Part shown: positions 1 through 63,955 of the stretch, in pieces | How positions within the stretch are numbered: the first letter of the stretch is position 1 | Layout of the letters: the number at the start of each line of letters is the position of its first letter | NCBI GenBank assembly: GCA_016866215.1 | Contig: VGNE01000015.1 | Coordinates: 1 to 63,955 of the forward strand | DNA length: 63,955 nt | Direction of reading: 5' to 3' | DNA from: Chloroflexota bacterium | GTDB taxonomy: Bacteria > Chloroflexota > Anaerolineae > Anaerolineales > Villigracilaceae | The notes under the pieces: model-generated | Database searches by the model: none | What the model was told of the DNA's origin: nothing | Seen by the model: the letters and a program-made list of their open reading frames with translations, nothing else | Translations under genes and position numbers: made by a program

Positions 1-51
1 GGTCTTCAACGTTTTCTTCACTTTTGTGTATACTCGGTAGCGATCAGTCAT
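1..51 (-). CDS. Insertion-sequence transposase, N-terminal end only (partial)
   Basis: Reading leftwards, an ATG at 51-49 opens a frame that stays open to the window edge and begins MTDRYRVYTKVKK, a basic start like those of IS transposases. Only 17 codons are visible, so the IS family cannot be named. It directly abuts a deacetylase gene that has lost its 5' part, which fits an IS end at this site. This is an inference from a very short piece. Confidence 0.35.
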   Translation of the reverse strand, partial: MTDRYRVYTKVKKTLKT

Positions 52-100
52 AGAGGACACCTCAGTTGGTTTGGTGACCCTGAGTTTACTCTATGACTGA
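44..100. repeat. 12-bp perfect inverted repeat at the IS/deacetylase junction
   Basis: TCAGTCATAGAG at 44-55 is matched exactly by CTCTATGACTGA at 89-100. Each arm contains an ATGACTGAT start reading outwards (MTDRYRV to the left, MTDFPRI to the right, the latter stopping at 129-131). This could be an IS terminal structure or a rearranged pair of IS ends. Confidence 0.5.
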
Positions 101-517
101 TTTTCCTCGTATTTGTACGGTAGAGAAATGAACTATGGTTTTAGGATCACTTCATTTGCCTATCCCTTTGGACATTATGATGAAGAAGCAAGACAGACTG
201 TGATTGATTGTGGATACGATAGCGCGCGCGGCGTAAGCGGCGGGCCTGACACAATTCCCCCTGCAGATAAATATGCATTAAGAGCCATGCCGTATATTGT
301 GAGCGACACAAGTGTGACAAAAATGATGCGCTACATTACCTCTGTGGAGCAGGAGGGCGGAGGCTGGGCAATCTTTGTGTTCCATCGTGTCTGCGATGGA
401 TGCAGTCAATATGCGGTTGACCTGGATACCTTCTCAAAATTTGCGGCACGTATTGCAGACCAAAAACAAATCGGTCTGGTTATTAAGACCATTGATGAAG
501 TAATAAGCGGGAAATGA
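101..517 (+). pseudogene. Polysaccharide deacetylase (NodB-type), 5'-truncated
   Basis: The frame is open from 101, just after an in-frame TGA in the inverted repeat, to 517. The product contains SFAYPFGHYDEEARQ, the conserved C-terminal block of NodB/CE4 polysaccharide deacetylases, followed by the usual final helices. The N-terminal metal-binding motifs (the TFDD and HxxxH blocks) are absent, so only about 138 of the usual 200 or more residues remain. The nearest start codons are TTG 113 and ATG 128. I read this as a gene cut by an insertion element at its left end. The remnant cannot be an active enzyme by itself. Confidence 0.7.
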
Positions 518-621
518 AGCTGGGAAAGCCTGGTCCCAGGCTAAAAGCACATCGCTCACAGAAGGCGCGTCCACGCCGATGACAACAAGTCCATCAGGAA
601 CTTAAAGTAAAAAGCTGATCA

Positions 622-660
622 ATGAAAAATAATGGCGCAGATTTTTATTTCTACACCATT
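622..660 (-). terminator. Rho-independent terminator of the SH3 lipoprotein gene
   Basis: On the minus strand an 11-bp stem (650-660 with 631-641, including two G-U pairs) is followed by ATTTTT at 630-625. It starts a few bases past the stop of the gene at 664-1566. Confidence 0.6.
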
Positions 661-663
661 ATA

Positions 664-1566
664 TTACGGCTTGAAATTGATCTTGCTGGTTACACATCCG
701 CCTTTTTGCCCGGTATTGGAACACAAGGTAATAAACACACGGATATTATTCCCAGAGGGATTATAAGTAAATGCAGGCGCACTGATGATAAATGTATCTC
801 CTGAAGCGAGCGTATCTTTTATTGTTGTTTTCAGGCAGCCATCAAGGTCAGTAAACTCATCTGAAAGAGCAACGAGTTCAATATCGGTGACTTTATCTTT
901 CACCTTGATCTCCACAGACTTGAACGGAAGCGGACCTGTATTCTTCAACTTGATCTCCACCCACCAGCCAACACATGAATCAAGACTGGAATACTCAGCA
1001 GTGAAAGATGGGGACGGTGTCGGCGTCATGGTTGGCGTGGGCGTAGGCGGCGGAGTATAGACAGGCAAAAGCATAAGCGGACCAGTCAAGGTAGCGTATT
1101 CTCCCCACACCCAGCAAAACTCAGCGCCCGGATCCGGGTTACGGATATACCAATATCTATTGCTTGGGTCACGGGCATACACTTGGGCAGTTTCACCAAC
1201 CAACAAAGCGCCCTGCAATATATAGACCTTGCCCGGGCCATTACGACAGTTCGTGGGAACCGAGACGCTGATCAAAGGAATGCTTAGAGTCGCTGTAGGG
1301 ATCAAAGTTGGGGTTAGTGATTGTGTTGGCGTACTGGTTTCAGTGGGCGTAAACGTGGGTGGCTCAGGTGTCAATGTGACGGTTGCGGTTGCTGGCACGG
1401 GAGGTAATAGAGATGCTTGTGGCGCATTTTGTGTCAGCCCGGCGATCACCGTCTGCGCGGCGGATGTACTGATGGCATTTGGATCGAGCACTGCAAGATC
1501 CGGCACAATGCATGCGAGGCCGGCAATCAATAAAACGGCAAAGGGGATACGTTTTGATGATCTCAT
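664..1566 (-). CDS. Secreted lipoprotein with SH3-like domain and Thr/Pro linkers
   Basis: A 300-residue protein of unknown function. Residues 1-20 form a lipoprotein signal with lipobox LAGLAC or similar (FAVLLIAGLAC), so it is probably anchored outside the membrane. A Thr/Pro-rich linker (about 60-100) leads to a bacterial SH3-like domain (about 103-165, with NCRNGPG and a WVWGEY-type end). A second TPTPT linker (about 168-190) leads to a C-terminal beta-rich domain (195-300) with three or four cysteines. Bacterial SH3-like domains often bind cell-wall material; here that is inferred. RBS AGGAGA precedes the ATG, and a terminator follows at 622-660. The frame on the opposite strand (785-1060, 1229-1657) is a shadow. 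Confidence 0.8.
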   Translation of the reverse strand: MRSSKRIPFAVLLIAGLACIVPDLAVLDPNAISTSAAQTVIAGLTQNAPQASLLPPVPATATVTLTPEPPTFTPTETSTPTQSLTPTLIPTATLSIPLISVSVPTNCRNGPGKVYILQGALLVGETAQVYARDPSNRYWYIRNPDPGAEFCWVWGEYATLTGPLMLLPVYTPPPTPTPTMTPTPSPSFTAEYSSLDSCVGWWVEIKLKNTGPLPFKSVEIKVKDKVTDIELVALSDEFTDLDGCLKTTIKDTLASGDTFIISAPAFTYNPSGNNIRVFITLCSNTGQKGGCVTSKINFKP

Positions 1567-1666
1567 GCTTTCTCCTGACTTCTCATATAACGTGCGGGCT
1601 GGCTCCTTTGTTCCTGGATCAAATATCCTCTGGCAAGGAATTTCTTCTGCAAATTAATTTTTCATT

Positions 1667-4087
1667 TCATTGCTGGCCGCGTTCCACGACCACCCGCATT
1701 TCATTCCCGTCTGTAATTACATCGATCCAACCATTGCGGTCTGTCCGCAATAATGAATAGTCAGCCAAAGAATCCAACACATCCTGCGAGGGCAAACCGT
1801 CCGGGTTGCCTGCGGCAACACTCAATACAACCAGTTGTGGATTCAAATTCTCAAAAATATCAGGCGGGTTCGCAGGTGCGTACCCAGAATCCGAAAGCAG
1901 CAGCACATCCACGGCACCGACCACATTTCCAAATTCGAGGGACTCGTACATGCCCTCGCTCACGCCGATTGGAAGCAGTGCCCGAAAATTCCCATATTGA
2001 ACGAGAAGTACGCTTCCTCTCGGACCTGCGGCCTGCACCTCGATGAATGTGCCGCCACCCAGGTCAAGCATTTGTCCCGCTTCCGCGCGGGTGAGGGGGA
2101 TTCCTTCCGCCGCGAAATATTCATCCAGCAAACGCGCAGAGAACGAGGCTTGCACATTCCCGCTCCACAAAACATGCTCAGGTGGATATCTTTCGATCAC
2201 ACGCGGCAAAGCCGAAAGTTGCTCTTCCTGCGTGGAAGCGACGATCAGCCAGTCCAACTTGCGCGAAAAGAATGGAAGCCTTCTGCCGAGTTCATCGGAT
2301 AATTCAGATGTGCTCGCGCCGCCATTGATCAGTAAGTTCCTGCCTTCAGGCGTTTGGATGAGGACTGCATCCGCTGAGCCGACTTCAAGAAATGTGATGT
2401 GAAACTGACCATCCCCAGCGGTTGCGGCGGAGCGCCATAGCACAACCATGCAAACAAACAGGAACGCAAGAGTCGCTGTCCATGCGACGGCTCGCAGAGA
2501 ATCTGCTGAAGAATGGAACCAGTCCCGAATGCGCGACCAGTTGAAGGTCGCAGTAAGAAGCGCGATGTAGAAGAAGAGTACGATCCAAATGGACGCGTCA
2601 CCAAGAAAGATCATCCCATGCGGCACGCGGTCGAAGAATTCCACAATGCGGATGGTGTATGCCGCAAAAGGCCAGGCGATCCACGCGATCAGTTGACCGA
2701 GAGGCTGAATGATGAGGCTGGTGAATACCGCCAATCCGCCAACGATCATCACTGCGGGTTGCACAGGCAGGATGAACGGGTTGGCGATGAATGAAATCAG
2801 GGAGATGCGTTTGAAATGATAGGCCATGATCGGAATGGTTGTGAGTTGAGCCGCCAGTGTAAGAATGACATTTTCGTTGATGATGCGCGCAAATATACTT
2901 GTATCATGTTTTGAAAGTCTGGCGATCAGGTTACCCGTGTAATATGAAAACGGTTCGGAGTAAAGGATCAAACCAAGTGTGGCGAAAAACGAAAGCTGAA
3001 AGCCCACGTCCCAAATCACGAGTGGATTAATGAGCGCCATGATAAGCGCAACCACCATGAGCGCGTTCAAGCCCATGTTGCGCCTTCCGATTTGGCGCGC
3101 AAACAATGAAATACTGCCCATGAATGCGGCGCGCATTACTGCCGCATCCCCGCCGACAAGAAAGGCATACATGAAAATCCCGACGATCGCGATCAAAGCG
3201 CCCAGGCGTTCATTTGTAATGTTTTTGAAGATGGAAAAGAAAACCCCTGCAATGATGGCAATGTTAAATCCGGAGATGGCGATGATGTGCGCTGTGCCTG
3301 TGCTCTTGAAGGCCTCCTGCAGCTTGCGCGGTAAACCAGTATCCACGCCGAACAAAATGCCTGCGAACAACGAGGCTTCTGGGTCTTGATATAAACGATA
3401 TGTCTTTTCCAATAGTTTTGATTTTAGTTTGTAAATCTGTGCAGTGACGATGTTGCCGCCATGCCCCGGCAACTCGGTCACTTCTGCAATGGACATGTAT
3501 GAATGAATGCCTTCACGCGCAAGATAATCGCGGTAGGAAAATTGCTCGTCTTCAGGCGGGGTTTTTAATTGTCCACGCACACGCACGAGTTGACCGTATT
3601 CATAAGTCTGATTTTTTGCGACACGCACGAGGATCAATCCGGAAACTGGCAGGTCGCCGCTGCCGCTGTCCACAGCTTCCACTTTGAGTTTGAGGTTAGT
3701 GTACTTATCGCGGGTATCGGGCGGCTCGACGAGGAAACCAGTAATTAGTAAATCGTAAGTGCGGTCGTTGTAAAAGACGATGTGAAAGGCGTCTATGTTC
3801 GGCTGGCGGAATTGATAGTAGGCAGAGCCGAGGAAGAGGGATATTAAAAGGGTGAAGGAGAAAGGATGAAGGATGAAAAGGATGAAGGATGAAGAAATAA
3901 AGCGTGTTCTGAGCGAAATTGATGGGCTGAAGGCGAAAAACGTGAAGCGTGATTTTAGATAACGAACAAACAGGTAAAGCAAAAAAATGGAAGTGGCGAG
4001 TACAACCCATATCCAAGTGGGGAGGGGGAAGAGACTGGCAAGTATGATTCCTGCAATAAAGGATAAAGAAATCCACAATAATGGCAT
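1667..4087 (-). CDS. comEC: ComEC/Rec2-family DNA uptake channel with degenerate metallo-beta-lactamase domain
   Basis: An 806-residue polytopic membrane protein. It has an N-terminal membrane pair, a DUF4131-like OB domain (about 110-215), the Competence domain (about 235-520) with the hallmark block GILFGVDTGLPRKLQ and HIIAISGFNIAI, and a C-terminal metallo-beta-lactamase-like domain (about 575-806). ComEC carries one DNA strand across the membrane in natural transformation. The C-terminal domain starts normally (FLEVGSADAVLIQTPEG, LLINGG), but where HxHxDH should follow the sequence reads LIVASTQEEQLSAL, so the metal-dependent nuclease site is missing. Residues about 63-80 are encoded by a low-complexity repeat also found between genes. 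No comEA or comFC is in the window. Confidence 0.9.
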   Translation of the reverse strand: MPLLWISLSFIAGIILASLFPLPTWIWVVLATSIFLLYLFVRYLKSRFTFFAFSPSISLRTRFISSSFILFILHPFSFTLLISLFLGSAYYQFRQPNIDAFHIVFYNDRTYDLLITGFLVEPPDTRDKYTNLKLKVEAVDSGSGDLPVSGLILVRVAKNQTYEYGQLVRVRGQLKTPPEDEQFSYRDYLAREGIHSYMSIAEVTELPGHGGNIVTAQIYKLKSKLLEKTYRLYQDPEASLFAGILFGVDTGLPRKLQEAFKSTGTAHIIAISGFNIAIIAGVFFSIFKNITNERLGALIAIVGIFMYAFLVGGDAAVMRAAFMGSISLFARQIGRRNMGLNALMVVALIMALINPLVIWDVGFQLSFFATLGLILYSEPFSYYTGNLIARLSKHDTSIFARIINENVILTLAAQLTTIPIMAYHFKRISLISFIANPFILPVQPAVMIVGGLAVFTSLIIQPLGQLIAWIAWPFAAYTIRIVEFFDRVPHGMIFLGDASIWIVLFFYIALLTATFNWSRIRDWFHSSADSLRAVAWTATLAFLFVCMVVLWRSAATAGDGQFHITFLEVGSADAVLIQTPEGRNLLINGGASTSELSDELGRRLPFFSRKLDWLIVASTQEEQLSALPRVIERYPPEHVLWSGNVQASFSARLLDEYFAAEGIPLTRAEAGQMLDLGGGTFIEVQAAGPRGSVLLVQYGNFRALLPIGVSEGMYESLEFGNVVGAVDVLLLSDSGYAPANPPDIFENLNPQLVVLSVAAGNPDGLPSQDVLDSLADYSLLRTDRNGWIDVITDGNEMRVVVERGQQ
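3846..3897. repeat. Low-complexity GGATGAAG repeat inside comEC
   Basis: Several copies of GGATGAAG/GGATGAAAAG in tandem. Read on the minus strand, they encode the run SSFILFILHPFSFTLL of ComEC. A close match to the minus-strand sequence (ATCCTTCATCCTTCATC) lies in the phoB-phoR gap at about 41480, so an intergenic-type repeat seems to have entered the ComEC coding sequence in frame. Confidence 0.55.
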
Positions 4088-4113
4088 GTTGTGGATTTTA
4101 CATTAGATTGAAA

Positions 4114-4282
4114 GATCACCCCAATGCAAAAGAAACATGTGTACACGAAAAGGTTTTCAGTAACCCATGCTCCAGCCGCCGTCCCCGGCGGCGTTTGCAG
4201 GGTAAATCTTGCGCCGAGGCTTGTACTGAGCTTGTCGAAGTGACGGCGCAAGGAGCCGCTTGCGATCACCTCAATGCAAAAG
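4114..4282. repeat. Intergenic repeats upstream of plsY: direct repeat plus two hairpins
   Basis: The 286-bp gap between comEC and plsY holds a near-perfect 19-bp direct repeat GATCACC(C/T)CAATGCAAAAG (4114-4132 and 4264-4282). Between the copies are a hairpin GCCGCC-GGCGGC (about 4174-4191) and a 9-bp stem CTTGCGCCG/CGGCGCAAG (about 4207-4251) enclosing an ACTGAGCTTGTCGAAG word. That word recurs near 17622 and 47770. I see no gene here. Confidence 0.55.
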
Positions 4283-4373
4283 GGGCACTGCCCTGCGGAA
4301 GCATAAAAAAGCGGCAGGCGGGTTATTTAAAGAATTCAATAAAACTTTTCAAATCAACGGGGTTATAGCGTCT

Positions 4374-4976
4374 ATGACAAACTTAATCTTCCCCATGCTC
4401 GGCTACCTGTTTGGCTCGCTTCCATTTTCGATTTGGATCACACGCTTTGTCAAAGGTGTGGATGTGCGTGATGCGGGTTCGGGTCATGCCACAACAACCA
4501 ATACCATTCGTCAGGCTGGGTTTGGCTGGGGCGCGCTGGTTCTGATCTTGGATATCTCCAAGGGATATATTCCAACACGGCTTGCAAATAATTATGCGGG
4601 CGAGGTTTGGGTGGTCGCACTCACTGCGACTTTTGCAGTGATCGGCCATATCTGGCCTGTGTTTGCAAATTTTCGCGGCGGGATGGGATTAGCAACTGTC
4701 GGCGGCGCGTTTCTGGCTGTAAATCCACTGGCATTTATGATTTGTGTGGCGATTCTTATTTTGCTCGTGTTGGTCATCCGTCATTCTGCACGAGCGAGTG
4801 TATTTACAGGCATCTTCGGCGCGCCTGTATTGTGGATATTCAATATCCGCGATGATTCTTTTTGGGTTGCCTTAGGTGCGGGACTTGTGATCGCAGTCCG
4901 CTTTTTGATTGATTGGAATCGCAAATATCGGGAATTATGGCTGGACAGGGAGAAGGCAGAAAAAAACTCGGGCTGA
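4374..4976 (+). CDS. plsY: PlsY-like glycerol-3-phosphate acyltransferase
   Basis: A 200-residue membrane protein of the PlsY family, which transfers the acyl group of acyl-phosphate to glycerol-3-phosphate in the first step of phospholipid synthesis. It has about five membrane helices and the family layout: LGYLFGSLPFSIWI at the start, then GSGHATTTN, GHIWPVFANFRGGMGLAT, and RHSARASV. Each of these is a variant of the family motif (GSGNxGATN, GGKGVAT, RHREN-like), so either this is a divergent PlsY or its activity has changed. The ATG at 4374 was chosen over the open upstream frame because the PlsY fold starts there. The 3' end overlaps the convergent PP2C gene by 42 bp. Confidence 0.75.
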   Translation: MTNLIFPMLGYLFGSLPFSIWITRFVKGVDVRDAGSGHATTTNTIRQAGFGWGALVLILDISKGYIPTRLANNYAGEVWVVALTATFAVIGHIWPVFANFRGGMGLATVGGAFLAVNPLAFMICVAILILLVLVIRHSARASVFTGIFGAPVLWIFNIRDDSFWVALGAGLVIAVRFLIDWNRKYRELWLDREKAEKNSG

Positions 4977-5819
4977 GCTTCTTCTTTTTTTATTTAAGGC
5001 TTCTTTCAGTCGAGGCATGGACAGGAGCACGACGGTAATGTTGTCATATCCGCCGCGTTCATTGGCCAGGGTCACCAGCGCTTCCGCCGCAGACTTCAGG
5101 TCTTTCTTCGAGTGGATGGTTTTTTGAATTTCATCATCCCAAACAAGATCTGTGAGTCCGTCACTGCACAACAGGATGGTATCGCCGGGGTCAAGATAAA
5201 AACCCTGGTTGTGCCCTGATTCTTCCTCGGTTTCTTCGTTGTCAATCCGCAGGCGAAAATCAACTTCGGGTAATTGTAATCCGCCAAGATACCGGCGGAT
5301 CACATGCACGTTCGGGTGGCCGTGCATTTGTTCGACTGTGATGACGCCTTTTTCGAATGCTTCCTGCACCCAGGAGTGGTCAATGGTCAGGCGTTGAATA
5401 TGTTTGCCGCGCAAAAGATAAATGCGCGAATCGCCCACATAGGCCGTGTAAAGTTTATTTTCGATGACCCACGCGCAGGCACAGGTTGTGCCCATGCCTT
5501 CCTCGTCCGCTTTTCCGGCGGATTGAGCGGAGATAGCATGGCTGGCAGCATGAACGGCGGTTTCGAGAATTTCTACAGGGGTTTTTGCGTTACTTTCTGC
5601 AACCCCCATGCTGATGGTATTGACTGCAAGTTCGGCGGCTACCTCGCCGGCGCGATGACCACCGATGCCATCCGCAACTAACGCAAAAACGGATGGGCGC
5701 GAATCGTCCTTGCTTAACACGAACGATTTGACCGAATAACGATCTTCATTGTTCTTGCCAGACATTCCGGCGTGGCTGAGCGCGGCAACATGCAGGTGGC
5801 CAGGTGTGGAAGGGATCAT
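4935..5819 (-). CDS. PP2C-family Ser/Thr protein phosphatase (Stp/PrpC type)
   Basis: A 294-residue soluble phosphatase. The metal-binding motifs are in order: NNEDRY (about 22), VADGIGGHRAGE (about 50), YVGDSRIYLL (about 127), LLCSDGLTDLV (about 215) and YDNITVVLL near the end. Such enzymes remove phosphate from Ser/Thr residues and usually oppose an Hanks-type kinase. The start overlaps the stop of the FHA gene by 4 bp (ATGA), so the two are translationally coupled. The last about 15 residues lie opposite the 3' end of plsY. No kinase gene is in this window. Confidence 0.93.
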   Translation of the reverse strand: MIPSTPGHLHVAALSHAGMSGKNNEDRYSVKSFVLSKDDSRPSVFALVADGIGGHRAGEVAAELAVNTISMGVAESNAKTPVEILETAVHAASHAISAQSAGKADEEGMGTTCACAWVIENKLYTAYVGDSRIYLLRGKHIQRLTIDHSWVQEAFEKGVITVEQMHGHPNVHVIRRYLGGLQLPEVDFRLRIDNEETEEESGHNQGFYLDPGDTILLCSDGLTDLVWDDEIQKTIHSKKDLKSAAEALVTLANERGGYDNITVVLLSMPRLKEALNKKRRSSARVFFCLLPVQP

Positions 5820-7741
5820 TCTTTAGTATTTTGAACGGTTATCTTGGGAGTTGAAGCCGCTGGGGGCGCTTTTAGCATAAAACGATACGTTAATTGGCCG
5901 AAGTTTATCATATCGCCGTGCATCAACCGATAGCCTTCCCGCAACACCTGTTCGTAATTTACCCACGTGCCTGCAATCGAATTGTTATCCTGCAACAGGT
6001 AACCGCCTTTATCGGTTTGCCTGAGCCGCGCATGGATGGATGAAATGGAGGGGTCATCCAGGATTTGATTACATTGCACAGGGTCGGTGCCAAAGGTGAT
6101 TTCTTTTTCGATCAACTGGATGGGCGCGACTGCGGCGGCCTGTCCATCTGAATTAATACGGAGGAGGAAGGCCGGCGCTTCCACACTGGATTTTGAGCCT
6201 GCTCCTGTTTTCCTGGACGGGGTCCGCCGCTTTTTGCTTTTCCCCGCAGGGGCCGAGGCGGCTTGGGGAGTATCTTCCACCCTTGCCAGGATGGGCTGTG
6301 TCAGAGGGTCAATACTAGCGCGGTGCGCTGCCTGCGCGGCACGCAAAGTTGGAATACGAAGACGTCCGCTCAGTAGAATAAAAAAGAGCACCAAGCCTGC
6401 GAGGCTGATCGAGCCGACTGTAAGCGGCGTGCGGTATTTTGCCAGGAAGACGGCGGGTCCGCTTGGCGGCTTTATAACCGTGACGATCACGGGAATGGGC
6501 ATGCTTATTTTATTCAAACCAAGCACATCCATCGCTTCCACCATGATCTGATGTTCCCCACTGCTGGTGTAAGCCTTCAGGTCCCAGATGAAGAGGTTGA
6601 ATGGTTCGGCCGTGTTCTCATCCACGATCCTGTCATCCACATACAGGGTGGTGCGTATCAGCGGACGGACATACCCATCAGGAAATTCAATGATAATCTC
6701 GATTTCCTGTGTGGCGGGCAATAGAATTTCCTGGTTGAAGGGATCGTCAGCCGGAGCCTGCCGCGTGATCTGTGAGGACAGCGCTATCGGGAAAGGGTTG
6801 GGCGGTTGAACATCCACGTTGAAATTCTGCTCGGCAGATGTCACAAGCCCTGAGGGCAGGCTTACCTGCACGCTGAAAGGATGTTCGCCCGAAATATTCA
6901 CACGCGAAGTGTAGGAAAGTACGTAGGTTCGGCGCAAAGCGGAAAAATAAGATTCGAGGTCAGGGAACCTCTCCTCACCAGAATACTGGAACATGGCGCC
7001 GCCGGTTTGGATGGCTAGGTTATTGAAGACCGCCGCGCTTGTATTGGTGAATGTTGTATTCGCATCCACATACCAGACGAAGATGCGGATGCCGCTTTCA
7101 TTTGCGCTCTGGGTGTACGGCTCCAGCAACGCGGCCAAGTTCGGCTCATCCATTTGGGGAGTGATGAACAGGATGGCGCGTTTCATGCCCAGCCGAGGAG
7201 TCTGCGCGTTGACCGTATCCATTGCGGTGGCAAGGGATTGCAGGTTGGGACTGGCAATACGCATGTCAGGTTGAAAGCCGTTCACCCCGACGATGAAATC
7301 GTTTGCGCCAGCATGGTTAATGACCGGTCCCGCCTGGCTGACAAGGCTGAGGTCATCCGGCAGGTTTGCCGGGCGGCTTTGTGCCCATTGTGTGATCACC
7401 TGTGCCACGCGTTGAAAGCGGGAGAAGCCATTCGCATTGCGCGCATCCAGTGCCGCGCCCTGATTGACGGCGACAACAATTTGCAAGGGAATGGCGAACT
7501 CGGTCAATGAGTCGCTTGGGAGTGGCTGTCCGTTTTCGATAACGGTAACAGCCTCGGGTTTAAGTCCTGAGACGAAAATTTTTTGGGCGTCGAAGATATC
7601 CAAATACGCCGAGACGGTTGGAAAAGCGGATGCATCCGCAGGGTAGAGAGTCGCAATTGCGAGGTTTTGCTGTGCACGAACAGAAGGCGCAGTGCCAAGC
7701 AAGAGGCCCAGGCTGAGAAACAGAGCAAGGAGTTTATGCAT
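5816..7741 (-). CDS. Secreted/membrane VWA-like protein with cytoplasmic FHA domain
   Basis: A 641-residue protein. A signal peptide (1-23, ending SVRAQQ) leads to an extracellular von Willebrand A-like region (about 30-285), then a beta-rich part, one membrane helix (about 435-458), a basic linker (KSKKRRTPSRK at about 505) and a C-terminal FHA domain (about 545-620, with EITFGTDP, SSIHARL and DNNSIAGTWVN). FHA domains bind phosphothreonine peptides, so the protein probably passes a signal across the membrane. It overlaps the membrane-protein gene by 8 bp upstream and the PP2C gene by 4 bp downstream, giving a three-gene operon. Confidence 0.85.
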   Translation of the reverse strand: MHKLLALFLSLGLLLGTAPSVRAQQNLAIATLYPADASAFPTVSAYLDIFDAQKIFVSGLKPEAVTVIENGQPLPSDSLTEFAIPLQIVVAVNQGAALDARNANGFSRFQRVAQVITQWAQSRPANLPDDLSLVSQAGPVINHAGANDFIVGVNGFQPDMRIASPNLQSLATAMDTVNAQTPRLGMKRAILFITPQMDEPNLAALLEPYTQSANESGIRIFVWYVDANTTFTNTSAAVFNNLAIQTGGAMFQYSGEERFPDLESYFSALRRTYVLSYTSRVNISGEHPFSVQVSLPSGLVTSAEQNFNVDVQPPNPFPIALSSQITRQAPADDPFNQEILLPATQEIEIIIEFPDGYVRPLIRTTLYVDDRIVDENTAEPFNLFIWDLKAYTSSGEHQIMVEAMDVLGLNKISMPIPVIVTVIKPPSGPAVFLAKYRTPLTVGSISLAGLVLFFILLSGRLRIPTLRAAQAAHRASIDPLTQPILARVEDTPQAASAPAGKSKKRRTPSRKTGAGSKSSVEAPAFLLRINSDGQAAAVAPIQLIEKEITFGTDPVQCNQILDDPSISSIHARLRQTDKGGYLLQDNNSIAGTWVNYEQVLREGYRLMHGDMINFGQLTYRFMLKAPPAASTPKITVQNTKE

Positions 7742-8669
7742 TTACCGCAACAACAGCCGCAGATTCCGTGGGTTTGGCGAGGCGCAGGTAGGTCAGCGTC
7801 CATGCGGATTTGATGTAGGCTGTCAGAATACCATTGAGGAAAATGATCACCGGCAGATACAAGGCACAGCAAGCGAGAGCAATATAAACGAGTGTAAAAG
7901 ATTCATTCAATGTATTCATACCAATAAAAATTGGCAGAAGCGACAAAATAAGGGGGAGCGCAATGATAATCCCGATCATCACGCCGCCAACGGCAAGCAC
8001 GATTGCCAGAATGATGATTGGAATCGCGTTGGTTTTCACGATCTGCCAGCCGCGTTTTAATCCATCCAGGATGCCAAGGTTTTCGAGCACAATCGCAGGC
8101 TGTGCCTGTTCCATGACAACAGCAATCACCCAACTGATTGGGACAAGAATACACAAAAGCGGAAGGATGCAGATAAAACCTATTCCCATTGTGACAAATC
8201 CAAATATGGCCAATGGAATGAAAATCAACACAAAAGCAAGCCTGATCAAAAAGTTCATGCCGAAGATGCGCCAGAAATAAGGCCTGCTCTCAGACCAAAG
8301 TTCGCCAAAGGATAATCTCTCTGCGCCGGTCTCGACCTTGTATACGCCTTTGATCAAGCCGATCCTGCCCATCATTCCCGCCGCGTATAAAAGGAAGGAT
8401 AATAGAATAATGATTACAACACCGGCAATGATGATCCATAAATTTTGTTCAAAAAATTGAGCAGCCTGCTGTATGCCCCGCTCAAATTGTTCAGTGGAAA
8501 ATGGCGCATCACCGGATCCGGTTTGATAACCGGAGTTTCCTCCGCCGGCGCTGCCTCCTCCACCGCCACGCGCAAAGCTGGCGAGAATACCAAAAACCCA
8601 CAAGACCTTATGTTTCCAGATTATTTTCCACGAAGTGGTCAGCACTTCGCCAAGGTTGAAATTGTTCAT
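7734..8669 (-). CDS. Polytopic membrane protein of unknown function
   Basis: A 311-residue protein that I do not assign to a named function. It starts with an amphipathic segment, a glycine-rich stretch (about 36-50) and then about six hydrophobic segments (for example IIIAGVVIIILLSFLLY and IIILAIVLAVGGVMIGIII). The block GILDGLKRGWQIVKTN resembles DUF4013/DUF7847-type membrane proteins. It is first in the operon with the FHA and PP2C genes (8-bp overlap). The gap upstream carries a palindromic repeat. Confidence 0.7.
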   Translation of the reverse strand: MNNFNLGEVLTTSWKIIWKHKVLWVFGILASFARGGGGGSAGGGNSGYQTGSGDAPFSTEQFERGIQQAAQFFEQNLWIIIAGVVIIILLSFLLYAAGMMGRIGLIKGVYKVETGAERLSFGELWSESRPYFWRIFGMNFLIRLAFVLIFIPLAIFGFVTMGIGFICILPLLCILVPISWVIAVVMEQAQPAIVLENLGILDGLKRGWQIVKTNAIPIIILAIVLAVGGVMIGIIIALPLILSLLPIFIGMNTLNESFTLVYIALACCALYLPVIIFLNGILTAYIKSAWTLTYLRLAKPTESAAVVAVNA

Positions 8670-8688
8670 AACGCCTCCTCAATCGTGG

Positions 8689-8735
8689 TCTCGATACGGG
8701 CTGGGAAAAGCGCCCAGCCCTACTCGACCACCAAT
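8689..8735. repeat. Palindromic repeat, GGTCTCGATACG family
   Basis: GTGGTCTCGATACGGGCTGGG is mirrored by CCCAGCCCTACTCGACCAC, with a short loop. Related copies lie at 23022-23062, 27090-27132 and 48240-48313. Confidence 0.6.
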
Positions 8736-8765
8736 CCAAAATCTCAAATCGTAAATCGCAAATTG

Positions 8766-10301
8766 TTACTCCCACTCAATGGTGGCAGGCGGTTTACTCG
8801 TAATATCATACACTACGCGATTAATTCCGTCCACTTCATTGACGATCCGATTTGAGATTTTCGCCAATAAATCATGCGGCAGGCGCGCCCAATCCGCCGT
8901 CATAAAATCCTCGGTGGTCACTGCTCGAATCGCCGCCGTCTCCTGATAGGTGCGCTGGTCGCCCATCACACCCACCGATTTTACTGGCAGTAAAACCATA
9001 AAAGCCTGCGATGTCTGTGCACCTTTCCCTATAAACCCTGCATTGGATAATTCCTCCAAAAGGATTGAGTCAGCTGCCCGTAAACGGGATATGCGCTCAG
9101 GCGTACACTCCCCGAGACAACGCACGGTCAACCCCGGACCTGGAAACGGTTGCCGCCAAACGAGGCTTTCACTCAGCCCAAGCGCTTCGCCCACCAATCT
9201 CACTTCATCTTTAAACAAATACTTCAACGGCTCAACCAGGGCAAATTTCATGTCCTCTGGAAGTCCGCCCACGTTGTGATGCGTTTTTATTTTCTCGGCT
9301 GTGTTCCGGTCAGGCGCGGATGATTCAACCACATCGGGATAGATTGTCCCTTGCACGAGAAACTTTGGTCGGCCTGCTTTCTGCGCCTGTGCTTCAAAAA
9401 TGCGGATAAATTTTTCGCCGACAATTTTTCGCTTTTGCTCAGGGTCTGTAATCCCTTTCAGCGCGCCGAGGAAACTAGCGCTGGCCTCCACTGTGATCAA
9501 CTCCACACCCAATCCATCGCGCAATGCGGATGCGACCTGCTCACCTTCGTTATGTCTGAGCAAGCCTGTGTCCACGAAGACTGTCACAAGTTGATCTCCT
9601 ATCGCTTTATGCACCAACGCCGCCGCGACAGTTGAATCCACACCGCCGCTGACCGCCGCGAGGACGCGTTGATTACCGACTTGCTCACGGATTCTTTTTA
9701 CACTTTCGTCAATAATGGATATTGGAGTCCATTCCGGTTTTGCGCCGCAAATATCAATGGCAAAATGTTTAAGCAATTCAACCCCATTGGGGGTGTGATG
9801 CACTTCGGGATGAAATTGCACACCAAAATATTTTCTTTGCATGTCGCCCATCGCCGCGCAGGGACTGTTTCCAGATTTCGCCAACGCCACAAAACCATCG
9901 GGCATGCGCGTGATCCTGTCACCGTGAGACATCCATACCTGCGAGAGATTAGTAATCAGGGGATTAGGGATCAGGCTTTCGATTTCAGCATGTCCATATT
10001 CGCGCTGCGCAGATGGGTCCACTTTGCCGCCGAGAGCATGAGTCAGTGCCTGCATGCCGTAACAGATTCCAAGAATGGGCAAGCCTGATTCCAAAATGAA
10101 CTTTTGGATATACGGCGCACCTGCCTCATAAACGGATTTTGGTCCGCCGGAGAGGATGAATCCCTTTGGGTTGATCGAGAGGATTTTTTCCTGGGGCGCG
10201 TCCCAGGGAAATAACTCGCAATAGACTTGTGTCTCGCGCACGCGGCGCGCGATGATCTGCGCATATTGTGAACCAAAATCGAGGATGGCGATGGAGTTCA
10301 T
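8766..10301 (-). CDS. guaA: GMP synthase (glutamine-hydrolysing)
   Basis: A 511-residue two-domain enzyme that aminates XMP to GMP. The N-terminal class I glutamine amidotransferase has its nucleophile in GICYGMQAL (about residue 78) and the partner His/Glu in QFHPEVHHT. The ATP pyrophosphatase P-loop is VSGGVDSTVAAALV (about 220). The C-terminal dimerisation domain ends in the conserved TSKPPATIEWE. Length matches the family. It follows xpt and the HIT gene on the same strand, a purine-related cluster. Confidence 0.98.
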   Translation of the reverse strand: MNSIAILDFGSQYAQIIARRVRETQVYCELFPWDAPQEKILSINPKGFILSGGPKSVYEAGAPYIQKFILESGLPILGICYGMQALTHALGGKVDPSAQREYGHAEIESLIPNPLITNLSQVWMSHGDRITRMPDGFVALAKSGNSPCAAMGDMQRKYFGVQFHPEVHHTPNGVELLKHFAIDICGAKPEWTPISIIDESVKRIREQVGNQRVLAAVSGGVDSTVAAALVHKAIGDQLVTVFVDTGLLRHNEGEQVASALRDGLGVELITVEASASFLGALKGITDPEQKRKIVGEKFIRIFEAQAQKAGRPKFLVQGTIYPDVVESSAPDRNTAEKIKTHHNVGGLPEDMKFALVEPLKYLFKDEVRLVGEALGLSESLVWRQPFPGPGLTVRCLGECTPERISRLRAADSILLEELSNAGFIGKGAQTSQAFMVLLPVKSVGVMGDQRTYQETAAIRAVTTEDFMTADWARLPHDLLAKISNRIVNEVDGINRVVYDITSKPPATIEWE

Positions 10302-10311
10302 TATATTTATT

Positions 10312-10340
10312 GTAGGGACACAGCGGCGCTGTGTCCCTAC
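10312..10340. repeat. 13-bp perfect hairpin between the HIT gene and guaA
   Basis: GTAGGGACACAGC (10312-10324) and its exact complement (10328-10340) with a 3-nt loop. It is just upstream of the guaA start on the minus strand. There is no T-run, so it is more likely a dispersed palindrome than a terminator. Confidence 0.55.
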
Positions 10341-10344
10341 CCTT

Positions 10345-10698
10345 TCAATCAGAGATCAAATGAAAATGCAAATGCGGGAAATCCTGATATTCGCCGCCAT
10401 TCACAATGAGGCGATACACCTTGAGATGGAATTCATCCGCCAGGCTTTGGACGGTGGCATATAAGTCGGTGAGGAAGGCGGTATCTGCTGGATCAAGTTG
10501 CGCAAGAGATGCAACCTGCCGCTTGGGGACGATGAGAACGTGAAACTTATAGCTGGGAGAAGGATGATGAAACGCAAGCAGGTTTGGGGTCTCACGGAGG
10601 CGGGCAACTGGGATGAGGAAACTCATGGTTGCGAAGATCCAGCCGATTAAGGGGGAGAGAATCCAGAGAAGTTTTTTAATCCAAAAATTTTTACTCAA
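10345..10698 (-). CDS. HIT-family nucleotide hydrolase with N-terminal membrane helix
   Basis: A histidine-triad protein. The triad HLHFHLISD is at the very C-terminus and the block HPSPSYKFHVLIVPKR is typical. HIT proteins hydrolyse nucleoside phosphoramidates or dinucleotides. From TTG 10698, which has a GAGG motif 8 nt upstream, the product is 117 residues and begins with a hydrophobic helix (KKLLWILSPLIGWIFA). Starting at ATG 10626 would give only the 93-residue HIT core. The frame also extends to a TTG at 10809 inside xpt, which I think unlikely because a strong hairpin separates the two genes. Confidence 0.75.
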   Translation of the reverse strand: MSKNFWIKKLLWILSPLIGWIFATMSFLIPVARLRETPNLLAFHHPSPSYKFHVLIVPKRQVASLAQLDPADTAFLTDLYATVQSLADEFHLKVYRLIVNGGEYQDFPHLHFHLISD

Positions 10699-10700
10699 GG

Positions 10701-10726
10701 CGCCGTCCTCGCCGCCGAGGACGGCG
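10701..10726 (-). terminator. Strong hairpin just after xpt
   Basis: CGCCGTCCTCG and its exact complement form an 11-bp GC-rich stem with a 4-nt loop, 13 bp past the xpt stop. A T-rich stretch follows only about 11 nt later on the minus strand, so termination is likely but not certain. Confidence 0.45.
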
Positions 10727-10738
10727 GCAAGAGCAGGG

Positions 10739-11311
10739 TTAATCCACAAATTCGATTTTACCGTTATCGAGGGATTTGATGCAGGCAATCGACTCAATCG
10801 GCACGCCAAGGGATTTCAATGCATCGCGCCCGCCTTCGAAGATTTTTTCAATGAGCGCGCCGATGCCGACAACTTTTGAACCTGCGGCTTCGGCCAGACG
10901 GGCGAGACCCAGGATGGTTTGGCCGCTGGCGAGGAAGTCGTCAATGATGAGGACTTTTTCGTCATTGGCGAGGTATTCGGGAGAGATGATCAGCTCCACC
11001 ATGCGGCCTTTGGTATGCGATGGCGCGAGGGTCAGATAAACCTGGTCTGGCATGGTGATGGGTTTTGTTTTGCGGGCGTACACAACGGGAAGCCCCATGT
11101 GGAGGGCGGTGGTCAGCGCCGGCGCAATGCCTGAAATTTCGGCGGTTAGGATTTTGGTCGCGCCAACATTTGCAAAGCGTTTTGCAAATTCACGCCCACA
11201 GGTATCCATGAGGATTGGGTCCACTTGATGATTAACGAAACTATCCACTTTTAATATTCCATTGCCGAGCACTTGCCCCTCTTTCAAAATACGTTCCTGT
11301 AATTCGTTCAT
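10739..11311 (-). CDS. xpt: Xanthine phosphoribosyltransferase
   Basis: A 190-residue enzyme that joins xanthine to PRPP to make XMP for salvage; guaA lies two genes downstream and uses XMP. It matches the Bacillus Xpt pattern throughout: LKVDSFVNHQVDP, ISGIAPALTTALHMGLPVV, the PRPP motif VLIIDDFLASGQT (about 125-137), and SLDNGKIEFVD at the end. ATG 11311 has GGAGG 4 nt away; the GTG 3 nt upstream is too close to it. No purine riboswitch is visible in the 120-bp leader. Confidence 0.95.
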   Translation of the reverse strand: MNELQERILKEGQVLGNGILKVDSFVNHQVDPILMDTCGREFAKRFANVGATKILTAEISGIAPALTTALHMGLPVVYARKTKPITMPDQVYLTLAPSHTKGRMVELIISPEYLANDEKVLIIDDFLASGQTILGLARLAEAAGSKVVGIGALIEKIFEGGRDALKSLGVPIESIACIKSLDNGKIEFVD

Positions 11312-11430
11312 CACGCCTCCGTGTTGACTGGACCAATATGTATGGATTTTACAACTCCAGAACAGAAGTTGCCAGAGGGAAAATTTTTACGGCTACTTAT
11401 GCTGGCTTAAGGAGGGAAAAAGGACTGTGT

Positions 11431-11436
11431 TAGAAT
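11431..11436 (+). promoter_or_regulatory. Minus-10 box TAGAAT, 7 nt before the maf GTG
   Basis: TAGAAT ends 7 nt before GTG 11444, so transcription should start at or next to the start codon. No Shine-Dalgarno fits between them. This points to a leaderless maf mRNA. Confidence 0.5.
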
Positions 11437-11443
11437 CTTGCGC

Positions 11444-12118
11444 GTGAATGGAGAAATAGTTTTAGTGCTGGCGTCCAACTCGCCGCGCCGCAGGCAATTG
11501 CTTGCGCTTGGAAATTGGGCTTTCAGTGTCAAAGTTGTTGATATAGATGAAACCCCGCTGGCAGATGAATTGCCAAAAAATTATGTGCTCCGCCTTGCCC
11601 GGGCAAAGGCGCTGGCTGTCTCAGAGAAGGCATCTCCTGAAAATATCATCATCGGCTCAGATACGACGGTGGTGGATGGCGACTCTATTCTCGGCAAACC
11701 AAACGATGCACGGAATGCCGAAAGTATGTTGAAGCAATTACGCGGACGCACGCATCAAGTCTACACGGGGATTGCACTGTACCGCGTGCAGGATGAAAAG
11801 ATGCTGACGGAATTATCCGTGACAGATGTGCCGATGCGGAATTATTCCAATGAAGAGATCACCGCCTATATCAATACTGGCGACCCGATGGACAAGGCCG
11901 GCGCGTATGCGATTCAACACTCTGACTTCGATCCGGTTGAGTCCATGCAGGGATGTTATGCCAGCGTGATGGGATTACCCATATGCCATGTGATGCGCGC
12001 TTTACAAAAGTTGGATGTTCGCCCTGCGGCGGATGTGCCAATGGCTTGTCAAAACTTATTGAATTATCAATGTCCCGTTTCGAGCGCGATTCTGCGCGGC
12101 GAAAACCCCTCACCCTAG
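11444..12118 (+). CDS. maf: Maf-family nucleotide pyrophosphatase
   Basis: A 224-residue Maf/YhdE-type protein that hydrolyses non-canonical or modified nucleoside triphosphates. The motifs are LASNSPRRRQLL at the start, IIGSDTTVV (about 75), QVYTGIAL and DKAGAYAIQ. After the usual end it has a short extension with two cysteines (ACQNLLNYQC), and its last codons run into a dispersed repeat. GTG 11444 was chosen because a minus-10 box ends 7 nt upstream; the TTG at 11438 would lie within 1 nt of that box. First gene of a plus-strand run maf-PBP-rsgA-holB. Confidence 0.9.
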   Translation: MNGEIVLVLASNSPRRRQLLALGNWAFSVKVVDIDETPLADELPKNYVLRLARAKALAVSEKASPENIIIGSDTTVVDGDSILGKPNDARNAESMLKQLRGRTHQVYTGIALYRVQDEKMLTELSVTDVPMRNYSNEEITAYINTGDPMDKAGAYAIQHSDFDPVESMQGCYASVMGLPICHVMRALQKLDVRPAADVPMACQNLLNYQCPVSSAILRGENPSP

Positions 12119-12178
12119 CCCTCTCCCGAAGGGAGAGGGGACTCCTACCCCATCGGGGGAAGGGCTGGGGATGAGGGT
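12104..12178. repeat. Dispersed palindromic repeat (CCCTCTCCC family), copy 1
   Basis: CCTCTCCCGAAGGGAGAGG forms an internal hairpin inside a larger imperfect palindrome (CCCTCACCC...GGGATGAGGG). It covers the last codons of maf. The second copy is at 50118-50187. Confidence 0.7.
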
Positions 12179-12197
12179 TAGTATTAAAAGGAAACAA

Positions 12198-14450
12198 ATG
12201 AAAGTTATACGCTGGATAAAATATATTCTGATATTGACTTTTCTCTCAGCTTGCAGCGTGGGTGGAACGAGTGGCAATCCAATTACCAACCTTTTCGCCA
12301 CAGCCACTCCATTGCCCACCGCGCAGGCTCGCATCACCCCCGCGCCGGATGCGCAGTCAGCGGTCACAGCATTTTTTCAGGCCTTGCAACAAGACGATTA
12401 CGAGACGATGTATGCCATGCTGGCACAGTCCAGCCGCGATGCAGTGACGCTCGAAGATTTTTCCAAACGCTGGAACGATGCCTTGAACACCATGAGCGCA
12501 TCCAACATTGATTTCTCGATCATGTCATCGCAACTCGGCCCTCACAATGCCGAGGTTGGCTACAGCATTACCTATAAAACGGCTCTGGCTGGGGATATTC
12601 AACGAAATATCGTCATGCGCCTTGCGAATGAAAATGGCACCTGGAAAGTACAATGGGATGACGGCTTGATCCTGCCTGAACTCGCGGGCGGCAACCAGCT
12701 TGCGATGGATTACAGCATCCCCGCCCGCGGCGACATTTACGATCGCAAAGGATTGCCAATCGTCACACAGGCAACCGCGTTCGCCTTCGGTATCCAAACC
12801 GATCAGATCGACCCGGACATGCGCGGCACCTTAACCACAGAACTCGGCTTGCTATGCGGATTGGATCCCCTGGACATTGAAGATCAGATAGACGCCTCCG
12901 GACCCGGCTGGTACCTGCCCATGTGCGAAGGGACACGCGCCGAAGCCAAGAGATTGCTCGACATCAACCCCGGCGGACTGGTAGTCGCAGACTATGAATC
13001 CCGCTATTATTTCGAAACGGGTCTTGCTCCACAGGCTATTGGCTTTACTCAATTCATTACCCCCGAACAATTGAATGAATATCGCCGCCTCGGTTATAAC
13101 GGCAGCGAAAAGATTGGACAATCCGGAATTGAAAAATGGGCGGAGGATTATCTCGCCGGACAACACGGCGGTACTCTCCACTTAGTCGCACCGGATGGTC
13201 AGATCATCTCCACACTTGGGCAGAGCAGCCCACAACCTGCAGACTCGGTCTACCTCACCATTGACAGCAATATGCAAGCCTATGCCCAGTCTGCAATTGA
13301 ATTCTTCCGCGGCGCAATTGTTGTGATGGAAGTGGATACCGGACGCATCCTGGCCATGGCATCCAGCCCGGATTTTGACCCCAATCTTTTTGAACCTGAA
13401 AACCCAAACAATGCGCTTGGGTTGGGAGAGTTGCTGAACAGCCCGTACGACCCGCTGCTCAACCGCGCTTCACAGGGACAGTATCCGCTCGGCTCGGTAT
13501 TTAAGATCATCACCTTCTCCGCCGCCCTCGAAAGCGGGTTATATTTGAAAGACACCACCTACGATTGTCAGTACGAATTTACGAGACTGCCCGACCGCAC
13601 TTTGTACGACTGGACGTATGATTACTGCAAAGAGGCGATTGCGAGAGGCGATGCCTGTGACACCTTAAGCACCAGGCCATCCGGGCTGCTCACCCTGCAG
13701 GAAGGCTTGATGCGTTCATGTAATCCATATTTCTGGGAGATAGGTTATGACCTGTTCACAAACTGGAACCGCGGCTCTGATATTGCCAACATGGCACGCG
13801 CATTCGGGTTCGCCGCCCCCACCGGCATCGATCAGGTCCCTGAAGCCAGCGGACAAATTCTAGATCCAACAGGCCCTGTGGAAGCTGTCAACCAGGCCAT
13901 TGGGCAGGGTGATGTGCTTGTGACTCCGCTTCAAGTGGCGAACGCCGTAGCGGCAATCGCCAATGGCGGCACTTTATACCGCCCGCAGCTGATTGAGAAG
14001 ATTCAACCTGTGGATGGCGGCCCGCTCCTCTCCTTCCGCCCGGAAGCGCGTGGCACGCTTCCATTGCGCAGCGAAAATCTTGCGACCCTGGAAGAAGCGA
14101 TGTTCATGGTGACGCAATTCAGAAGAGGCACTGCCAACTACCAATTTGCCGGTTTGCAATACGATGTGGCTGGCAAAACTGGCACCGCCGAATCCGGCAG
14201 CGGTTTGCCTCATGCCTGGTTTGCAGGCTTTACGGAGAATGAAGAAAATACCGGCTTGCCGGATGTTGCCATTGCTGTCATTGTGGAAAATATCGGTCAG
14301 GGTTCTGAATACGGCGCTCCGCTTTTCAGGGCGATGGTGGAGACCTATTATTATGGCAGTCCGCAAAGACCGTTTTATGATTTTGGTCGAATCGGTTATC
14401 CACCTTATACGCCCACTCCATTTGGCGCCCCTACACAGGGGGATAATTAA
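12198..14450 (+). CDS. Penicillin-binding protein (class B transpeptidase) as a lipoprotein with NTF2-like domain
   Basis: A 750-residue peptidoglycan transpeptidase. ATG 12198 (RBS AAGGAAA) gives a lipoprotein signal, LTFLSACS, instead of the uncleaved anchor usual for class B PBPs. An NTF2-like/MecA_N-like domain (about 50-160) is followed by the dimerisation region (IPARGDIYDRKG at about 175) and the transpeptidase. Catalytic motifs are GSVFKI (SxxK, about 440), RSCNPYF (SxN, about 515) and AGKTGTAES (KTG, about 665). It cross-links peptidoglycan outside the membrane. The MecA_N-like domain occurs in some PBPs with low beta-lactam affinity, but resistance cannot be read from the sequence. 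rsgA starts 10 bp downstream. Confidence 0.92.
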   Translation: MKVIRWIKYILILTFLSACSVGGTSGNPITNLFATATPLPTAQARITPAPDAQSAVTAFFQALQQDDYETMYAMLAQSSRDAVTLEDFSKRWNDALNTMSASNIDFSIMSSQLGPHNAEVGYSITYKTALAGDIQRNIVMRLANENGTWKVQWDDGLILPELAGGNQLAMDYSIPARGDIYDRKGLPIVTQATAFAFGIQTDQIDPDMRGTLTTELGLLCGLDPLDIEDQIDASGPGWYLPMCEGTRAEAKRLLDINPGGLVVADYESRYYFETGLAPQAIGFTQFITPEQLNEYRRLGYNGSEKIGQSGIEKWAEDYLAGQHGGTLHLVAPDGQIISTLGQSSPQPADSVYLTIDSNMQAYAQSAIEFFRGAIVVMEVDTGRILAMASSPDFDPNLFEPENPNNALGLGELLNSPYDPLLNRASQGQYPLGSVFKIITFSAALESGLYLKDTTYDCQYEFTRLPDRTLYDWTYDYCKEAIARGDACDTLSTRPSGLLTLQEGLMRSCNPYFWEIGYDLFTNWNRGSDIANMARAFGFAAPTGIDQVPEASGQILDPTGPVEAVNQAIGQGDVLVTPLQVANAVAAIANGGTLYRPQLIEKIQPVDGGPLLSFRPEARGTLPLRSENLATLEEAMFMVTQFRRGTANYQFAGLQYDVAGKTGTAESGSGLPHAWFAGFTENEENTGLPDVAIAVIVENIGQGSEYGAPLFRAMVETYYYGSPQRPFYDFGRIGYPPYTPTPFGAPTQGDN

Positions 14451-14459
14451 GGTGAATAT

Positions 14460-15368
14460 TTGACGAGCGAGATCACCAAACAAGGTTTGATCATCAAGGC
14501 CCAATCCGGTTTCTTTACAGTCGAAACTGGGGAGGGTCTTGTTGTTTGTCAGTTGCGTGGAAAATTAAAGCAAGGCAGAGCCCATGGGGATATTGCCGCG
14601 CTTGGCGATTATGTCACCATTACGCTTTTGGAGGACGGCAGCGGGGTCGTTGAAAATGTCGAAGAGCGCAAGCAGGCTTTGGTCAGGTTGGACCCGCGCC
14701 CGCAGGGTGAGTATCAGCAGGTATTGCTGGCAAATGCCGATCAGGTCATCTTTGTGTTTGCGTGTGCGCATCCGAATCCAAAATTAAGAATGTTGGACCG
14801 CTTCCTGGTCATCGCTGAAAAGCAAAAGATACCGATCATCATCATTGCCAATAAAATTGACCTTGTTGAAAATGCAGAAGATATTTTCGGTTTGTATGAA
14901 AACATCGGCTATCGCGTGATCTACACTTCGGCAAAACTGGAAAAGGGACTGGATGAATTACGCAACGTGTTGAAAAATAAAATCTCTGCGCTGGCAGGAC
15001 CCAGCGGCGTGGGAAAATCAAGTTTGTTGAACGCGCTTCAACCCGGGCTTGGGCTGGCTGTGAATGAGATCAGCAAGGTGATGAACAAAGGCCGGCAGAC
15101 CACCGTCACGCGCCAAATGTTTCCATTGGAAGGCGGCGGATACGTGGCGGATACGCCGGGCTGGAAATCGCTGGCATTGTGGGATACCGAAGCCGCGGAG
15201 ATGGATGCGTATTTTCCAGAACTGCGTGATCTTGTGCCGCATTGTCAATTCAGTGATTGCACGCACGTCCACGAGCCGGGCTGCGCCGTGCTTGCCGCAC
15301 TTCAAACGGAAAAAATTTATCCCGCACGATACGAATCATATTTGAGATTGCGGGCAGGGCAGGAGTGA
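14460..15368 (+). CDS. rsgA: Ribosome small-subunit biogenesis GTPase RsgA
   Basis: A 302-residue circularly permuted GTPase that helps mature the 30S subunit. It has an N-terminal OB fold, the G4 motif NKIDL (about 137) before the G1 motif AGPSGVGKSSLLN (about 178) and G3 DTPGW (about 236), which is the RsgA order. A C-terminal zinc site is present (CQFSDCTHVHEPGC). TTG 14460 is the start, with AAGG about 8 nt upstream. The gene is 10 bp past the PBP stop and probably co-transcribed. Confidence 0.95.
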   Translation: MTSEITKQGLIIKAQSGFFTVETGEGLVVCQLRGKLKQGRAHGDIAALGDYVTITLLEDGSGVVENVEERKQALVRLDPRPQGEYQQVLLANADQVIFVFACAHPNPKLRMLDRFLVIAEKQKIPIIIIANKIDLVENAEDIFGLYENIGYRVIYTSAKLEKGLDELRNVLKNKISALAGPSGVGKSSLLNALQPGLGLAVNEISKVMNKGRQTTVTRQMFPLEGGGYVADTPGWKSLALWDTEAAEMDAYFPELRDLVPHCQFSDCTHVHEPGCAVLAALQTEKIYPARYESYLRLRAGQE

Positions 15369-15469
15369 CGATTGCCGATTTACGATTGCCGATTTATGAT
15401 TGGGAATTACTCACTGAAAACTGATGACTGATAACTACCCAACTACAAAACTATCAAACTACAAAACTA
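15369..15469. repeat. Low-complexity spacer with short direct repeats before holB
   Basis: CGATTGCCGATTT occurs twice, CAAACTACAAAACTA-type words repeat, and ATGACTGATAACT occurs at about 15424 and again at 15470. The second copy supplies the first four codons of holB. Similar CGATTTACGATTT words recur in other gaps (8740-8765, 48205-48240). Confidence 0.5.
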
Positions 15470-16495
15470 ATGACTGATAACTGGAACTTACTCGGACACG
15501 AATGGGCTGTGGATATGCTTCGCCAGCACGCCGCGCGCGGGGATGTGCGCCACGCGTATCTTTTTTGCGGACCTCCCGGCCTGGGCCGGCGGACTTTGGC
15601 TTTGCGCCTCGCGCAGGCCTTAAACTGTGAAAAACCCATCGCTGCTGGAGTTCCCTGCCAAACATGCCGCGATTGCAAACAGATCGAGAACATGCAGCAT
15701 CCAGACTTGAATGTTATTGAGCCTGCTATCATTGACCCTGATGATCGCAAAGAATTAATCCCTGCTCTTAATGGTGAAATTCGTATTCAGCAAATTCGCG
15801 ATTTGCAAAGAACCTTCAACCTCAAACCTTATCAGTCAAAATATCGTGCGGCTTTATTTTTGCGTTTTGAGAAAGCAAACGATAACGCCGCCAACGCTTT
15901 GTTAAAGACCCTCGAAGAAGCGCCCGCGCATGCGATCCTGCTATTAACTGCGGATGCCCCCGAACAACTATTACCCACCATTGTTTCCCGTTGTGAGATC
16001 CTGCGCCTGCGCCCTTTGCCCATCGAAGCCATTGAAGCGGACTTGATCGAACGCGGCCTGGATACAGAACGCGCCCGTTTGCTTGCACATATTTCAGGCG
16101 GACGTCCCGGCTATGCGCGGCGAATGCTTGAGGATGAGACCCTTCTCGAAAAGCGCGAGGAAAGATTAAACGATCTGCAAACGCTTTTGCCTGCTCCCCG
16201 TGTGGAGAAATTTTCCTACGCTGACAAACTCTCCAAAGACAAGGAGACCATGCGCCAGGCCATCATGATCTGGCTCTCCTACTGGCGCGATGTGATGCTG
16301 CGCGTGGCTGGCGCGGAGACTCCTCTCATCAACATAGATCGCAATATGGAAATTGAATTCCTTGCCGGGCGGCTGGATCTCTCCACGGCGCGGCGCGTGG
16401 TGGGGGATTTGGAGTCCGCATTGGAGCAGATGGATAAGAATGTGAATTCGAAATTATTGGCGGAAGTGTTGTTGTTGGATTGGCCAAAAGTGTAA
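15470..16495 (+). CDS. holB: DNA polymerase III subunit delta'
   Basis: A 341-residue clamp-loader subunit of the AAA+ type. It opens with LLGHEWAVDMLRQH, has a P-loop relic GPPGLGRRT (the Lys is replaced by Arg, as expected for a delta' that does not hydrolyse ATP), a zinc module CQTCRDC (about 64), and the block NALLKTLEEAPAHAILLLTAD followed by IVSRCEILRLRPL. It opens or closes the sliding clamp together with DnaX and delta. The start codon lies in a 13-bp direct repeat with the spacer. Confidence 0.92.
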   Translation: MTDNWNLLGHEWAVDMLRQHAARGDVRHAYLFCGPPGLGRRTLALRLAQALNCEKPIAAGVPCQTCRDCKQIENMQHPDLNVIEPAIIDPDDRKELIPALNGEIRIQQIRDLQRTFNLKPYQSKYRAALFLRFEKANDNAANALLKTLEEAPAHAILLLTADAPEQLLPTIVSRCEILRLRPLPIEAIEADLIERGLDTERARLLAHISGGRPGYARRMLEDETLLEKREERLNDLQTLLPAPRVEKFSYADKLSKDKETMRQAIMIWLSYWRDVMLRVAGAETPLINIDRNMEIEFLAGRLDLSTARRVVGDLESALEQMDKNVNSKLLAEVLLLDWPKV

Positions 16496-16498
16496 AAA

Positions 16499-16530
16499 GT
16501 GACAGCCATCTTAAAGGTGACTGTCACTTC
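16499..16530. repeat. AAGTGACAG hairpin, copy 1
   Basis: AAGTGACAG and CTGTCACTT flank a 14-nt loop between holB and the DUF2277 gene. A related 15-bp hairpin is at 30459-30491. Confidence 0.55.
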
Positions 16531-16542
16531 AGGAGTTAAAAT

Positions 16543-16755
16543 ATGTGCCGAAGCATCAAACCCTTGCGTAATATGGATCACCCCGCCACAGAGCAGGAGA
16601 TTCAGGAAGCCGCCTTGCAATATGTGAGGAAGGTCAGTGGGTATCGAAAGCCTTCAAAGGCGAATGAGAAAGCGTTTCAAAAAGCAATTGAGGATGTGGC
16701 CGAGGCGACGAGGAAGATGTTGGAATTTCTTGGTCCAATGAACAGCGGGGATTAA
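16543..16755 (+). CDS. DUF2277 small protein
   Basis: A 70-residue protein starting MCRSIKPLRNMDHPATEQEI, with AALQYVRKVSGY and a closing helix. This is the full pattern of the DUF2277 family, whose function is unknown. RBS AGGAG is 7 nt before the ATG. It follows holB and a hairpin on the same strand. Confidence 0.85.
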   Translation: MCRSIKPLRNMDHPATEQEIQEAALQYVRKVSGYRKPSKANEKAFQKAIEDVAEATRKMLEFLGPMNSGD

Positions 16756-16791
16756 TAAAGGAGGAATTACGATGTTTGAAAGGATATTTTT

Positions 16792-17538
16792 CTACTCAAT
16801 CGCCTCGCGCAGTTTCCGCGCCAGCTTTCCAAAATGGGGCGTATAACGAATATCATCTTTTCTGGGACGCGGGAGGTCAACTTCCACGTCCAATTTTATT
16901 TTTCCGGGGCGCTGGGTTAATACCAAAACCCTGTCTGCTAAAAACAATGACTCGTTGATCGAATGCGTCACCATGATGACCGTTTTTTGCCTGGCCTGCC
17001 AGATGCGGGATAACTCTGTCCACATGCGTTCACGGGTGAGGGCATCCAGCGAGGCAAAAGGCTCATCTAGCAGGAGCAGGTCCGGGTCATGGATGAGCGC
17101 GCGCGCGATCCCGACCCGCTGTGCCATGCCGCCGGAAAGGTCGCGCGGCCACGAGTCTTCGAATCCCTGCAAGCCCACCAGTTCGATCATCTCCAGCGCT
17201 TTTTTCCGCGCCTTCGATTCGCCCAGACCCTCCAACTCAAGCGGAAGTTTGATGTTATCCAGCGCGCTGCGCCAGGGCATCAGGCTGGCCTGCTGAAAGA
17301 CCATGCCGATCTTCGGATGCTGGTGATGGATGAAATGCACCCGCCCCGTTGTGGGTTGTAATAGATTTGCAACCGCCCTCAGCAGGGTGGTCTTGCCAGA
17401 ACCCGATGGACCGAGGAAACAAATAAATTCACGCGGACAAACTTCGAATGAAATATCCTCAAGCGCGCGCAATCCTCCATTGCTGTCAGGAAAAACAACG
17501 GAGAGGTCTTGGACGGTGAGGATGGGTCTGGTGGTCAT
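16792..17538 (-). CDS. ABC transporter ATPase of the probable riboflavin importer
   Basis: A 248-residue ATPase of the SsuB/TauB/ThiZ class. It has Walker A LGPSGSGKTTLL (about 43), Q-loop MVFQQASLMPWRSAL, signature LSGGMAQRVGIARAL (about 137) and Walker B LLLLDEPFASLDALT. It powers the permease at 18846-19607. It is third in the operon permease, binding protein, ATPase, and the FMN riboswitch upstream of the operon suggests riboflavin or a related flavin as cargo. A dispersed palindrome separates it from the binding-protein gene. Confidence 0.9.
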   Translation of the reverse strand: MTTRPILTVQDLSVVFPDSNGGLRALEDISFEVCPREFICFLGPSGSGKTTLLRAVANLLQPTTGRVHFIHHQHPKIGMVFQQASLMPWRSALDNIKLPLELEGLGESKARKKALEMIELVGLQGFEDSWPRDLSGGMAQRVGIARALIHDPDLLLLDEPFASLDALTRERMWTELSRIWQARQKTVIMVTHSINESLFLADRVLVLTQRPGKIKLDVEVDLPRPRKDDIRYTPHFGKLARKLREAIE

Positions 17539-17548
17539 CTAAGTTTCC

Positions 17549-17735
17549 ATGTCATTGCGAGGAGCGCTCTTGTTCTTTGCGACGAAGCAATCTCCTATAA
17601 AGTTGAAGATTGCTTCCCTTCGACAGGCTCAGGACAGGCGTCGGGAAGTACATCCTCCTACTAATGACACAGAGTGTCATTTTGCATAGAATAGCGGTTT
17701 TCGCCCGCTATGGATATACTCGCAACGACATATAT
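17549..17735. repeat. Palindromic repeat family 1 (CATTGCGAGG...), copy 1
   Basis: GTCATTGCGAGGAGCG, GCGACGAAGCAATCTCC and AGATTGCTTC blocks, ending in a CTCGCAACGACAT-type mirror. Additional small hairpins (TGACACAGAGTGTCA) sit inside, so this copy is longer than the others. Confidence 0.7.
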
Positions 17736-17738
17736 TAA

Positions 17739-18725
17739 CTACGGAATAAACTCATTCGTGAATGCCTTGCTCAAATCCAACGGCGCGGGGATCAATTCCA
17801 TTTTTACCAAAAGATCATTCATGTTCTCCCAGGCTTGCGGGTCTGAATAACCGATTTTCTCTGCTTTCCAAAATTCAATGGAGGTATACAGGATTTGTAA
17901 TTGGACAGCCTTGTCTTGATCTGCAAGATTTTCCACGAATTTCAAACTGATCGTATAAGCCGCATCGGGATTTGCAATCGTATCTGCAATGCCGCGCGCC
18001 AATGCACGCGCCATGCTTCGCACAAGCTCAGGCTCATTCTTGATCGTCAATTCACTTGAAAGGATGCCGTTGGCGGTCAACTGCACATAATCTGCCACGC
18101 GCAACTCATTCACTTCATAACCCAGCGATCTTAATACGATCGGTTCATTCGCCGCGTAACCAACCACAATATTTTTTTGTTTCGCTGCAAACGCTTCCAC
18201 CTGATTGAATCCAATGGCATCCATCTTCACATCCGCTGGTTTAAGTCCCGCAGAAAAAAGAAGCGCCTGCAAACCAATGTAATTCGCTCCAAACAAACCG
18301 GGCAGACCGATGTCCTGTCCGCGCAGGTCGGCAGGTTCATGGATGTTCAACTCAGGCGCAGAGATGATCGAAATTGGAAATTGCTGATACCAGGCAAAGG
18401 TATAAACCACGGGTAACCCCTGCGAACGCGCCAGTAAAACCTGCTCCCCTGAAGCCACCGCAAAGGGCAGTTCGCCCGCGCCCACCAAGGCCACACCGTC
18501 TGTCTCGAAGGAATAATCGAATTCGAGTTCGATCCCCTCCTCGGCAAAATAACCTTTATCCACCGCGACATAGAACGGCGCATACTGGATGTTTGGGATA
18601 TATCCCATCGGCAGTTTGACGCGGCGCGTGCGGACTATATCCGTTTCATTACCGACCTGTACATTGCCGCAAGCCGAAAGGCTGAGTGCCAGCCCAAGCA
18701 TGAGTAAAACTAATTTCTTAAACAT
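17739..18725 (-). CDS. ribY: Riboflavin-type ABC transporter substrate-binding lipoprotein (NMT1/ThiY-like)
   Basis: A 328-residue lipoprotein from ATG 18725 (RBS AAAGGAGA). The lipobox is LSLSACG. The mature part is an NMT1/SsuA-type binding protein: MGYIPNIQYAPFYVAVDKGYF, EEGIELEFDY, LPFAVASGEQVLLARSQGLPVV. The family also covers thiamine precursors and sulfonates. The assignment to flavin rests on the FMN riboswitch at the head of the operon and on the known RibXY systems of Chloroflexus; it is context-based. A longer frame extends to 18824 through a dispersed repeat and is unlikely. Confidence 0.8.
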   Translation of the reverse strand: MFKKLVLLMLGLALSLSACGNVQVGNETDIVRTRRVKLPMGYIPNIQYAPFYVAVDKGYFAEEGIELEFDYSFETDGVALVGAGELPFAVASGEQVLLARSQGLPVVYTFAWYQQFPISIISAPELNIHEPADLRGQDIGLPGLFGANYIGLQALLFSAGLKPADVKMDAIGFNQVEAFAAKQKNIVVGYAANEPIVLRSLGYEVNELRVADYVQLTANGILSSELTIKNEPELVRSMARALARGIADTIANPDAAYTISLKFVENLADQDKAVQLQILYTSIEFWKAEKIGYSDPQAWENMNDLLVKMELIPAPLDLSKAFTNEFIP

Positions 18726-18743
18726 TGTGTCTCCTTTGAATTT

Positions 18744-18845
18744 GCCTCGTCGTTGCGAGGAGGGCGTAGCCCGACGAAGCAATCTCCAACACGGTGAGGG
18801 GGATTGCTTCGGGCGGGAAAACACCGCCCTCGCAATGACGGGTTA
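18744..18845. repeat. Palindromic repeat family 1, copy 2
   Basis: CGTTGCGAGGAGGGCG, CGACGAAGCAATCTCC, GGGATTGCTTCGGGCG and CCCTCGCAATGACG in mirrored order, between the permease and binding-protein genes. Confidence 0.75.
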
Positions 18846-19607
18846 TTATTTCTGCCATTTCAAAAATTTTCTTTCAAGCAAAGTCACCACACCATATAGT
18901 GACAAGGCCAGTGCGATCAGCGTGAAGACTGCCACAAAGACCATGGAAGTGTCATATTGAAAATCACCAAGCTGCAAAAGGAAACCGAGTCCCTGCTCTG
19001 CGTCCACCAGCTCGCCGACGATTGCGCCGATCACGGATAAGGTTGCGCCAATTCTTAATCCGCCGAGCAATACGGGCAGTGAAGCAGGGACTTCCAGTTT
19101 CAGTAGAATCTGCAAGCGTGTGGCGCGGATGGAATGCATCAGGTCATACAAGGCTGTCGGCACAGCGCGCACGCCAACCACTGTATTCACCAAAACAGGA
19201 AAGAACACGATCAACGCGCAAATGACCACCTTCGAGAGAATCCCATCCCCGAGCCAGATGACCAGCAACGGAGCAATCGCCACAACGGGAATGGCCTGGC
19301 TGGCCACAAGATACGGCGAAAGGATTTTTTCAAGCGAGCGCGATTTTGCAAGCATATAACCCGTGACTGTGGCAAAGGCGATGCCGGATAGTAAACCCAG
19401 CACGATCTCCGCCAGAGTAATCCGCGTGTGATAAAGCAGGCTTCCATCCATGAGCGCTTTGACGAAACGCGTCCAAACGTCTGCGGGCGCCGGCAGGATA
19501 AAACGCGGCAGTTGGGTCACCTGCACAATCAATTGCCAGGCCAGTAAGGCAAAGGCAATCGAAAGGATCACAGGAAGGATATTTTGAACACGCTTGAATA
19601 CGGACAT
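18846..19607 (-). CDS. ribX: ABC transporter permease of the probable riboflavin importer
   Basis: A 253-residue BPD_transp_1 permease of the SsuC/TauC type with about six membrane helices. The ATPase-coupling loop is in the region LKLEVPASLPVLLGGLRIGATLSVIGAIVGE (shown by its EVPASLPVLLGGLRIGA part). It begins about 80 bp past the terminator of the FMN riboswitch and is the first gene of the operon. RibX is inferred from that context; sulfonate or pyrimidine-precursor transport are alternatives by family alone. Confidence 0.8.
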   Translation of the reverse strand: MSVFKRVQNILPVILSIAFALLAWQLIVQVTQLPRFILPAPADVWTRFVKALMDGSLLYHTRITLAEIVLGLLSGIAFATVTGYMLAKSRSLEKILSPYLVASQAIPVVAIAPLLVIWLGDGILSKVVICALIVFFPVLVNTVVGVRAVPTALYDLMHSIRATRLQILLKLEVPASLPVLLGGLRIGATLSVIGAIVGELVDAEQGLGFLLQLGDFQYDTSMVFVAVFTLIALALSLYGVVTLLERKFLKWQK

Positions 19608-19686
19608 AAAAAATGCGCCTCGCTTGTGTCAACAATCGGGGCGCAGAGACAGGACAAGGCGGAGTTAGAGGCGGATATCATGCCAG

Positions 19687-19719
19687 ATAAAAAATCCCGA
19701 AAACAAGAATCGTTTTCGG
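19687..19719 (-). terminator. Expression-platform terminator of the FMN riboswitch
   Basis: On the minus strand CCGAAAAC (19719-19712) pairs with GTTTTCGG (19704-19697) over a 7-nt loop, followed by ATTTTTTAT (19695-19687). It lies between the FMN aptamer and ribX, so the operon should be switched off by premature termination when FMN is plentiful. Confidence 0.85.
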
Positions 19720-19754
19720 AGCATGAATCCACACAGACCGCGCAGGTCCGCGTT

Positions 19755-19918
19755 ACCTTCTTCTATCCAGACTATACTGTCGGCCCTGGAATTACACCAA
19801 GTCATGCGCTTCTGGAGTCAGGAAACTTGCTTCCGTAAATTCCGACAGCTTGCTGTCGGACTCCAGAGTTGCTCGTGGGCTGTACCACCGATCGGGAATT
19901 GCACCCTGCCCCGAAGGT
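19755..19918 (-). promoter_or_regulatory. FMN riboswitch (RFN element)
   Basis: Reading the minus strand, the conserved RFN blocks are present in order: CTTCGGGGCAGGGTG, AATTCCCGATCGGTGGT, AGCCCACGAGC, a variable hairpin, TTGGTGTAATTCCA, GGGCCGACAGTATAGTC and TGGATAGAAGAAGG. The closing stem P1 is ACCTTC/GAAGGT (19755-19760 with 19913-19918). A terminator follows at 19687-19719. This is strong sequence-level evidence that the three-gene ABC importer downstream responds to FMN. Confidence 0.95.
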
Positions 19919-19957
19919 TAAATATTTTGTTGGTGTGATTATAATGCATATCACGTG

Positions 19958-22657
19958 TTATTTCAATTGCGCCTTCAACTTCCCGGCAGTATCTTTATAA
20001 CCATCCAGTTTCTCGCGTTCTTTTGCGATCACATTCGAAGGAGCTTTGACCGCGAAGTCACTGGAGAGAAGTTTTTCCAAACGATCAATATGAGACTGTG
20101 CTTCTTTCAATTCTTTCTCAAGGCGGGCTTTATCGTTGGCGAGATCCACCATGCCCGCGAGAGGAATGTAAATTTCCACAGAGCCAACCACGAGCGCGGC
20201 GGAGTCGGCGGGTTTTTCGGTTAGAGACTGGTGAATAGAGAGCAGAGAGTAGTCCAGTCCTGCAAGAGATGTAATGACAGAAGCTTGGCTTGTAACCAAA
20301 TCAAGTTTGTTGACTGCTGAAATCGTCGCGGCGATCTTCTTAGAGGGAGTCACGCCTTTGTCCGCGCGCAGGTTACGGACGGAACGCACGATTTCCTGGA
20401 TCAATGCGAAGTCTGCGATCTTTTCCTCTTCCCAGCTTTCTGTTGGGCGCGGTTCAGGGAATTTGGCAACGATCAATGCGGCAGGCCAGTCTTTTGAGAG
20501 ACTAGAGATGGGAGATTCGCGCAAGGCGCTGTGCAAATGTCCCCAGATTTCTTCCGTGACAAACGGCGTAAACGGGTGCAATAAGCGCAGGCAGATATCG
20601 AACACACGAGCCAGAGTCGCAACGGTTTGGTCTCTAGTCTCTAATTTCTGCATCTGTCCCTTCGCGATCTCCACATACCAATCCGCGAAGTCAGACCAGA
20701 TAAAATCATAGATTTGCTGGCCGGCCTGCCCATATTGGAAATTCTGGAACTGGCGCTCCACATCGCGGATGAGGGTCTGCAACTTCGCCCAAATCCAACT
20801 ATCTGCGAGTGTCCACTCGACGTTCGACTTTTGACCTTCGACCTTTTCCAGTCCATCTATCGCATTGATCACAAAACGCCCTATGTTCCAAAGCTTATTT
20901 GCAAAGTTGCGGTTGGCTTCCACTTTGCTGATGCTTAGGTTCATGTCATTGCCGGGCGTCGAGCCTACCAGCAATGTGAAGCGCAGTGCATCCGTACCGA
21001 ATTGATCCATCACGATCAGCGGGTCAATCCCATTCCCGAAGGTTTTACTCATGCGCCGGCCGAATTCATCGCGAATTGTTCCATGCAGGTAGACGGTGTG
21101 GAATGGGATCTGTCCTGTGTATTCCAAACCAGACATGATCATGCGCGCCACCCAGAAGAACAAAATGTCATAGCCTGTTTCCATGTAGGAAGTAGGGTAG
21201 AAATATTTGTAATCAGGGGTTTCATCCGGCCAGCCAAGCGTTGAGAAGGGCCACAAACCGGAGGAGAACCAGGTATCCAGCACATCTTCATCCTGACGAA
21301 TTTCTTTTGAGCCGCAGGTTGCGCATTGGGATGGAGTCTCTCTCGCCACGGTCATGTGTTTATCGGGACAATACCAGACAGGGATGCGATGTCCCCACCA
21401 CAATTGGCGGCTGATGCACCAATCCTTGATACGCGAAGGGTCGAGCCAGTTGAAATAGGTCTTCTCGAAGCGCTCGGGCACGATCTTGATGCGTCCATCT
21501 TTCACCGCTTCAAGCGCAGCTTCCGCCAACGATTCGATTTTCACGAACCATTGAGTCGAGATCATCGGTTCGATAATTTCACCGCCGCGTTGTGAGCGCG
21601 GGATGGTGGTCCTATATTTTTCTTCCTTGATGACGAGACCCGCCCTTTTCATGTCAGCCCACAGATTTTTCCGCGCTTCGAATCTATTCTGACCTTTGTA
21701 CCTGCCTCCGTTTTCATTGACCTTTGCCTCCACGTCGAGCATGGAGATGATCGGCAGGTCATGCTGTTGCGCGATGGCATAATCATTCGGGTCGTGCCCC
21801 GGCGTGATCTTAAGCGCGCCTGTGCCAAATTCCATGCTGACGTATTCATCCGCGATAACAGGGATCTCTCGTCCAAGAATCGGCACGATCACGGTTTTGC
21901 CGATGAATTTCTTGAAGCGTCCATCCTCAGGGTGAACTGCCACTGCAGTATCCCCAAGAATCGTTTCGGGACGGATCGTTGCAACGGGGATATGTTCGCC
22001 AGAATCCTTCAACATATATTTGAAGTAATACAAAGTCGCGTCTTCCTCTTCGTATTCCACTTCGAGATCAGAGACGGCGGTCTTGAGACCCGGAGACCAA
22101 TTGATGAGACGCGGGCCGCGATAGATGAGTCCCTTGTCGTACAGGCGCACAAAGGCCTCTCGCACTGCCCGACTCAGGCCCTCGTCAAGTGTGAAGCGTT
22201 CGCGGTCCCAGTCACAGGAGGCGCCCAGGCGTCGAATCTGATTCGTGATCATGCCGCCGTATTTCTTCTTCCATTCCCATGTGCGTTTGACGAATTCCTC
22301 ACGGCCGATTTCTTCGCGTGTCACTTCTTCATTTTTCAACAAATCGCGTTCCACCATCAGTTGCGTGGCGATGCCGGCGTGGTCGGTGCCAGGAACCCAA
22401 AGCGTGGAGTAACCTTTCATGCGGTGGTAGCGGATCATGAGATCTTCGACGCTGACGAACATGGCATGGCCGATGTGCAGTTCGCCCGTCACGTTGGGAG
22501 GCGGGATCGAAATGACAAACGGCTTGATGGACGGGTCGAAGCCCGGCTTGTTGGGGTCGTTCGACGGCTGGAAGAATCCGCCCGCCTCCCACATGGCGTA
22601 GATGCGCGGCTCGGTGGATTTGAAATCGTAGGCTTTGGGAAGTTCCTGTTTGGTCAT
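19958..22657 (-). CDS. valS: Valyl-tRNA synthetase
   Basis: An 899-residue class I synthetase that charges tRNA-Val. HIGH motif: PPNVTGELHIGHAM (about 53). KMSKS motif: GRRMSKTFGNG (about 540). A four-cysteine module (CPD...CATC) lies near 440-460. The C-terminal 70 residues form the coiled-coil arm expected for ValRS (LEKELKEAQSHIDRLEKLL). RBS AGGAGAC before ATG 22657. It is controlled by the T-box upstream. The 320-codon frame at 21761-22723 on the plus strand is a shadow. Confidence 0.98.
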   Translation of the reverse strand: MTKQELPKAYDFKSTEPRIYAMWEAGGFFQPSNDPNKPGFDPSIKPFVISIPPPNVTGELHIGHAMFVSVEDLMIRYHRMKGYSTLWVPGTDHAGIATQLMVERDLLKNEEVTREEIGREEFVKRTWEWKKKYGGMITNQIRRLGASCDWDRERFTLDEGLSRAVREAFVRLYDKGLIYRGPRLINWSPGLKTAVSDLEVEYEEEDATLYYFKYMLKDSGEHIPVATIRPETILGDTAVAVHPEDGRFKKFIGKTVIVPILGREIPVIADEYVSMEFGTGALKITPGHDPNDYAIAQQHDLPIISMLDVEAKVNENGGRYKGQNRFEARKNLWADMKRAGLVIKEEKYRTTIPRSQRGGEIIEPMISTQWFVKIESLAEAALEAVKDGRIKIVPERFEKTYFNWLDPSRIKDWCISRQLWWGHRIPVWYCPDKHMTVARETPSQCATCGSKEIRQDEDVLDTWFSSGLWPFSTLGWPDETPDYKYFYPTSYMETGYDILFFWVARMIMSGLEYTGQIPFHTVYLHGTIRDEFGRRMSKTFGNGIDPLIVMDQFGTDALRFTLLVGSTPGNDMNLSISKVEANRNFANKLWNIGRFVINAIDGLEKVEGQKSNVEWTLADSWIWAKLQTLIRDVERQFQNFQYGQAGQQIYDFIWSDFADWYVEIAKGQMQKLETRDQTVATLARVFDICLRLLHPFTPFVTEEIWGHLHSALRESPISSLSKDWPAALIVAKFPEPRPTESWEEEKIADFALIQEIVRSVRNLRADKGVTPSKKIAATISAVNKLDLVTSQASVITSLAGLDYSLLSIHQSLTEKPADSAALVVGSVEIYIPLAGMVDLANDKARLEKELKEAQSHIDRLEKLLSSDFAVKAPSNVIAKEREKLDGYKDTAGKLKAQLK

Positions 22658-22669
22658 TCAGTCTCCTCA

Positions 22670-22757
22670 TGTCATTGCGAGGAGGGTGCTCTTCCCGACG
22701 AAGCAATCTCCAATACGATGTAGGAGATTGCTTCGGGCTATCGCCCTCGCAATGACA
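22670..22757. repeat. Palindromic repeat family 1, copy 3
   Basis: GTCATTGCGAGGAGGG, CCGACGAAGCAATCTCC, GGAGATTGCTTCGGG and CCCTCGCAATGACAT, sitting between the T-box terminator and the valS start. Confidence 0.75.
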
Positions 22758-22762
22758 TACTT

Positions 22763-22800
22763 AAAATAAAAACACTCCGTCCATCATGAGGACGAAGTGT
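22763..22800 (-). terminator. T-box terminator of valS
   Basis: On the minus strand ACACTTCGTCC pairs with GGACGGAGTGT around a 7-nt loop and is followed by TTTTATTTT. It overlaps nothing else and follows the T-box antiterminator directly. Confidence 0.9.
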
Positions 22801-23021
22801 AAACTCCGCAGTACCACCTCAGTTCACTAATTGCTTAGTGCGCTCTGTGACTGACATTCATCAGTCCATGCTATAACGGGCATTCCCGTGAACGGTCTAG
22901 TTGCCAGTGTTCAGTAATCAGTGAACAGTGAACAGGCTTTCTTCGCTCAATAAACTCAGACGACTTCGGCGGCTTTTTGCTGTGGAAGCTTCCAGCCAAT
23001 GGCTTCCTTCTCTATCAGCAT

Positions 23022-23062
23022 TTGGTCTCGATACGTGGCGCTATAGCGCCACTACCCGACCC
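23022..23062. repeat. GGTCTCGATACG palindrome inside the T-box leader
   Basis: GGTCTCGATACGTGGCGC and its mirror GCGCCACTACCCGACC surround a TATA loop. Related copies are near 8689 and 27090. It lies between the promoter and the recognisable Stem I. Confidence 0.6.
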
Positions 23063-23089
23063 ACACGCGTACTACTTCTGAATGGCGGG

Positions 23090-23118
23090 ATTATACGAGC
23101 CGATGGGTTGAGAGTCAA
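23090..23118 (-). promoter_or_regulatory. Sigma-70 promoter of the valS leader
   Basis: Minus-strand TTGACT (23118-23113), a 17-bp spacer and TATAAT (23095-23090). This is a near-consensus promoter placed to start the T-box transcript. Confidence 0.85.
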
Positions 23119-23178
23119 GAAACAAATCGCCCGCCTCAGGGAGAAACTCAGGAAACGGGCAGGTTATATATTTACCTC

Positions 23179-23199
23179 AACCGTCGTCCGTGGACGGTT
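23179..23199. repeat. Hairpin past the SDR operon
   Basis: AACCGTC and GACGGTT around a 7-nt loop, 26 bp beyond the stop of the gene at 23225. There is no T-run, so a role in termination is uncertain. Confidence 0.35.
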
Positions 23200-23224
23200 C
23201 AGTACTTCCAGCAGAGGAGATAAT

Positions 23225-24514
23225 TCAACTCTCCCGAATGGATTTCTCTAATTTTTTCATATAAACAATATGAAAGGGATAAAGGATAAGCCAGTATAAA
23301 AATCCCGGCAGGCCGCGCGGGGAGAAAAATACAGTCTGGCTGATGCAAGTCAGCACACCGGATTGATCCGCCTTCCACTCGATCCATTGATCGCCGCTGT
23401 GAAGGTCCATTTCACGTACAACGATGCGTTGATTTTGTTCATTAATTTCCACGCGCCAGCGCGGTTTGTTGATCACGCGCCTGAGAACGCGAAAGGCGTT
23501 TTCAGGCGCAATATTTAGATCCATTCTGCGATAGTTAATGAAGAAGCCTTCATGTTTTAGAGCTTTTGGGCCGGGCCTGCCATCCTCCCAGATACGCTCA
23601 ACGAGGGTAGGTTTGGTCCTTTGAAGCGCATATTCTGTCGCCTCATCCATGCTGATGAGGCGAATATCTTTGAAGACGCGCAATGCTTGATTGTGTTGAA
23701 CGGTGCTGTCATTTGAAAGTCCAGCGATCAATGCCTGTGCGATCGGGCGCGGCACCGGGGTCATAAGCCCAACGCCAAATGCCATCAACCAGACAGGAAT
23801 TCCAGGAAACAATAACATCAACCGTTTGAGTCCGCGAACGCGCGCGTAACACAACAGCATGTCAGCGTAGGTTGCAACATCGGGCCCACCGATCTCGAAA
23901 ATCCCGCCGCGTGCATGGGGAGTTTTAAGCGCGGACAGGAGGTAATCGATCACATTTTGGATTGCGATCGGCTGGGATTTGTTCTTCATCCACAAGGGTC
24001 CGGGTATGATGGGAAACAGCTCGGTCATAAAACGGATCATCTCAAACGAAATGCTTCCCGATCCCATGATGACGCCCGCCCGAAATTCTGTGACCGGGAC
24101 TTTGCCTTGCCGTAACATTTCTCCCGTCTCAATGCGCGAACGCATGTGGGGAGCAAGATGTTGTTCAGGGTCGGCCAACCCACCAAGATAAATGATGTGT
24201 TCGATCCCGGCTTCCTCCGCCGCGACTGCAAAGTTGTGAGCACATGCCAATTCACGTGCAAGGTAGCCGCGCCCGGAGGACATGTTATGAATCAAATAAT
24301 ACGCGGTATGAACACCCTCCAGCGCGGGCGCGAGAGTGGCTGGAAGAGTCGCGTCTCCCTGGAAAATATCCACATGACGGAACCAGCCTCGCCCTTTGAG
24401 TCGAAGCGGATCACGCACAAGGCAACGAACTCGGTAGCCAGACTCCAATAATCTTGGAATGAGACGGCTGGCAATATATCCTGTTGCGCCAGTGACGAGG
24501 ATCACCTTATCCAT
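23225..24514 (-). CDS. SDR-family NAD(P)-binding protein with DUF2867-like C-terminus (paralogue 2)
   Basis: A 429-residue protein. The N-terminus is an atypical (NmrA/epimerase-like) SDR Rossmann fold with VTGATGYIASRLIPRLL and EHIIYLGGLADP. The C-terminal part (about 290-429) is a DUF2867-like lipid- or ligand-binding domain ending in FFSPRGLPGFLYW, followed by a hydrophobic helix. Substrate unknown. The ATG at 24514 overlaps the stop of the upstream paralogue by 8 bp, so the two are translated together. Confidence 0.8.
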   Translation of the reverse strand: MDKVILVTGATGYIASRLIPRLLESGYRVRCLVRDPLRLKGRGWFRHVDIFQGDATLPATLAPALEGVHTAYYLIHNMSSGRGYLARELACAHNFAVAAEEAGIEHIIYLGGLADPEQHLAPHMRSRIETGEMLRQGKVPVTEFRAGVIMGSGSISFEMIRFMTELFPIIPGPLWMKNKSQPIAIQNVIDYLLSALKTPHARGGIFEIGGPDVATYADMLLCYARVRGLKRLMLLFPGIPVWLMAFGVGLMTPVPRPIAQALIAGLSNDSTVQHNQALRVFKDIRLISMDEATEYALQRTKPTLVERIWEDGRPGPKALKHEGFFINYRRMDLNIAPENAFRVLRRVINKPRWRVEINEQNQRIVVREMDLHSGDQWIEWKADQSGVLTCISQTVFFSPRGLPGFLYWLILYPFHIVYMKKLEKSIRES

Positions 24515-25973
24515 AGGAGCGAGCCAGCAGGTGCGCACGCGCTGCCAGGCGTCGCGTTAGTCCATTAAATAGAAAAGCATGGAAGGGCCACATGGCATAC
24601 CAGTAAAGAAATCCTGAAAGCCCGCGTGGCGCAAAATATGCCGTGACGGTTAACAGGGTTCTGCCTTCTTGAAGTTCGGATCTGAACTCCAGCCAGGCTT
24701 TACCCGGCACCTTCATCTCGGCGCGCAGAAGAAGCAGACGATCTTTCTCCACTGCCTCCACACGCCAAAAATCCAATGATTCGCCCGCACGAATTTCGTC
24801 TGGATGGCGGCGACCGCGACGTATGCCTACCCCGCCAATGACTTTGTCCACCCAACCACGGAAGGCCCAGGCCCAATCCATATACAACCAACCGCGCTCA
24901 CCGCCGATTCCGCTGTACGAACGAAAAACAGTTTCAGGCGCGATATCAATAAGATTCCGACGGCGCTCAATAAACATCCCCTCTTCCACCCTGAAAGTAT
25001 AGGGTTTGACATCGCCAACTGCTGTAACCAGCGCATCTGACCACGAAGTTTCCACGTGGTTGCCCTGAATGCGTGCCAACGCGAGGCGCAGCGCGGTGTG
25101 AAAATCGATTGGCTCGATATTCGGGAAAAGTTTTCTGGCTAGCTGATCGCGAACGATCAATTTTGCATGCAGGCCTTCGATCAAAGGCAATACCATACGC
25201 CAATGGATCGGTGTAACCATGTGGACCCAATAGGCCGAGAGCAACGGCGCGTAAAACGGTGTGCGGATCAAAGTGCGTTTGAAGCCGCGCTCGCTGGCAT
25301 ATTCCAACAGCATGTCTGCATAAGTAAGGAGAGTCGGCCCGCCGATCTCGATCACACGTCCGACACTTTCGGGCGTGCCCAGGGCTGCGATCAGATAAGC
25401 CAACACATCGCGGACAGCAATTGGCTGGGCTTGAGAAAAGAACCAGGCGGGACAAATCAAAACAGGCTCGCGTTCGGCAAGATAACGAATCATTTCGAAC
25501 AATGCGGAACCGGAGCCGACGATCATGCCCGCGCGGAACTCCGTCACAGGCACACTACCGCGGCGCAAAAGATGGCCGGTCTCATGTCGTGAACGCAAGT
25601 ATTGTGAAAGATTTGTCGTTGGGTCTACCAGCTCACCGAGGTAAATAATCCGTTCGATGCCCGCTTCTTGAGCCGCCTCGGAAAAATTGCGGGCCATTAC
25701 CAGATCATGTACGGCATTGGCCCTGCCACCTTGTTTGCCGTGGATCAGATAATACGCGACAGACACCTGCTTCATGGCCGCCGCAAGAGAGGATGGATCC
25801 AGCGCATCGCCTTCGATGACCTCAACCTGTTTCCGCCAGGGATAGCCATCCAACCGTTTTGCATCGCGCGCAAAACAACGAACGCGATGACCGGCTTCAA
25901 GAAGTCTTGGCACGAGTCGCCCGCCGATATAACCGGTGGGCCCGGTGACGAGGATGAGTTTGGAGTCTTTCAT
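24507..25973 (-). CDS. SDR-family NAD(P)-binding protein with DUF2867-like C-terminus (paralogue 1)
   Basis: A 488-residue protein with the same plan as its neighbour: VTGPTGYIGGRLVPRLLEAG, ERIIYLGELVDP, VTEFRAGMIVGSGSALFEMIRYLA, then a C-terminal domain ending YFAPRGLSGFLYWYAMWPFH. Many segments match the downstream gene, so the pair arose by duplication. The function is not known. These proteins are often annotated as putative epimerases or NADH-binding oxidoreductases. First gene of a two-gene operon. Confidence 0.8.
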   Translation of the reverse strand: MKDSKLILVTGPTGYIGGRLVPRLLEAGHRVRCFARDAKRLDGYPWRKQVEVIEGDALDPSSLAAAMKQVSVAYYLIHGKQGGRANAVHDLVMARNFSEAAQEAGIERIIYLGELVDPTTNLSQYLRSRHETGHLLRRGSVPVTEFRAGMIVGSGSALFEMIRYLAEREPVLICPAWFFSQAQPIAVRDVLAYLIAALGTPESVGRVIEIGGPTLLTYADMLLEYASERGFKRTLIRTPFYAPLLSAYWVHMVTPIHWRMVLPLIEGLHAKLIVRDQLARKLFPNIEPIDFHTALRLALARIQGNHVETSWSDALVTAVGDVKPYTFRVEEGMFIERRRNLIDIAPETVFRSYSGIGGERGWLYMDWAWAFRGWVDKVIGGVGIRRGRRHPDEIRAGESLDFWRVEAVEKDRLLLLRAEMKVPGKAWLEFRSELQEGRTLLTVTAYFAPRGLSGFLYWYAMWPFHAFLFNGLTRRLAARAHLLARSYG

Positions 25974-26322
25974 TTTATTTCAGGGTGAAGATGCAATGTA
26001 CTACATCCTTTTTTTACCAGCATGTCTCATGGAGCCACTTCAACAGTCGCGCCTTCCTCATACAATAATATTTTAGAAAGCCATAGGATAAATTTAATTA
26101 TACAGTCATTTTGAATCGGACGCCCACCCGGCATAGATCCTTTTCAACTTGTACGGATATAAAACAGTCAGGCGAGAGAGAAACGACTTTCAATATTTCA
26201 CGTGGTGTACTATTTCCATAAAAGGAAATTTTCTCTGATTCGATTACGGTTCGACCATTATTCGGCTAAAGAGCAACGATGCTATACTTGTTCAACTTCA
26301 AACACAAAAGGATCTCAAGACC
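25974..26322. other. AT-rich divergent intergenic region
   Basis: 349 bp between the SDR operon (leftward) and the TSUP gene (rightward). It is AT-richer than its surroundings. A weak promoter for the TSUP gene can be proposed: TTCGGC at 26261, 16 bp, TATACT at 26283-26288. A small TTTCC/GGAAA hairpin lies near 26214-26229. I see no gene or riboswitch. Confidence 0.4.
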
Positions 26323-27084
26323 ATGCTCGATGGATTTGACTTTGTACTTGTCGGGTTCGCAGCTCTTTTAGCGGGTGCGATCAACGCGCTTGCGGGCGGC
26401 GGGACGCTGATTACCTTTCCCATGTTAACGGCTGTCGGGGTTCCGGCTGTCATGGCGAATGTGACCAATACCGTCGCGCTTTGCCCCGGTTATTTTGGCG
26501 GGACCATGGCGCAATGGAAGGATCTGCGCGGGCAAAAAAGCAGGCTGTGGCTGATCGTCCCTGCCAGTATTGTGGGCGGCGTGCTGGGCGGGTTTCTGCT
26601 TCTGCAAACAGGCGAGAAGTTATTCAAGGATCTGGTTCCCTATTTAATTTTGCTGGCTTCGGGACTGCTCGCCATTCAAGACCCCGTCCGCGCGTGGCTG
26701 ATGCGCCGCATGGGCGAGGGTCACGGTTCACGTTTGGAAAAATTTACCTGGCTGCCGGTCACTCTGGCTTCGGTCTATGGAGGTTACTTTGGCGCGGGAT
26801 TAAGCGTGATCGTGCTCTCTGCCCTGGGATTAACTTTGGAAGATACGCTTACGCGTCTTAACGCGCTCAAGCAGGCTGTGGCTTTCTCGGTCAATGTCGC
26901 GGCTGCGATATTTTTCATCTTCTCCGGGCAGGTGCTTTGGTCCGCGGCGGCAGTGATGGCTGTGGGCGCGTTGATCGGCGGAATGCTGGGCGGAAAACTT
27001 GCGGGCAAAATCAAACCGTCCACGCTGAGGTGGACGGTGGTGACGATCGGCGTGATCGTAGCGATCATTTATTTGGTTAGGTAG
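26323..27084 (+). CDS. TSUP-family (TauE/SafE) membrane transporter
   Basis: A 253-residue polytopic protein with about eight helices. Both TSUP half-repeats are visible: [19 protein letters not shown] near the N-terminus and [20 protein letters not shown] near 150. TSUP proteins export or import sulfite, sulfoacetate and other organic anions; the substrate here is unknown. RBS AAAGGA is about 13 nt upstream, weak. It is monocistronic. Confidence 0.88.
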
Positions 27085-27089
27085 GGGTG

Positions 27090-27132
27090 GTTTCGATACG
27101 TGGCGCCACAGGCGCCACTACGCAACCACCGG
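27090..27132. repeat. Palindromic repeat, GGTCTCGATACG family
   Basis: GGTTTCGATACGTGGCGCC and GGCGCCACTACGCAACC face each other around a short loop, between the convergent TSUP and btuD genes. Confidence 0.6.
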
Positions 27133-27137
27133 GGCTG

Positions 27138-27902
27138 TTACTTTGGCAATACCAATTGCGTATCCATGAACGGATGCTCTACAACCTGCACGGGCAGGCA
27201 GTAGGCATGAGAGATTGATTCCGTGGTCAATACTTCTCGCGGGGTTCCAATCGCTTTGAGATGCCCGCCGACGAGCAGGGCGACCCGGTCTGCGTAGCGT
27301 GCGGCGAGGTTGAGATCGTGCATGGCGATCAGCACCGCGAGTTTTTCAGTGTAGGCCAACTCACGGATCAATTCCAACAAACTGACCTGGTATTGCAAAT
27401 CCAAATGTGCGGTAGGTTCATCTAGTAAAAGAATCGGCGTGGATTGACACAATGCGCGGGCGAGCAGGATGCGCTGTGCCTCTCCGCCTGATAACTCTCC
27501 GACACGGCGGTTGATAAATGCCAAAGCGTTGACCCTGCTCAACGCCTGCCTCGCCAGTTCATCGTCGAGGGAAGAGGCGTGACCGAGGAATCCGAGGTAG
27601 GGTGTGCGTCCCATCAAGACTGTCTCCCACACGGTAAAAGCGGGCGGCAAGGAAATCGCTTGAGGGACAACGGCGAGATAACGCGCGCGTTGGAGAGGTG
27701 TGAGCAAAGAAAAGTCATCACCGTTCGTACGGATATGTCCAATGGATGGAATGACACCGCTCGCGGCGCGTATGATGGTGGACTTGCCCGCGCCATTCGG
27801 GCCGATGAGCGCAAGCACTTCGCTGCTTTTTACGTCGAAGGAAACATCATGCAACACTTGATGTCCATGATAGGAGGCGGAAAGGTTTTGGATTTTGAGC
27901 AT
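27138..27902 (-). CDS. btuD: Cobalamin ABC transporter ATPase
   Basis: A 254-residue ATPase of the FecE/BtuD type: LIGPNGAGKSTIIRA (Walker A), GELSGGEAQRILLARAL (signature), TPILLLDEPTAHLDL (Walker B) and MHDLNLAARYAD (H-loop). It works with BtuC and BtuF. The ATG at 27902 overlaps the TGA of btuC by one base (TGATG). By sequence alone it could be a siderophore or haem transporter, but the operon is led by a cobalamin riboswitch. Confidence 0.88.
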   Translation of the reverse strand: MLKIQNLSASYHGHQVLHDVSFDVKSSEVLALIGPNGAGKSTIIRAASGVIPSIGHIRTNGDDFSLLTPLQRARYLAVVPQAISLPPAFTVWETVLMGRTPYLGFLGHASSLDDELARQALSRVNALAFINRRVGELSGGEAQRILLARALCQSTPILLLDEPTAHLDLQYQVSLLELIRELAYTEKLAVLIAMHDLNLAARYADRVALLVGGHLKAIGTPREVLTTESISHAYCLPVQVVEHPFMDTQLVLPK

Positions 27903-28894
27903 CACCAATACCCTTGATTTTTTGCTCTGCGCAGAACCCACAGGAAAAATGGCGCGCCGACCAGCGCAGTGATAATGCCAACTGGAATTTCCTGCGGTGC
28001 GAGGACAATGCGAGCGATGACGTCCGAGATGAGCAGTGCAGATGCGCCGCTGATAATCGATAGGGAAATTAGGCGGCGATAGTCAGCGCCAAACCATAAG
28101 CGCATGAGATGGGGAACGATGAGACCGATAAAGCCAATGATGCCAGAGAACGCAACCGCGGCGGCTGTTGCCAGTGAAGCCGCGATCAGCAAAATGGTTT
28201 TGATGCGTGTGACATTCAAACCAAGCTGTTGGGCCTGATCATCGCCGAATTGTAAAAGATTGAGCGCATGTCCACTGATCAGCAGAATACCAAGCCCAAT
28301 CACAAGATAGGGAAGGATCGCAAGGATGGCATTCCAGCCTGCCTGACTTGCGCCGCCAAGCAGCCAGCCTAAAGCGCGGCGCACCTCGCTTGTGGAACGC
28401 AGCATGAGGAAGGACGTCAATGAGGTTGCGAATGATGAAAAGGCGACCCCCGCAAGAATGAGATTTGTTGTCGGAATAGTTTTCCCGACACGCGCGATCA
28501 TGTAAACGATGAACACTGTCAGCAGGGCTGTGATAAATGCTGCCATCGGGATTGCCATCAAACCCCAGAATGAATACGGCCATTGAATTGACATGGCGAT
28601 GACTGCGCCCAGCCCCGCGCCGGAGGCCACACCGATCAAAAACGGATCAGCCAGCGGATTGCGAAACAATCCCTGATAGGCCGCGCCGCTGCCGCTCAAG
28701 GCCGCGCCTGTCAATGCGACCAGGATCGTGCGCGGCAAACGAATTTGCCAAATGATAAAAGTGAAAGTCTCATCACCAATACCGCGTAAAATGTCCCATA
28801 AGTCTTTTTGGGAAATAAATACAGAACCGATCGCGAGGCTGAGGATGAAGGCGATGGCTAATGTGATCAGAGAGAGAAGGAAGGATTTACGCAT
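27902..28894 (-). CDS. btuC: Cobalamin ABC transporter permease
   Basis: A 330-residue FecCD-family permease with about ten helices. Family blocks include LPRTILVALTGAALSGSGAAYQ (part), NPLADPFLIGVASGAGLGA and GFIGLIVPHLMRLWFG. It forms the channel for B12 import with BtuD. The gene lies between btuF and btuD. The assignment to B12 rests on the riboswitch. Confidence 0.9.
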   Translation of the reverse strand: MRKSFLLSLITLAIAFILSLAIGSVFISQKDLWDILRGIGDETFTFIIWQIRLPRTILVALTGAALSGSGAAYQGLFRNPLADPFLIGVASGAGLGAVIAMSIQWPYSFWGLMAIPMAAFITALLTVFIVYMIARVGKTIPTTNLILAGVAFSSFATSLTSFLMLRSTSEVRRALGWLLGGASQAGWNAILAILPYLVIGLGILLISGHALNLLQFGDDQAQQLGLNVTRIKTILLIAASLATAAAVAFSGIIGFIGLIVPHLMRLWFGADYRRLISLSIISGASALLISDVIARIVLAPQEIPVGIITALVGAPFFLWVLRRAKNQGYW

Positions 28895-28906
28895 GAGGGG
28901 AGGTAA

Positions 28907-28975
28907 TCAGGTAAACAAGTACACAAGTAAAAAATGATGCCAACGTGTGTACCTGTGTACTTGTCTACATTTATA
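28907..28975. repeat. AAGTACACAAGT inverted repeat, copy 1
   Basis: GTAAACAAGTACACAAGT faces ACCTGTGTACTTGTCTAC between btuF and btuC. A similar structure is at 34650-34722. Confidence 0.5.
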
Positions 28976-28980
28976 CCTTC

Positions 28981-29904
28981 TTACTCAAACACGCCGGGAT
29001 GCAATAACTTCGCCAATTGCTCGAGTCCATCCACCAGACGCGGACCGGGGCGGCTGATCAGGTTATCGTCAATCGGGAAGATCTGGCTGGATTTTACAGC
29101 TTCGATTGTCTCCCAGCCCGGGCGGGCGACAACTGATTCAATGGTCACACCCCACATCGAATCGCCGAGAAAGATAATGGATGGATTCGAAACGACAATT
29201 TGCTCAAGGCTGATCTGCGGATACGGGTCGGTTAATTCACCGCCGATATTAAATCCGCCCGCGCGGGTGATAAGCAAGTCACCAAATGTACCGGGACCAT
29301 AGGTGTATGGTTTGGAGGGATCGGTCGCATCAATTTCGTAAAATACCGAAGGGCGCGAACTGAGCGGCATGATCTTCTCGTCAACCGCGTCAACACGCGC
29401 TTTAAGTGAATCGGTCAACTTGGTGGGATCCTCTCCTGTCAACTGCGCCACGATCTCAAGATTGACATACAGTTCTTCAAGCGTTGAGGGATTTGCCAAA
29501 TAATAAACGGTCAATCCCAAATCTTCGAGTTGCTTCACGAGTTCAGGTGAATTGATCTCTGCCGCAAGCACGAGATCGGGTTTCAAAGCGACGATCTCCT
29601 CCACGCTATATTCGCCCATCGAGCCGCCCACGCTTTCAATGGATGCGGCTTCTGCGGGATAATCTGAAAACTCATCGCGGCCGATGACCTGTTCGCGTGC
29701 GCCAACAGCAAACAGGATTTCAGTATTGGATGGCGCCAGCGAGACAACGCGCTTTGCCGCTTCATTCAGGATAACAGACCTGCCGAGGCCGTCTGTGAGG
29801 GTGATCGCCGCTGATGCAGGGACTGCCCCCGAAAGAGCATCGGGACCGCATCCTGCGAGAAGCAGAGTTATGAGTAAAGTCAAAAGAAAGGTTTTACGAA
29901 ACAT
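28981..29904 (-). CDS. btuF: Cobalamin-binding lipoprotein
   Basis: A 307-residue periplasmic-type binding protein (class III, TroA-like fold). The lipobox is LLLAGCG. The motifs are RVVSLAPSNTEILFAVGA, VIGRDEFSDYP, VGGSMGEYSVEEIVALKPDLVLA, as in BtuF and corrinoid-binding proteins. The upstream cobalamin riboswitch supports B12 as the ligand. It leads btuC and btuD. A family 1 palindrome lies between the riboswitch terminator and its start. Confidence 0.9.
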   Translation of the reverse strand: MFRKTFLLTLLITLLLAGCGPDALSGAVPASAAITLTDGLGRSVILNEAAKRVVSLAPSNTEILFAVGAREQVIGRDEFSDYPAEAASIESVGGSMGEYSVEEIVALKPDLVLAAEINSPELVKQLEDLGLTVYYLANPSTLEELYVNLEIVAQLTGEDPTKLTDSLKARVDAVDEKIMPLSSRPSVFYEIDATDPSKPYTYGPGTFGDLLITRAGGFNIGGELTDPYPQISLEQIVVSNPSIIFLGDSMWGVTIESVVARPGWETIEAVKSSQIFPIDDNLISRPGPRLVDGLEQLAKLLHPGVFE

Positions 29905-29934
29905 TTTTATTCTCCTAATGTTTTTTTTTTATTC

Positions 29935-30031
29935 GTCATTGCGAGTGGCGCCTCGGCGCCACGAAGCAATCTCTTGCACTAACTGGAGATTGCTTCGTCG
30001 CACAGAGCAAGGGCGCTCCTCGCAATGACAT
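29935..30031. repeat. Palindromic repeat family 1, copy 4
   Basis: GTCATTGCGAGTGGCGCC, CACGAAGCAATCTC, GGAGATTGCTTCGTCG and CTCCTCGCAATGACAT. It stands between the riboswitch terminator and btuF, so it is part of the leader transcript. Confidence 0.75.
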
Positions 30032-30034
30032 ATC

Positions 30035-30063
30035 AAATGAAAATCCCCAGTCGATGACTGGGG
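30035..30063 (-). terminator. Terminator of the cobalamin riboswitch
   Basis: Minus-strand CCCCAGTC (30063-30056) and GACTGGGG (30052-30045) with a 3-nt loop, followed by ATTTTCATTTG. A GGAGGTGG upstream on the transcript could pair with CAACCTCC beside the stem and act as an antiterminator or anti-antiterminator. Confidence 0.75.
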
Positions 30064-30125
30064 AGGTTGGAGAGGCAATCCGTGCACGCCGTCATCCACC
30101 TCCTTTCCACGAGAGTGTGATGAAC

Positions 30126-30236
30126 CGATCAGCAGCGGGCGACCTGACTTCGGCAGGTCACGTTTCAAACGTGACCTGCAACTTTACAGTTGCGGGACAG
30201 TGTTGGATTTACACCAACTTCGCCGCGTTCTGATCG
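30126..30236 (-). promoter_or_regulatory. Cobalamin riboswitch (compact)
   Basis: The B12 box is clear on the minus strand: TTGGTGTAAATCCAAC, ACTGTCCCGCAACTGTA, and GAAGTCAGGTCGCCCGC. P1 is CGATCAG (30236-30230) with CTGATCG (30132-30126). The aptamer is only about 110 nt, shorter than classical B12 elements; the 5' domain between P1 and GGTGTAAATCC is very small. A transcriptional terminator follows, then btuFCD. Ligand binding should shut off B12 uptake. Confidence 0.85.
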
Positions 30237-30257
30237 TTATTTAATTTCCGGTTTATT

Positions 30258-30455
30258 TTACCACTGAGTTGCGCGTTGATAGAGCGCATCTTTGGGGATT
30301 ATATCCGTCACGAGCATGATTGCAAGCTGGGGGAGAGTCGACTCAGCGCAGGTGAAGGTATGGGTGACAGTAGCAAATGTCCCTGAGTGTGAAGCGAGGA
30401 CACCGCCCATGTAGTAATGATCGTCGTCGTAGATAAGAATTTTCTGGAGCTGCTG
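30258..30455 (-). pseudogene. Remnant of a trimethylamine-dehydrogenase-like flavoprotein gene
   Basis: A frame of 65 codons without a usable start. It begins QQLQKILIYDDDHYYMGGVLA, the conserved start of the second nucleotide-binding domain of NADH:flavin oxidoreductase/TMADH-type proteins, and ends LVTDIIPKDALYQ, which resembles their C-terminal block. The residues between are far too few, so there has been an internal deletion as well as loss of the N-terminal two-thirds. The first quoted string is longer in the gene; only its core is given here. Family recognition is from memory of the motif. Confidence 0.55.
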
Positions 30456-30458
30456 TAA

Positions 30459-30491
30459 AGGTGACAGTCACTTTAAAAGTGACTGTCACCT
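30459..30491. repeat. AGGTGACAGTCACTT hairpin, copy 2
   Basis: A perfect 15-bp stem with a 3-nt loop (30459-30473 with 30477-30491). It shares its core with the hairpin at 16499-16530. Confidence 0.65.
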
Positions 30492-30540
30492 GCTATTCAA
30501 TGGTAAGAATGTTGTCTGCATCGTGCGGGCGTTTTTTTTA

Positions 30541-30849
30541 CTACCATTGCAAAATAAGCAATGCCGCCATCCCAACGAGAATGGTGAGTAATGTGTTTCT
30601 TGAGAACCAGGCTGTCAGGACCGCGATGATCCCTGCAAGCAAGCGCGTGTTACCCAGGGATAAATCGAGAAGATCCGCCTGAAAAAACAATTCAGGAAAG
30701 ATGATGGCAGAAAGAACCGCCGGCGGAACATAATGCAGAGCCCTTCGCATTGTTTCATGGATCTGGAACCTGCCGAACAAATAAATAAGTGAGAATCTCA
30801 TCCCGAAAGTGAGCAGACCTCCTATGAACATGATCAGCCAGATGTTCAT
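30541..30849 (-). CDS. azlD: AzlD-family branched-chain amino acid export subunit
   Basis: A 102-residue membrane protein with four hydrophobic segments, typical of AzlD (WLIMFIGGLLTFGMRFSLIYLFG, then VPPAVLSAIIFPELFF). AzlD is the small partner of AzlC in export of branched-chain amino acids and analogues. The start overlaps the azlC stop by 4 bp (ATGA), so the two are coupled. Confidence 0.85.
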   Translation of the reverse strand: MNIWLIMFIGGLLTFGMRFSLIYLFGRFQIHETMRRALHYVPPAVLSAIIFPELFFQADLLDLSLGNTRLLAGIIAVLTAWFSRNTLLTILVGMAALLILQW

Positions 30850-31529
30850 TTTTTGCCCTCCAGCCCTGTGCCAATGGTAATGCCGATCAGTGCGGCCAGG
30901 ATCAACCCCAGTTTGAACGGAAGGTGAAAAGCAAGCAAAGCCACAACTCCCGCGCTTAATGCGGCGGCGATCAACGGCCGTTTTTTTAAGATAGGCACCA
31001 CCATGGCAATGAATGTCAAGGGCAATGCAAAATCAAGCGGCCAATCCTTTGGCATCTCTGCGCCGATGAAGATGCCCAGCGCAGTGCTGACTTGCCAGAC
31101 AAACCACAACGAAAACCCCGCGCCCAACAAAAACCAATGGCTGAAAGGGGTAACACCCTCCTTTTCATATTGGAGTATGCCCGGCGCGTAGGCTTCATCG
31201 GTCAGTAGATAGGAAAGCAGGGCCTTCCACTTAAATGATAGGTCTTTTAAATAAGGCGCAAGCGATGCGCTGTACAGCATGTGACGAAGGTTGATGACTG
31301 CGATGGTCAATACGATTACGAACCCAGGCGCTGAATCATGCACAAGTTGTGCGGTGACAAATTGTGATGACCCTGCGAACACGATCGATGACATCATTTG
31401 CGATGCGAATGTGGATAAGCCTGCATTCAGCGCAAGCGCTCCATAGATCATGCCAAAAGGGAATACACCAATTAATAGGGGCAGTTCAGCGCGTACGCCC
31501 TCCCAGAATGCTTTTCTTGCTTCGCTCAT
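30846..31529 (-). CDS. azlC: AzlC-family branched-chain amino acid exporter
   Basis: A 227-residue membrane protein. Family blocks are AELPLLIGVFPFGMIYGALAL, FAGSSQFVTAQL and INLRHMLYSASLAPYL. ATG 31529 is preceded by GGAG; the frame upstream to 31586 lacks family similarity. It is the large partner of AzlD and first in the two-gene operon. Confidence 0.88.
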   Translation of the reverse strand: MSEARKAFWEGVRAELPLLIGVFPFGMIYGALALNAGLSTFASQMMSSIVFAGSSQFVTAQLVHDSAPGFVIVLTIAVINLRHMLYSASLAPYLKDLSFKWKALLSYLLTDEAYAPGILQYEKEGVTPFSHWFLLGAGFSLWFVWQVSTALGIFIGAEMPKDWPLDFALPLTFIAMVVPILKKRPLIAAALSAGVVALLAFHLPFKLGLILAALIGITIGTGLEGKK

Positions 31530-31651
31530 AAATTTCTCCAGGAGGAAAATTTGCGAACAAAGGAGTGCACCTTGACTGTTTGCCAATCAGCGTTACCGGT
31601 TTTATTGTTTTTCATAATCGCTGGATTTTACATCAGATTCAATCGGATATA

Positions 31652-31679
31652 AAAACCGCCTCCAAAGGGAGACGGTTTT
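31652..31679 (-). terminator. Terminator of tpx
   Basis: AAAACCGTCTCC and GGAGGCGGTTTT form a 12-bp stem with one mismatch and a short loop. A TTTTTAT run follows on the minus strand. Confidence 0.8.
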
Positions 31680-31751
31680 CGCTTCTTTCTAAGCCTCAAC
31701 CCTTCGATCAAACTCAGGGCAGGCCTGATCCTGTTTTCTCAGACATTCGCT

Positions 31752-32276
31752 TTACTTCAAGGCTTCCTTCGCAGTATTGATGACTTCAGCGTAATTTGGT
31801 TCTTCGCCGAGCGTTGGCAGATAGTTGACATAAGTCAGTTTGCCGTCGCGTCCAACAACGAACACAGAGCGGCGCAGGTAGCGGCGTTCCTTGATGACCA
31901 GACCATATTTCAAGCCGAAATCGGTTTCAAGCACATCCGATACGACTTTCACCTTGTCCACGCCAGCTGCGCCGCACCAGCGTTTTTGCGCCATGGGAAA
32001 GTCAGTGCTGATGGTGTAGATCACGATGTCATCGCCGAGTTTGGCGGCTTCTTCATTGAATCGTCGGGTTTCGCGGTCACAGACATCAGTATCAAGCGAA
32101 GGCACAGCCGATAAAATAATGACCTTGCCCCTGGATTCCTGAAGTGGATTTACAGGGGCCCAACCAGCAATTACAGAAGTAAATTCAGGCGCAACCTGAC
32201 CCACTTTCACTTCATCACCAAGCAGGGTCGCAAATTTATCACCAAGTTTAAAAACGTCAGTTCGAACAGTTGTCAT
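31752..32276 (-). CDS. tpx: Thiol peroxidase (2-Cys peroxiredoxin, Tpx type)
   Basis: A 174-residue enzyme that reduces peroxides using thioredoxin. The peroxidatic site is SLDTDVCDRETRRFNEEA (about residue 66) and the resolving cysteine is in QKRWCGAAG (about 100), the Tpx arrangement. ATG 32276 has AAGGAGA upstream; the longer frame to 32354 lacks an RBS. Single gene with its own terminator. Confidence 0.93.
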   Translation of the reverse strand: MTTVRTDVFKLGDKFATLLGDEVKVGQVAPEFTSVIAGWAPVNPLQESRGKVIILSAVPSLDTDVCDRETRRFNEEAAKLGDDIVIYTISTDFPMAQKRWCGAAGVDKVKVVSDVLETDFGLKYGLVIKERRYLRRSVFVVGRDGKLTYVNYLPTLGEEPNYAEVINTAKEALK

Positions 32277-32493
32277 ATGGTTTTCTCCTTTTTTTACGTT
32301 ATTGCAAGGTTTGGCGGTTGAGCGGGTGGTGCAAGCGCAGGGTTCGAGTTGCAAATTTTACCTCACTATTGATGGTGTTTGGAGAGCGCTGGCAAATCTT
32401 TCAGGTATCTTTCCAGCATGGTTGTCGGGACATTCCCATTGTGTGCATAATCGTGAAGAGCCCCCGCCTCGCAGGGGCCGGATATTTCTTTGA

Positions 32494-32499
32494 TACAAT
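32494..32499 (+). promoter_or_regulatory. Minus-10 box TACAAT, 6 nt before the pstB-like start
   Basis: TACAAT ends 6 nt before ATG 32506, leaving no room for a ribosome-binding site. It suggests a leaderless transcript. Confidence 0.5.
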
Positions 32500-32505
32500 C
32501 ACCCC

Positions 32506-33264
32506 ATGACCACTGACCCAGTCACATTTTCCGTCCAAAACCTCGATTTTTACTACGGTGCAGCCAAAGCCTTGTCAAATATCGATCTCGAAGTCCAGCC
32601 GCAAAAAGTGACCGCGTTGATTGGTCCCTCTGGGTGCGGAAAGTCCACATTTTTACGGTGTTTGAATCGCATGAATGACACCATCCCAGGCATCCGTGTG
32701 GAGGGGAAAATCCTCTTAAAAGGCAAAGATATTTATGACCCAGGCATGGATGTGGTTAACCTGCGCCAGCGTGTGGGCATGGTCTTCCAAAAGCCGAATC
32801 CATTTCCACAATCCATTTATGATAACGTGGCATTCGGTCCGCGCGTGATGGGCATGGATGTAAATCTCGATGAAGTGGTTGAGAAGAGCCTGATCGCCGC
32901 CGCTTTGTGGGATGAAGTAAAGGATAATTTGAAATCTGACGCGATGGGACTGTCTCTTGGTCAACAGCAGAGGTTGTGCATCGCGCGCGTGATTGCGGTT
33001 CAGCCCGAAGTAATCCTGATGGACGAATCCACTTCAGCATTAGACCCGATTGCAACCATGCGTGTGGAGGAATTGATCGCGGAACTCAAGCAAAATTACA
33101 CCATTGTCATTGTTACGCATAATATGCAGCAAGCCGCGCGGGTTTCGGATTTCACAGGATTGTTCTGGTTGGGGGAGATGGTGGAGTTTGCCCCTACAAA
33201 TCAGATGTTTACAAGGCCGAAGGAAGAATTAACCGAAGCCTACATCACTGGCAGGATGGGGTAA
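32506..33264 (+). CDS. Second PstB-type phosphate ABC transporter ATPase, divergent
   Basis: A 252-residue protein close to PstB along its length: [21 protein letters not shown] (part), [33 protein letters not shown] and ITGRMG at the end. Two key motifs are changed: the ABC signature is LSLGQQQR instead of LSGGQQQR, and Walker B ends [11 protein letters not shown], not LMDEPTSALDP. It is not in the main pst operon but convergent with phoU. It may be a weak or regulatory PstB, or a duplicate under decay. The main PstB at 34726-35508 keeps both motifs. Probably leaderless. Confidence 0.85.
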
Positions 33265-33312
33265 TGGTTTGGTAGTTTGATAGGTGCATAGTTTAGTTGG
33301 TTGGGTGTTAAA

Positions 33313-33355
33313 ACAAAACGAGCGGATATAGCAGCGCTGCACCCGCTCGTTTTGT
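33313..33355. terminator. Bidirectional terminator between the pstB-like gene and phoU
   Basis: ACAAAACGAGCGG (33313-33325) pairs exactly with 33343-33355. The A- and T-rich outer parts let it serve both convergent genes. Confidence 0.8.
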
Positions 33356-33372
33356 CGTTTACGCATCACGTA

Positions 33373-34062
33373 TTACTTCTTCTGACCCTTCCAAAACTCA
33401 TCGTCGCTGGATTTGATCTCATTAAACTCACCAGTCGCAATGAACATGGTGCGTTCGCAGATATTGGTCACGCGGTCTGCGACGCGCTCGAGATTATGCG
33501 CCACCCATAAGAGCCAGTTTGCGCGCTCAATGGTTTTTGGGTCTTGAATGATGAAGGTCATCAATTCGCGATAGATCTGATTGTAGAGAGCATCCACCAC
33601 ATCATCTTCAACAGGAATGGCTTTCGCGGCTTCCACATCTTCATTGATAAAGGCGGACAAGGCACGATGGAGCATGTCCGTGCCGATTTGCGCCATGCGC
33701 GGGATGTCAATCAATGGTTTGAGCAAAGGTTCTTCGCCCATGCGGAGGTTAATGTTCGCAATCCCTTTTGCGTAATCCCCCATGCGCTCCAACTCGGAAA
33801 TAATTTCCATGCATGAAGCAAGCAGACGCAGATCGTGCGCCATGGGCTGTTGTGTGGCAATCAATATCATTAATTGATTTTCAATCGCGAATCGTTTTTT
33901 GTTGATCTCTTTATCTTCGGCGATGATCTTCTCTGCGCCTTTGATGTCGCGCTTCTTCAATGTCTCTACCGATGCGATAATGGCATGTTCCACCATCGAA
34001 CCAAGCAGGAGCACTTCATCTTTTACTTGCTGGATCTCATTTTCAAAAGTTTTTCGGATCAT
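33373..34062 (-). CDS. phoU: Phosphate transport regulator PhoU
   Basis: A 229-residue, all-helical protein with two PhoU repeats. The motifs are KRDIKGAEKIIAEDKEIN, AHDLRLLASCMEIISELERMGDYAKGIA (shown by LASCMEIISELERMGDYA) and the mirrored ANWLLWVAHNLERVADRVTN. PhoU links the Pst transporter to PhoR and restrains phosphate uptake. ATG 34062 follows GAGG. The longer frame to 34176 runs through a dispersed repeat. It is last in the pstSCAB-arsC-phoU series. Confidence 0.93.
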   Translation of the reverse strand: MIRKTFENEIQQVKDEVLLLGSMVEHAIIASVETLKKRDIKGAEKIIAEDKEINKKRFAIENQLMILIATQQPMAHDLRLLASCMEIISELERMGDYAKGIANINLRMGEEPLLKPLIDIPRMAQIGTDMLHRALSAFINEDVEAAKAIPVEDDVVDALYNQIYRELMTFIIQDPKTIERANWLLWVAHNLERVADRVTNICERTMFIATGEFNEIKSSDDEFWKGQKK

Positions 34063-34078
34063 AATTACCTCGTAGGGT

Positions 34079-34175
34079 GTCATTGCGAGGAGAGCTCTTA
34101 CTCTTTGCGACAAAGCAACCCCCAACTCGACAGAGAGATTGCCTCGTCGGGAAAAGCACTCTCTTCGCAATGACA
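34079..34175. repeat. Palindromic repeat family 1, copy 5
   Basis: GTCATTGCGAGGAGAGC, GCGACAAAGCAACCCCC, GAGATTGCCTCGTCGGG and CTTCGCAATGACAT, between arsC and phoU. Confidence 0.7.
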
Positions 34176-34186
34176 TTATTGTACTA

Positions 34187-34636
34187 TTAACGATACTCTT
34201 TTGGCGTGATGCCTTGTTCTTTCAGCCAACTGCGCAGGCGCTCTTCAATTTGGTCGCGCACGCGTCGGGTATGTGCGAGGCGCTGCTCGTCCTCCACAAT
34301 AAATTTTGCGGGATCGTCAAAGGACCAATGTTCGTGTGTCCCCATGTTAAGAAATACTGCGGGACAATTTTTCTCGGCATCGGCGCAAACAGTGATGACA
34401 TATCCGAAGTTGACTTTGCCCATATATTCCATAACGGACTTTGACCACTGACCCGATATGTCAATTCCAACTTCACGCATCGCCTCCCGGACCTCGGGCA
34501 GGATGCTGCCCTTTGGTTCTGTACCTGCGCTGAACATTTCGTAATGCTCCCCTGCCAATGCACGCAGTATTCCTTCGGCGAGTTGACTGCGCGCGGAATT
34601 GCCTGTGCATAAAAATAATACTTTGGATTTGGTCAT
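34187..34636 (-). CDS. arsC: Arsenate reductase, thioredoxin-coupled low-MW phosphatase type
   Basis: A 149-residue protein with the phosphatase-like loop CTGNSARSQLAEG at the N-terminus (Cys about 10), the two later cysteines in VCADAEKNCPAV (about 83 and 90) and WSFDDPAK. This three-cysteine pattern is typical of thioredoxin-linked ArsC. It reduces arsenate to arsenite. The gene lies between pstB and phoU, and the Pst system also takes up arsenate, so its place makes sense. No arsB or arsR is seen in the window. Confidence 0.9.
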   Translation of the reverse strand: MTKSKVLFLCTGNSARSQLAEGILRALAGEHYEMFSAGTEPKGSILPEVREAMREVGIDISGQWSKSVMEYMGKVNFGYVITVCADAEKNCPAVFLNMGTHEHWSFDDPAKFIVEDEQRLAHTRRVRDQIEERLRSWLKEQGITPKEYR

Positions 34637-34649
34637 GGTTATCCTTTCT

Positions 34650-34722
34650 TAAGTAGACAAGTAAACAGGTATACAAGTAGACAAGGAGGAACATGTTTAC
34701 GTGTTATGTCTACCTGTATACA
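34650..34722. repeat. AAGTAGACAAGT inverted repeat, copy 2
   Basis: GTAGACAAGTAAACAGGTAT and TATGTCTACCTGTATAC in inverse order between pstB and arsC. The partner is at 28907-28975. Confidence 0.5.
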
Positions 34723-34725
34723 TTC

Positions 34726-35508
34726 CTATCCGAATCTTCCCGTCACGTAATCTTCCGTGCGCTTATCTTTGGGACGGGTGAAGATGGTTTGGGTCTTGTC
34801 AAATTCGATCACGCCGCCTGAGCGGTTGTCATCGATCATCATCATGGCAGTGTAATCCGAAACACGCGCGGCTTGCTGCATGTTGTGGGTGACGATGATG
34901 ATCGTGTAGTTCTTTTTCAACTCCTGCATGAGTTCTTCAATGCGAAGCGTGGAGATCGGGTCGAGCGCAGAGGCGGGTTCGTCCATCAAAATGATTTCGG
35001 GTTGAATGGCAATCGTCCGCGCAATGCACAGGCGTTGCTGCTGTCCACCCGAAAGTTCGTAGGCGCTCTTCTTGAGCAAATCCTTTACTTCATCCCAAAG
35101 CGCCGCACTGCGCAGGGATTGCTCCACAAGTTCATCCATATTTCCTTTGAAACCGTTGATCTTTGCGCCCCACGAGATATTCTCGTAAATCGATTTTGGG
35201 AACGGATTTGGCTTTTGGAAGACCATGCCGATCTTGCGGCGTACTTCCACGGGGTCAATTTCCTTGCCGTAGAGGTTTTGTCCCTGCATAAGGATTTCAC
35301 CTGTGACGTAACTGCTTGGCACGAAGTCATTCATGCGGTTGAAGGCACGCAGCAGTGTGGACTTGCCGCATCCTGAAGGTCCAATGATGGCAGTGATCTT
35401 CTGCTTTTCGATCTTCATGGTTACTTCGCTTACTGCAGCGAAACTGCCATAGAAGATGAAAAGGCTTTTTGTTTCGATTGCGTATTCTGGTGTTTGAGTA
35501 TTTTGCAT
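34726..35508 (-). CDS. pstB: Phosphate ABC transporter ATPase PstB
   Basis: A 260-residue ATPase: [21 protein letters not shown] (part), [36 protein letters not shown] and [12 protein letters not shown]. All motifs are intact. It energises PstC/PstA for high-affinity phosphate import. The gene follows pstA across a 120-bp gap that has a long-range inverted repeat. arsC is next. Confidence 0.95.
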
Positions 35509-35530
35509 TTTTATTTCCTGTCAAAGAGAG

Positions 35531-35622
35531 ACCCTAAAGGTTTTCCCTGTAAATTGAATAACTTGATCGTGAAGGCATTTCATGTGAACGAGAAATCACT
35601 TCACGGAAGAAATCTTTAGGGT
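35531..35622. repeat. Inverted repeat between pstA and pstB
   Basis: GACCCTAAAG (35531-35540) and CTTTAGGGTC (35613-35622) enclose 72 nt. The transcript could fold into a long hairpin that lowers or stabilises pstB expression. Confidence 0.5.
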
Positions 35623-35630
35623 CTGAATTC

Positions 35631-36869
35631 CTAGTACTTTCTCTGGAAACGATTACGGAGCAGAATTGCGGTTGCGTTCAACGTGAGCAGCAGAACCAAC
35701 AGCACAATGATCGCACCCGCCGCAATGGCATGGAATTCAGACTGGGCGCGGGTTGTCCATTGGTAGATTTGAATGGGCAGTGCTGTGAATTTGGAGAAGG
35801 GCCCGCGCGGGTCCACGCTGATGAAAGTGGATGCGCCCACCACAATGAGCGGTGCGGTTTCACCCAGCGCGCGCGAAAGCGCGAGAATGCTTCCGGTGAG
35901 AATGCCCGCTATGGAATTCGGCAGAATGTGATGCCAGACGGTCTGCCATTTTGTGGCGCCAACGCCATACGCAGCCTGGCGTAACGAATCAGGCACGGCT
36001 TTGATGGCTTCCTGCGCGTTGATGATGATCAGCGGCAGGATCAATATGCCCATCGTCAAGCCTGCGGAGAGAACAGTGCGTCCGTTTGTATCTGTGACCC
36101 CGAACATACTTCCGCTTGTGAGCGGCGCCAGCACACGCACGAAGATCGCCAGTCCCAACATCCCGTAAACAATGCTCGGCACACCTGCAAGGTTATTGAT
36201 ATTCATTTGGATGATGCCCGTGAGCCAGTTCTTCGGGGCATATTCCTGCAGGTAAATTGCTGCGCCTGTGCCGAGGGGCAGGGCAAAGAGGAGCGCGATC
36301 CCCACCAGCCATAACGATCCCAAAATAGCCGTACGGACTCCTGCAAACTCCGCCTTGGATGACATGGGACTGGTCAGGAATTGAGGTGTAAGCCAGGAAC
36401 GAAATTCGAGTTTTGCATCAGGATATTTTTCCGCCGCTTCAGTGCGTATCGCGCCTGCGCGCATGATGGACTCGGTAAATGACCAGGTTTTTTTTATGTC
36501 CAACTGAATGAGACGTTCAAGAAAGAGCGTGTACAACTCTCCCCGTAAACGTGTTTCCATGGCTTTCTCATTGTTCAATTTATTGTATGCGCCTGATGAA
36601 AGATTGGCTTGAAGGGTGGTAAGCAATTCTTCCTTGGTTAGATCTTCCAGCGGTGTGGATGTGAAAGTGGCGGGGTCTTTTTTGTAATCATAAGCCACGT
36701 AGCCGAACGCGCCATCCACTACATCGTAGATCAGGGCGGTGAGACTGATGATGGCAATTAATAAGGCAGAGAAGAAGAGTGCCTGCCAAACCGAGGCGAC
36801 CCGATAGCGGGTATTAAGCGTAGAGCGGAAGGAGGGTCCTTCGGGGAAATGATTGTGTGTTGGGTTCAT
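35631..36869 (-). CDS. pstA: Phosphate ABC transporter permease PstA
   Basis: A 412-residue permease. The C-terminal 240 residues hold the transport domain (GTGAAIYLQEYAPKNW, LAGVPSIVYGMLGLAIF, RQAAYGVGATKWQTVWHHIL, ALSRALGETAPLIVVGA). A long extracytoplasmic insert (about 55-165) follows the first helix, which makes it larger than the E. coli protein (about 300 residues). The start overlaps the pstC stop by 4 bp. Confidence 0.93.
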   Translation of the reverse strand: MNPTHNHFPEGPSFRSTLNTRYRVASVWQALFFSALLIAIISLTALIYDVVDGAFGYVAYDYKKDPATFTSTPLEDLTKEELLTTLQANLSSGAYNKLNNEKAMETRLRGELYTLFLERLIQLDIKKTWSFTESIMRAGAIRTEAAEKYPDAKLEFRSWLTPQFLTSPMSSKAEFAGVRTAILGSLWLVGIALLFALPLGTGAAIYLQEYAPKNWLTGIIQMNINNLAGVPSIVYGMLGLAIFVRVLAPLTSGSMFGVTDTNGRTVLSAGLTMGILILPLIIINAQEAIKAVPDSLRQAAYGVGATKWQTVWHHILPNSIAGILTGSILALSRALGETAPLIVVGASTFISVDPRGPFSKFTALPIQIYQWTTRAQSEFHAIAAGAIIVLLVLLLTLNATAILLRNRFQRKY

Positions 36870-37792
36870 TCGTATCTCTCCCTGAAGCGGCTGACGACCT
36901 GTTGACTGATAAGGTTGAGGACGAGAGTCACCAGAAACAACATCAACGCAATGGCGAAGAGGCTGGTGTAATCGATTGTATTGTAGGATAAGTCGCCGCC
37001 GCTGATGCGGGCGATGTGCCCGGTCATGGTTTCGGCAGCTTGAAATGGATCGAATGTAAAATTGGGTCCCGCTCCCGCAGCGACGGCTACGATCATGGTC
37101 TCGCCGACGGCGCGGGAAATACCGATGATGAGCGCCGCTCCAATGCCGGACAGGGCGGCGGGCAATACCACTTGTATGCTGGTCTCAAATTTGGTAGCGC
37201 CCATGGCATAGGCACCTTCACGCAATGCACGCGGTACTGCGCTTAAGGCATCCTCGCTCATGGATGAGATCAGCGGCAGGATCATGATCCCCATGACCAG
37301 ACCCGCAGATGCCATGTTGTATACCTGAACGACATCGCCGAAGATGTTTTTTAAAATGGGTGTAACGAAAAGCAGGGCAAAATAACCATATACAACCGTG
37401 GGAATTCCCGCCAGGACTTCGAGGATGGGTTTCAGGATGGAACGCGCTCTCAGCGAGGCGTATTCACTTAGAAACAGGGCAGATGCAAGCCCGAGGGGAA
37501 GCGAGATCAGCATGGCAATGAAACTGGTGATAAGGGTTGATGTCACCAGAGACCAAATCCCGAATTGCCCGATCCCCGGCTGCCAGCGCGTAGTCCCAAA
37601 GAATTTCGCCAGCGTCACTTCGGGGTCGCCGAAGAAGAGCCAGGCTTCCTTGCCGAGTTCGTAAACGATGGCGAGGGTGGTAAAGATGGACAAAATGCCC
37701 GCGATGAAGAGCAGGCCCTGGATCGCATCTTCGCCAATGCGCGGTTTTTTATGCAAGTCAAAATTTTTGAATTGATTTTTCAATTCCTGCAT
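36866..37792 (-). CDS. pstC: Phosphate ABC transporter permease PstC
   Basis: A 308-residue permease with six helices. Family blocks: LFLSEYASLRARSILKP, EVLAGIPTVVYGYFAL, REGAYAMGATKFETSIQVVLPAALSG (part), and ISRAVGETMIVAVAAGAGP. It forms the phosphate channel with PstA. A hairpin at 37838-37866 separates it from pstS and may lower its expression relative to the binding protein. Confidence 0.94.
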   Translation of the reverse strand: MQELKNQFKNFDLHKKPRIGEDAIQGLLFIAGILSIFTTLAIVYELGKEAWLFFGDPEVTLAKFFGTTRWQPGIGQFGIWSLVTSTLITSFIAMLISLPLGLASALFLSEYASLRARSILKPILEVLAGIPTVVYGYFALLFVTPILKNIFGDVVQVYNMASAGLVMGIMILPLISSMSEDALSAVPRALREGAYAMGATKFETSIQVVLPAALSGIGAALIIGISRAVGETMIVAVAAGAGPNFTFDPFQAAETMTGHIARISGGDLSYNTIDYTSLFAIALMLFLVTLVLNLISQQVVSRFRERYE

Positions 37793-37837
37793 CCTTTCAA
37801 CCTGATGACGGATGGGATATGCTTTTACAGCATAAAT

Positions 37838-37866
37838 GGGCTGGCCTCATTTTTAGAGACCAGCCC
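37838..37866 (-). terminator. Hairpin between pstS and pstC (attenuator)
   Basis: GGGCTGG and CCAGCCC enclose 15 nt, 20 bp past the pstS stop. The T-run is weak, so partial termination is more likely. This would allow more PstS than PstC, as is common in pst operons. Confidence 0.55.
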
Positions 37867-37885
37867 AATACTATTTTTTTATTTC

Positions 37886-38947
37886 TTACTTGCTTGTAGC
37901 GGACATCCAGGCTTCCATTGCGCCATCCATATCTGCGGCGGGAGCGGGGAAGTAACCGACATCCACGATGTTGTCGTTGACATTGCTCAAGTAGAAGTAG
38001 ATGAACGCGGCGACTTGGGGTTTCTCTTGCATGATCTTGGCGGTCGTGTAGATAAAGAGCGGGCGGGAGATGGGATAGGTTCCATCGTCCACAGTGCTCT
38101 GGTTGGGCTCAACACCTTCAACGGCTACGGCCTTCAATGCGCCGGAGTTCTCAGAGAAATAAGCGAAGCCGAAGTAACCGATGGCGTAGGGGCTGCCTTC
38201 CACACCCTGGACGAGGACATTGTCATCCTCAGAGAACTGCGCGCCTTCGAGGCCGAGCAGGGCTTCTTCGCCAGCGGCGGTGTCAGCCTTACCATCAGCA
38301 TTGAGGTAGAGGGGAGCAACAACAGCTTCATTGAAGAAATCGAATGTGCCGCTGTCAGCGCCTGGGCCGTAAACCAAAATGGTTTCAGCGGGGAAGGCAG
38401 CGTCAACTTCATTCCATTTGGTGATCTGGCCTGTGAAGATCTTGCCGAGTTGTTCCTTGGTGAGGGCGGTGACGAAATCATTTTCAGCGCTCACGACCAC
38501 GGTAAGGGCATCGGTGCCAACGCGGAATTCATTCGGCGCGCGGCCAATGGCGGCGCAGGCTTCTTTTTCGCTGTCCTTGATGGCGCGGGAAGCGTTGGCA
38601 ATGTCAGATTCGCCGGCAACGCAGAAGCGCTCAAAACCAGCGCCTGAGCCAATACTGTCCACAGTAACGTTGCCGGTGTAGCCTTCCTGTTGGAAGAGTT
38701 CCGCCATGCGCTCGGAGAGCGGGAAGACGGTGGAGGAACCGGCGGTGATAATGTCGCCGGTAACGGCGTCGGGGGCGTACATTGCCATCGGGTCTTCGGT
38801 GGGGGCGGCGGTTGGCTCGATAACTATGGGAGCTTCTGTCGCTGTGGGCTCAACAGCCTGCGTTTCGGCAGCCGGGGCGCCACAAGCCGCGAGCAGCAGG
38901 CTCATGGCTGTCATTACAAACATTAACGAACGAACAATTTTGGACAT
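37886..38947 (-). CDS. pstS: Phosphate-binding lipoprotein PstS
   Basis: A 353-residue binding protein. The lipobox is SLLLAACGA. The phosphate site blocks are ITAGSSTVFPLSERMAE, DSIGSGAGFERFC and SDIANASRAIKDSE, with YGPGADSGTFDFFNEAV further on. RBS AAGGAGA before ATG 38947. It is first in pstSCAB-arsC-phoU, with a candidate Pho box 72-88 bp upstream of the start. Confidence 0.95.
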   Translation of the reverse strand: MSKIVRSLMFVMTAMSLLLAACGAPAAETQAVEPTATEAPIVIEPTAAPTEDPMAMYAPDAVTGDIITAGSSTVFPLSERMAELFQQEGYTGNVTVDSIGSGAGFERFCVAGESDIANASRAIKDSEKEACAAIGRAPNEFRVGTDALTVVVSAENDFVTALTKEQLGKIFTGQITKWNEVDAAFPAETILVYGPGADSGTFDFFNEAVVAPLYLNADGKADTAAGEEALLGLEGAQFSEDDNVLVQGVEGSPYAIGYFGFAYFSENSGALKAVAVEGVEPNQSTVDDGTYPISRPLFIYTTAKIMQEKPQVAAFIYFYLSNVNDNIVDVGYFPAPAADMDGAMEAWMSATSK

Positions 38948-39018
38948 TTCTCTATTTCTCCTTTTGTATTTGTATGCTGTGATGTTATCAGGCGGGTCTT
39001 AAGGTCAATGGAAGGATG

Positions 39019-39035
39019 GGTTAACGTCTTGTTAA
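39019..39035 (-). promoter_or_regulatory. Candidate Pho box upstream of pstS
   Basis: Minus-strand TTAACA (39035-39030) and TTAACC (39024-39019) are direct repeats with an 11-bp period, the layout bound by PhoP/PhoB-type regulators. A matching site with two perfect copies lies upstream of phoB. Confidence 0.6.
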
Positions 39036-39046
39036 ATATTCCGCAT

Positions 39047-39132
39047 GTCATTGCGAGGCGTACTTGCTCTTCGCCGAAGCAATCTTGTCTATTGTGATGG
39101 AGATTGCTTCGCTCTTCGGGCTCGCAATGACG
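39047..39132. repeat. Palindromic repeat family 1, copy 6
   Basis: GTCATTGCGAGGCGTAC, CCGAAGCAATCTTGTC, GGAGATTGCTTCGC and GCTCGCAATGACG. It sits between the divergent pstS and manA starts and ends 9 bp before the manA minus-10 box. Confidence 0.7.
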
Positions 39133-39141
39133 AGAAGCGAT

Positions 39142-39147
39142 TACAAT
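39142..39147 (+). promoter_or_regulatory. Minus-10 box TACAAT, 6 nt before the manA start
   Basis: TACAAT ends 6 nt before ATG 39154, with CCCCC between, so no ribosome-binding site is possible. Probably a leaderless mRNA. Confidence 0.5.
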
Positions 39148-39153
39148 ACCCCC

Positions 39154-40179
39154 ATGAACAAGACGCCTTTTTCCCTTGCCCCCGAATATCGTGACTATGT
39201 CTGGGGTGGAGCGAGACTCCGCCCTGAGATTGTCCCCACCGCCGAGGCGTGGATCATCTACGCCGGCAACCGCATCTCTTCCGGACCGTATGCCGGGCGC
39301 GTCCTTGCGGAATTGGCAGAAGACTTCGGGACAGATTTACTCGGCACCCGCGCCATCGCGCGGACTGGGAATCGCTTTCCTGTTTTGGTGAAGATTCTCG
39401 ATTGCGCGCAATGGCTGTCGTTACAAGTCCACCCGAATGATGAGCAAGCAAAAAAATTAGAAGGCGAAGGATTCTTCGGAAAGACTGAAGCATGGCATGT
39501 GTTGGAGTCAGAGCCTAATGCCAAATTGATCGTAGGTATAAAACCCAACATCGCAGCCGAAACATTGACTGATTCAATCAGGAGCGGAACGATTCTTGAT
39601 AAAGTTGAATCATTGGAAGTAAAGGCTGGAGATACATTGTTTCTGAGCCCAGGCACAATCCACGCGCTGGGACCTGGCTTGCTCATTTATGAAATTCAAC
39701 AAACATCGGATTTAACCTATCGAGTCTACGATTGGGGGCGGCCTGAAACAGGGAAGCGTAAATTGCACATTGAAAAGGCGCTGGCTGTTTCGAACTCAAA
39801 TGTGACCACTTCTGTTTTACATGCGCCGCAGGTCAATGATGGCGATGTGAAGACTTTGGCGCAATGCGAATATTTCAAATTGGAAACGATCTTTGCTGAA
39901 AAGAAAACCATTGATCTGGATACCTTGGGAGAATCCTTCCACGGGTTGACCGTGATCGAGGGACAGATCCAGGTATCGGCGGGCGCGACACTCCCTGGCA
40001 CTGCCCGCCAGGGCAAGTGTGCGCCGCACGCCACATCGTCCCGACGCTTTTTCGGGAGTGCAGGTGAGCGGGAGACGTTTATCCTCAATAAATTTGAAAC
40101 GCTCTTAATCCCCGCTATTTGTGGAGCGTATCAAATTAGTCCATTGACAAAGAGTCGTGTCCTGAAGGCGAGTGTTTAA
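39154..40179 (+). CDS. manA: Mannose-6-phosphate isomerase, class I
   Basis: A 341-residue zinc enzyme that interconverts fructose-6-phosphate and mannose-6-phosphate. Motifs: DYVWGGARL near the start, SLQVHPNDEQAKKLEGEGFF (zinc ligands Q and H), KTEAWHVLE and SPGTIHALGPGLLIYEIQQTS (part). Residues about 277-305 are encoded by a dispersed repeat that also occurs between frr and uppS, and do not look like ManA (TARQGKCAPHATSSRRFFG). The insert keeps the frame, and the normal ending (FETLLIPAICGAY) follows. ATG 39154 fits a leaderless start. Confidence 0.9.
   Translation: MNKTPFSLAPEYRDYVWGGARLRPEIVPTAEAWIIYAGNRISSGPYAGRVLAELAEDFGTDLLGTRAIARTGNRFPVLVKILDCAQWLSLQVHPNDEQAKKLEGEGFFGKTEAWHVLESEPNAKLIVGIKPNIAAETLTDSIRSGTILDKVESLEVKAGDTLFLSPGTIHALGPGLLIYEIQQTSDLTYRVYDWGRPETGKRKLHIEKALAVSNSNVTTSVLHAPQVNDGDVKTLAQCEYFKLETIFAEKKTIDLDTLGESFHGLTVIEGQIQVSAGATLPGTARQGKCAPHATSSRRFFGSAGERETFILNKFETLLIPAICGAYQISPLTKSRVLKASV
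39984..40068. repeat. Dispersed repeat inserted in frame in manA
   Basis: The sequence from GCGACACTCCCTGGCACTGC to TTCGGGAGTGCAGGTGAG matches 57156-57268, which lies between genes and is about 28 bp longer in the middle. The ends are complementary (CACTCCC/GGGAGTG). Confidence 0.8.
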
Positions 40180-40204
40180 CTCTGCTATGCAAAGTAGTAA
40201 ACAC

Positions 40205-41452
40205 TTAAGTCATTACTACTGGAATCTCAAAATAAAAGACACTGCCGAGCCCCACTCTGCTCTCCGCCCAAATTTTTCCGCCATGCGCTTCCACGATGTG
40301 TTTTGAAATGGACAATCCAAGCCCTGTGCCAGAACCTGTGCGGGATTTATCCATCCGATAAAATCTTTCAAAGATACGGGATAGACTCTCCGCTGGGATT
40401 CCAACGCCTGTATCCCGCACAGCGAATCTAACTCCGCCCGAACCCGATTTTCCAAAGAGGGCTGTGCCTGCTTCGAGGACAATATCTCCCCCGGGCTTTG
40501 TGAACTTCACCGCATTGTGAATTAGATTCACCAACACCTGCTCCAAACGCGATTTGTCCGCGCGGACATTTTGCAGAGCATCCTCACACTTAATTGATAA
40601 TTTTAGCCCTGCGCGTTCGGCTTGCATCTTCATTCTGTCAGCAGCGGAGGTTATCAAACTCTTTGGCGCAAGCGGCGCGAGGATCAGTTCCACTTGGCCT
40701 GACTCAATACGTGAGAGGTCAAGCAATTCCTGCGCCATCTGCGTCAGCGCATCTACCTCAGTGCTGATCCTGCCCAGGAAACGCGGACCCGCATCCGGGT
40801 CCGCGAGAGCGCCGTCTTGTAATGTCTCCGTTAAAGCTTTGAGCGATGCTAGCGGCGTCCGCAATTCGTGTGACACGTTTGAGATGAAGTCGCGTCTTAC
40901 ATTTTCGAGTTTACGCACGCGGGTCAGATCCTGCACGAGTAAAAGGCTTCCGCTTGCATGAGCATCAGGGATGGCGATAAGTTGCAAAAATTGATGGCGC
41001 GCAGGCAATTCAACGGACTCGCTTTGCATTTCACTCGTTTGCTGGCAAAGCCGCCATGCATCCACAAGTTGATGATTGCGAACCACTTCAGTAACGCTAT
41101 GCCCAAGTGCATTGGGTATTTCAAAAAGTTTTTGCGCGGCAGGGTTCGCAAACTGGATCAGTCCATTCGCATCTGCAATGATGACCCCGTCGGTTAATTG
41201 TTCAAGCACGGTGGAGAGGCGGACGTTTTTGGAATCTGAGGTGGAAAGTTGAAGGTTGAAGGTTGTTTGCAGGGATGCGATTGCGTTGGATAGATTTTCA
41301 AAACCTTTCAAGTCGGTGGGGAGGTTGTTGGGCTGATTACGAATGAGACTTGAATAGTCGTTCATGCGTCTCTTTAAATCATAATATTGCCACGCAAACC
41401 ACGCAGCCAAGAGGAACAAAGTAGTAACAATTACCCAGAGAAATGAATTCAT
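40205..41452 (-). CDS. phoR: Phosphate regulon sensor histidine kinase PhoR
   Basis: A 415-residue kinase with one N-terminal membrane helix (4-22), a PAS domain (about 80-180, DGVIIADANGLIQFANPAAQ), HisKA with FISNVSHELRTPLASLKAL (His about 200), and HATPase (NLIHNAVKFTKPGGD, RDTGVGIP, GTGLGLSISKHIVEAHGG). The order matches PhoR. It should phosphorylate PhoB when phosphate is low. It follows phoB, separated by a low-complexity spacer. Confidence 0.92.
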   Translation of the reverse strand: MNSFLWVIVTTLFLLAAWFAWQYYDLKRRMNDYSSLIRNQPNNLPTDLKGFENLSNAIASLQTTFNLQLSTSDSKNVRLSTVLEQLTDGVIIADANGLIQFANPAAQKLFEIPNALGHSVTEVVRNHQLVDAWRLCQQTSEMQSESVELPARHQFLQLIAIPDAHASGSLLLVQDLTRVRKLENVRRDFISNVSHELRTPLASLKALTETLQDGALADPDAGPRFLGRISTEVDALTQMAQELLDLSRIESGQVELILAPLAPKSLITSAADRMKMQAERAGLKLSIKCEDALQNVRADKSRLEQVLVNLIHNAVKFTKPGGDIVLEAGTALFGKSGSGGVRFAVRDTGVGIPAESLSRIFERFYRMDKSRTGSGTGLGLSISKHIVEAHGGKIWAESRVGLGSVFYFEIPVVMT

Positions 41453-41469
41453 CCCGACTTTTGACCTTT

Positions 41470-41518
41470 GACCTTTTTTTATCCTTCATCCTTCATCATT
41501 CATCCTTTTTCCTTTTTT
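41470..41518. repeat. Low-complexity CATCCTT spacer between phoB and phoR
   Basis: ATCCTTCATCCTTCATC followed by TTCATCC and pyrimidine runs. The same word type, in opposite orientation, is inside comEC at 3846-3897. Confidence 0.5.
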
Positions 41519-41521
41519 CTC

Positions 41522-42232
41522 TTACCCTTCAAACCGATATCCCCCGCCTCTCACCGTCACAATGCGGACAGGGTTTGCGGCATCTTTTTCTATCTTTTGG
41601 CGAAGCCACCTTATGTGAACATCCACCGTGCGGCTGTCGCCGATGAAATCCCAGCCCCAGACTCGTTCCAATACGAATTCGCGCGAGAGCATCTGTCCCT
41701 TGTGTTCGGCGAAGAATAAAAGTAATTCATATTCCTTGGGCTTGAGTTGGATGGGTTCGTCGTTCAAGGTCACTTCGCGGCGGGTGAGGTTGACGGTGAG
41801 ATTCTCGAATTTCAGGGTTTCGTGTTTTGGCTCTGAAATACCAGTCTGTCTCATTTCCTCGCGAAGCAGGCGCGTGCGCCTGAGCTGCGCTTTTACCCTT
41901 GCCAATAACTCGCGCATCGAAAAAGGTTTGGTCAGGTAATCGTCCGCGCCCACTTCGAGACCCACCACACGATCAATTTCATCATCACGTGCAGTGAGCA
42001 TCAAAATGGCAGCAGACATTTCCTTGCGGAGAATCCGTCCCACTTCAAAACCGTCCATTTCTGGAAGCATGATATCCAGTATGATCAAGTCTGGCCTCAT
42101 CTTGCGAGCGGATTCCAACGCTGAGCGCCCGTCACCAATCACCTCAACAGCATAGCCTTCTTTTTTCAGGCTGTACGCGAGAGTCTCTTGTAAAGAAATT
42201 TCATCTTCAACTATTAGTATTGATTCGGTCAT
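41522..42232 (-). CDS. phoB: Phosphate regulon response regulator PhoB/PhoP
   Basis: A 236-residue OmpR-family regulator. The receiver domain has EDE (about 9-11), the phosphorylated Asp in [14 protein letters not shown] (about 52), and [14 protein letters not shown]. The C-terminal winged helix includes [35 protein letters not shown] and [13 protein letters not shown] 42232 ([11 protein letters not shown]) is preferred over 42250. Two TTAACA copies with an 11-bp period lie upstream, so autoregulation is likely. phoR is next. Confidence 0.94.
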
Positions 42233-42267
42233 TGGTGATGAATATACCATTAAAGAAAAAATGATTT

Positions 42268-42284
42268 TGTTAAGGTTATGTTAA
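42268..42284 (-). promoter_or_regulatory. Candidate Pho box upstream of phoB
   Basis: Minus-strand TTAACATAACCTTAACA: two identical hexamers with an 11-bp period, 36-52 bp upstream of ATG 42232. A TATATT at about 42246 could be the minus-10. The site matches the one at pstS. Confidence 0.7.
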
Positions 42285-42314
42285 TGACAGGCGGGTTTGC
42301 TTACGATGTAAAGC

Positions 42315-42345
42315 AAGACTGCCGAGCTAACAACTTGGCAGTCTT
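42315..42345. terminator. Hairpin AAGACTGCC/GGCAGTCTT
   Basis: A 9-bp perfect stem with a 13-nt loop and TTTATTTAT on the plus-strand side. No plus-strand gene ends here, so it may serve the minus-strand carboxypeptidase gene or the remnant at 42354. Confidence 0.6.
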
Positions 42346-42353
42346 TTTATTTA

Positions 42354-42474
42354 TCATGAACCCACGGGCCTTTTTGGTTTGCATTTGAACAGTTTCCAAA
42401 TGAGCCAGATCAGGAACGCGGGCGGGGCGAGAATGGGGACAATTACTATAAAGACCCAGATGAGGAAATCCGCA
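42354..42474 (-). pseudogene. Frameshifted remnant of a small membrane-protein C-terminus
   Basis: Minus-strand reading gives FADFLIWVFIVIVPILAPP and then, after a change of frame at about 42420, AFLIWLIWKLFKCKPKRP before a stop. The pattern of a hydrophobic segment followed by basic residues resembles the ends of DUF4349-type proteins. There is no start codon. Short and decayed, so weak. Confidence 0.3.
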
Positions 42475-42518
42475 AATCAAAGAGCGCACATGGTTTCCAT
42501 CACATGCGGTCTTAAGAT

Positions 42519-44204
42519 TTATTTCAGAATTACTTCTGCTTTGATGACGCCTGCGCGGTCATGCCTGGCGGTTAATTTGATTTTTGTGCCCTTTTTGGCT
42601 TTGAGCACCCATTCCACTTTTGCGCGATCAGAGGTGCTTTCACCCGTTTCTTCTGCCATGACGGGCTTGTAGGCGCGCCCTTCCAATTCGCCGAGTTCTT
42701 CGCGTGCCTTGCCTGCTTGCAGGCTTGCGCCCTTTGGCAGAATGATCTCAGCAATGACTCCACGTGTTATTTTCTTTTCAAGGGCTTTCGTTGTGACGTA
42801 CGTTGGAAGCCAGCCTGTGTTCTCAACCACGAGCCTAACACGGTAGGTGTCTGCTCCAAGGGAGGTGATGCTTGTTTCGTAGAGAACAAGTTTCGGCGAT
42901 ATCAAAGCATGCCAGACGATCCAATCCGGGAAGGAGCTGATCTCCTTTTCCAAAAATTCAAGCGGGGGATTCGTCCACATGTTTAAATAATCCCAGCCGC
43001 CCAGTTCCACTTTTCCGAGTTGCGGATGGTTGTATGGATACCAATCCACGTAGCCCCTGCCTTTGAGAACTTCGTCATTCCACTTGAGCATTTTTAGATC
43101 ATCTTCAATTGGATGTTCGCGATACCAATCAATGTATTTGTATTTTTCTATGCCTGCTTGTTTTTGTGGACTCCAAAATTCCACCGTCCATGAAAATACG
43201 CCAATGTGCTCATAAGTCCAGGTGTCGAAGCCGCCTGTGATGGCTTCTTTTGGATGGTATTTGAATTCATGGAAAACAGATATATTGGGATAGCCTGTGA
43301 TCTCTGTGCCTTTCTCGCCAATTTTTTGAAAGGTCCGCAGGTCATTGGTGGGGAAATCGTCATCGGGGCGGTCATCATACGGGCGGAGCAAGACGCCGCT
43401 CATGGTATGAAATGACATTGTGCCGGTGATATTTTTATGTTTGACGATGAAATCCACTAAATTGCGCGCTTCAGGCTCGCTGGTGGGGTAGGGTCCCGCG
43501 CCTTTTTGTTCTGATTCATCGCGCCAACCGGCGGGGAAGTTGCGATTCAAATCAAGCCTCTGCTTTGGTGCGCGAACTTGAACAGTTACCCCATCATAAT
43601 TTTTTATCAATCCTTCCGGGAAAATCCGATAATATTTTCCACCAGTTTCAATTGGGTCACGCCGCACCATTAAACGCGGTTCATCAGGATGCGCCTTCCA
43701 TGCGCCATTGGTTTCTGGAATGCGCATTTGCAAAATGCGTCTATCGCCGTCAAGATCCTCGCCCGACATCAAACCATCCAATTCATCTTCATCATGCGGA
43801 TACGCCCGTGTGCTTGAACGAATAACCTTTGGTCTGTCAGCCAGAGCCCATTCTGCGCCATCAGGGTTGGCTCGCGGAACGACATAAAATGCGCGCGTGT
43901 CCATTGCGCGGGTGATATTCTCATCTTTTTTATAACGTGTTACCAATGCGTGGATGAGATATAACGCCGCCGCTGAAGCGGTTACTTCCGATGCGTGGAT
44001 ATTGCCGTCCACCCAAAACGCAGGCTTCTCGGTATCCTTGCCGGACTTGAAATTGGTCGCTGTTATTAGCCACACGTCCCGGCCCTCATGGCTTTTTCCG
44101 ATGGACTCCAGCCGTATCAGATTCGGGTATTCTTTGGCGTATTCTTTGAGAATGCGGGTAAGTTCAGGATAGCGATAGAAACGATCGAATTTGACGTTTG
44201 GCAT
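42519..44204 (-). CDS. M14-family zinc carboxypeptidase
   Basis: A 561-residue protein without an evident signal peptide. It has SIGKSHEGRDVWLI, the zinc motif GNIHASEVTASAA (H and E, about 69-72), the third ligand in TGTMSFHTMSG (about 265), RNFPAGW and the catalytic Glu in FSWTVEFWSPQ (about 345). The C-terminal 130 residues form an extra beta domain. M14 enzymes remove C-terminal amino acids; the preferred substrate is unknown. Single gene. Confidence 0.88.
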   Translation of the reverse strand: MPNVKFDRFYRYPELTRILKEYAKEYPNLIRLESIGKSHEGRDVWLITATNFKSGKDTEKPAFWVDGNIHASEVTASAAALYLIHALVTRYKKDENITRAMDTRAFYVVPRANPDGAEWALADRPKVIRSSTRAYPHDEDELDGLMSGEDLDGDRRILQMRIPETNGAWKAHPDEPRLMVRRDPIETGGKYYRIFPEGLIKNYDGVTVQVRAPKQRLDLNRNFPAGWRDESEQKGAGPYPTSEPEARNLVDFIVKHKNITGTMSFHTMSGVLLRPYDDRPDDDFPTNDLRTFQKIGEKGTEITGYPNISVFHEFKYHPKEAITGGFDTWTYEHIGVFSWTVEFWSPQKQAGIEKYKYIDWYREHPIEDDLKMLKWNDEVLKGRGYVDWYPYNHPQLGKVELGGWDYLNMWTNPPLEFLEKEISSFPDWIVWHALISPKLVLYETSITSLGADTYRVRLVVENTGWLPTYVTTKALEKKITRGVIAEIILPKGASLQAGKAREELGELEGRAYKPVMAEETGESTSDRAKVEWVLKAKKGTKIKLTARHDRAGVIKAEVILK

Positions 44205-44227
44205 GATAGGTTCCTTTAGGTTGGATT

Positions 44228-44671
44228 TTAGTTATTGTCTTCGAAAATCACAACGGGTTCAGTTGGCCAGCCTTGTTGATGGGATCGAATAACATATTCT
44301 GCAAGCTCGCGCGGCACGATGTTTTTCTTCAATACATCTTCAAGCGGCATCCAGAGCGGGAGATAGGTTCCGTGCGCAGGATCATATTCCCCATATTCAT
44401 CACCTGTGCCAGTGCCAAATTCCCCGCCGGTCTTTTTGACTAAAAAATAAGCTTGAGAACCTTGATTAAAGATGATCTCCGCCACTTTTTGATTGATCTC
44501 AACAGTAATTCCCAACTCTTCCCAAGCCTCCCGGATTGCGGCTTGGTCCGCGCTTTCTCCTTCGTCAATGCCGCCGCCCGGAAAGGCAAAGTAGTGCAGT
44601 CCCTGGCGATGACGCTCGATCAGCGCAAGTTTGTTTTCTTCGATCAGGATGATGCCAGCCCGGTTTTTCAT
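44228..44671 (-). CDS. NUDIX hydrolase
   Basis: A 147-residue protein with the complete Nudix box: GGGIDEGESADQAAIREAWEELGI (its core GGGIDEGESADQ and REAWEELG). It hydrolyses a nucleoside diphosphate linked to another moiety; the substrate is not predictable. The start overlaps the ribF stop by 4 bp (ATGA), so it is the last gene of the truB-ribF-nudix series. Confidence 0.9.
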   Translation of the reverse strand: MKNRAGIILIEENKLALIERHRQGLHYFAFPGGGIDEGESADQAAIREAWEELGITVEINQKVAEIIFNQGSQAYFLVKKTGGEFGTGTGDEYGEYDPAHGTYLPLWMPLEDVLKKNIVPRELAEYVIRSHQQGWPTEPVVIFEDNN

Positions 44672-45585
44672 GTCAGGATTGCGCGCGTCTTCTCTATATC
44701 AGCATGGATTTGTTCGACCAGGGCTTCGACCGAAGTAAATCTTAATTCATCGCGCAGACGCGCCACAAATTCCAGTTTGACCTGTTCGCCATAAATATCG
44801 CGTTCAAAATCAAGCAGATGGGGTTCAATGCTTTGGGTTTGTTTTTCTGGTGTAAATGTTGGGTTAAAGCCTACGTTGGTTGCCGCCATGAATTTTTCCG
44901 CGCCGAGGGTTGCCCAGCAGGCATAGATGCCATTGGCAGGCAGTACCTTTTGTTTAGAGTAATCAATATTTGCAGTGGGGATGTTGATCCTGCGTCCGCG
45001 TCCATCGCCATGGATGACAGTTCCGCTCAGGCCGTAAGTGTAGCCGAGTAATTTCGCGGCTTCGACCACATTGCCTGTTGAAATGAGCTTGCGGATTTCG
45101 GTGGATGAGATCACACCGCTTTCATCGCTGAGGGCGTTGATGACTTCAACGATGTAATCTAATTTCACGCCTATTTCTGCCAGTCGGGTTGCATTGCCCT
45201 CGCGGCCTTTGCCCAGGGCAAAGTCATAGCCGATCAACAGGCGGGTGAAGCCAAGAGTCTCTTTCAGCCGGGACATATATTCAAGAGCAGTGGCAGTTGA
45301 CAGGTCGCGTGTGAAGCGCTGAGTGATGACCACGTCCACGCCAAGCGCTGCGAGCAGGTCTGCGCGTTCGTTTGCTGTGGTCAGACATCGTATCTCATGG
45401 CCAGCCAGAATGATGGCAGGGTGTGGCTCAAAAGTCAAGACAACGGCTGGTGTATGCTGTGCATGTGCGCCGCTGACGAGTTTTTGGATGATCTCGCGAT
45501 GCCCGCGATGAACACCGTCAAAGACACCGATGGAAAGCCATGAGTCTGGCAGGGATATTGCTTCAAGGGAATGATAATGTTGCAT
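44668..45585 (-). CDS. ribF: Bifunctional riboflavin kinase/FAD synthetase
   Basis: A 305-residue enzyme. The N-terminal FAD synthetase has SIGVFDGVHRGHREIIQKL (HxGH nucleotidyl-transferase motif) and SSTEIRKLISTG. The C-terminal flavokinase has GTVIHGDGRGRRINIPTANI and NGIYACWA. It makes FMN and FAD from riboflavin and so produces the ligand of the riboswitch at 19755. It sits after truB, the usual bacterial place. Confidence 0.95.
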   Translation of the reverse strand: MQHYHSLEAISLPDSWLSIGVFDGVHRGHREIIQKLVSGAHAQHTPAVVLTFEPHPAIILAGHEIRCLTTANERADLLAALGVDVVITQRFTRDLSTATALEYMSRLKETLGFTRLLIGYDFALGKGREGNATRLAEIGVKLDYIVEVINALSDESGVISSTEIRKLISTGNVVEAAKLLGYTYGLSGTVIHGDGRGRRINIPTANIDYSKQKVLPANGIYACWATLGAEKFMAATNVGFNPTFTPEKQTQSIEPHLLDFERDIYGEQVKLEFVARLRDELRFTSVEALVEQIHADIEKTRAILT

Positions 45586-45620
45586 GGTATAAAATAAACC
45601 GCCTTAACGGCGGCTTATCG

Positions 45621-45721
45621 TCATTGCGAGGGCTGGTGGTTGGGTAGGGCGAGTGTTTTTCTCGCCCGTACACTTGCACCGTATGCAAGTGCGGTGTCGA
45701 GACCCAGCCCTCGCAATGACA
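45621..45721. repeat. Palindromic repeat family 1, copy 7 (composite)
   Basis: GTCATTGCGAGGGCTGG and CCAGCCCTCGCAATGACAT are the outer arms. The inside differs from other copies and contains GGTGTCGAGACCC-type sequence of the second repeat family, plus CTTGCACCGTATGCAAG. Confidence 0.7.
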
Positions 45722-45727
45722 TGTTAT

Positions 45728-46651
45728 TTAATCTGAAGTGAAGAAGACTTTCTTTGGCTGCCATTCACGGGAGCCGTCTTCATTTACAGTAAGTTCCATG
45801 AGGGCCACCAATTCCCCTTGCGTGCTGACGCCGCGGACTTTTGTCTCTGTGGGTTCACCAACAACTTTTACGCGATGACCATGGCGGATGCCTTCCACTT
45901 CATCGGGGTTGAGCTCCACGGCCGGCCAATCGCCGAGCGCTTCTGCAGCAGGGATCAGATATTGATACCAGTTGCCTGCGGTGAAGGCTTCCTGCAATTT
46001 TCGCAGCGGCACTGAATCGCGCAAGGAGAATCTTCCGCTTTTGGTGCGGCGCAAGCCAACCAGATACGCGCCACAACCGAGTTTTATGCCGAGGTCATTC
46101 GCAAGCGAGCGGACGTAGGTGCCCGAGGAGCAATGCACATCAATTACAACTTCAGGGGGAGTCCATTCCAGCACTTCGAGGTGATGCACGGTGATTTTGC
46201 GCGGAGCAAGCTCCACTTCTTCACCCTGGCGCGCCATTTCGTAGGCTTTGCGTCCCTGCACTTTGACGGCAGAATAGGGCGGGGGAGTTTGCTCTATTTC
46301 GCCGATGTATGTTTTTAGCGCTTCTTCGAATTGAGCTTCAGTGACAGTGAGCGGGTCTTTTGATAAAGTTACCTGGCCTTCCGCATCGAATGTATCGGTT
46401 GAGCCTCCCAAACGGATGATGGCCTGGTAGCGTTTATCAGATGCAGAGACATATTCACTTAATCGTACTGCCGGCCCAACCAGGATAACAAGTACCCCGG
46501 ACGCGCGCGGATCAAGCGTGCCTGTATGACCTGCGCGGCGCAATCCCGTGCCGTTTCTGATTGCCTGAACTACATCATGAGATGTCATCCCGACAGGTTT
46601 ATCTACGACGAGTGCGCCAGAAATGGCGTTCTTTATATCTTGGCTGTTCAT
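45728..46651 (-). CDS. truB: tRNA pseudouridine-55 synthase
   Basis: A 307-residue enzyme. It opens with GALVVDKPVGMTSHDVV and has the catalytic Asp in RAGHTGTLDPRASGVL (about 48), then ALKTYIGEIEQTPPPYSAVK (part) and a C-terminal PUA domain. It modifies U55 in the T-loop of tRNAs. RBS AGGAGGA before the ATG. Confidence 0.95.
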   Translation of the reverse strand: MNSQDIKNAISGALVVDKPVGMTSHDVVQAIRNGTGLRRAGHTGTLDPRASGVLVILVGPAVRLSEYVSASDKRYQAIIRLGGSTDTFDAEGQVTLSKDPLTVTEAQFEEALKTYIGEIEQTPPPYSAVKVQGRKAYEMARQGEEVELAPRKITVHHLEVLEWTPPEVVIDVHCSSGTYVRSLANDLGIKLGCGAYLVGLRRTKSGRFSLRDSVPLRKLQEAFTAGNWYQYLIPAAEALGDWPAVELNPDEVEGIRHGHRVKVVGEPTETKVRGVSTQGELVALMELTVNEDGSREWQPKKVFFTSD

Positions 46652-46747
46652 GTTAAATTATCCTCCTGAATCCTTTACCTTTTGATTGTGACATATTTTA
46701 TCTGAATTTGCAACAGGCAGCCTGACTCTATTATGTAACTTTAATCC

Positions 46748-47704
46748 CTAGAGATTTAACAGTTCCCGTGTTTTTTTCAGCGCTGCTTTTTCGACTTCGC
46801 TCAAACTTCCCTGGAGATCTGCTCCTGCGGCGGCGGCATGACCTCCGCCTTTGAAGAATTGCGCCACGGGTGAAACATCCACTCCCGGCTTCAGTGCGCG
46901 CCAGGAGATTTTTACATGGTTGTCTTTTTGTTCCACGAAGACCATTCCGACTTTGTTACCGTCTATGGCGGAAATCATGTTGATCAGGTCGGCGTCATCA
47001 TTGCCGCCATATCCGGCGGACTTGCGGTCTGCGAGTGTGAGAGTTCCCCAAACAATCCCATGCTTGCTTTGCAGGCTGGAGAGGCCCGCGCCCCAATATT
47101 TCGCGGCGGGATATGTTTTTCTCACCAGAGCGCGCATGTAGATCTCAGGCATATCCACGCCTGTTTCCATCAATGCGGCCGCCTGCCTGAGTGCTTCGGG
47201 GGTGGTGTTGGGTGTGCGGAAACCAAGCGTATCGGTGATGATGCCGGTTAACAATGCGGCGGCAATCGGTTGAGTGATTTTCAATCCCCATTCCGGCAGG
47301 TGTTTGGTGAGGATCGCGGCTGTGGCAACTTCATCTGCCTCGATCAGGTTTAGTTTTCCAAAGTTTTCATTGGTGACATGATGGTCTATATTAATATCGG
47401 GTTGGCTGAAATTTTCAAATGCTTTCCCCGTGCGTTTGAAATCGGCGCAATCGACTGTGATGAAGGTGTCGTGATCTCCGCCTGGTTCTTTCTGGATCAG
47501 GTCGCTGCCCTCAAGGTATTTAAAGGAGGCGGGCACACCGTCCAGGAGGATCATCTGCACAGATTTCCCTGCATCACGCAGGGCTAGTCCCAGCCCAAGC
47601 AATGATCCGATTGCATCCCCGTCTGGTCGAACATGCGATGCAATGACAATCTTCTTCGCAATGGCTAACCTGTCTTTTATCTCCCCTGTGAGTTGTATAT
47701 CCAC
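46748..47704 (-). CDS. nrnA: DHH-family oligoribonuclease/pAp phosphatase (NrnA)
   Basis: A 318-residue DHH-DHHA1 phosphoesterase: IASHVRPDGDAIGSLLGL, TVDCADFKRTG, NIDHHVTNENFG (DHH motif), and GGGHAAAAGADLQG near the end. It degrades short oligonucleotides and removes the 3'-phosphate of pAp. Between rbfA and truB, as in many bacteria. Confidence 0.93.
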   Translation of the reverse strand: MDIQLTGEIKDRLAIAKKIVIASHVRPDGDAIGSLLGLGLALRDAGKSVQMILLDGVPASFKYLEGSDLIQKEPGGDHDTFITVDCADFKRTGKAFENFSQPDINIDHHVTNENFGKLNLIEADEVATAAILTKHLPEWGLKITQPIAAALLTGIITDTLGFRTPNTTPEALRQAAALMETGVDMPEIYMRALVRKTYPAAKYWGAGLSSLQSKHGIVWGTLTLADRKSAGYGGNDDADLINMISAIDGNKVGMVFVEQKDNHVKISWRALKPGVDVSPVAQFFKGGGHAAAAGADLQGSLSEVEKAALKKTRELLNL

Positions 47705-47730
47705 TATTTCTTATCCTCCAAAGTCAGTAT

Positions 47731-47847
47731 GTCATTGCGAGGAGCGTTCCTGCTTTTTGCGACGCCTGTCCTGAGCTTGTCGAAGGGAAACAATCTCCAA
47801 CCATGCGAAGATTGCTTCGTGGCGCCGAGGCGCCACTCGCAATGACA
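47731..47847. repeat. Palindromic repeat family 1, copy 8
   Basis: GTCATTGCGAGGAGCG, GCGACGCCTGTCCTGAGC, AACAATCTCC, AGATTGCTTCGTGGCGCC and CTCGCAATGACAT. It includes the CCTGAGCTTGTCGAAGG word. Confidence 0.7.
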
Positions 47848-47851
47848 TAAT

Positions 47852-48202
47852 TTATTTCTTTTCTCTAATCTCCGCCATTATCTTTTCGATGTGGTCCGCG
47901 TGTTCCGGGGTGGGATCCCAATGGAAACGTAACCTTGGAAATGCGCGCACCTCGACTCTTGAGGCCAAAATCCGCCTGATGAAACCGGAAGCAGATTCAA
48001 GTCCTGCGAGAATATCGGCTGAGCGCGAAGCGCCCTCCACTGCTGAGATGTAGATATCCGCAAAGGCGAGTTCCCGGTCTATTTTTACATCTGTCACAAA
48101 AATTTGTTTCAGGCGCGGGTCACTCAACTCGCGGATCAGCATCTGCGCCAGTTCCTGCTTTACACGATCTGCAATGCGTTGTAATCGAATTCCTGATGGC
48201 AT
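47852..48202 (-). CDS. rbfA: 30S ribosome-binding factor A
   Basis: A 116-residue KH-like protein. RLQRIADRVKQELAQML at the start, ELSDPRLKQIFVTDVKID and RRILASRVEVRAFPRLRFHWD are typical. It helps process and mature the 16S rRNA 5' end. It follows infB in the nus operon. Confidence 0.93.
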   Translation of the reverse strand: MPSGIRLQRIADRVKQELAQMLIRELSDPRLKQIFVTDVKIDRELAFADIYISAVEGASRSADILAGLESASGFIRRILASRVEVRAFPRLRFHWDPTPEHADHIEKIMAEIREKK

Positions 48203-48239
48203 GTTTATGATTTTCGATTTTTTAATTTACGATTTTCGA

Positions 48240-48313
48240 TTGATGGTCGAGTGATTGTTGAGCTTTGTCGAAACATAGCCTGAGCGTTTTTCGCGAAGGA
48301 CGTATCGAGACCC
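48240..48313. repeat. GGTCTCGATACG-family palindrome, imperfect copy
   Basis: ATGGTCGAGTGATTGTTGAG faces CTGAGCG...CGTATCGAGACC. It ends at the infB stop codon. Confidence 0.5.
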
Positions 48314-48314
48314 G

Positions 48315-50087
48315 TTATTCAACAATGTAACACATCAGCATGTCGCCGGGTTGAATGTCATTGAAGCTCTTAAAGCCCACACCACATTCAAATCCCTGGC
48401 GAATCTCTTTAACGTCTTCTTTTTCATGACGCAATGAGGAGAGGTCGCCTTCGTAAATCGTATCCGTACCGCGGTAAAGGCGGACCTTCGCGCCGCGTTT
48501 AAGCTCACCGTCTGTAACTTTGCATCCCGCAACCCTGCCGAATTTGGAAGCGGTGAAAACCTGCAATACTTGGGCGCGTCCGAGGGTTTTTTCCACAAGT
48601 TTCGGTTCGAGCATGCCCTTGAGGGCTTTCTCGATATCTTCGGTCATGCGGTAGATGATCTCGTACAGGCGAATGTCCACGCCTTCTTTTTCAGCCAGGC
48701 GGCGCCCGTCCACATCTGCCTGGACATTGAAGCCAATGATAATCGCTTTTGAAGCCGAAGCAAGCATTACATCGTTGTTGCCGATATTCCCTGTTTCTGC
48801 ATGGAGAATGTGCAAGCCAATCTCGCCTCCGCCAAGTTTGTTCAATTCATTGACGATGGGATCAAGCGAACCCTGCACATCCGCTTTGATGATGAGATTA
48901 AGTTCTTTTGCCTCGCCTGCTTGAACATTTGCGAACAGGTCTTCCAATGAAACTTTCTTGCGCGCTTGGGCTTGGGTTTTGATGGCTTCCAGCCGCCCAG
49001 CGACAAGGATACGGGCTTCTTTATCTGTTTTTACAACCTGGAAAATATCACCAGCAGAAGGGACATCACTTAATCCCATCACTGCCACAGGGGTGGAGGG
49101 TCCCGCTTTCTTTATGGACTTGCTTTTATAATCGGTAATGGCGCGCAGTTTGCCGTAGGCAGTCCCGGCCACGACGACGTCACCCGCTTCGAGCGTTCCG
49201 TTTTGAACGAGCAGAGTCGCCAGCACGCCCTTGGATTTATCCAATTCTGCTTCGATGACCGTGCCGATCACCTTTCCATTTGGATTGGCTTTGATACCGT
49301 TGCTATCTGCCACGAGCAAAATACCTTCGAGCAGATCGTCTATGCCTTGTTTTTGTTTGGCAGAGACCAGTACCACCATCGTGCTGCCGCCCCAATCATC
49401 GGGGACAAGTTCAAGTTCAGCAAGTTGTTGTTTAACGCGGTCTGGATTAGCGTTTGGTTTGTCGATTTTATTCAATGCCACCATGATCGGCACACGCGCA
49501 GCTTTGGCATGTGCAATCGCTTCTCTTGTTTGCGGCATGATGCCATCATCTGCCGCAACAACCAGTACGACAATATCTGCGCCCTGCGCGCCGCGTGCAC
49601 GCATTTGTGTGAATGCGGCGTGACCGGGTGTGTCAAGGAAGGTGATCAGACGGCCCTTCTTCTCCACTTGATAGGCGCCGATGTGCTGGGTAATGCCGCC
49701 AGCTTCACCGACCGCCACTTCTGTGGAACGGATCGCATCCAACAGGCTGGTCTTGCCGTGATCAACGTGACCCAAAATCGTCACGACAGGAGGACGCGGC
49801 TTCAACTGCGCTTCGTCTTCACCGGCGATCATTTGACGCCACAGCGGTACTTCACCTGCTTCCTCTTTTATGGCTGCTTCGTCTGCTGCTTCGAGAACGG
49901 CCTCAAACCCATATTCAGCGACCACAATCGCCGCTGTGTCAAAATCCACAGTCTGGTTAATGGTCGCCATCACGCCGTTCGTCATCAATTTCTTGATCAG
50001 ATCAATCGGGCTTTTTTCGATCTTTTGCGCCAGATCGCGTATGACGATGCTGGCGGGCAATTCTAGTTTATTACCGTTGCTACTCAT
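48315..50087 (-). CDS. infB: Translation initiation factor IF-2 (short form)
   Basis: A 590-residue GTPase that brings initiator tRNA to the 30S subunit. It has an IF2_N module, then G1 [14 protein letters not shown] (about 108), G3 DTPGHAAF, G4 NKIDK, domains II-III, and the C2 domain (ending [17 protein letters not shown]). The long charged N-terminus of many IF-2 proteins is absent. ATG 50087 has a strong RBS (AAGGAGGT); the frame upstream to 50123 has none. The 287-codon plus-strand frame at 49203-50066 is a shadow. Confidence 0.96.
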
Positions 50088-50117
50088 AAGCCACCTCCTT
50101 CTAATTTGCGGGTTTTC

Positions 50118-50187
50118 CCTCATCCTGCCCTCTCCCGAAGGGAGAGGGCACTACCTTCCTCATTGTGGGGAAGGGCTGGGATGAGGG
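50118..50187. repeat. Dispersed palindromic repeat (CCCTCTCCC family), copy 2
   Basis: CCCTCATCC, GCCCTCTCCCGAAGGGAGAG and GGGGAAGGGCTGGGATGAGG, a close match to 12104-12178. It lies between ylxR and infB. Confidence 0.7.
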
Positions 50188-50259
50188 CGAATCCTGCGCT
50201 ACTTCTCAAATCCCCAACAAGAGCGGCCTGTCAGCGAGTGGCTATTCGTTCACATGGCT

Positions 50260-50580
50260 TTACTTGTCTGGCTCTGCATGATCAGCATGATCATGCGGCA
50301 GGGTCTTCACGAAATTTTCCAATTCCTTGCGGTCTTCGGCAGTCAATTCTGCTTTGAGCGCATGAGCCAATGCACCCCTCAAGCCATACGCCCAGCATTC
50401 ACGGCGGTCGTGTAAATACGCGCCCCTGCCAGCCAATTTACCGGTTGGGTCCACTCGTACTCCCTCAGCCGTGCGTACGATCCGCAACATTTGCCTTTTT
50501 GGCAAAATCTCGCGGCATCCCACACAAGTACGTTGGGGCACATGCTTTACGCGGTGAATCGGTTTCTTCTTCACTTTCAA
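50260..50580 (-). CDS. ylxR: YlxR-family RNA-binding protein (DUF448)
   Basis: A 106-residue protein: PQRTCVGCREILPKRQMLRI and KLAGRGAYLHDRRECW are the YlxR hallmarks. Members bind RNA or RNase P and are found between nusA and infB, as here. The C-terminus ends in a His/Asp-rich tail (HDHADHAEP). Confidence 0.92.
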   Translation of the reverse strand: MKVKKKPIHRVKHVPQRTCVGCREILPKRQMLRIVRTAEGVRVDPTGKLAGRGAYLHDRRECWAYGLRGALAHALKAELTAEDRKELENFVKTLPHDHADHAEPDK

Positions 50581-50618
50581 TCATCCCCCTCCTCCATTCA
50601 GAAGGAGGGATTATATGT

Positions 50619-52472
50619 TTACCAATCCTCGCCGCCGCCGTCTTCTCCACGTTTATGAATCTTGCGGCCTACGACTGTGCCGAGATCTTCGTCGAACTGT
50701 AATTCAACTGCCTTCTTCTTGCCTTTCTTGTCTTTCTTCTTGTCGCCCGATTCATCTTCGGCAACCCCCGTCGTCTGGAAGATTTCCGGCTTCATCTTGA
50801 ACAACTCATCCAGAGAGACGCCGTCCTTGGCATGTTCGTTCTCTTCTTCGACGACTCGCTTTGCGTTCGCCTCTCGTTTCGCGTTCTCGTCAGCCTGCTT
50901 CTGCTCAGCAAACATTTCCTCACCTGTGACAGGTTCCTCAGCCTTGATGGGTTCCGGCTCAGGTTCAGGTTCCGGGAAGGACAAGGCGCCAAGCGCTTCT
51001 TCAATATTTTGCATGGATTTTGAACCAATTCCTGCAAGTCCGAGCACCTGATTGGGATCCATCTTCATGGCAAACATTAAATTGCCAACCGTTTCAAAGC
51101 CGGCTTCGGTGAGAATGTTGAAGACATGCTCCTTGATGCCAGCCTGATCAAGCGGCAGGTTGAAGGCCGCCGCAGGGATCTCTGCGCGCGCAGCGGTTGA
51201 GCGTTCCTCTTCCTCGCGGGCAGCTTCTTCCTTGATTTCAATGGTGCGGCGTTCCACGCGTTCTACAAATTGACCGAGTAACGTATACTCTTCTGGCATG
51301 ATCGCGCGACTCTCCGCTTTTTTAGCAAGAATTTCCTCGATTTGCGGAATTTGTTCCACAGCCGCAGGCAGCAATGCCATGAGCTCTTTATTCGCCCGTA
51401 ACTTATTTAGGGTATCGCCGGCAGCCTCCGACAATGACTTGATGTCAATGCGCCAGCCTGTTAATTTCGCGGCGAGGCGGGCATTTTGTCCGTCACGTCC
51501 GATGGCGAGGCTTAATTGATCTTCGCCCACCACAACTGTGGCAGTCCGTGTGTTTTCGTTATCAACCAGATAGACGCCGTTCACGCGCGCCGGGCTGATG
51601 GCTTTGGAAATATAAACGATGGGATCCGGATCCCATTGGATGATGTCTATTTTTTCGTCGTGCAATTCCTTCACGATGGCCTGGATGCGCACTCCTTTTA
51701 TGCCTACACATGCGCCGACGGGGTCAATCCCGGCCTGTGTGGCAGAGACCGCCACTTTTGCGCGTGCGCCCGGTTCACGCGAGATCGCGCGGATCTCAAC
51801 AATGCCGTGATATATCTCGGGTACTTCATTTTCAAGCAAACGGCGCAGGAAGTTGCGGTGTGCGCGTGACAGAATGATCTGCGGACCGCGTGTGCCGTCC
51901 TTTACTTCCATCACCACCGCGCGGATGCGGTCATGTAATTTCAGGCGCTCACCGGGTATTTTCTGGTTATTCGGCATCACACCTTCAGCCTTCATATCCA
52001 GTCCGATGGTGACGCCCTGCGCATTGATGGCTTGAACAAGACCTGAAACGATCTCGCCGGTTTGACGTTCGAAGTATTGCATTTGATTCGAACGTTCCGC
52101 CTCGCGGATGCGCTGCTGGATCACCTGGCGCGCAGTTTGAGCCGCCACACGGCCAAAGTCTGCGGGTGTGGTTTCAACGACCAGCATGTCGCCGGGCTGA
52201 ACCTCAGGGTTGACCTTGCGGGCCTCTTCCAAAAGCACTTCGGTGCGCGCATCAACAACACCGTCTTCAACCACTTCCTTCTCGGCATACACGGTCACAA
52301 GCCCGGTTTCAGGATCTAATTTCGCTTCCACCTGCTGTGCCGAGGATGCGCCCACCGTGCGGCGATAGGCGGATACCATTGCCGACTCGATTGCAGCGAC
52401 GACAATATCCTTGGTTAATTGTTTTTCTTCAAGCACTTCATTGAATGCTAATGCAAAATCGTTTTTTGCCAT
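50619..52472 (-). CDS. nusA: Transcription factor NusA with long acidic/basic C-terminal tail
   Basis: A 617-residue protein. NusA N-domain (1-130), S1 (about 135-200), KH1-KH2 (about 205-350; [38 protein letters not shown]) and a helix-hairpin-helix region (about 440-495). After that comes a tail of about 120 residues rich in Pro-Glu, then Lys ([20 protein letters not shown]). Typical NusA is 350-500 residues. It controls pausing and termination. A promoter with TTGCGC, 17 bp, TAAAAT is upstream. rimP is not next to it. Confidence 0.95.
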
Positions 52473-52564
52473 GCTGCCAGCTCCATACCTGCTATTTACA
52501 AGCGAAGAAGTGGGGGCTACCCACTTCTCGGCGTTTTCTCTATTGGGTTGTCCTTACATGCGAG

Positions 52565-52593
52565 ATTTTAGCATAGAGGCAGTGAAGGCGCAA
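52565..52593 (-). promoter_or_regulatory. Promoter of the nusA operon
   Basis: Minus-strand TTGCGC (52593-52588), 17-bp spacer and TAAAAT (52570-52565). The start site would be about 85 bp upstream of the nusA ATG. It is back to back with the promoter of the divergent methyltransferase. Confidence 0.55.
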
Positions 52594-52595
52594 GG

Positions 52596-52601
52596 TATAA
52601 T
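52596..52601 (+). promoter_or_regulatory. Minus-10 box TATAAT, 7 nt before the methyltransferase start
   Basis: A consensus TATAAT ends 7 nt before ATG 52609. The minus-35 is poor and lies inside the nusA promoter. The layout again suggests a leaderless message. Confidence 0.6.
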
Positions 52602-52608
52602 CCCCGCC

Positions 52609-53343
52609 ATGATTGAAAGAGACATGCAAAAAGCCGCGTTACGAGGTGAACCCTCCTATATCTGGCGGGAGGGGCAGGAACGCCGCCTTGAGATGATTTC
52701 ATGCTTTGCGGGTGAACGGGTCCGCGGGCGGGTGCTTGAAAACGGCTGTGGGGTGGGAATGTATGTTGAGAGGCTGGCAGGCCTCGGCGCAGATGTGATC
52801 GGTTTGGAATATGATTTTGAGCGCGCGCTTGATGCCAGAGTCAAATCGGAAAAGATCATTAATGCCGCCGGTGAATCCATCCCGCTTCCTGCTTCGACCT
52901 TTGACTTGATCCTCAGCCACGAAGTGATCGAACACGTACAACATGACCGCGCCGCGATTGAAGAAATGGTGCGCGTGCTGAAGGTGGGTGGGCGCGCCGT
53001 GATCTTTTGCCCCAACCGCGGCTATCCTTTCGAAACGCACGGAATCTTTTGGAAGGGGAAATATTATTTTGGGAACATATTGTTCGTGAATTATCTGCCG
53101 CGGGTTCTGCGCGATAAACTGGCGCCGCATGTGCGCGTTTATTCGAGGCGCGATGTGGGAAAATTATTTGATCGCCTGTCAGTGAAATTCATCGAACGCA
53201 CGATCATCTTTGGCGCGTACGATAATATCATCGCCCGTTTTGGCGCAGTGGGGAAATTCCTGCGCGCAGTTTTGCAATTTTTGGAATCGACACCGTTGAA
53301 GGGATTTGGACTTTCGCATTTTTGGGTGGTTGAGAAAATATAG
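52609..53343 (+). CDS. SAM-dependent methyltransferase (class I)
   Basis: A 244-residue protein with SAM motif I VLENGCGVGMYVERLAG (about 40), acidic GLEYD after strand 2, FDLILSHEVIEHV (motif IV) and MVRVLKVGGRAVIFCPN. It belongs to the Methyltransf_11 group, which acts on small molecules, lipids or quinones; the substrate is unknown. ATG 52609 was chosen because TATAAT lies just upstream. The frame is open upstream to 52411 across the nusA start, which cannot be part of this transcript. Confidence 0.82.
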   Translation: MIERDMQKAALRGEPSYIWREGQERRLEMISCFAGERVRGRVLENGCGVGMYVERLAGLGADVIGLEYDFERALDARVKSEKIINAAGESIPLPASTFDLILSHEVIEHVQHDRAAIEEMVRVLKVGGRAVIFCPNRGYPFETHGIFWKGKYYFGNILFVNYLPRVLRDKLAPHVRVYSRRDVGKLFDRLSVKFIERTIIFGAYDNIIARFGAVGKFLRAVLQFLESTPLKGFGLSHFWVVEKI

Positions 53344-53362
53344 ATATAGGACTTAGGGGCCT

Positions 53363-53525
53363 GTATGCAAAATCAACACAGCTATGTCATTCTGAGGAGC
53401 GGAGCGACGAAGAATCCCTGCCTTTACCCGAATTCACCCGATTTAGGGAAAAACGAGACCCTGCGCTCGCCCCTTCACTTCGTTCAGGGCTTCGGCCCAG
53501 GGTAACACAAATTTAATTTGCATAC
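53363..53525. repeat. MITE-like element with terminal inverted repeats
   Basis: GTATGCAAAAT (53363-53373) and AATTTGCATAC (53515-53525) form near-perfect terminal inverted repeats of a 163-bp element without coding potential. Inside is GTCATTCTGAGGAGCGGAGCG and GACGAAGAATCCC, a word pair seen in dispersed repeats of many bacteria. Confidence 0.5.
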
Positions 53526-53605
53526 ACACTCTATGTCAGGACTTTCGTTCAGCCAGCGTGAGAGAATGTTGGCTACGCAAATAATGATGGTTAAGAATCC
53601 TGTGT

Positions 53606-53611
53606 TATAAT
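53606..53611 (+). promoter_or_regulatory. Minus-10 box of rpsB and its 190-nt leader
   Basis: TATAAT at 53606-53611, with no convincing minus-35. The leader (to 53799) contains several potential stems, e.g. GGGAC/GTCCC near 53675-53695 and GGCGC/GCGCC near 53753-53764. A long structured leader before rpsB often serves autogenous control by S2; that is only an inference. Confidence 0.5.
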
Positions 53612-53799
53612 CCCGCCGCTTTGATTCTTCGTCTTTCGATTTACTCAGGATCAGGATCAAGCAACATCTTGCCTGGGACGGGCAATAAGCGTCCCTGAGC
53701 GGGTCTGGTTGTAAAGCCGAATCCCCGCTAAACTCATTCCGTTCCGCGCTGGCGCTGTGGCGCCACGTGCTGGAGAACGGCAAAAGTTAAGGAGTAATA

Positions 53800-54933
53800 A
53801 TGGCTGTCATTTCCATGAAGGCCCTGCTTGAGAGCGGCGTCCACTTTGGGCATCGCACGAACAAGTGGGATGCCCGTATGAAACCGTACATCTTCACCGA
53901 GCGTAATGGTATTCATATTCTTGACCTGCAACAGACTGTCAAGTTGTTGAATCAGGGCTATAACGTTATTCGCGATACCGTGGCTAATGGCGGCAATGTT
54001 TTGTTCGTTGGTACAAAACGCCAGGCCCAGGAAACAGTGGCTGAAGAAGCCACCCGCTGCGGCATGCCGTACGTAACCGAGCGCTGGATGGGGGGTATGC
54101 TCACAAACTGGGCTACGATGTACAAGCGCATTCAGGAACTGGAGCGCCTTGAGAAATTACGCGCTACAGACGAGATCAACCGCCTCACCAAAAAGGAAGG
54201 TTTGTTGATCGAACGCGAGATCATCCGCTTACAGACGCGTTTGTCCGGCGCCCGCATCATGAAGCGCCGCCCTGATCTGCTTTTCATCATAGACGTGGGA
54301 CGTGAAGATGCGGCTGTTCGTGAAGCGAACCTGCTCAAACTGCCGATCGTGGCTTTGGTGGATACCAATTGCAACCCCAAAAATATTGACTATGTGATCC
54401 CCTCCAACGATGATGCCATTCGCGCCATCAAACTGCTGGTAGGCAAAATGGCGGACGCGGTGCTTGAAGGCAAAGCCATGCGCAAGGAAGAAGAACCCGA
54501 GCAGGCCGGGGATCTTAATTCTGAAGGTAAACCGAAATCCCGCCCGTCTCGTAAACCCCTTTCTGAAGCAGAGCAGGATGAGACTATGGGCGATGAAGCC
54601 TTGCTTGGTGAATCCACTTTGGCGAAACTAAGTGTCGGACGCCAGGTTGAAGATACCCCGCCAGTGGCTGAAAAAGCGGCAGAAGAAAAGAAACCTCGCG
54701 TTAGCAAGGTGGAAGACGCTGCTCCCACGGTTGAAAAAGCGGCAGAAGAAAAGAAACCTCGCGCCAGCAAGCAAGCAGACGCTGCTCCCACGGTTGAAAA
54801 AGCGGCAGGAGAAAAGAAGCCTCGCGCCAGCAAGCAAGCAGGCACTGTACCCGCGGCTGAAAAAGCGGTAGAAGAAAGGAAACCCCGCGCCAGCAAGGCA
54901 AAAGATGGCCCCGCTAAAGTTAAGACAGGATAA
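53800..54933 (+). CDS. rpsB: Ribosomal protein S2 with tandem-repeat C-terminal extension
   Basis: A 377-residue protein. Residues 1-230 are a normal S2: MAVISMKALLESGVHFGHRTNKWDAR (part), FVGTKRQAQETV, GMLTNWATM, PDLLFIIDVGREDAAVREA and VALVDTNCNPKNIDYVIPSNDDA (part). After an acidic linker come four 21-residue repeats (286-369) with consensus AAPTVEKAAEEKKPRASKQAD. S2 is usually 230-260 residues. The tail is Lys/Ala/Glu-rich and should be disordered and basic. RBS AAGGAG. Confidence 0.97.
   Translation: MAVISMKALLESGVHFGHRTNKWDARMKPYIFTERNGIHILDLQQTVKLLNQGYNVIRDTVANGGNVLFVGTKRQAQETVAEEATRCGMPYVTERWMGGMLTNWATMYKRIQELERLEKLRATDEINRLTKKEGLLIEREIIRLQTRLSGARIMKRRPDLLFIIDVGREDAAVREANLLKLPIVALVDTNCNPKNIDYVIPSNDDAIRAIKLLVGKMADAVLEGKAMRKEEEPEQAGDLNSEGKPKSRPSRKPLSEAEQDETMGDEALLGESTLAKLSVGRQVEDTPPVAEKAAEEKKPRVSKVEDAAPTVEKAAEEKKPRASKQADAAPTVEKAAGEKKPRASKQAGTVPAAEKAVEERKPRASKAKDGPAKVKTG
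54655..54906 (+). repeat. Four tandem 63-bp repeats in rpsB
   Basis: Units begin at 54655, 54718, 54781 and 54844. The core GAAAAAGCGGCAGAAGAAAA is nearly identical in units 1 and 2, and units 3 and 4 diverge slightly. Each codes for 21 residues. Confidence 0.9.
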
Positions 54934-54970
54934 TTAACAAGAACTGTAAAGTTGGACCAAGGATTGTGCT

Positions 54971-55576
54971 ATGGAAATAACAACTGAGATGATCAAGCAA
55001 TTACGAGCCGCAACCAATGCTCCGATGTTGGACTGCCGTAAAGCATTACAGGAAGCGGATGGAGATTACCAGAAAGCCGTAGACTGGCTGCGCGAAAAAG
55101 GCATGGCGACTGCCGCCAAACGCGCTGACCGCGACGCTTCGAATGGCGTGGTTGAGATATACTCCCACGGCGGTGGACGTGTAGGCGTTATGGTTGAGGT
55201 CAATTGTGAAACCGATTTCGTGGCCCGCGCGGAGCAATTCCGCACCCTGGCGCATGAGATCGCATTGCAGATCGCAGCCAGCGCGCCAAAATATGTCAAA
55301 GCGGATGAAATTCCCGCCGCAGAACTTGAGCATGAAGCCGACATCGCCCGAGCGCGCGCCATTGAAGAAGGCAAGCCCAAGAATGTGCTGGCGAAGATCG
55401 TGGAAGGCCGCGTTGAGAAGTTTAAAGATGAAGTTTGCCTGATGCGGCAGGCCTATATTCGTGATGAGTCACTGACCGTTGAAAAGCTCATTTTACAAAA
55501 TGTGGCGGCGATTGGCGAAAGTGTGATTGTCCGCCGCTTCCAACGTTGGGAACTGGGCGAAAGCACAAATCAATAA
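54971..55576 (+). CDS. tsf: Elongation factor Ts (short form)
   Basis: A 201-residue nucleotide exchange factor for EF-Tu. MIKQLRAATNAPMLDCRKAL, VEVNCETDFVARAEQFR (TDFV motif) and PKNVLAKIVEGRVEKF are present. It is short, like the Thermus protein (about 196 residues), with only one core half. It follows rpsB and has a terminator downstream. Confidence 0.96.
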   Translation: MEITTEMIKQLRAATNAPMLDCRKALQEADGDYQKAVDWLREKGMATAAKRADRDASNGVVEIYSHGGGRVGVMVEVNCETDFVARAEQFRTLAHEIALQIAASAPKYVKADEIPAAELEHEADIARARAIEEGKPKNVLAKIVEGRVEKFKDEVCLMRQAYIRDESLTVEKLILQNVAAIGESVIVRRFQRWELGESTNQ

Positions 55577-55583
55577 TAAGTTT

Positions 55584-55613
55584 AAAAAGCCAGCCTTCGG
55601 GTTGGCTTTTTTT
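55584..55613 (+). terminator. Terminator of rpsB-tsf
   Basis: AAAAGCCAGCC and GGTTGGCTTTT around TTC, followed by TTT. A classical rho-independent terminator. Confidence 0.9.
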
Positions 55614-55674
55614 CGAGCAGGTCAAAATTGTTTTGTTTGCCAGATTGAGCGATAATAAATGATTGGAGGTATGA

Positions 55675-56391
<717 letters not shown>

Positions 56392-56426
56392 GAAATAAAA
56401 TGATGGAAGGAGGAAAGGTTTGTTAA

Positions 56427-56446
56427 TTGAGAGTCTCTCAAATTTT
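56427..56446 (+). terminator. Weak terminator after pyrH
   Basis: TTGAGA and TCTCAA with a 3-nt loop, then AATTTTT. The stem is short, so readthrough to frr is likely. Confidence 0.4.
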
Positions 56447-56536
56447 TACATTTCCTCTCACTTTTTTACTGCCCCCATAGCCTAAATTCTTATTTTAAGG
56501 TATCCTTATGTAGTAATTAATTTCAGGAGGAAGATC

Positions 56537-57106
56537 GTGAGTACAGACGAAATTAAAGATCTGTTGAAAGATGCCGAAACCCGTATGAGCGGCGCGATTC
56601 ATTCTCTGGTAGATCATCTCGCCGGCATTCGTACGGGACGCGCCAGCCCGGCGTTGGTTGAAAAACTCGCGGTGGAGTATTACGGCACGCCCACTCATCT
56701 TATGCAGCTGGCCTCGATCAGTGTGCCTGAACCGCGCTCGTTGTTGATCAAACCCTTCGATGCAGCTTCCATTAAGGATATTGAAAAAGCGATTCAGGCC
56801 TCAAACCTAGGCTTGAACCCCAACTCTGATGGAAAGGTCATCCACCTGAACCTGCCTCCGCTGGACGAAGAACGCCGCCGCAGCTTGGTCAAACAAATGC
56901 ACCATCGGCTCGAGGAAGCCCGTGTGGCTGTGCGAAATATCCGCCGCGATCTGCATAACGATATTCGTGAATATGAAAAGGAAAAATTGATCACGGAAGA
57001 TGATCTCAAACGCGGCGAAGAAGACTTGCAGAAACTGACCGACAAGTTTGTTGAAGATATCGCCAGGCACGGCTACACCAAAGAAAATGAGATCATGGAA
57101 GTGTGA
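56537..57106 (+). CDS. frr: Ribosome recycling factor
   Basis: A 189-residue factor that splits the post-termination ribosome with EF-G. GIRTGRASPALVEKLAVEYYG, ISVPEPRSLLIKPFD, NPNSDGKVIHLNLPPLDEERR and VRNIRRDLHNDI are conserved. GTG start at 56537 with RBS AGGAGGA. Confidence 0.97.
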   Translation: MSTDEIKDLLKDAETRMSGAIHSLVDHLAGIRTGRASPALVEKLAVEYYGTPTHLMQLASISVPEPRSLLIKPFDAASIKDIEKAIQASNLGLNPNSDGKVIHLNLPPLDEERRRSLVKQMHHRLEEARVAVRNIRRDLHNDIREYEKEKLITEDDLKRGEEDLQKLTDKFVEDIARHGYTKENEIMEV

Positions 57107-57155
57107 TTTACTTTGAGACGCTGTAAATGACTGCACTGCAAAAATCTTTTTTCAC

Positions 57156-57268
57156 CGCGACACTCCCTGGCACTGCCCGCCACTACAGTCCCCGAAGCGG
57201 GCGAGTGGGAGGGCAGGTGTGCGGCGCACGCCACATCGTCCCGACACTCTTTCGGGAGTGCAGGTGAG
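57156..57268. repeat. Dispersed repeat, intergenic copy of the manA insert
   Basis: Shares both ends and most of the sequence with 39984-40068 (CGACACTCCCTGGCACTGC and TTCGGGAGTGCAGGTGAG). It has an additional GAAGCGGGCGAGTGGGAGGG segment. It lies between frr and uppS. Confidence 0.8.
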
Positions 57269-57289
57269 ACCACGAAGAATGCGAAGAAG

Positions 57290-57330
57290 TTCTTAAGATA
57301 TTAAAGAATCAATCGAAATATCTTTAAGAA
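57290..57330. repeat. Hairpin TTCTTAAGATATT
   Basis: TTCTTAAGATATT (57290-57302) faces AAATATCTTTAAGAA (57316-57330), with one bulge. Upstream of uppS; the rest of the gap to 57435 is AT- and CTTCG-rich without a gene. Confidence 0.5.
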
Positions 57331-57435
57331 AACCTTCGCGATTTTAATTTTTTTCTTCGCGGCCTTCGCCTCTTCGCGGTAAAGAGTCCTTTTTGCAACA
57401 GACTCATAAATGGTATTAAAAAAAGCGTTTATCAC

Positions 57436-58182
57436 ATGGCTGAAACACCCTCTGCGATTCCCCTTGAAAAAATCCCCCAGCACGTTGCCATGATCATGGA
57501 CGGCAATGGGCGTTGGGCGCTTCAACGCGGCCTGCCGCGCCTGTCCGGACACAAGGCAGGGACGGAAAACCTGCGCCGTGTCATCCGTTCGACGGTTGAA
57601 TTTGGCGTGAAATACTTAACGATTTACGCATTTTCCACTGAAAACTGGGGGCGTCCGCCTGAAGAGGTGAAAGGGTTAATGCTCATTCTTCAGGATGTGA
57701 TCGATCACGAACTTAATGAACTCAACAGGGAAGGTGTGCAGCTACGTCACATTGGGCGGCTGGAGGGGCTGGAGCCGAGGATCCAAAAAAAGGTTCTCAA
57801 AGCCATCGAATTGACGAAGAACAATGATCGTCTTATTTTGAACGTTGCATTCAATTACGGCGGACGGGACGAGATCGTATGCGCGATCCAGAAGATCATC
57901 AATGACGGCATACCCGCAGTAGATGTGACTGATGAATTGGTTGGCAAATATCTGTTCACGGCAAATGTGCCGGACCCTGATCTCATCATTCGTACATCGG
58001 GCGAATTGCGCGTGAGTAATTTCCTGATCTGGCAGGCCGCTTATTCAGAATGGTACATCACGCCGACCTTCTGGCCTGATTTTGACAAGGAAGAATATCG
58101 CCATGCGTTGGAGTCGTTTGCCCAGCGTGACAGGCGATTTGGAAAGGTATCTTCGGGGGAACTTCTGGAATCCAATGCGTAG
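57436..58182 (+). CDS. uppS: Undecaprenyl diphosphate synthase
   Basis: A 248-residue cis-prenyltransferase: HVAMIMDGNGRWALQRGLPR at the start, GTENLRRVIRS, LTIYAFSTENWGRP, and DPDLIIRTSGELRVSNFLIWQ near the end. It makes the C55 lipid carrier for cell-wall precursors. cdsA overlaps its stop by 8 bp. Confidence 0.96.
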   Translation: MAETPSAIPLEKIPQHVAMIMDGNGRWALQRGLPRLSGHKAGTENLRRVIRSTVEFGVKYLTIYAFSTENWGRPPEEVKGLMLILQDVIDHELNELNREGVQLRHIGRLEGLEPRIQKKVLKAIELTKNNDRLILNVAFNYGGRDEIVCAIQKIINDGIPAVDVTDELVGKYLFTANVPDPDLIIRTSGELRVSNFLIWQAAYSEWYITPTFWPDFDKEEYRHALESFAQRDRRFGKVSSGELLESNA

Positions 58183-58987
58183 AAGGTTGATCACAGCCCT
58201 CGCTTTGACTACAATTGGTATGCCCGCCGTCCTGCTTGGCGGCATCTTTTATTTTCTATTGATGGCGACATTTCTGATCGGCGCGGCCTGGGAGTACGTG
58301 CAATTATTCCGCGCGGTAAAACTGGAACCTCAAATTCATATCACCATGGGCGGCGTGGCTTTCATTCTCCTCACGCGCACGTTCTTTCCGGAATACGCCA
58401 TGCCCGTGTATGCCGCCGCAATTCTGATTGCACTGGCATATCATCTGATTGCTTATGAGCGCGGCCGCGATCAGTCCGCGCTTGATTTTGCCATTACCAT
58501 CGCAGGGCTGACCTACCTGGGCTGGATTGGCGGATATTTATTTGAGTTGCGTAATCTTCCCGAAGGCGGCTGGTGGTTCATGCTCGTTTTGCCTTCGGTC
58601 TGGCTTGCAGATTCAGGCGCCTACTCCATTGGCAGGGCCTATGGAAAACATAAAATGGCGCCGCGCCTCAGCCCCAGGAAAAGCTGGGAGGGTTACGCTG
58701 CCAGTATTTTCACCGGCATGATCGGCGGCGCTTTCCTAGTCTATGCCTATTCCACATTCGGAAATTTTTCAGGAAATATCACCATCCTGCAAGGCGCATT
58801 GCTCGGGCTCATCCTTGGAATACTTACGCCGCTGGGCGACCTCGGCGAGAGCATGATCAAACGGCAATCGGGCCTCAAAGATTCAAGCGACATTATTCCC
58901 GGTCATGGCGGCTTTTTTGACCGCGTTGATTCGTGGTTATGGGGCGCAGTGATCGGTTATTACTTCCTCGTCTGGTTCATCCTATAA
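58175..58987 (+). CDS. cdsA: Phosphatidate cytidylyltransferase
   Basis: A 270-residue membrane enzyme that makes CDP-diacylglycerol. About seven helices; the motif VWLADSGAYSIGRAYGKHKM and the signature region LGDLGESMIKRQSGLKDSSD, GHGGFFDRVDSWL near the end. ATG 58175 (MRRRLITALAL) overlaps uppS by 8 bp. The open frame to 58082 is inside uppS. Confidence 0.94.
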   Translation: MRRRLITALALTTIGMPAVLLGGIFYFLLMATFLIGAAWEYVQLFRAVKLEPQIHITMGGVAFILLTRTFFPEYAMPVYAAAILIALAYHLIAYERGRDQSALDFAITIAGLTYLGWIGGYLFELRNLPEGGWWFMLVLPSVWLADSGAYSIGRAYGKHKMAPRLSPRKSWEGYAASIFTGMIGGAFLVYAYSTFGNFSGNITILQGALLGLILGILTPLGDLGESMIKRQSGLKDSSDIIPGHGGFFDRVDSWLWGAVIGYYFLVWFIL

Positions 58988-59001
58988 ACCCTGGAGGCAA
59001 A

Positions 59002-59994
59002 ATGGAAGTCCGTGGCGCTACACCTACCCGCAATCTCGCGTTGGAGTTGGCGCGTGTCACTGAAGCCGCGGCCATGTTGGCAGGTCGCTTTATGGGACGG
59101 GGAGATAAAGAAGGCGCGGATCAGGCCGCCGTCAATGCGATGCGGTTAGTCCTCAGCACTGTGGATATGAACGGCGTCATCGTCATCGGAGAAGGGGAGA
59201 AGGATAAGGCGCCGATGTTGTTCAATGGAGAGAAGGTCGGCAACGGTTCATCGCCTGACGTGGATGTGGCTGTGGACCCCATTGACGGGACTCGCCCTTT
59301 GGCATTTGGCCGCTCAAATTCGCTTGCGATGGTGGCGCTTGCGCCGCGCGGCACGATGTTTGACCCCGGCCCTTTTGTATACATGAATAAACTTGCTGTG
59401 GGTCCTGAAGCAAAGGGGAAGATCGATATTGAAAAGTCAATCACTGAAAATCTTAAGGTGATTGCAAAAGCCAAAGGGAAACACATAGAAGATTTAACCA
59501 TCATCATCCTTGACCGCCCGCGTCACGATGATATGGTTGCCGAGATCCGCAAGGCTGGCGCGCGCATCCGCCAGATACCGGACGGGGACGTAGCCGCGGC
59601 CTTGATGGCCGCACAGCCTGAATCGGGCGTGGATGTTTTACTCGGGATTGGCGGCACACCGGAAGGCGTGCTGACGGCTTGTGCATTGCGCGCCATGGGC
59701 GGCGAGATTCAAGGCAAGCTCTTTGCGCGTGACGATGATGAATTACGGCGCGGACGCGAAGCAGGTTATGATTTCGATAAAGTGTTGACGATGAATGATC
59801 TGGTTTCATCGGAGGACGTCTTCTTTGCCACGACCGGCATTACCGATGGCGAATTGCTCCAGGGCGTGCGCTATTACGGCGATCACATCACCACGGATAC
59901 GCTCGTGGTGCGCGGACTGACGGGCACCATCCGCCGCATCAACGCTACGCACAGCACAGAAAAACTGGATAATTTGAGTTCGATACAATATTGA
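59002..59994 (+). CDS. glpX: Class II fructose-1,6-bisphosphatase
   Basis: A 330-residue GlpX-type enzyme of gluconeogenesis: RNLALELARVTEAAAMLAGR, GVIVIGEGEKDKAPML, VDVAVDPIDGTRPLAFG (metal site) and GIGGTPEGVLTACALRAMGG. ATG 59002 has GGAGG 6 nt upstream; the longer frame to 58933 lies in cdsA. It is 14 bp past cdsA. Confidence 0.95.
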   Translation: MEVRGATPTRNLALELARVTEAAAMLAGRFMGRGDKEGADQAAVNAMRLVLSTVDMNGVIVIGEGEKDKAPMLFNGEKVGNGSSPDVDVAVDPIDGTRPLAFGRSNSLAMVALAPRGTMFDPGPFVYMNKLAVGPEAKGKIDIEKSITENLKVIAKAKGKHIEDLTIIILDRPRHDDMVAEIRKAGARIRQIPDGDVAAALMAAQPESGVDVLLGIGGTPEGVLTACALRAMGGEIQGKLFARDDDELRRGREAGYDFDKVLTMNDLVSSEDVFFATTGITDGELLQGVRYYGDHITTDTLVVRGLTGTIRRINATHSTEKLDNLSSIQY

Positions 59995-60007
59995 TTTTGT
60001 ATAGTAT

Positions 60008-60106
60008 GTCGTTGCGAGGAGGGCGCTCTCCCCGACGAAGCAACCTCCTCGTGAAAAGGGGATTGCTTCGCCGCCATAGTACAAGACCGGCGTCTCGCAG
60101 CGACAT
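60008..60106. repeat. Palindromic repeat family 1, copy 9
   Basis: GTCGTTGCGAGGAGGGCG, CCGACGAAGCAACCTCC, GGGATTGCTTCGCCG and TCTCGCAGCGACAT, ending 12 bp before the tRNA promoter. Confidence 0.7.
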
Positions 60107-60118
60107 AAATCATTTTCC

Positions 60119-60147
60119 TTGACATTCCCCATCCTGACCCGTATAAT
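60119..60147 (+). promoter_or_regulatory. Consensus sigma-70 promoter of the tRNA gene
   Basis: TTGACA (60119-60124), a 17-bp spacer and TATAAT (60142-60147). Both hexamers match consensus exactly. The tRNA begins 11 nt later. Confidence 0.9.
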
Positions 60148-60158
60148 GTCGGCCGCTT

Positions 60159-60231
60159 TCCTTGCTAGCTCAATTGGCAGAGCGAGCGGCTGTTAACCGC
60201 TAGGTTCTAGGTTCAAGTCCTAGGCAAGGAG
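60159..60231 (+). tRNA. tRNA-Asn (anticodon GUU)
   Basis: A full cloverleaf. The acceptor stem is TCCTTGC/GCAAGGA, the D-arm GCTCAATTGGCAGAGC, the anticodon arm AGCGG-CTGTTAA-CCGCT with anticodon GTT at 60192-60194, and the T-arm CTAGG-TTCAAGT-CCTAG. The discriminator base is G 60231. The 3' CCA is not encoded, so it must be added by a nucleotidyltransferase. Confidence 0.98.
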
Positions 60232-60238
60232 CAAAATG

Positions 60239-60268
60239 ACCCCTGGATTTTTTCTAGGGGTTTTTATT
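60239..60268 (+). terminator. Terminator of the tRNA-Asn unit
   Basis: ACCCCT (60239-60244) pairs with AGGGGT (60256-60261) and a T-run follows. It closes a single-gene tRNA unit. Confidence 0.8.
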
Positions 60269-60313
60269 TAATGTAAATTCTGTACTATACTTACCCAGGA
60301 AAGGACAAACAGC

Positions 60314-60625
60314 ATGCAATCATTCAAACCTGTCATACGCTGGTGGTCGTTGGTCAACCCGCGCATCATTGCGCATTTTTCTGAAAGGCTGGACGTTTAT
60401 GAGGACAGCTTGATGTACCAACAGGGGATCTTCAGTAAGAGCGAGGTGGTCATTCCTTTCTCGCGCGTCACCAACTACGCCGCGGACCAGAACCTGCTCG
60501 ACCGTATTTTCGGGGTGGGCAATTTCAGAATCGAAACCGCCGGCTCCGTTGCCCCGGAGTTGATTCTGATTGGGTATTCCTATACACTTAGGGACCTGCT
60601 TGCCCGCTCGATGAAAGCCAGTTAG
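60314..60625 (+). CDS. Bacterial PH-domain protein
   Basis: A 103-residue protein with a YdbS-like bPH_2 domain: RWWSLVNPRIIAHFSERLDV, YQQGIFSKSEVVIPFSRVTN and FGVGNFRIETAGS. Bacterial PH domains bind membranes or partner proteins; the function is unknown. No membrane helix. A TATACT at 60285-60290 and RBS GAAAGGA lie upstream. Confidence 0.75.
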   Translation: MQSFKPVIRWWSLVNPRIIAHFSERLDVYEDSLMYQQGIFSKSEVVIPFSRVTNYAADQNLLDRIFGVGNFRIETAGSVAPELILIGYSYTLRDLLARSMKAS

Positions 60626-60627
60626 AG

Positions 60628-60789
60628 CTATTGCTCCTTCCCTTTGTCGTTCCCCATGAGCCGGTTTTCTGCTCTCCGCCTGATAGAGATCACCTCCGCA
60701 TCGGTCTTGATCTCCGCTGTCTCTGCTTTCGCATTCCTGGGAGTTGCCAGACTGACACTTGAAAGCTGATTTTGCTCCGGGTTCGTTTG
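60628..60789 (-). pseudogene. C-terminal fragment of an unidentified protein
   Basis: A minus-strand frame of about 53 codons ends at 60628. It encodes a hydrophilic stretch ending AEVISIRRRAENRLMGNDKG and is preceded by an in-frame TAA with no start codon apart from a late ATG. I cannot identify the parent. It may be debris at the edge of the mobile region, or chance. Confidence 0.25.
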
Positions 60790-60937
60790 TTAAAAGTTGC
60801 TATTCGCATGTACAATTATCTTAATGATTGGTGGATGTGTGTTTGGGCTGGCTGACCCAGCAAGTGTTTGAGCTTTAATTTCCAATTGGCTGGTCTGTGT
60901 TCTCATGCGTGCGGCTTAGTCCAACTGGGACAGATGC

Positions 60938-61229
60938 GGCAAGCGCATCTATGCCAGACGGCTGGGGATCGTCGAGCCGGTCTTTGCCAACCTCTGTGTA
61001 CAAAAGCGGATGCATCGCTTCAGCTTGCGCTCCAAACGTAAAGTAGATGTACAATGGACGCGTACGCGGTTCGCTCTGGTTCACCATATCGGCAAGATCC
61101 ACTCCTTTGGGGGCTGATCTAGCCCATTCAGCCCTCCAACAACCGGTCCCAACCGTACTCTGGCTGTAAAGTCGGGCGCTGGCGCCCGGCGCTCGAAGGC
61201 ATAGTTGGGTTTTTCGACAGTCTCGTTAG
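60938..61229 (+). mobile_element. IS1182-like transposase 3' end, copy A (decayed)
   Basis: Encodes GKRIYARRLGIVEPVFANL, KRMHRFSLRSKRKVDVQW and HHIGKIHSFG, the C-terminus of IS1182-type DDE transposases, then a non-coding tail to CTCGTTAG. Compared with copy B it has a 6-bp addition (near 61050) and loss of one base that stops it early. The N-terminal two-thirds are missing. The tail has a GGGCGCTGGCGCCC hairpin and CCCAAC/GTTGGG arms. Confidence 0.7.
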
Positions 61230-61857
61230 GCGGCTATCTTCGAGAAAGCAAGGGATGTCTTATGACTATTGAATGTCCAATTTGCGGCAAGGATGATGCC
61301 CTTCAAAAGGTTTCATCAATTGTGTCTGGTGGTACGGTTAGGGGATCATTCTCTGGTCCCTCGGGGGGAGTGAGTTATTCTGGAGGAAATTGGGGAACAG
61401 TTAGCGGTTACACCAGCTTAAGCGGTAGCACCAGCACTGATTTGGCGCGCCTTTTATCTCCTCCTAGAGAACCTCACACAAGTTTCGTGAATAGTGGTGC
61501 TCCCTGCATTTTCCTACTTGTGTTATTGGGATGCTTTTTCGCTGCACCAATTTGGTCACCAATTTGGTATGGCGTTGATCTGCTTTCTCTGCTTTCTCCC
61601 GAATCTTATTCTGGGGAAAGAGGAGTGGCACTATTCTTTATCGGCTTGGCGGCAGTGTTTGGGGTCATATATGCCTTGCTATGGGTGGGTGGCATTGCAT
61701 ATTCAAAGAGCCAAAATAAAAAGGAAAGTGAAAAATATTCACGTGAAAAAGTCATTTGGGATAGTGCGATTGAAAAATGGGTGCGTCTTTATTATTGTCA
61801 CAGAGACGATGTTGTGTTTGATACACAAACTACAGAGAGTTTTTCGCCAAGCCTAAC
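61225..61857 (+). other. Possible integron-type gene cassette 1
   Basis: The segment starts with GTTAGGC (61225-61231) and ends with GCCTAAC (61851-61857), the exact complement, as R' and R'' core sites of a cassette do. It holds one small gene with its ATG 37 bp from the start. The rest of an attC site is not clear after 61857, perhaps because of the IS110 fragment. No intI gene is in the window. Confidence 0.35.
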
Positions 61858-61882
61858 AAGCGAGTATATTCACAAACAATGA
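61262..61882 (+). CDS. Zinc-ribbon membrane protein of unknown function
   Basis: A 206-residue protein. It starts MTIECPICGKDD, a CxxC knuckle, then a Gly/Ser-rich part (about 20-65) and LARLLSPPREP. Two hydrophobic segments follow (CIFLLVLLGCFFAAPIW and ALFFIGLAAVFGVIYALL), then a charged segment with a YYCHRDDVVFD block that may complete the metal site. No recognised function. Its last codons run across the GCCTAAC core site. It lies between two decayed transposase fragments. Confidence 0.65.
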   Translation: MTIECPICGKDDALQKVSSIVSGGTVRGSFSGPSGGVSYSGGNWGTVSGYTSLSGSTSTDLARLLSPPREPHTSFVNSGAPCIFLLVLLGCFFAAPIWSPIWYGVDLLSLLSPESYSGERGVALFFIGLAAVFGVIYALLWVGGIAYSKSQNKKESEKYSREKVIWDSAIEKWVRLYYCHRDDVVFDTQTTESFSPSLTSEYIHKQ

Positions 61883-61937
61883 AAGCCGCCGACCGATGAG
61901 TAGCAGTTGTCAAGGGGTGAAGAAGTATTGTGAAATA

Positions 61938-61976
61938 AAAGAGCTTTGGAAATCCGGGGATTTTCCAAAGCTCTTT
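61938..61976. terminator. Strong bidirectional hairpin terminator
   Basis: AAAGAGCTTTGGAAA (61938-61952) and its exact complement (61962-61976), with further CC/GG pairs toward the loop. It follows the gene at 61262-61882. Confidence 0.75.
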
Positions 61977-62092
61977 GTGTTGTGCGACGATGAGTTATTT
62001 CGAGACCAAGGCAACGCTTCGCCAGCCCGCCAGGAACTCCTGCCGAGTTGAGCGCTAATTTTTCTGCGCAATTTACTTAGGAGTTTGCATGG

Positions 62093-62734
62093 TTATTGTT
62101 TCAGGAATAGTTCTGGTTTCAAAGCCAGCACTTCCTCCTTTGAAGCGATCCGTCGCGGCAATCCGCCTTTGACAATCCGCGTCAAATTCTCTCCCTGTCC
62201 AAGTCGCAGCAATCCATATTTTGCGAACTGTTGATTGGTCATGCCATTCAAGGCGCTCTTGTCCATCTGCCAAGCCCACGTCAACATTTTGTAGGCCAGA
62301 TCTTCTGCGCTCGATTTGTTGTAGGCTTCTTTCCGACTCAGCAAATACCAGATCGTCACCAGCAGTTTCCGCGCAATCGCAACAATCGCCTGATTTTGAT
62401 GTTTGCGCTTGCACAGTTCCTGATACTCTGCCTTCCAGCGCGGGTTTGAACGCACCGCCTGCCATGAGGCTTCCACCAAGGCCCAGCGCAATTCTTTGCA
62501 TCCAAATTTGGTGATCCCTTTCTCACGATGCTTTTGTCTACTGTCATGTACGCCCGCTCCCAAACCGGAATAGCCCACCAGTTGCTTGGCGTCTTCAAAG
62601 CGCGATATATCGCCAATGGCAGATAATACGGTCATCGTCATCACCACGCCAAAGCCCGACAGTTGCAGCAAGCGCACCGCCTGTTTGTCCCACTGCTTGC
62701 CCAGGTATCTTTCCATCCAAGTCGACAGCCAGCA
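62093..62734 (-). pseudogene. IS110-family transposase, N-terminally truncated
   Basis: The Transposase_20 half is intact: LLQLSGFGVVMTMTVLSAIG, DISRFEDAKQLVGYSGL, GITKFGCKELRWALVEASWQ and ARKLLVTIWYLLSRKEAY. The N-terminal DEDD catalytic domain is missing, cut at about 62735 by an IS1182-like 3' end in the opposite orientation. The frame continues a little into that fragment, but those codons are foreign. IS110 elements move by a DEDD recombinase; this remnant cannot act alone. Confidence 0.85.
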
Positions 62735-63067
62735 GCCCAACCTGATCGATGAGATGAAGGTGAAGATCGATAGTGAAGTCGGCAAGCGCATCTATGCCAG
62801 ACGGCTGGGGATCGTCGAACCGGTCTTTTCGAACATCTGTGTGCAGAAACGGATGCATCGCTTTACCCTGCGTACCAAGCGGAAAGTGGATGTACAATGG
62901 ACGCTGTTCGCTCTGGTTCACCATATCGGCAAGATCCACTCCTTTGGGGCGCTGATCTAGCCCATTCAGCCCTCCAACAACCGGTCCCAACCGTACTCTG
63001 GCTGTAAAGTCGGGCGCTGGCGCCCGGCGCTCGAAGGCATAGTTGGGTTTTTCGACAGTCTCGTTAG
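62735..63067 (+). mobile_element. IS1182-like transposase 3' end, copy B
   Basis: Reads DEMKVKIDSEVGKRIYARR, LGIVEPVFSNI, KRMHRFTLRTKRKVDVQW and HHIGKIHSFGALI to a stop at 62960, then the same non-coding tail as copy A up to CTCGTTAG. The frame is cleaner than in copy A. It replaces the N-terminal part of the IS110 gene. Confidence 0.75.
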
Positions 63068-63726
63068 CTGGCTCTGATAATCTAGGACATTTACGAATTC
63101 ATTTTCTTCAACACGCGATAGGGATATCATTGTAGACAAATGAGCACTCTTGATGTTGTTACCCTCATTTTCGCCCTTTGGGGTTCAATCCTTTCTACTT
63201 ACTTGGCTATTAGAGAAGTAAATAAGGACAAGAGAAAACTGAAATTGAATCTCGAGGAGATAGCCTTTTTTCAAGCTCACCGTTTGGTGATAACAAATAT
63301 CGGGATCAGACCTATTACAATCGAGCAAATTAGTCTGGCAATCCTAGATAAAAAAGAGAAATGGTTCGCCGACGGAGTACCAAGTGGTTCACTCTGGAAA
63401 AATTAGGAAGGCGTAAAGCCGCCTACTTTGCCATTAACGCTGGAAGATGGAAAAACTGCAATATTCTATTTATCAGATGCAGTAACCGCAGAAATCTCCG
63501 TCCCTAATAGATATTTAGGCGTCAATGTATTTGATGCAGAAGGAAATGTGTATTCAAAATACTCTGAGGGTGTGTACAATCCAAAATATCACTATAGAAC
63601 TGGGAAAATCAAACCACCGTCTATATTTCGAAGATTATCAGATAGGATCTACTTCTGGAGACAGGAAAGGAAAGTAAAAAAAAGACTTGAACAAAAATGA
63701 AGCCAAATGAACGTGAGCCAGCTAAC
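63063..63726 (+). other. Possible integron-type gene cassette 2
   Basis: GTTAGCTGGCTC (63063-63074) is exactly complementary to GAGCCAGCTAAC (63715-63726). The segment holds one small, interrupted gene. The match is 12 bp, longer than the 7-bp core. The tail after 63720 (CTAACACAGCGTGCACCCGAC) may be the left half of an attC site. Confidence 0.4.
63140..63700 (+). pseudogene. Single-helix membrane protein gene interrupted by an in-frame TAG
   Basis: ATG 63140 gives 88 residues to a TAG at 63404-63406. The same frame then continues to 63700 without further stops, and the protein sense goes on (EGVKPPTLPLTLEDGKTAIF). Together they make about 186 residues. An N-terminal helix (LDVVTLIFALWGSILSTYLA) is followed by a soluble domain with RLVITNIGIRPITIEQISL and, after the stop, ISVPNRYLGVNVFDAEGN. 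Function unknown. It is either a nonsense-mutated gene, a sequencing error, or readthrough. Confidence 0.6.
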
Positions 63727-63860
63727 ACAGCGTGCACCCGACTGGTGGGAGTCTGCGCGTTTTCAGGCATTTTTCTGGCTTCGAGTTTTTCCTGCTCCCA
63801 AACAGAATCCACGCCCGCCCACACGCAGGTACCGATTACTGCACTTGTCAAGGGCCCCAA
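63720..63860 (+). other. attC-like sequence (left part)
   Basis: AGCTAAC followed by ACAGCGTGCACC and later CCCGCCCACACGCAGG, GC-rich arms in a region without a convincing gene. A complete site should end with GTTAGC or similar; no such end is seen before 63955. The 70-codon frame at 63697-63909 looks like an artefact of this region. Confidence 0.25.
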
Positions 63861-63900
63861 AAAAGCAATCGATTTTCTAAGTGCCAGGTCGAATCAATTC

Positions 63901-63938
63901 GAGCCGTGAGAGCAAAAAACTCCCACGGCTCTTTTTTT
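63901..63938 (+). terminator. Rho-independent terminator near the window end
   Basis: GAGCCGTG (63901-63908) and CACGGCTC (63924-63931), followed by TTTTTTT. Confidence 0.75.
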
Positions 63939-63955
63939 GTCGCAATTTATTCTTG

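Follow-up and report, generated by a model that had tools for sequence, protein, structure and literature searches.

Organization of the locus

The window analysed here is the whole stretch of 63,955 nucleotides from contig VGNE01000015.1 of an Anaerolineales bacterium, whose draft genome comprises 3.74 Mb in 128 contigs and is 97% complete. Three adjacent genes, ribX, ribY and ribZ, lie on its minus strand behind an FMN riboswitch aptamer and two terminator-like hairpins. The features are as follows.

19938..19966, minus strand: promoter-like site (TTGAAA, 17 nt, TATAAT), a consensus match only, at 11 of 12 positions
19751..19922, minus strand: RFN element, the aptamer of an FMN riboswitch, including a long variable hairpin; RF00050 covariance model
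19689..19720, minus strand: terminator-like hairpin T1 with U tract, stem 19720-19696, 5' arm GCTCCGAAAAC; folding, position conserved in relatives
19608..19645, minus strand: terminator-like hairpin T2 with U6, stem 19645-19614, 5' arm TGCGCCCCGA; folding, position conserved in relatives
18846..19607, minus strand: ribX, ABC permease, 253 aa; gene call and Pfam BPD_transp_1
17739..18728, minus strand: ribY, substrate-binding lipoprotein of the NMT1/THI5 family, 329 aa; gene call and Pfam NMT1
16792..17538, minus strand: ribZ, ABC ATPase, 248 aa; gene call and Pfam ABC_tran
44668..45585, minus strand: ribF, riboflavin kinase / FAD synthetase, unlinked to the importer; PF01687 and PF06574

The initial annotation had described permease, binding-protein and ATPase genes behind a complete RFN element, with ribF at 44668, and the Pfam assignments above agree with it for all three importer genes; the ribF frame (45585-44668) carries both the flavokinase and the FAD synthetase domains. 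The aptamer is indeed complete, matching RF00050 over the entire model (1-138) with 101 bits against a gathering score of 66.2 (E 2.9e-22), and it is the sole RFN match in the host genome. Its end at 19922 lies 4 bases beyond position 19918, where the feature had been ended. The promoter-like site ends at 19938, 15 bases upstream of the aptamer; the region holds 6 sites of such quality, compared with 4.1 in shuffled sequence. RibY has a lipobox, LSAC, read by eye, and its fold model has a pLDDT of 90.9. A ribZ match accompanies ribX and ribY in 47 of 50 loci compared (L045-L094), one of the 47 being partial.

Relationship to RibXY of Chloroflexus aurantiacus

RibXYZ is already published as a riboflavin importer of Chloroflexota, including the three-gene form with its ATPase. 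In PMC4418817, a clone of the C. aurantiacus ribXY operon (Caur_0816-0817) is reported to have rescued a ribB mutant of E. coli when little riboflavin was supplied; the same paper states that RibY of this species binds flavins and, citing Rodionova et al., that a few Chloroflexi carry an ATPase gene, ribZ, together with ribXY. The tested operon was found via the cloning primers printed there, the annealing parts of which both match locus L226 exactly, facing each other at 771 and 3260 and flanking RFN, ribX and ribY.

The window has the same order of an FMN riboswitch, the permease and then an NMT1/THI5-type binding protein, the arrangement expected of RibXY(Z). RibY of the window is 46% identical to that of C. 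aurantiacus over residues 35-329 (295/329; E 7.9e-81), and RibX is 45% identical over residues 24-252. RibY thereby passes the first ortholog screen given in PMC4418817 (identity to C. aurantiacus RibY of more than 38%, with 80% coverage). Unlike the C. aurantiacus operon, that of the window includes the ATPase gene; no ribZ match was found in the C. aurantiacus stretch examined. In the RibY tree, 35 RFN-linked RibY proteins including that of C. aurantiacus share a single fork with L234 and three non-RFN copies of genome G059; its support of 90/86 is below that of the best forks, and nine other non-RFN paralogs fall outside. L234 was wrongly labelled RFN-linked in this tree: its genome, G198, has RFN and RibY on different contigs.

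Riboflavin synthesis genes and distribution of the importer

No match to ribB, ribE or ribH was found in the host draft genome, and none to ribD above the cut-off; a ribD candidate below the cut-off was rejected, as it fits the dCMP deaminase ComEB better. The initial annotation had suggested checking whether the genome lacks ribABDE; ribA is found there as a 5'-truncated frame. The genome of the C. aurantiacus locus, in contrast, has ribH.

In close relatives, ribH and the importer with its RFN hardly ever occur together. RFN precedes ribX in 52 of 61 such genomes, the host included (two of these leaders, G039 and G018, have aptamer matches below the gathering score); ribH occurs in 5 of the 61, and the two together in one. 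One member of the order, G049, possesses ribXYZ with no RFN found. In a sample of 251 genomes of the phylum, among the matches listed, 76 have RFN-linked RibY and ribH is missing from 51 of them, versus 44 of the 175 others; linkage here means the same contig and less than 4 kb, irrespective of strand, and the linkage counts are lower bounds, since the list of RFN matches was truncated and RibY matches were cut by hand below about 1e-50. At least 25 of the 156 ribH-bearing genomes, that of the C. aurantiacus locus among them, also have RFN-linked RibY, so that the importer is by itself no proof of auxotrophy.

Substrate of the importer

The nearest solved relatives of RibY in sequence and fold are the formyl-aminomethyl-pyrimidine binding protein (3ix1) and a thiamine-bound binding protein (4nmy); judged by fold only, thiamine would be the expected ligand. 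The family itself is Pfam NMT1/THI5, and TPP riboswitches precede some homologs in other phyla according to PMC4418817. An importer of thiamine or its precursor, resembling ThiXYZ, with an FMN switch that senses flavin status for some other reason, is nevertheless very unlikely. Identity to the solved structures is 24-26% in fold alignment versus 46% to the tested RibY, and a fold search confirmed the binding-protein fold, which does not distinguish the ligand. ThiY (3ix1) thus shares family and fold with RibY of the window at 26% identity, whereas the operon carries an FMN and not a TPP riboswitch. RFN likewise precedes ribX in the 52 leaders counted above. A search of the genome found no TPP riboswitch on ribXYZ; the sole one lies on another contig (C47), where it heads thiamin pyrophosphokinase and a binding protein of a different type. 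Assignment to ThiXYZ was therefore rejected.

Family names alone would suggest an importer of sulfonate, taurine or nitrate, the best NCBIfam matches being a taurine ATPase, the SaoP permease and the SsuA subfamily. The window does share the ABC importer class and permease type with SsuABC and TauABC, but every match listed for the three proteins falls below its curated cut-off: the best for the ATPase, among its best 25, scores 201.6 against 357 bits, and RibY scores 55.4 against 163.5 bits for the aliphatic sulfonate binding protein SsuA (TIGR01728). An SsuA identity was rejected on these scores, and a sulfonate system would offer no reason for FMN control; this reading has almost no probability left.

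Another flavin, such as FMN, FAD, lumichrome or an analogue, might be the true substrate with riboflavin secondary, as C. aurantiacus RibY is said in PMC4418817 to bind "flavins". This is improbable, given that the tested homolog lets a mutant grow again when riboflavin is supplied (PMC4418817) and that riboflavin would serve a cell possessing RibF and no match to ribB, ribE or ribH. We infer from these sequence comparisons that the substrate of RibY is riboflavin. The locus very probably encodes RibXYZ, an ABC importer for riboflavin that is repressed by FMN, and its host, a member of Anaerolineales, is probably a riboflavin auxotroph; the initial annotation had likened the importer to RibXY of Chloroflexus, and the RFN element, the identities to the tested operon and the synthesis genes without a match bear this out.

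Two terminator-like hairpins in the leader

T1 has a folding z of -2.61 (3 of 200 shuffles equally good) and is weak in the window, at -9.8 kcal/mol; T2 has a z of -3.04, with none of 200 shuffles equally good. The U6 of T2 (19613-19608) adjoins the ribX ATG at 19607, and a GAGG in its 3' arm, 10 bases upstream of the ATG, may be the ribosome site. The intrinsic terminator previously noted before the permease corresponds to T1, whose position is conserved, and the second hairpin, T2, had been missed. A generic terminator scan gave 7 terminators against 6.4 in shuffles, no excess, and T2 was not listed; the scan by itself is thus no proof, and conserved position was used instead. The case for both candidate terminators rests mainly on this conservation in relatives.

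At least two terminator-like hairpins occur in 69 of 106 distinct leaders, against 5 of 106 shuffles (one per leader). By the same rule 37 leaders have fewer than two, 32 with one and 5 with none. Membership of the group was set by ribX identity of at least 55%, regardless of taxonomy, and the leaders in it are related to one another. The counts of 106 and 31 were made after removal of 68 duplicate leaders, of 16 loci lacking the core pattern and of 3 in which no aptamer 3' end was recognised. The detector replaced an earlier one that also took hairpins inside ribX. Under a stricter rule requiring an 11-position stem, T1 was found in 61 and T2 in 40 of the 106, T1 of the window scoring 7 and its T2 not being found; because this rule chooses stems by their pairing, the pair counts it yields are biased towards structure. 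An unconstrained fold of the whole leader without ligand gave long-range structure with neither switch state clean and was not used as evidence. The C. aurantiacus leader has one such hairpin versus two in the window, in a comparison from which 13 loci were left out (duplicates, or core pattern or aptamer 3' end missing).

The 5' arms of T1 and T2 both contain a GCCCCG-type sequence complementary to the aptamer 5' strand, and the two arms lie about 65-85 nt apart. This shared complementarity suggests that one aptamer strand is the antiterminator for both hairpins. On balance we lean towards the view that in Anaerolineales a single FMN aptamer 5' strand (UUCGGGGC) serves two GCCCCGA-type arms, giving a two-checkpoint shut-off that would be tighter or graded. 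That one hairpin alone terminates, the other being a spacer or sequestering the ribosome site, is a tentative but serious alternative: it would suit the weak T1 of the window, the position of its T2 with GAGG against the ATG, and the leaders with one terminator or none. In several relatives such as G007 and G015, however, T2 and its U tract lie well upstream of the start codon, as suits a terminator, and in relatives a U tract closes each of the two hairpins, with similar spacing. In two or more genomes of the order the two-terminator layout also lies ahead of genes for riboflavin synthesis (6 synthesis-type leaders were read out of 12 loci given); it would then be a lineage-wide expression platform and not specific to the importer.

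Dual terminators within a single expression platform have been described as rarely seen. Bc1, a c-di-GMP riboswitch of the Bacillus cereus group (PMC11218506), likewise has one aptamer followed by two intrinsic terminators, and was the sole natural riboswitch with dual terminators found in titles and abstracts; that literature yielded nothing treating RFN element, antiterminator and riboflavin jointly. As described in PMC11218506, Bc1 differs in its aptamer and in the spacing of its terminators (28 bp apart), and, unlike Bc1, the window has two arms sharing sequence complementary to the aptamer strand. The two stop signals in series instead of one seem to be the only unusual part of the locus.

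Proposed regulation and implications

The lipoprotein RibY would capture riboflavin, and perhaps other flavins, outside the cell, RibX and RibZ would carry it inward, and RibF would convert it to FAD and to FMN, the riboswitch ligand. The general mechanism of FMN riboswitches is treated in PMC7573352. In the dual-terminator arrangement favoured here, plentiful FMN would hold the aptamer P1 helix, allowing T1 and T2 to form and transcription to stop before ribX. When FMN is scarce, the aptamer 5' strand would be free to pair with the 5' arms of both hairpins, and polymerase would read through so that the importer is made. Both the antiterminator pairing and termination at the two hairpins are predicted from the leader.

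These results give a probable role in riboflavin uptake to genes that, by family name, would be assigned to sulfonate or thiamine-precursor transport. They suggest that riboflavin dependence is widespread in an order of Chloroflexota that is largely uncultured, a point of relevance to the cultivation of these bacteria. If the dual-terminator platform works as proposed, its leaders would also form a natural series in which to ask what a riboswitch gains from a second terminator.

Structure of the importer operon

The FMN riboswitch that the initial annotation had placed before importer genes is borne out by the RF00050 search, which returns a complete aptamer and no other match in the host genome. 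The genes 3' of it follow in the order ribX, ribY, ribZ.

Features of the operon
Upstream of the aptamer, minus strand: promoter-like site
19922-19751, minus strand: FMN aptamer (RF00050), complete, 101 bits, E 2.9e-22
19720-19696, minus strand: T1, terminator-like hairpin, z -2.61
19645-19614, minus strand: T2, terminator-like hairpin, z -3.04, its U6 adjoining the ATG
19607-18846, minus strand: ribX, permease (Pfam)
18728-17739, minus strand: ribY, NMT1/THI5 (Pfam)
17538-16792, minus strand: ribZ, ABC ATPase (Pfam)

The NCBIfam matches listed for the three proteins (the best 25 for the ATPase) all fall below the cut-offs, the best being of the sulfonate/taurine type. According to PMC4418817, the ribXY operon of C. 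aurantiacus rescues an E. coli ribB mutant when riboflavin is low. The annealing parts of both cloning primers printed there have exact matches in genome G174, at positions 771 (+) and 3260 (-) of locus L226, flanking an RFN core, ribX and ribY. RibY of the window is 46% identical to its L226 counterpart (residues 35-329, E 7.9e-81), which passes the first ortholog screen of that paper (identity >38%, coverage 80%), and RibX is 45% identical (residues 24-252). With the riboswitch and this RibY identity to a tested operon, the earlier reading of the importer as a riboflavin system is sound. The two operons differ in ribZ, present in the window and not found in the 5.5 kb fetched at L226; PMC4418817, citing Rodionova and colleagues, mentions ribZ alongside ribXY in a few Chloroflexi. 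The host genome has a single TPP riboswitch, located ahead of genes for thiamin pyrophosphokinase and for a binding protein of another type, and therefore does not require the RFN operon to serve thiamine. The system is of an already known kind, RibXYZ controlled by an FMN riboswitch, and PMC5312566 lists RibXYZ as a known transporter.

A dispersed repeat around CGACGAAGCAATCTCC has 9 copies in the window with at most 2 mismatches, where 0.09 are expected: exact at 17580, 18772, 22696 and 29985, inexact at 29959, 34134, 47807, 60033 and 60058. It is present in both the ribX-ribY and the ribY-ribZ gap. The window also holds a BtuFCD-like set headed by a cobalamin riboswitch, from which a role as a B12 uptake operon is inferred.

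Features of the BtuFCD-like set
30280-30117, minus strand: cobalamin riboswitch (RF00174), 37.2 bits vs 31.5
29904-28981: Peripla_BP_2 gene
28894-27902: FecCD gene
27941-27138: ATPase gene

RibY tree, paralogs and fold

Among 48 proteins placed in a tree, 35 RFN-linked RibY, that of C. aurantiacus among them, share a moderately supported fork (90/86) with L234, a RibY without neighbouring RFN, and three non-RFN copies from G059. Outside this fork are the other 9 non-RFN paralogs. In this tree the family appears to follow the riboswitch well, not perfectly. The three extra G059 copies (L100, L101, L102; 35-40% identity, no RFN above the gathering score) are nested close to RFN-linked RibY, and a substrate change after duplication is possible. 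Further paralogs (L095-L099, L103, L104; 27-30% identity) occur in the window's genus and order, some in tandems of 2 or 3, with no ribX or ribZ match and no Rfam riboswitch in the fetched stretches. The AlphaFold model of the window RibY has a binding-protein fold (pLDDT 90.9), closest among solved structures to a pyrimidine-binding protein of B. halodurans (26% identity) and a thiamine-bound protein of C. difficile (24%); none of the 8 profile matches is a chain named RibY. The fold does not discriminate between ligands.

Riboflavin synthesis genes and distribution

In the host genome (97.01% complete, 128 contigs), no match was obtained for ribH, ribE or ribB, for which the same searches are positive in 14/14, 11/14 and 14/14 control genomes, respectively. 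A ribD candidate (31.6 bits, cut-off 156.35) was rejected, dCMP deaminase being the better fit. GTP cyclohydrolase II (RibA) is clearly matched (E 1.2e-50) by a 152-residue frame (C19, 15879-16244; L266, 1492-1950) without its first ~45-50 residues, the start of which aligns near residue 50 of the model and lies just behind another open frame; it may be what is left of a lost pathway, or an artefact of assembly. Of the ribABDE genes that the initial annotation wanted checked, ribA in this truncated form is the only one clearly matched. RibF is encoded within the window.

Among 61 genomes including the host (37 belonging to its genus and 24 to other families within the order), RFN is matched in 57, 55 of them above the cut-off, and precedes ribX in 52 (G039 and G018 by below-cut-off matches). 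RFN was not found in G001, G013, G034 and G049, the last carrying ribXYZ despite this; cmscan of G049 likewise gave none. Only five genomes (G033, G038, G045, G050, G058) possess ribH, and the same five ribE; by group, ribH is in 1/37 and 4/24. Four of the nine genomes lacking an RFN-ribX locus carry ribH, with their RFN at synthesis genes, and in another, G041, RFN lies close to a contig end; the other four are the genomes in which no RFN was found. Only G033 combines the locus with ribH, the ribH match there being partial.

In the phylum sample, at least 76 of 251 genomes have an RFN-linked RibY (same contig, <4 kb). ribH is absent from 51 of these 76 vs 44 of the 175 others (Fisher p 5e-10, kinship ignored). 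The remaining 25, including that of the C. aurantiacus locus, have both, so the importer is also found alongside synthesis genes, as PMC4418817 states too.

Two hairpins in the leader

Of the terminator claimed in the initial annotation, T1 stands as a candidate; that it is single does not, a second candidate, T2, having been missed. The C. aurantiacus leader has one terminator-like hairpin, whereas that of the window has two candidates. Two or more are found in 33/52 RFN-ribX leaders vs 10/156 shuffles. When the set is widened to 106 distinct leaders, chosen by a ribX identity of 55% or more and each shuffled once, 69 show at least two such hairpins, 32 a single one and 5 none, vs 5, 36 and 65 of the shuffles; more distant leaders of the phylum have two in 3/31. 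The window T1 carries GCTCCG and is weak; under a stricter stem rule it reaches 7/11, and T2 is not detected there. In the leaders of G020, G027, G028 and G032, the apical loop of T2 contains an inserted small hairpin of type CCCTGAACGAAAGTGAAGGG, as though a repeat had inserted into this terminator of the riboswitch and not abolished it.

The 5' arms of T1 and T2 begin mostly ~30-40 and ~100-120 nt 3' of the aptamer, and both tend to complement its 5' strand UUCGGGGC. At least two GCCYCG motifs occur in 66/106 leaders vs 49/2120 shuffles, and a match of at least 6/8 to the aptamer strand in both arm windows in 101/106 vs 251/2120 (single windows by chance, 647/2120 and 822/2120); the leaders being related, these counts are not independent. 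Of the 101 leaders that match in the T2 window, at least 57, counted over the commonest 12 combinations, keep GCCCCG opposite GAGGC, with a C-A mismatch, and at least 5 have the fully pairing GCCTCG. The kept mismatch may reflect a double constraint, the T2 arm having to match the aptamer strand as well as its partner in the hairpin. The second pair of T1 is C-G in 53/61 and T-A in 7/61 leaders chosen for a T1 stem, a choice that itself favours pairing.

Two hairpins are also found in 2/6 readable synthesis-type leaders (G033, contig C356, and G050, both genomes belonging to the window's order), so the platform may be a lineage trait, not importer-specific. The authors of PMC11218506 describe two terminators in a c-di-GMP riboswitch and call such platforms rarely seen; among the papers listed from a literature with few subscription journals, none showed an FMN riboswitch with two. 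The remaining interest of the system lies in its leader with two candidate terminators, together with the apparent loss of riboflavin synthesis from most of the genomes sampled in the order.
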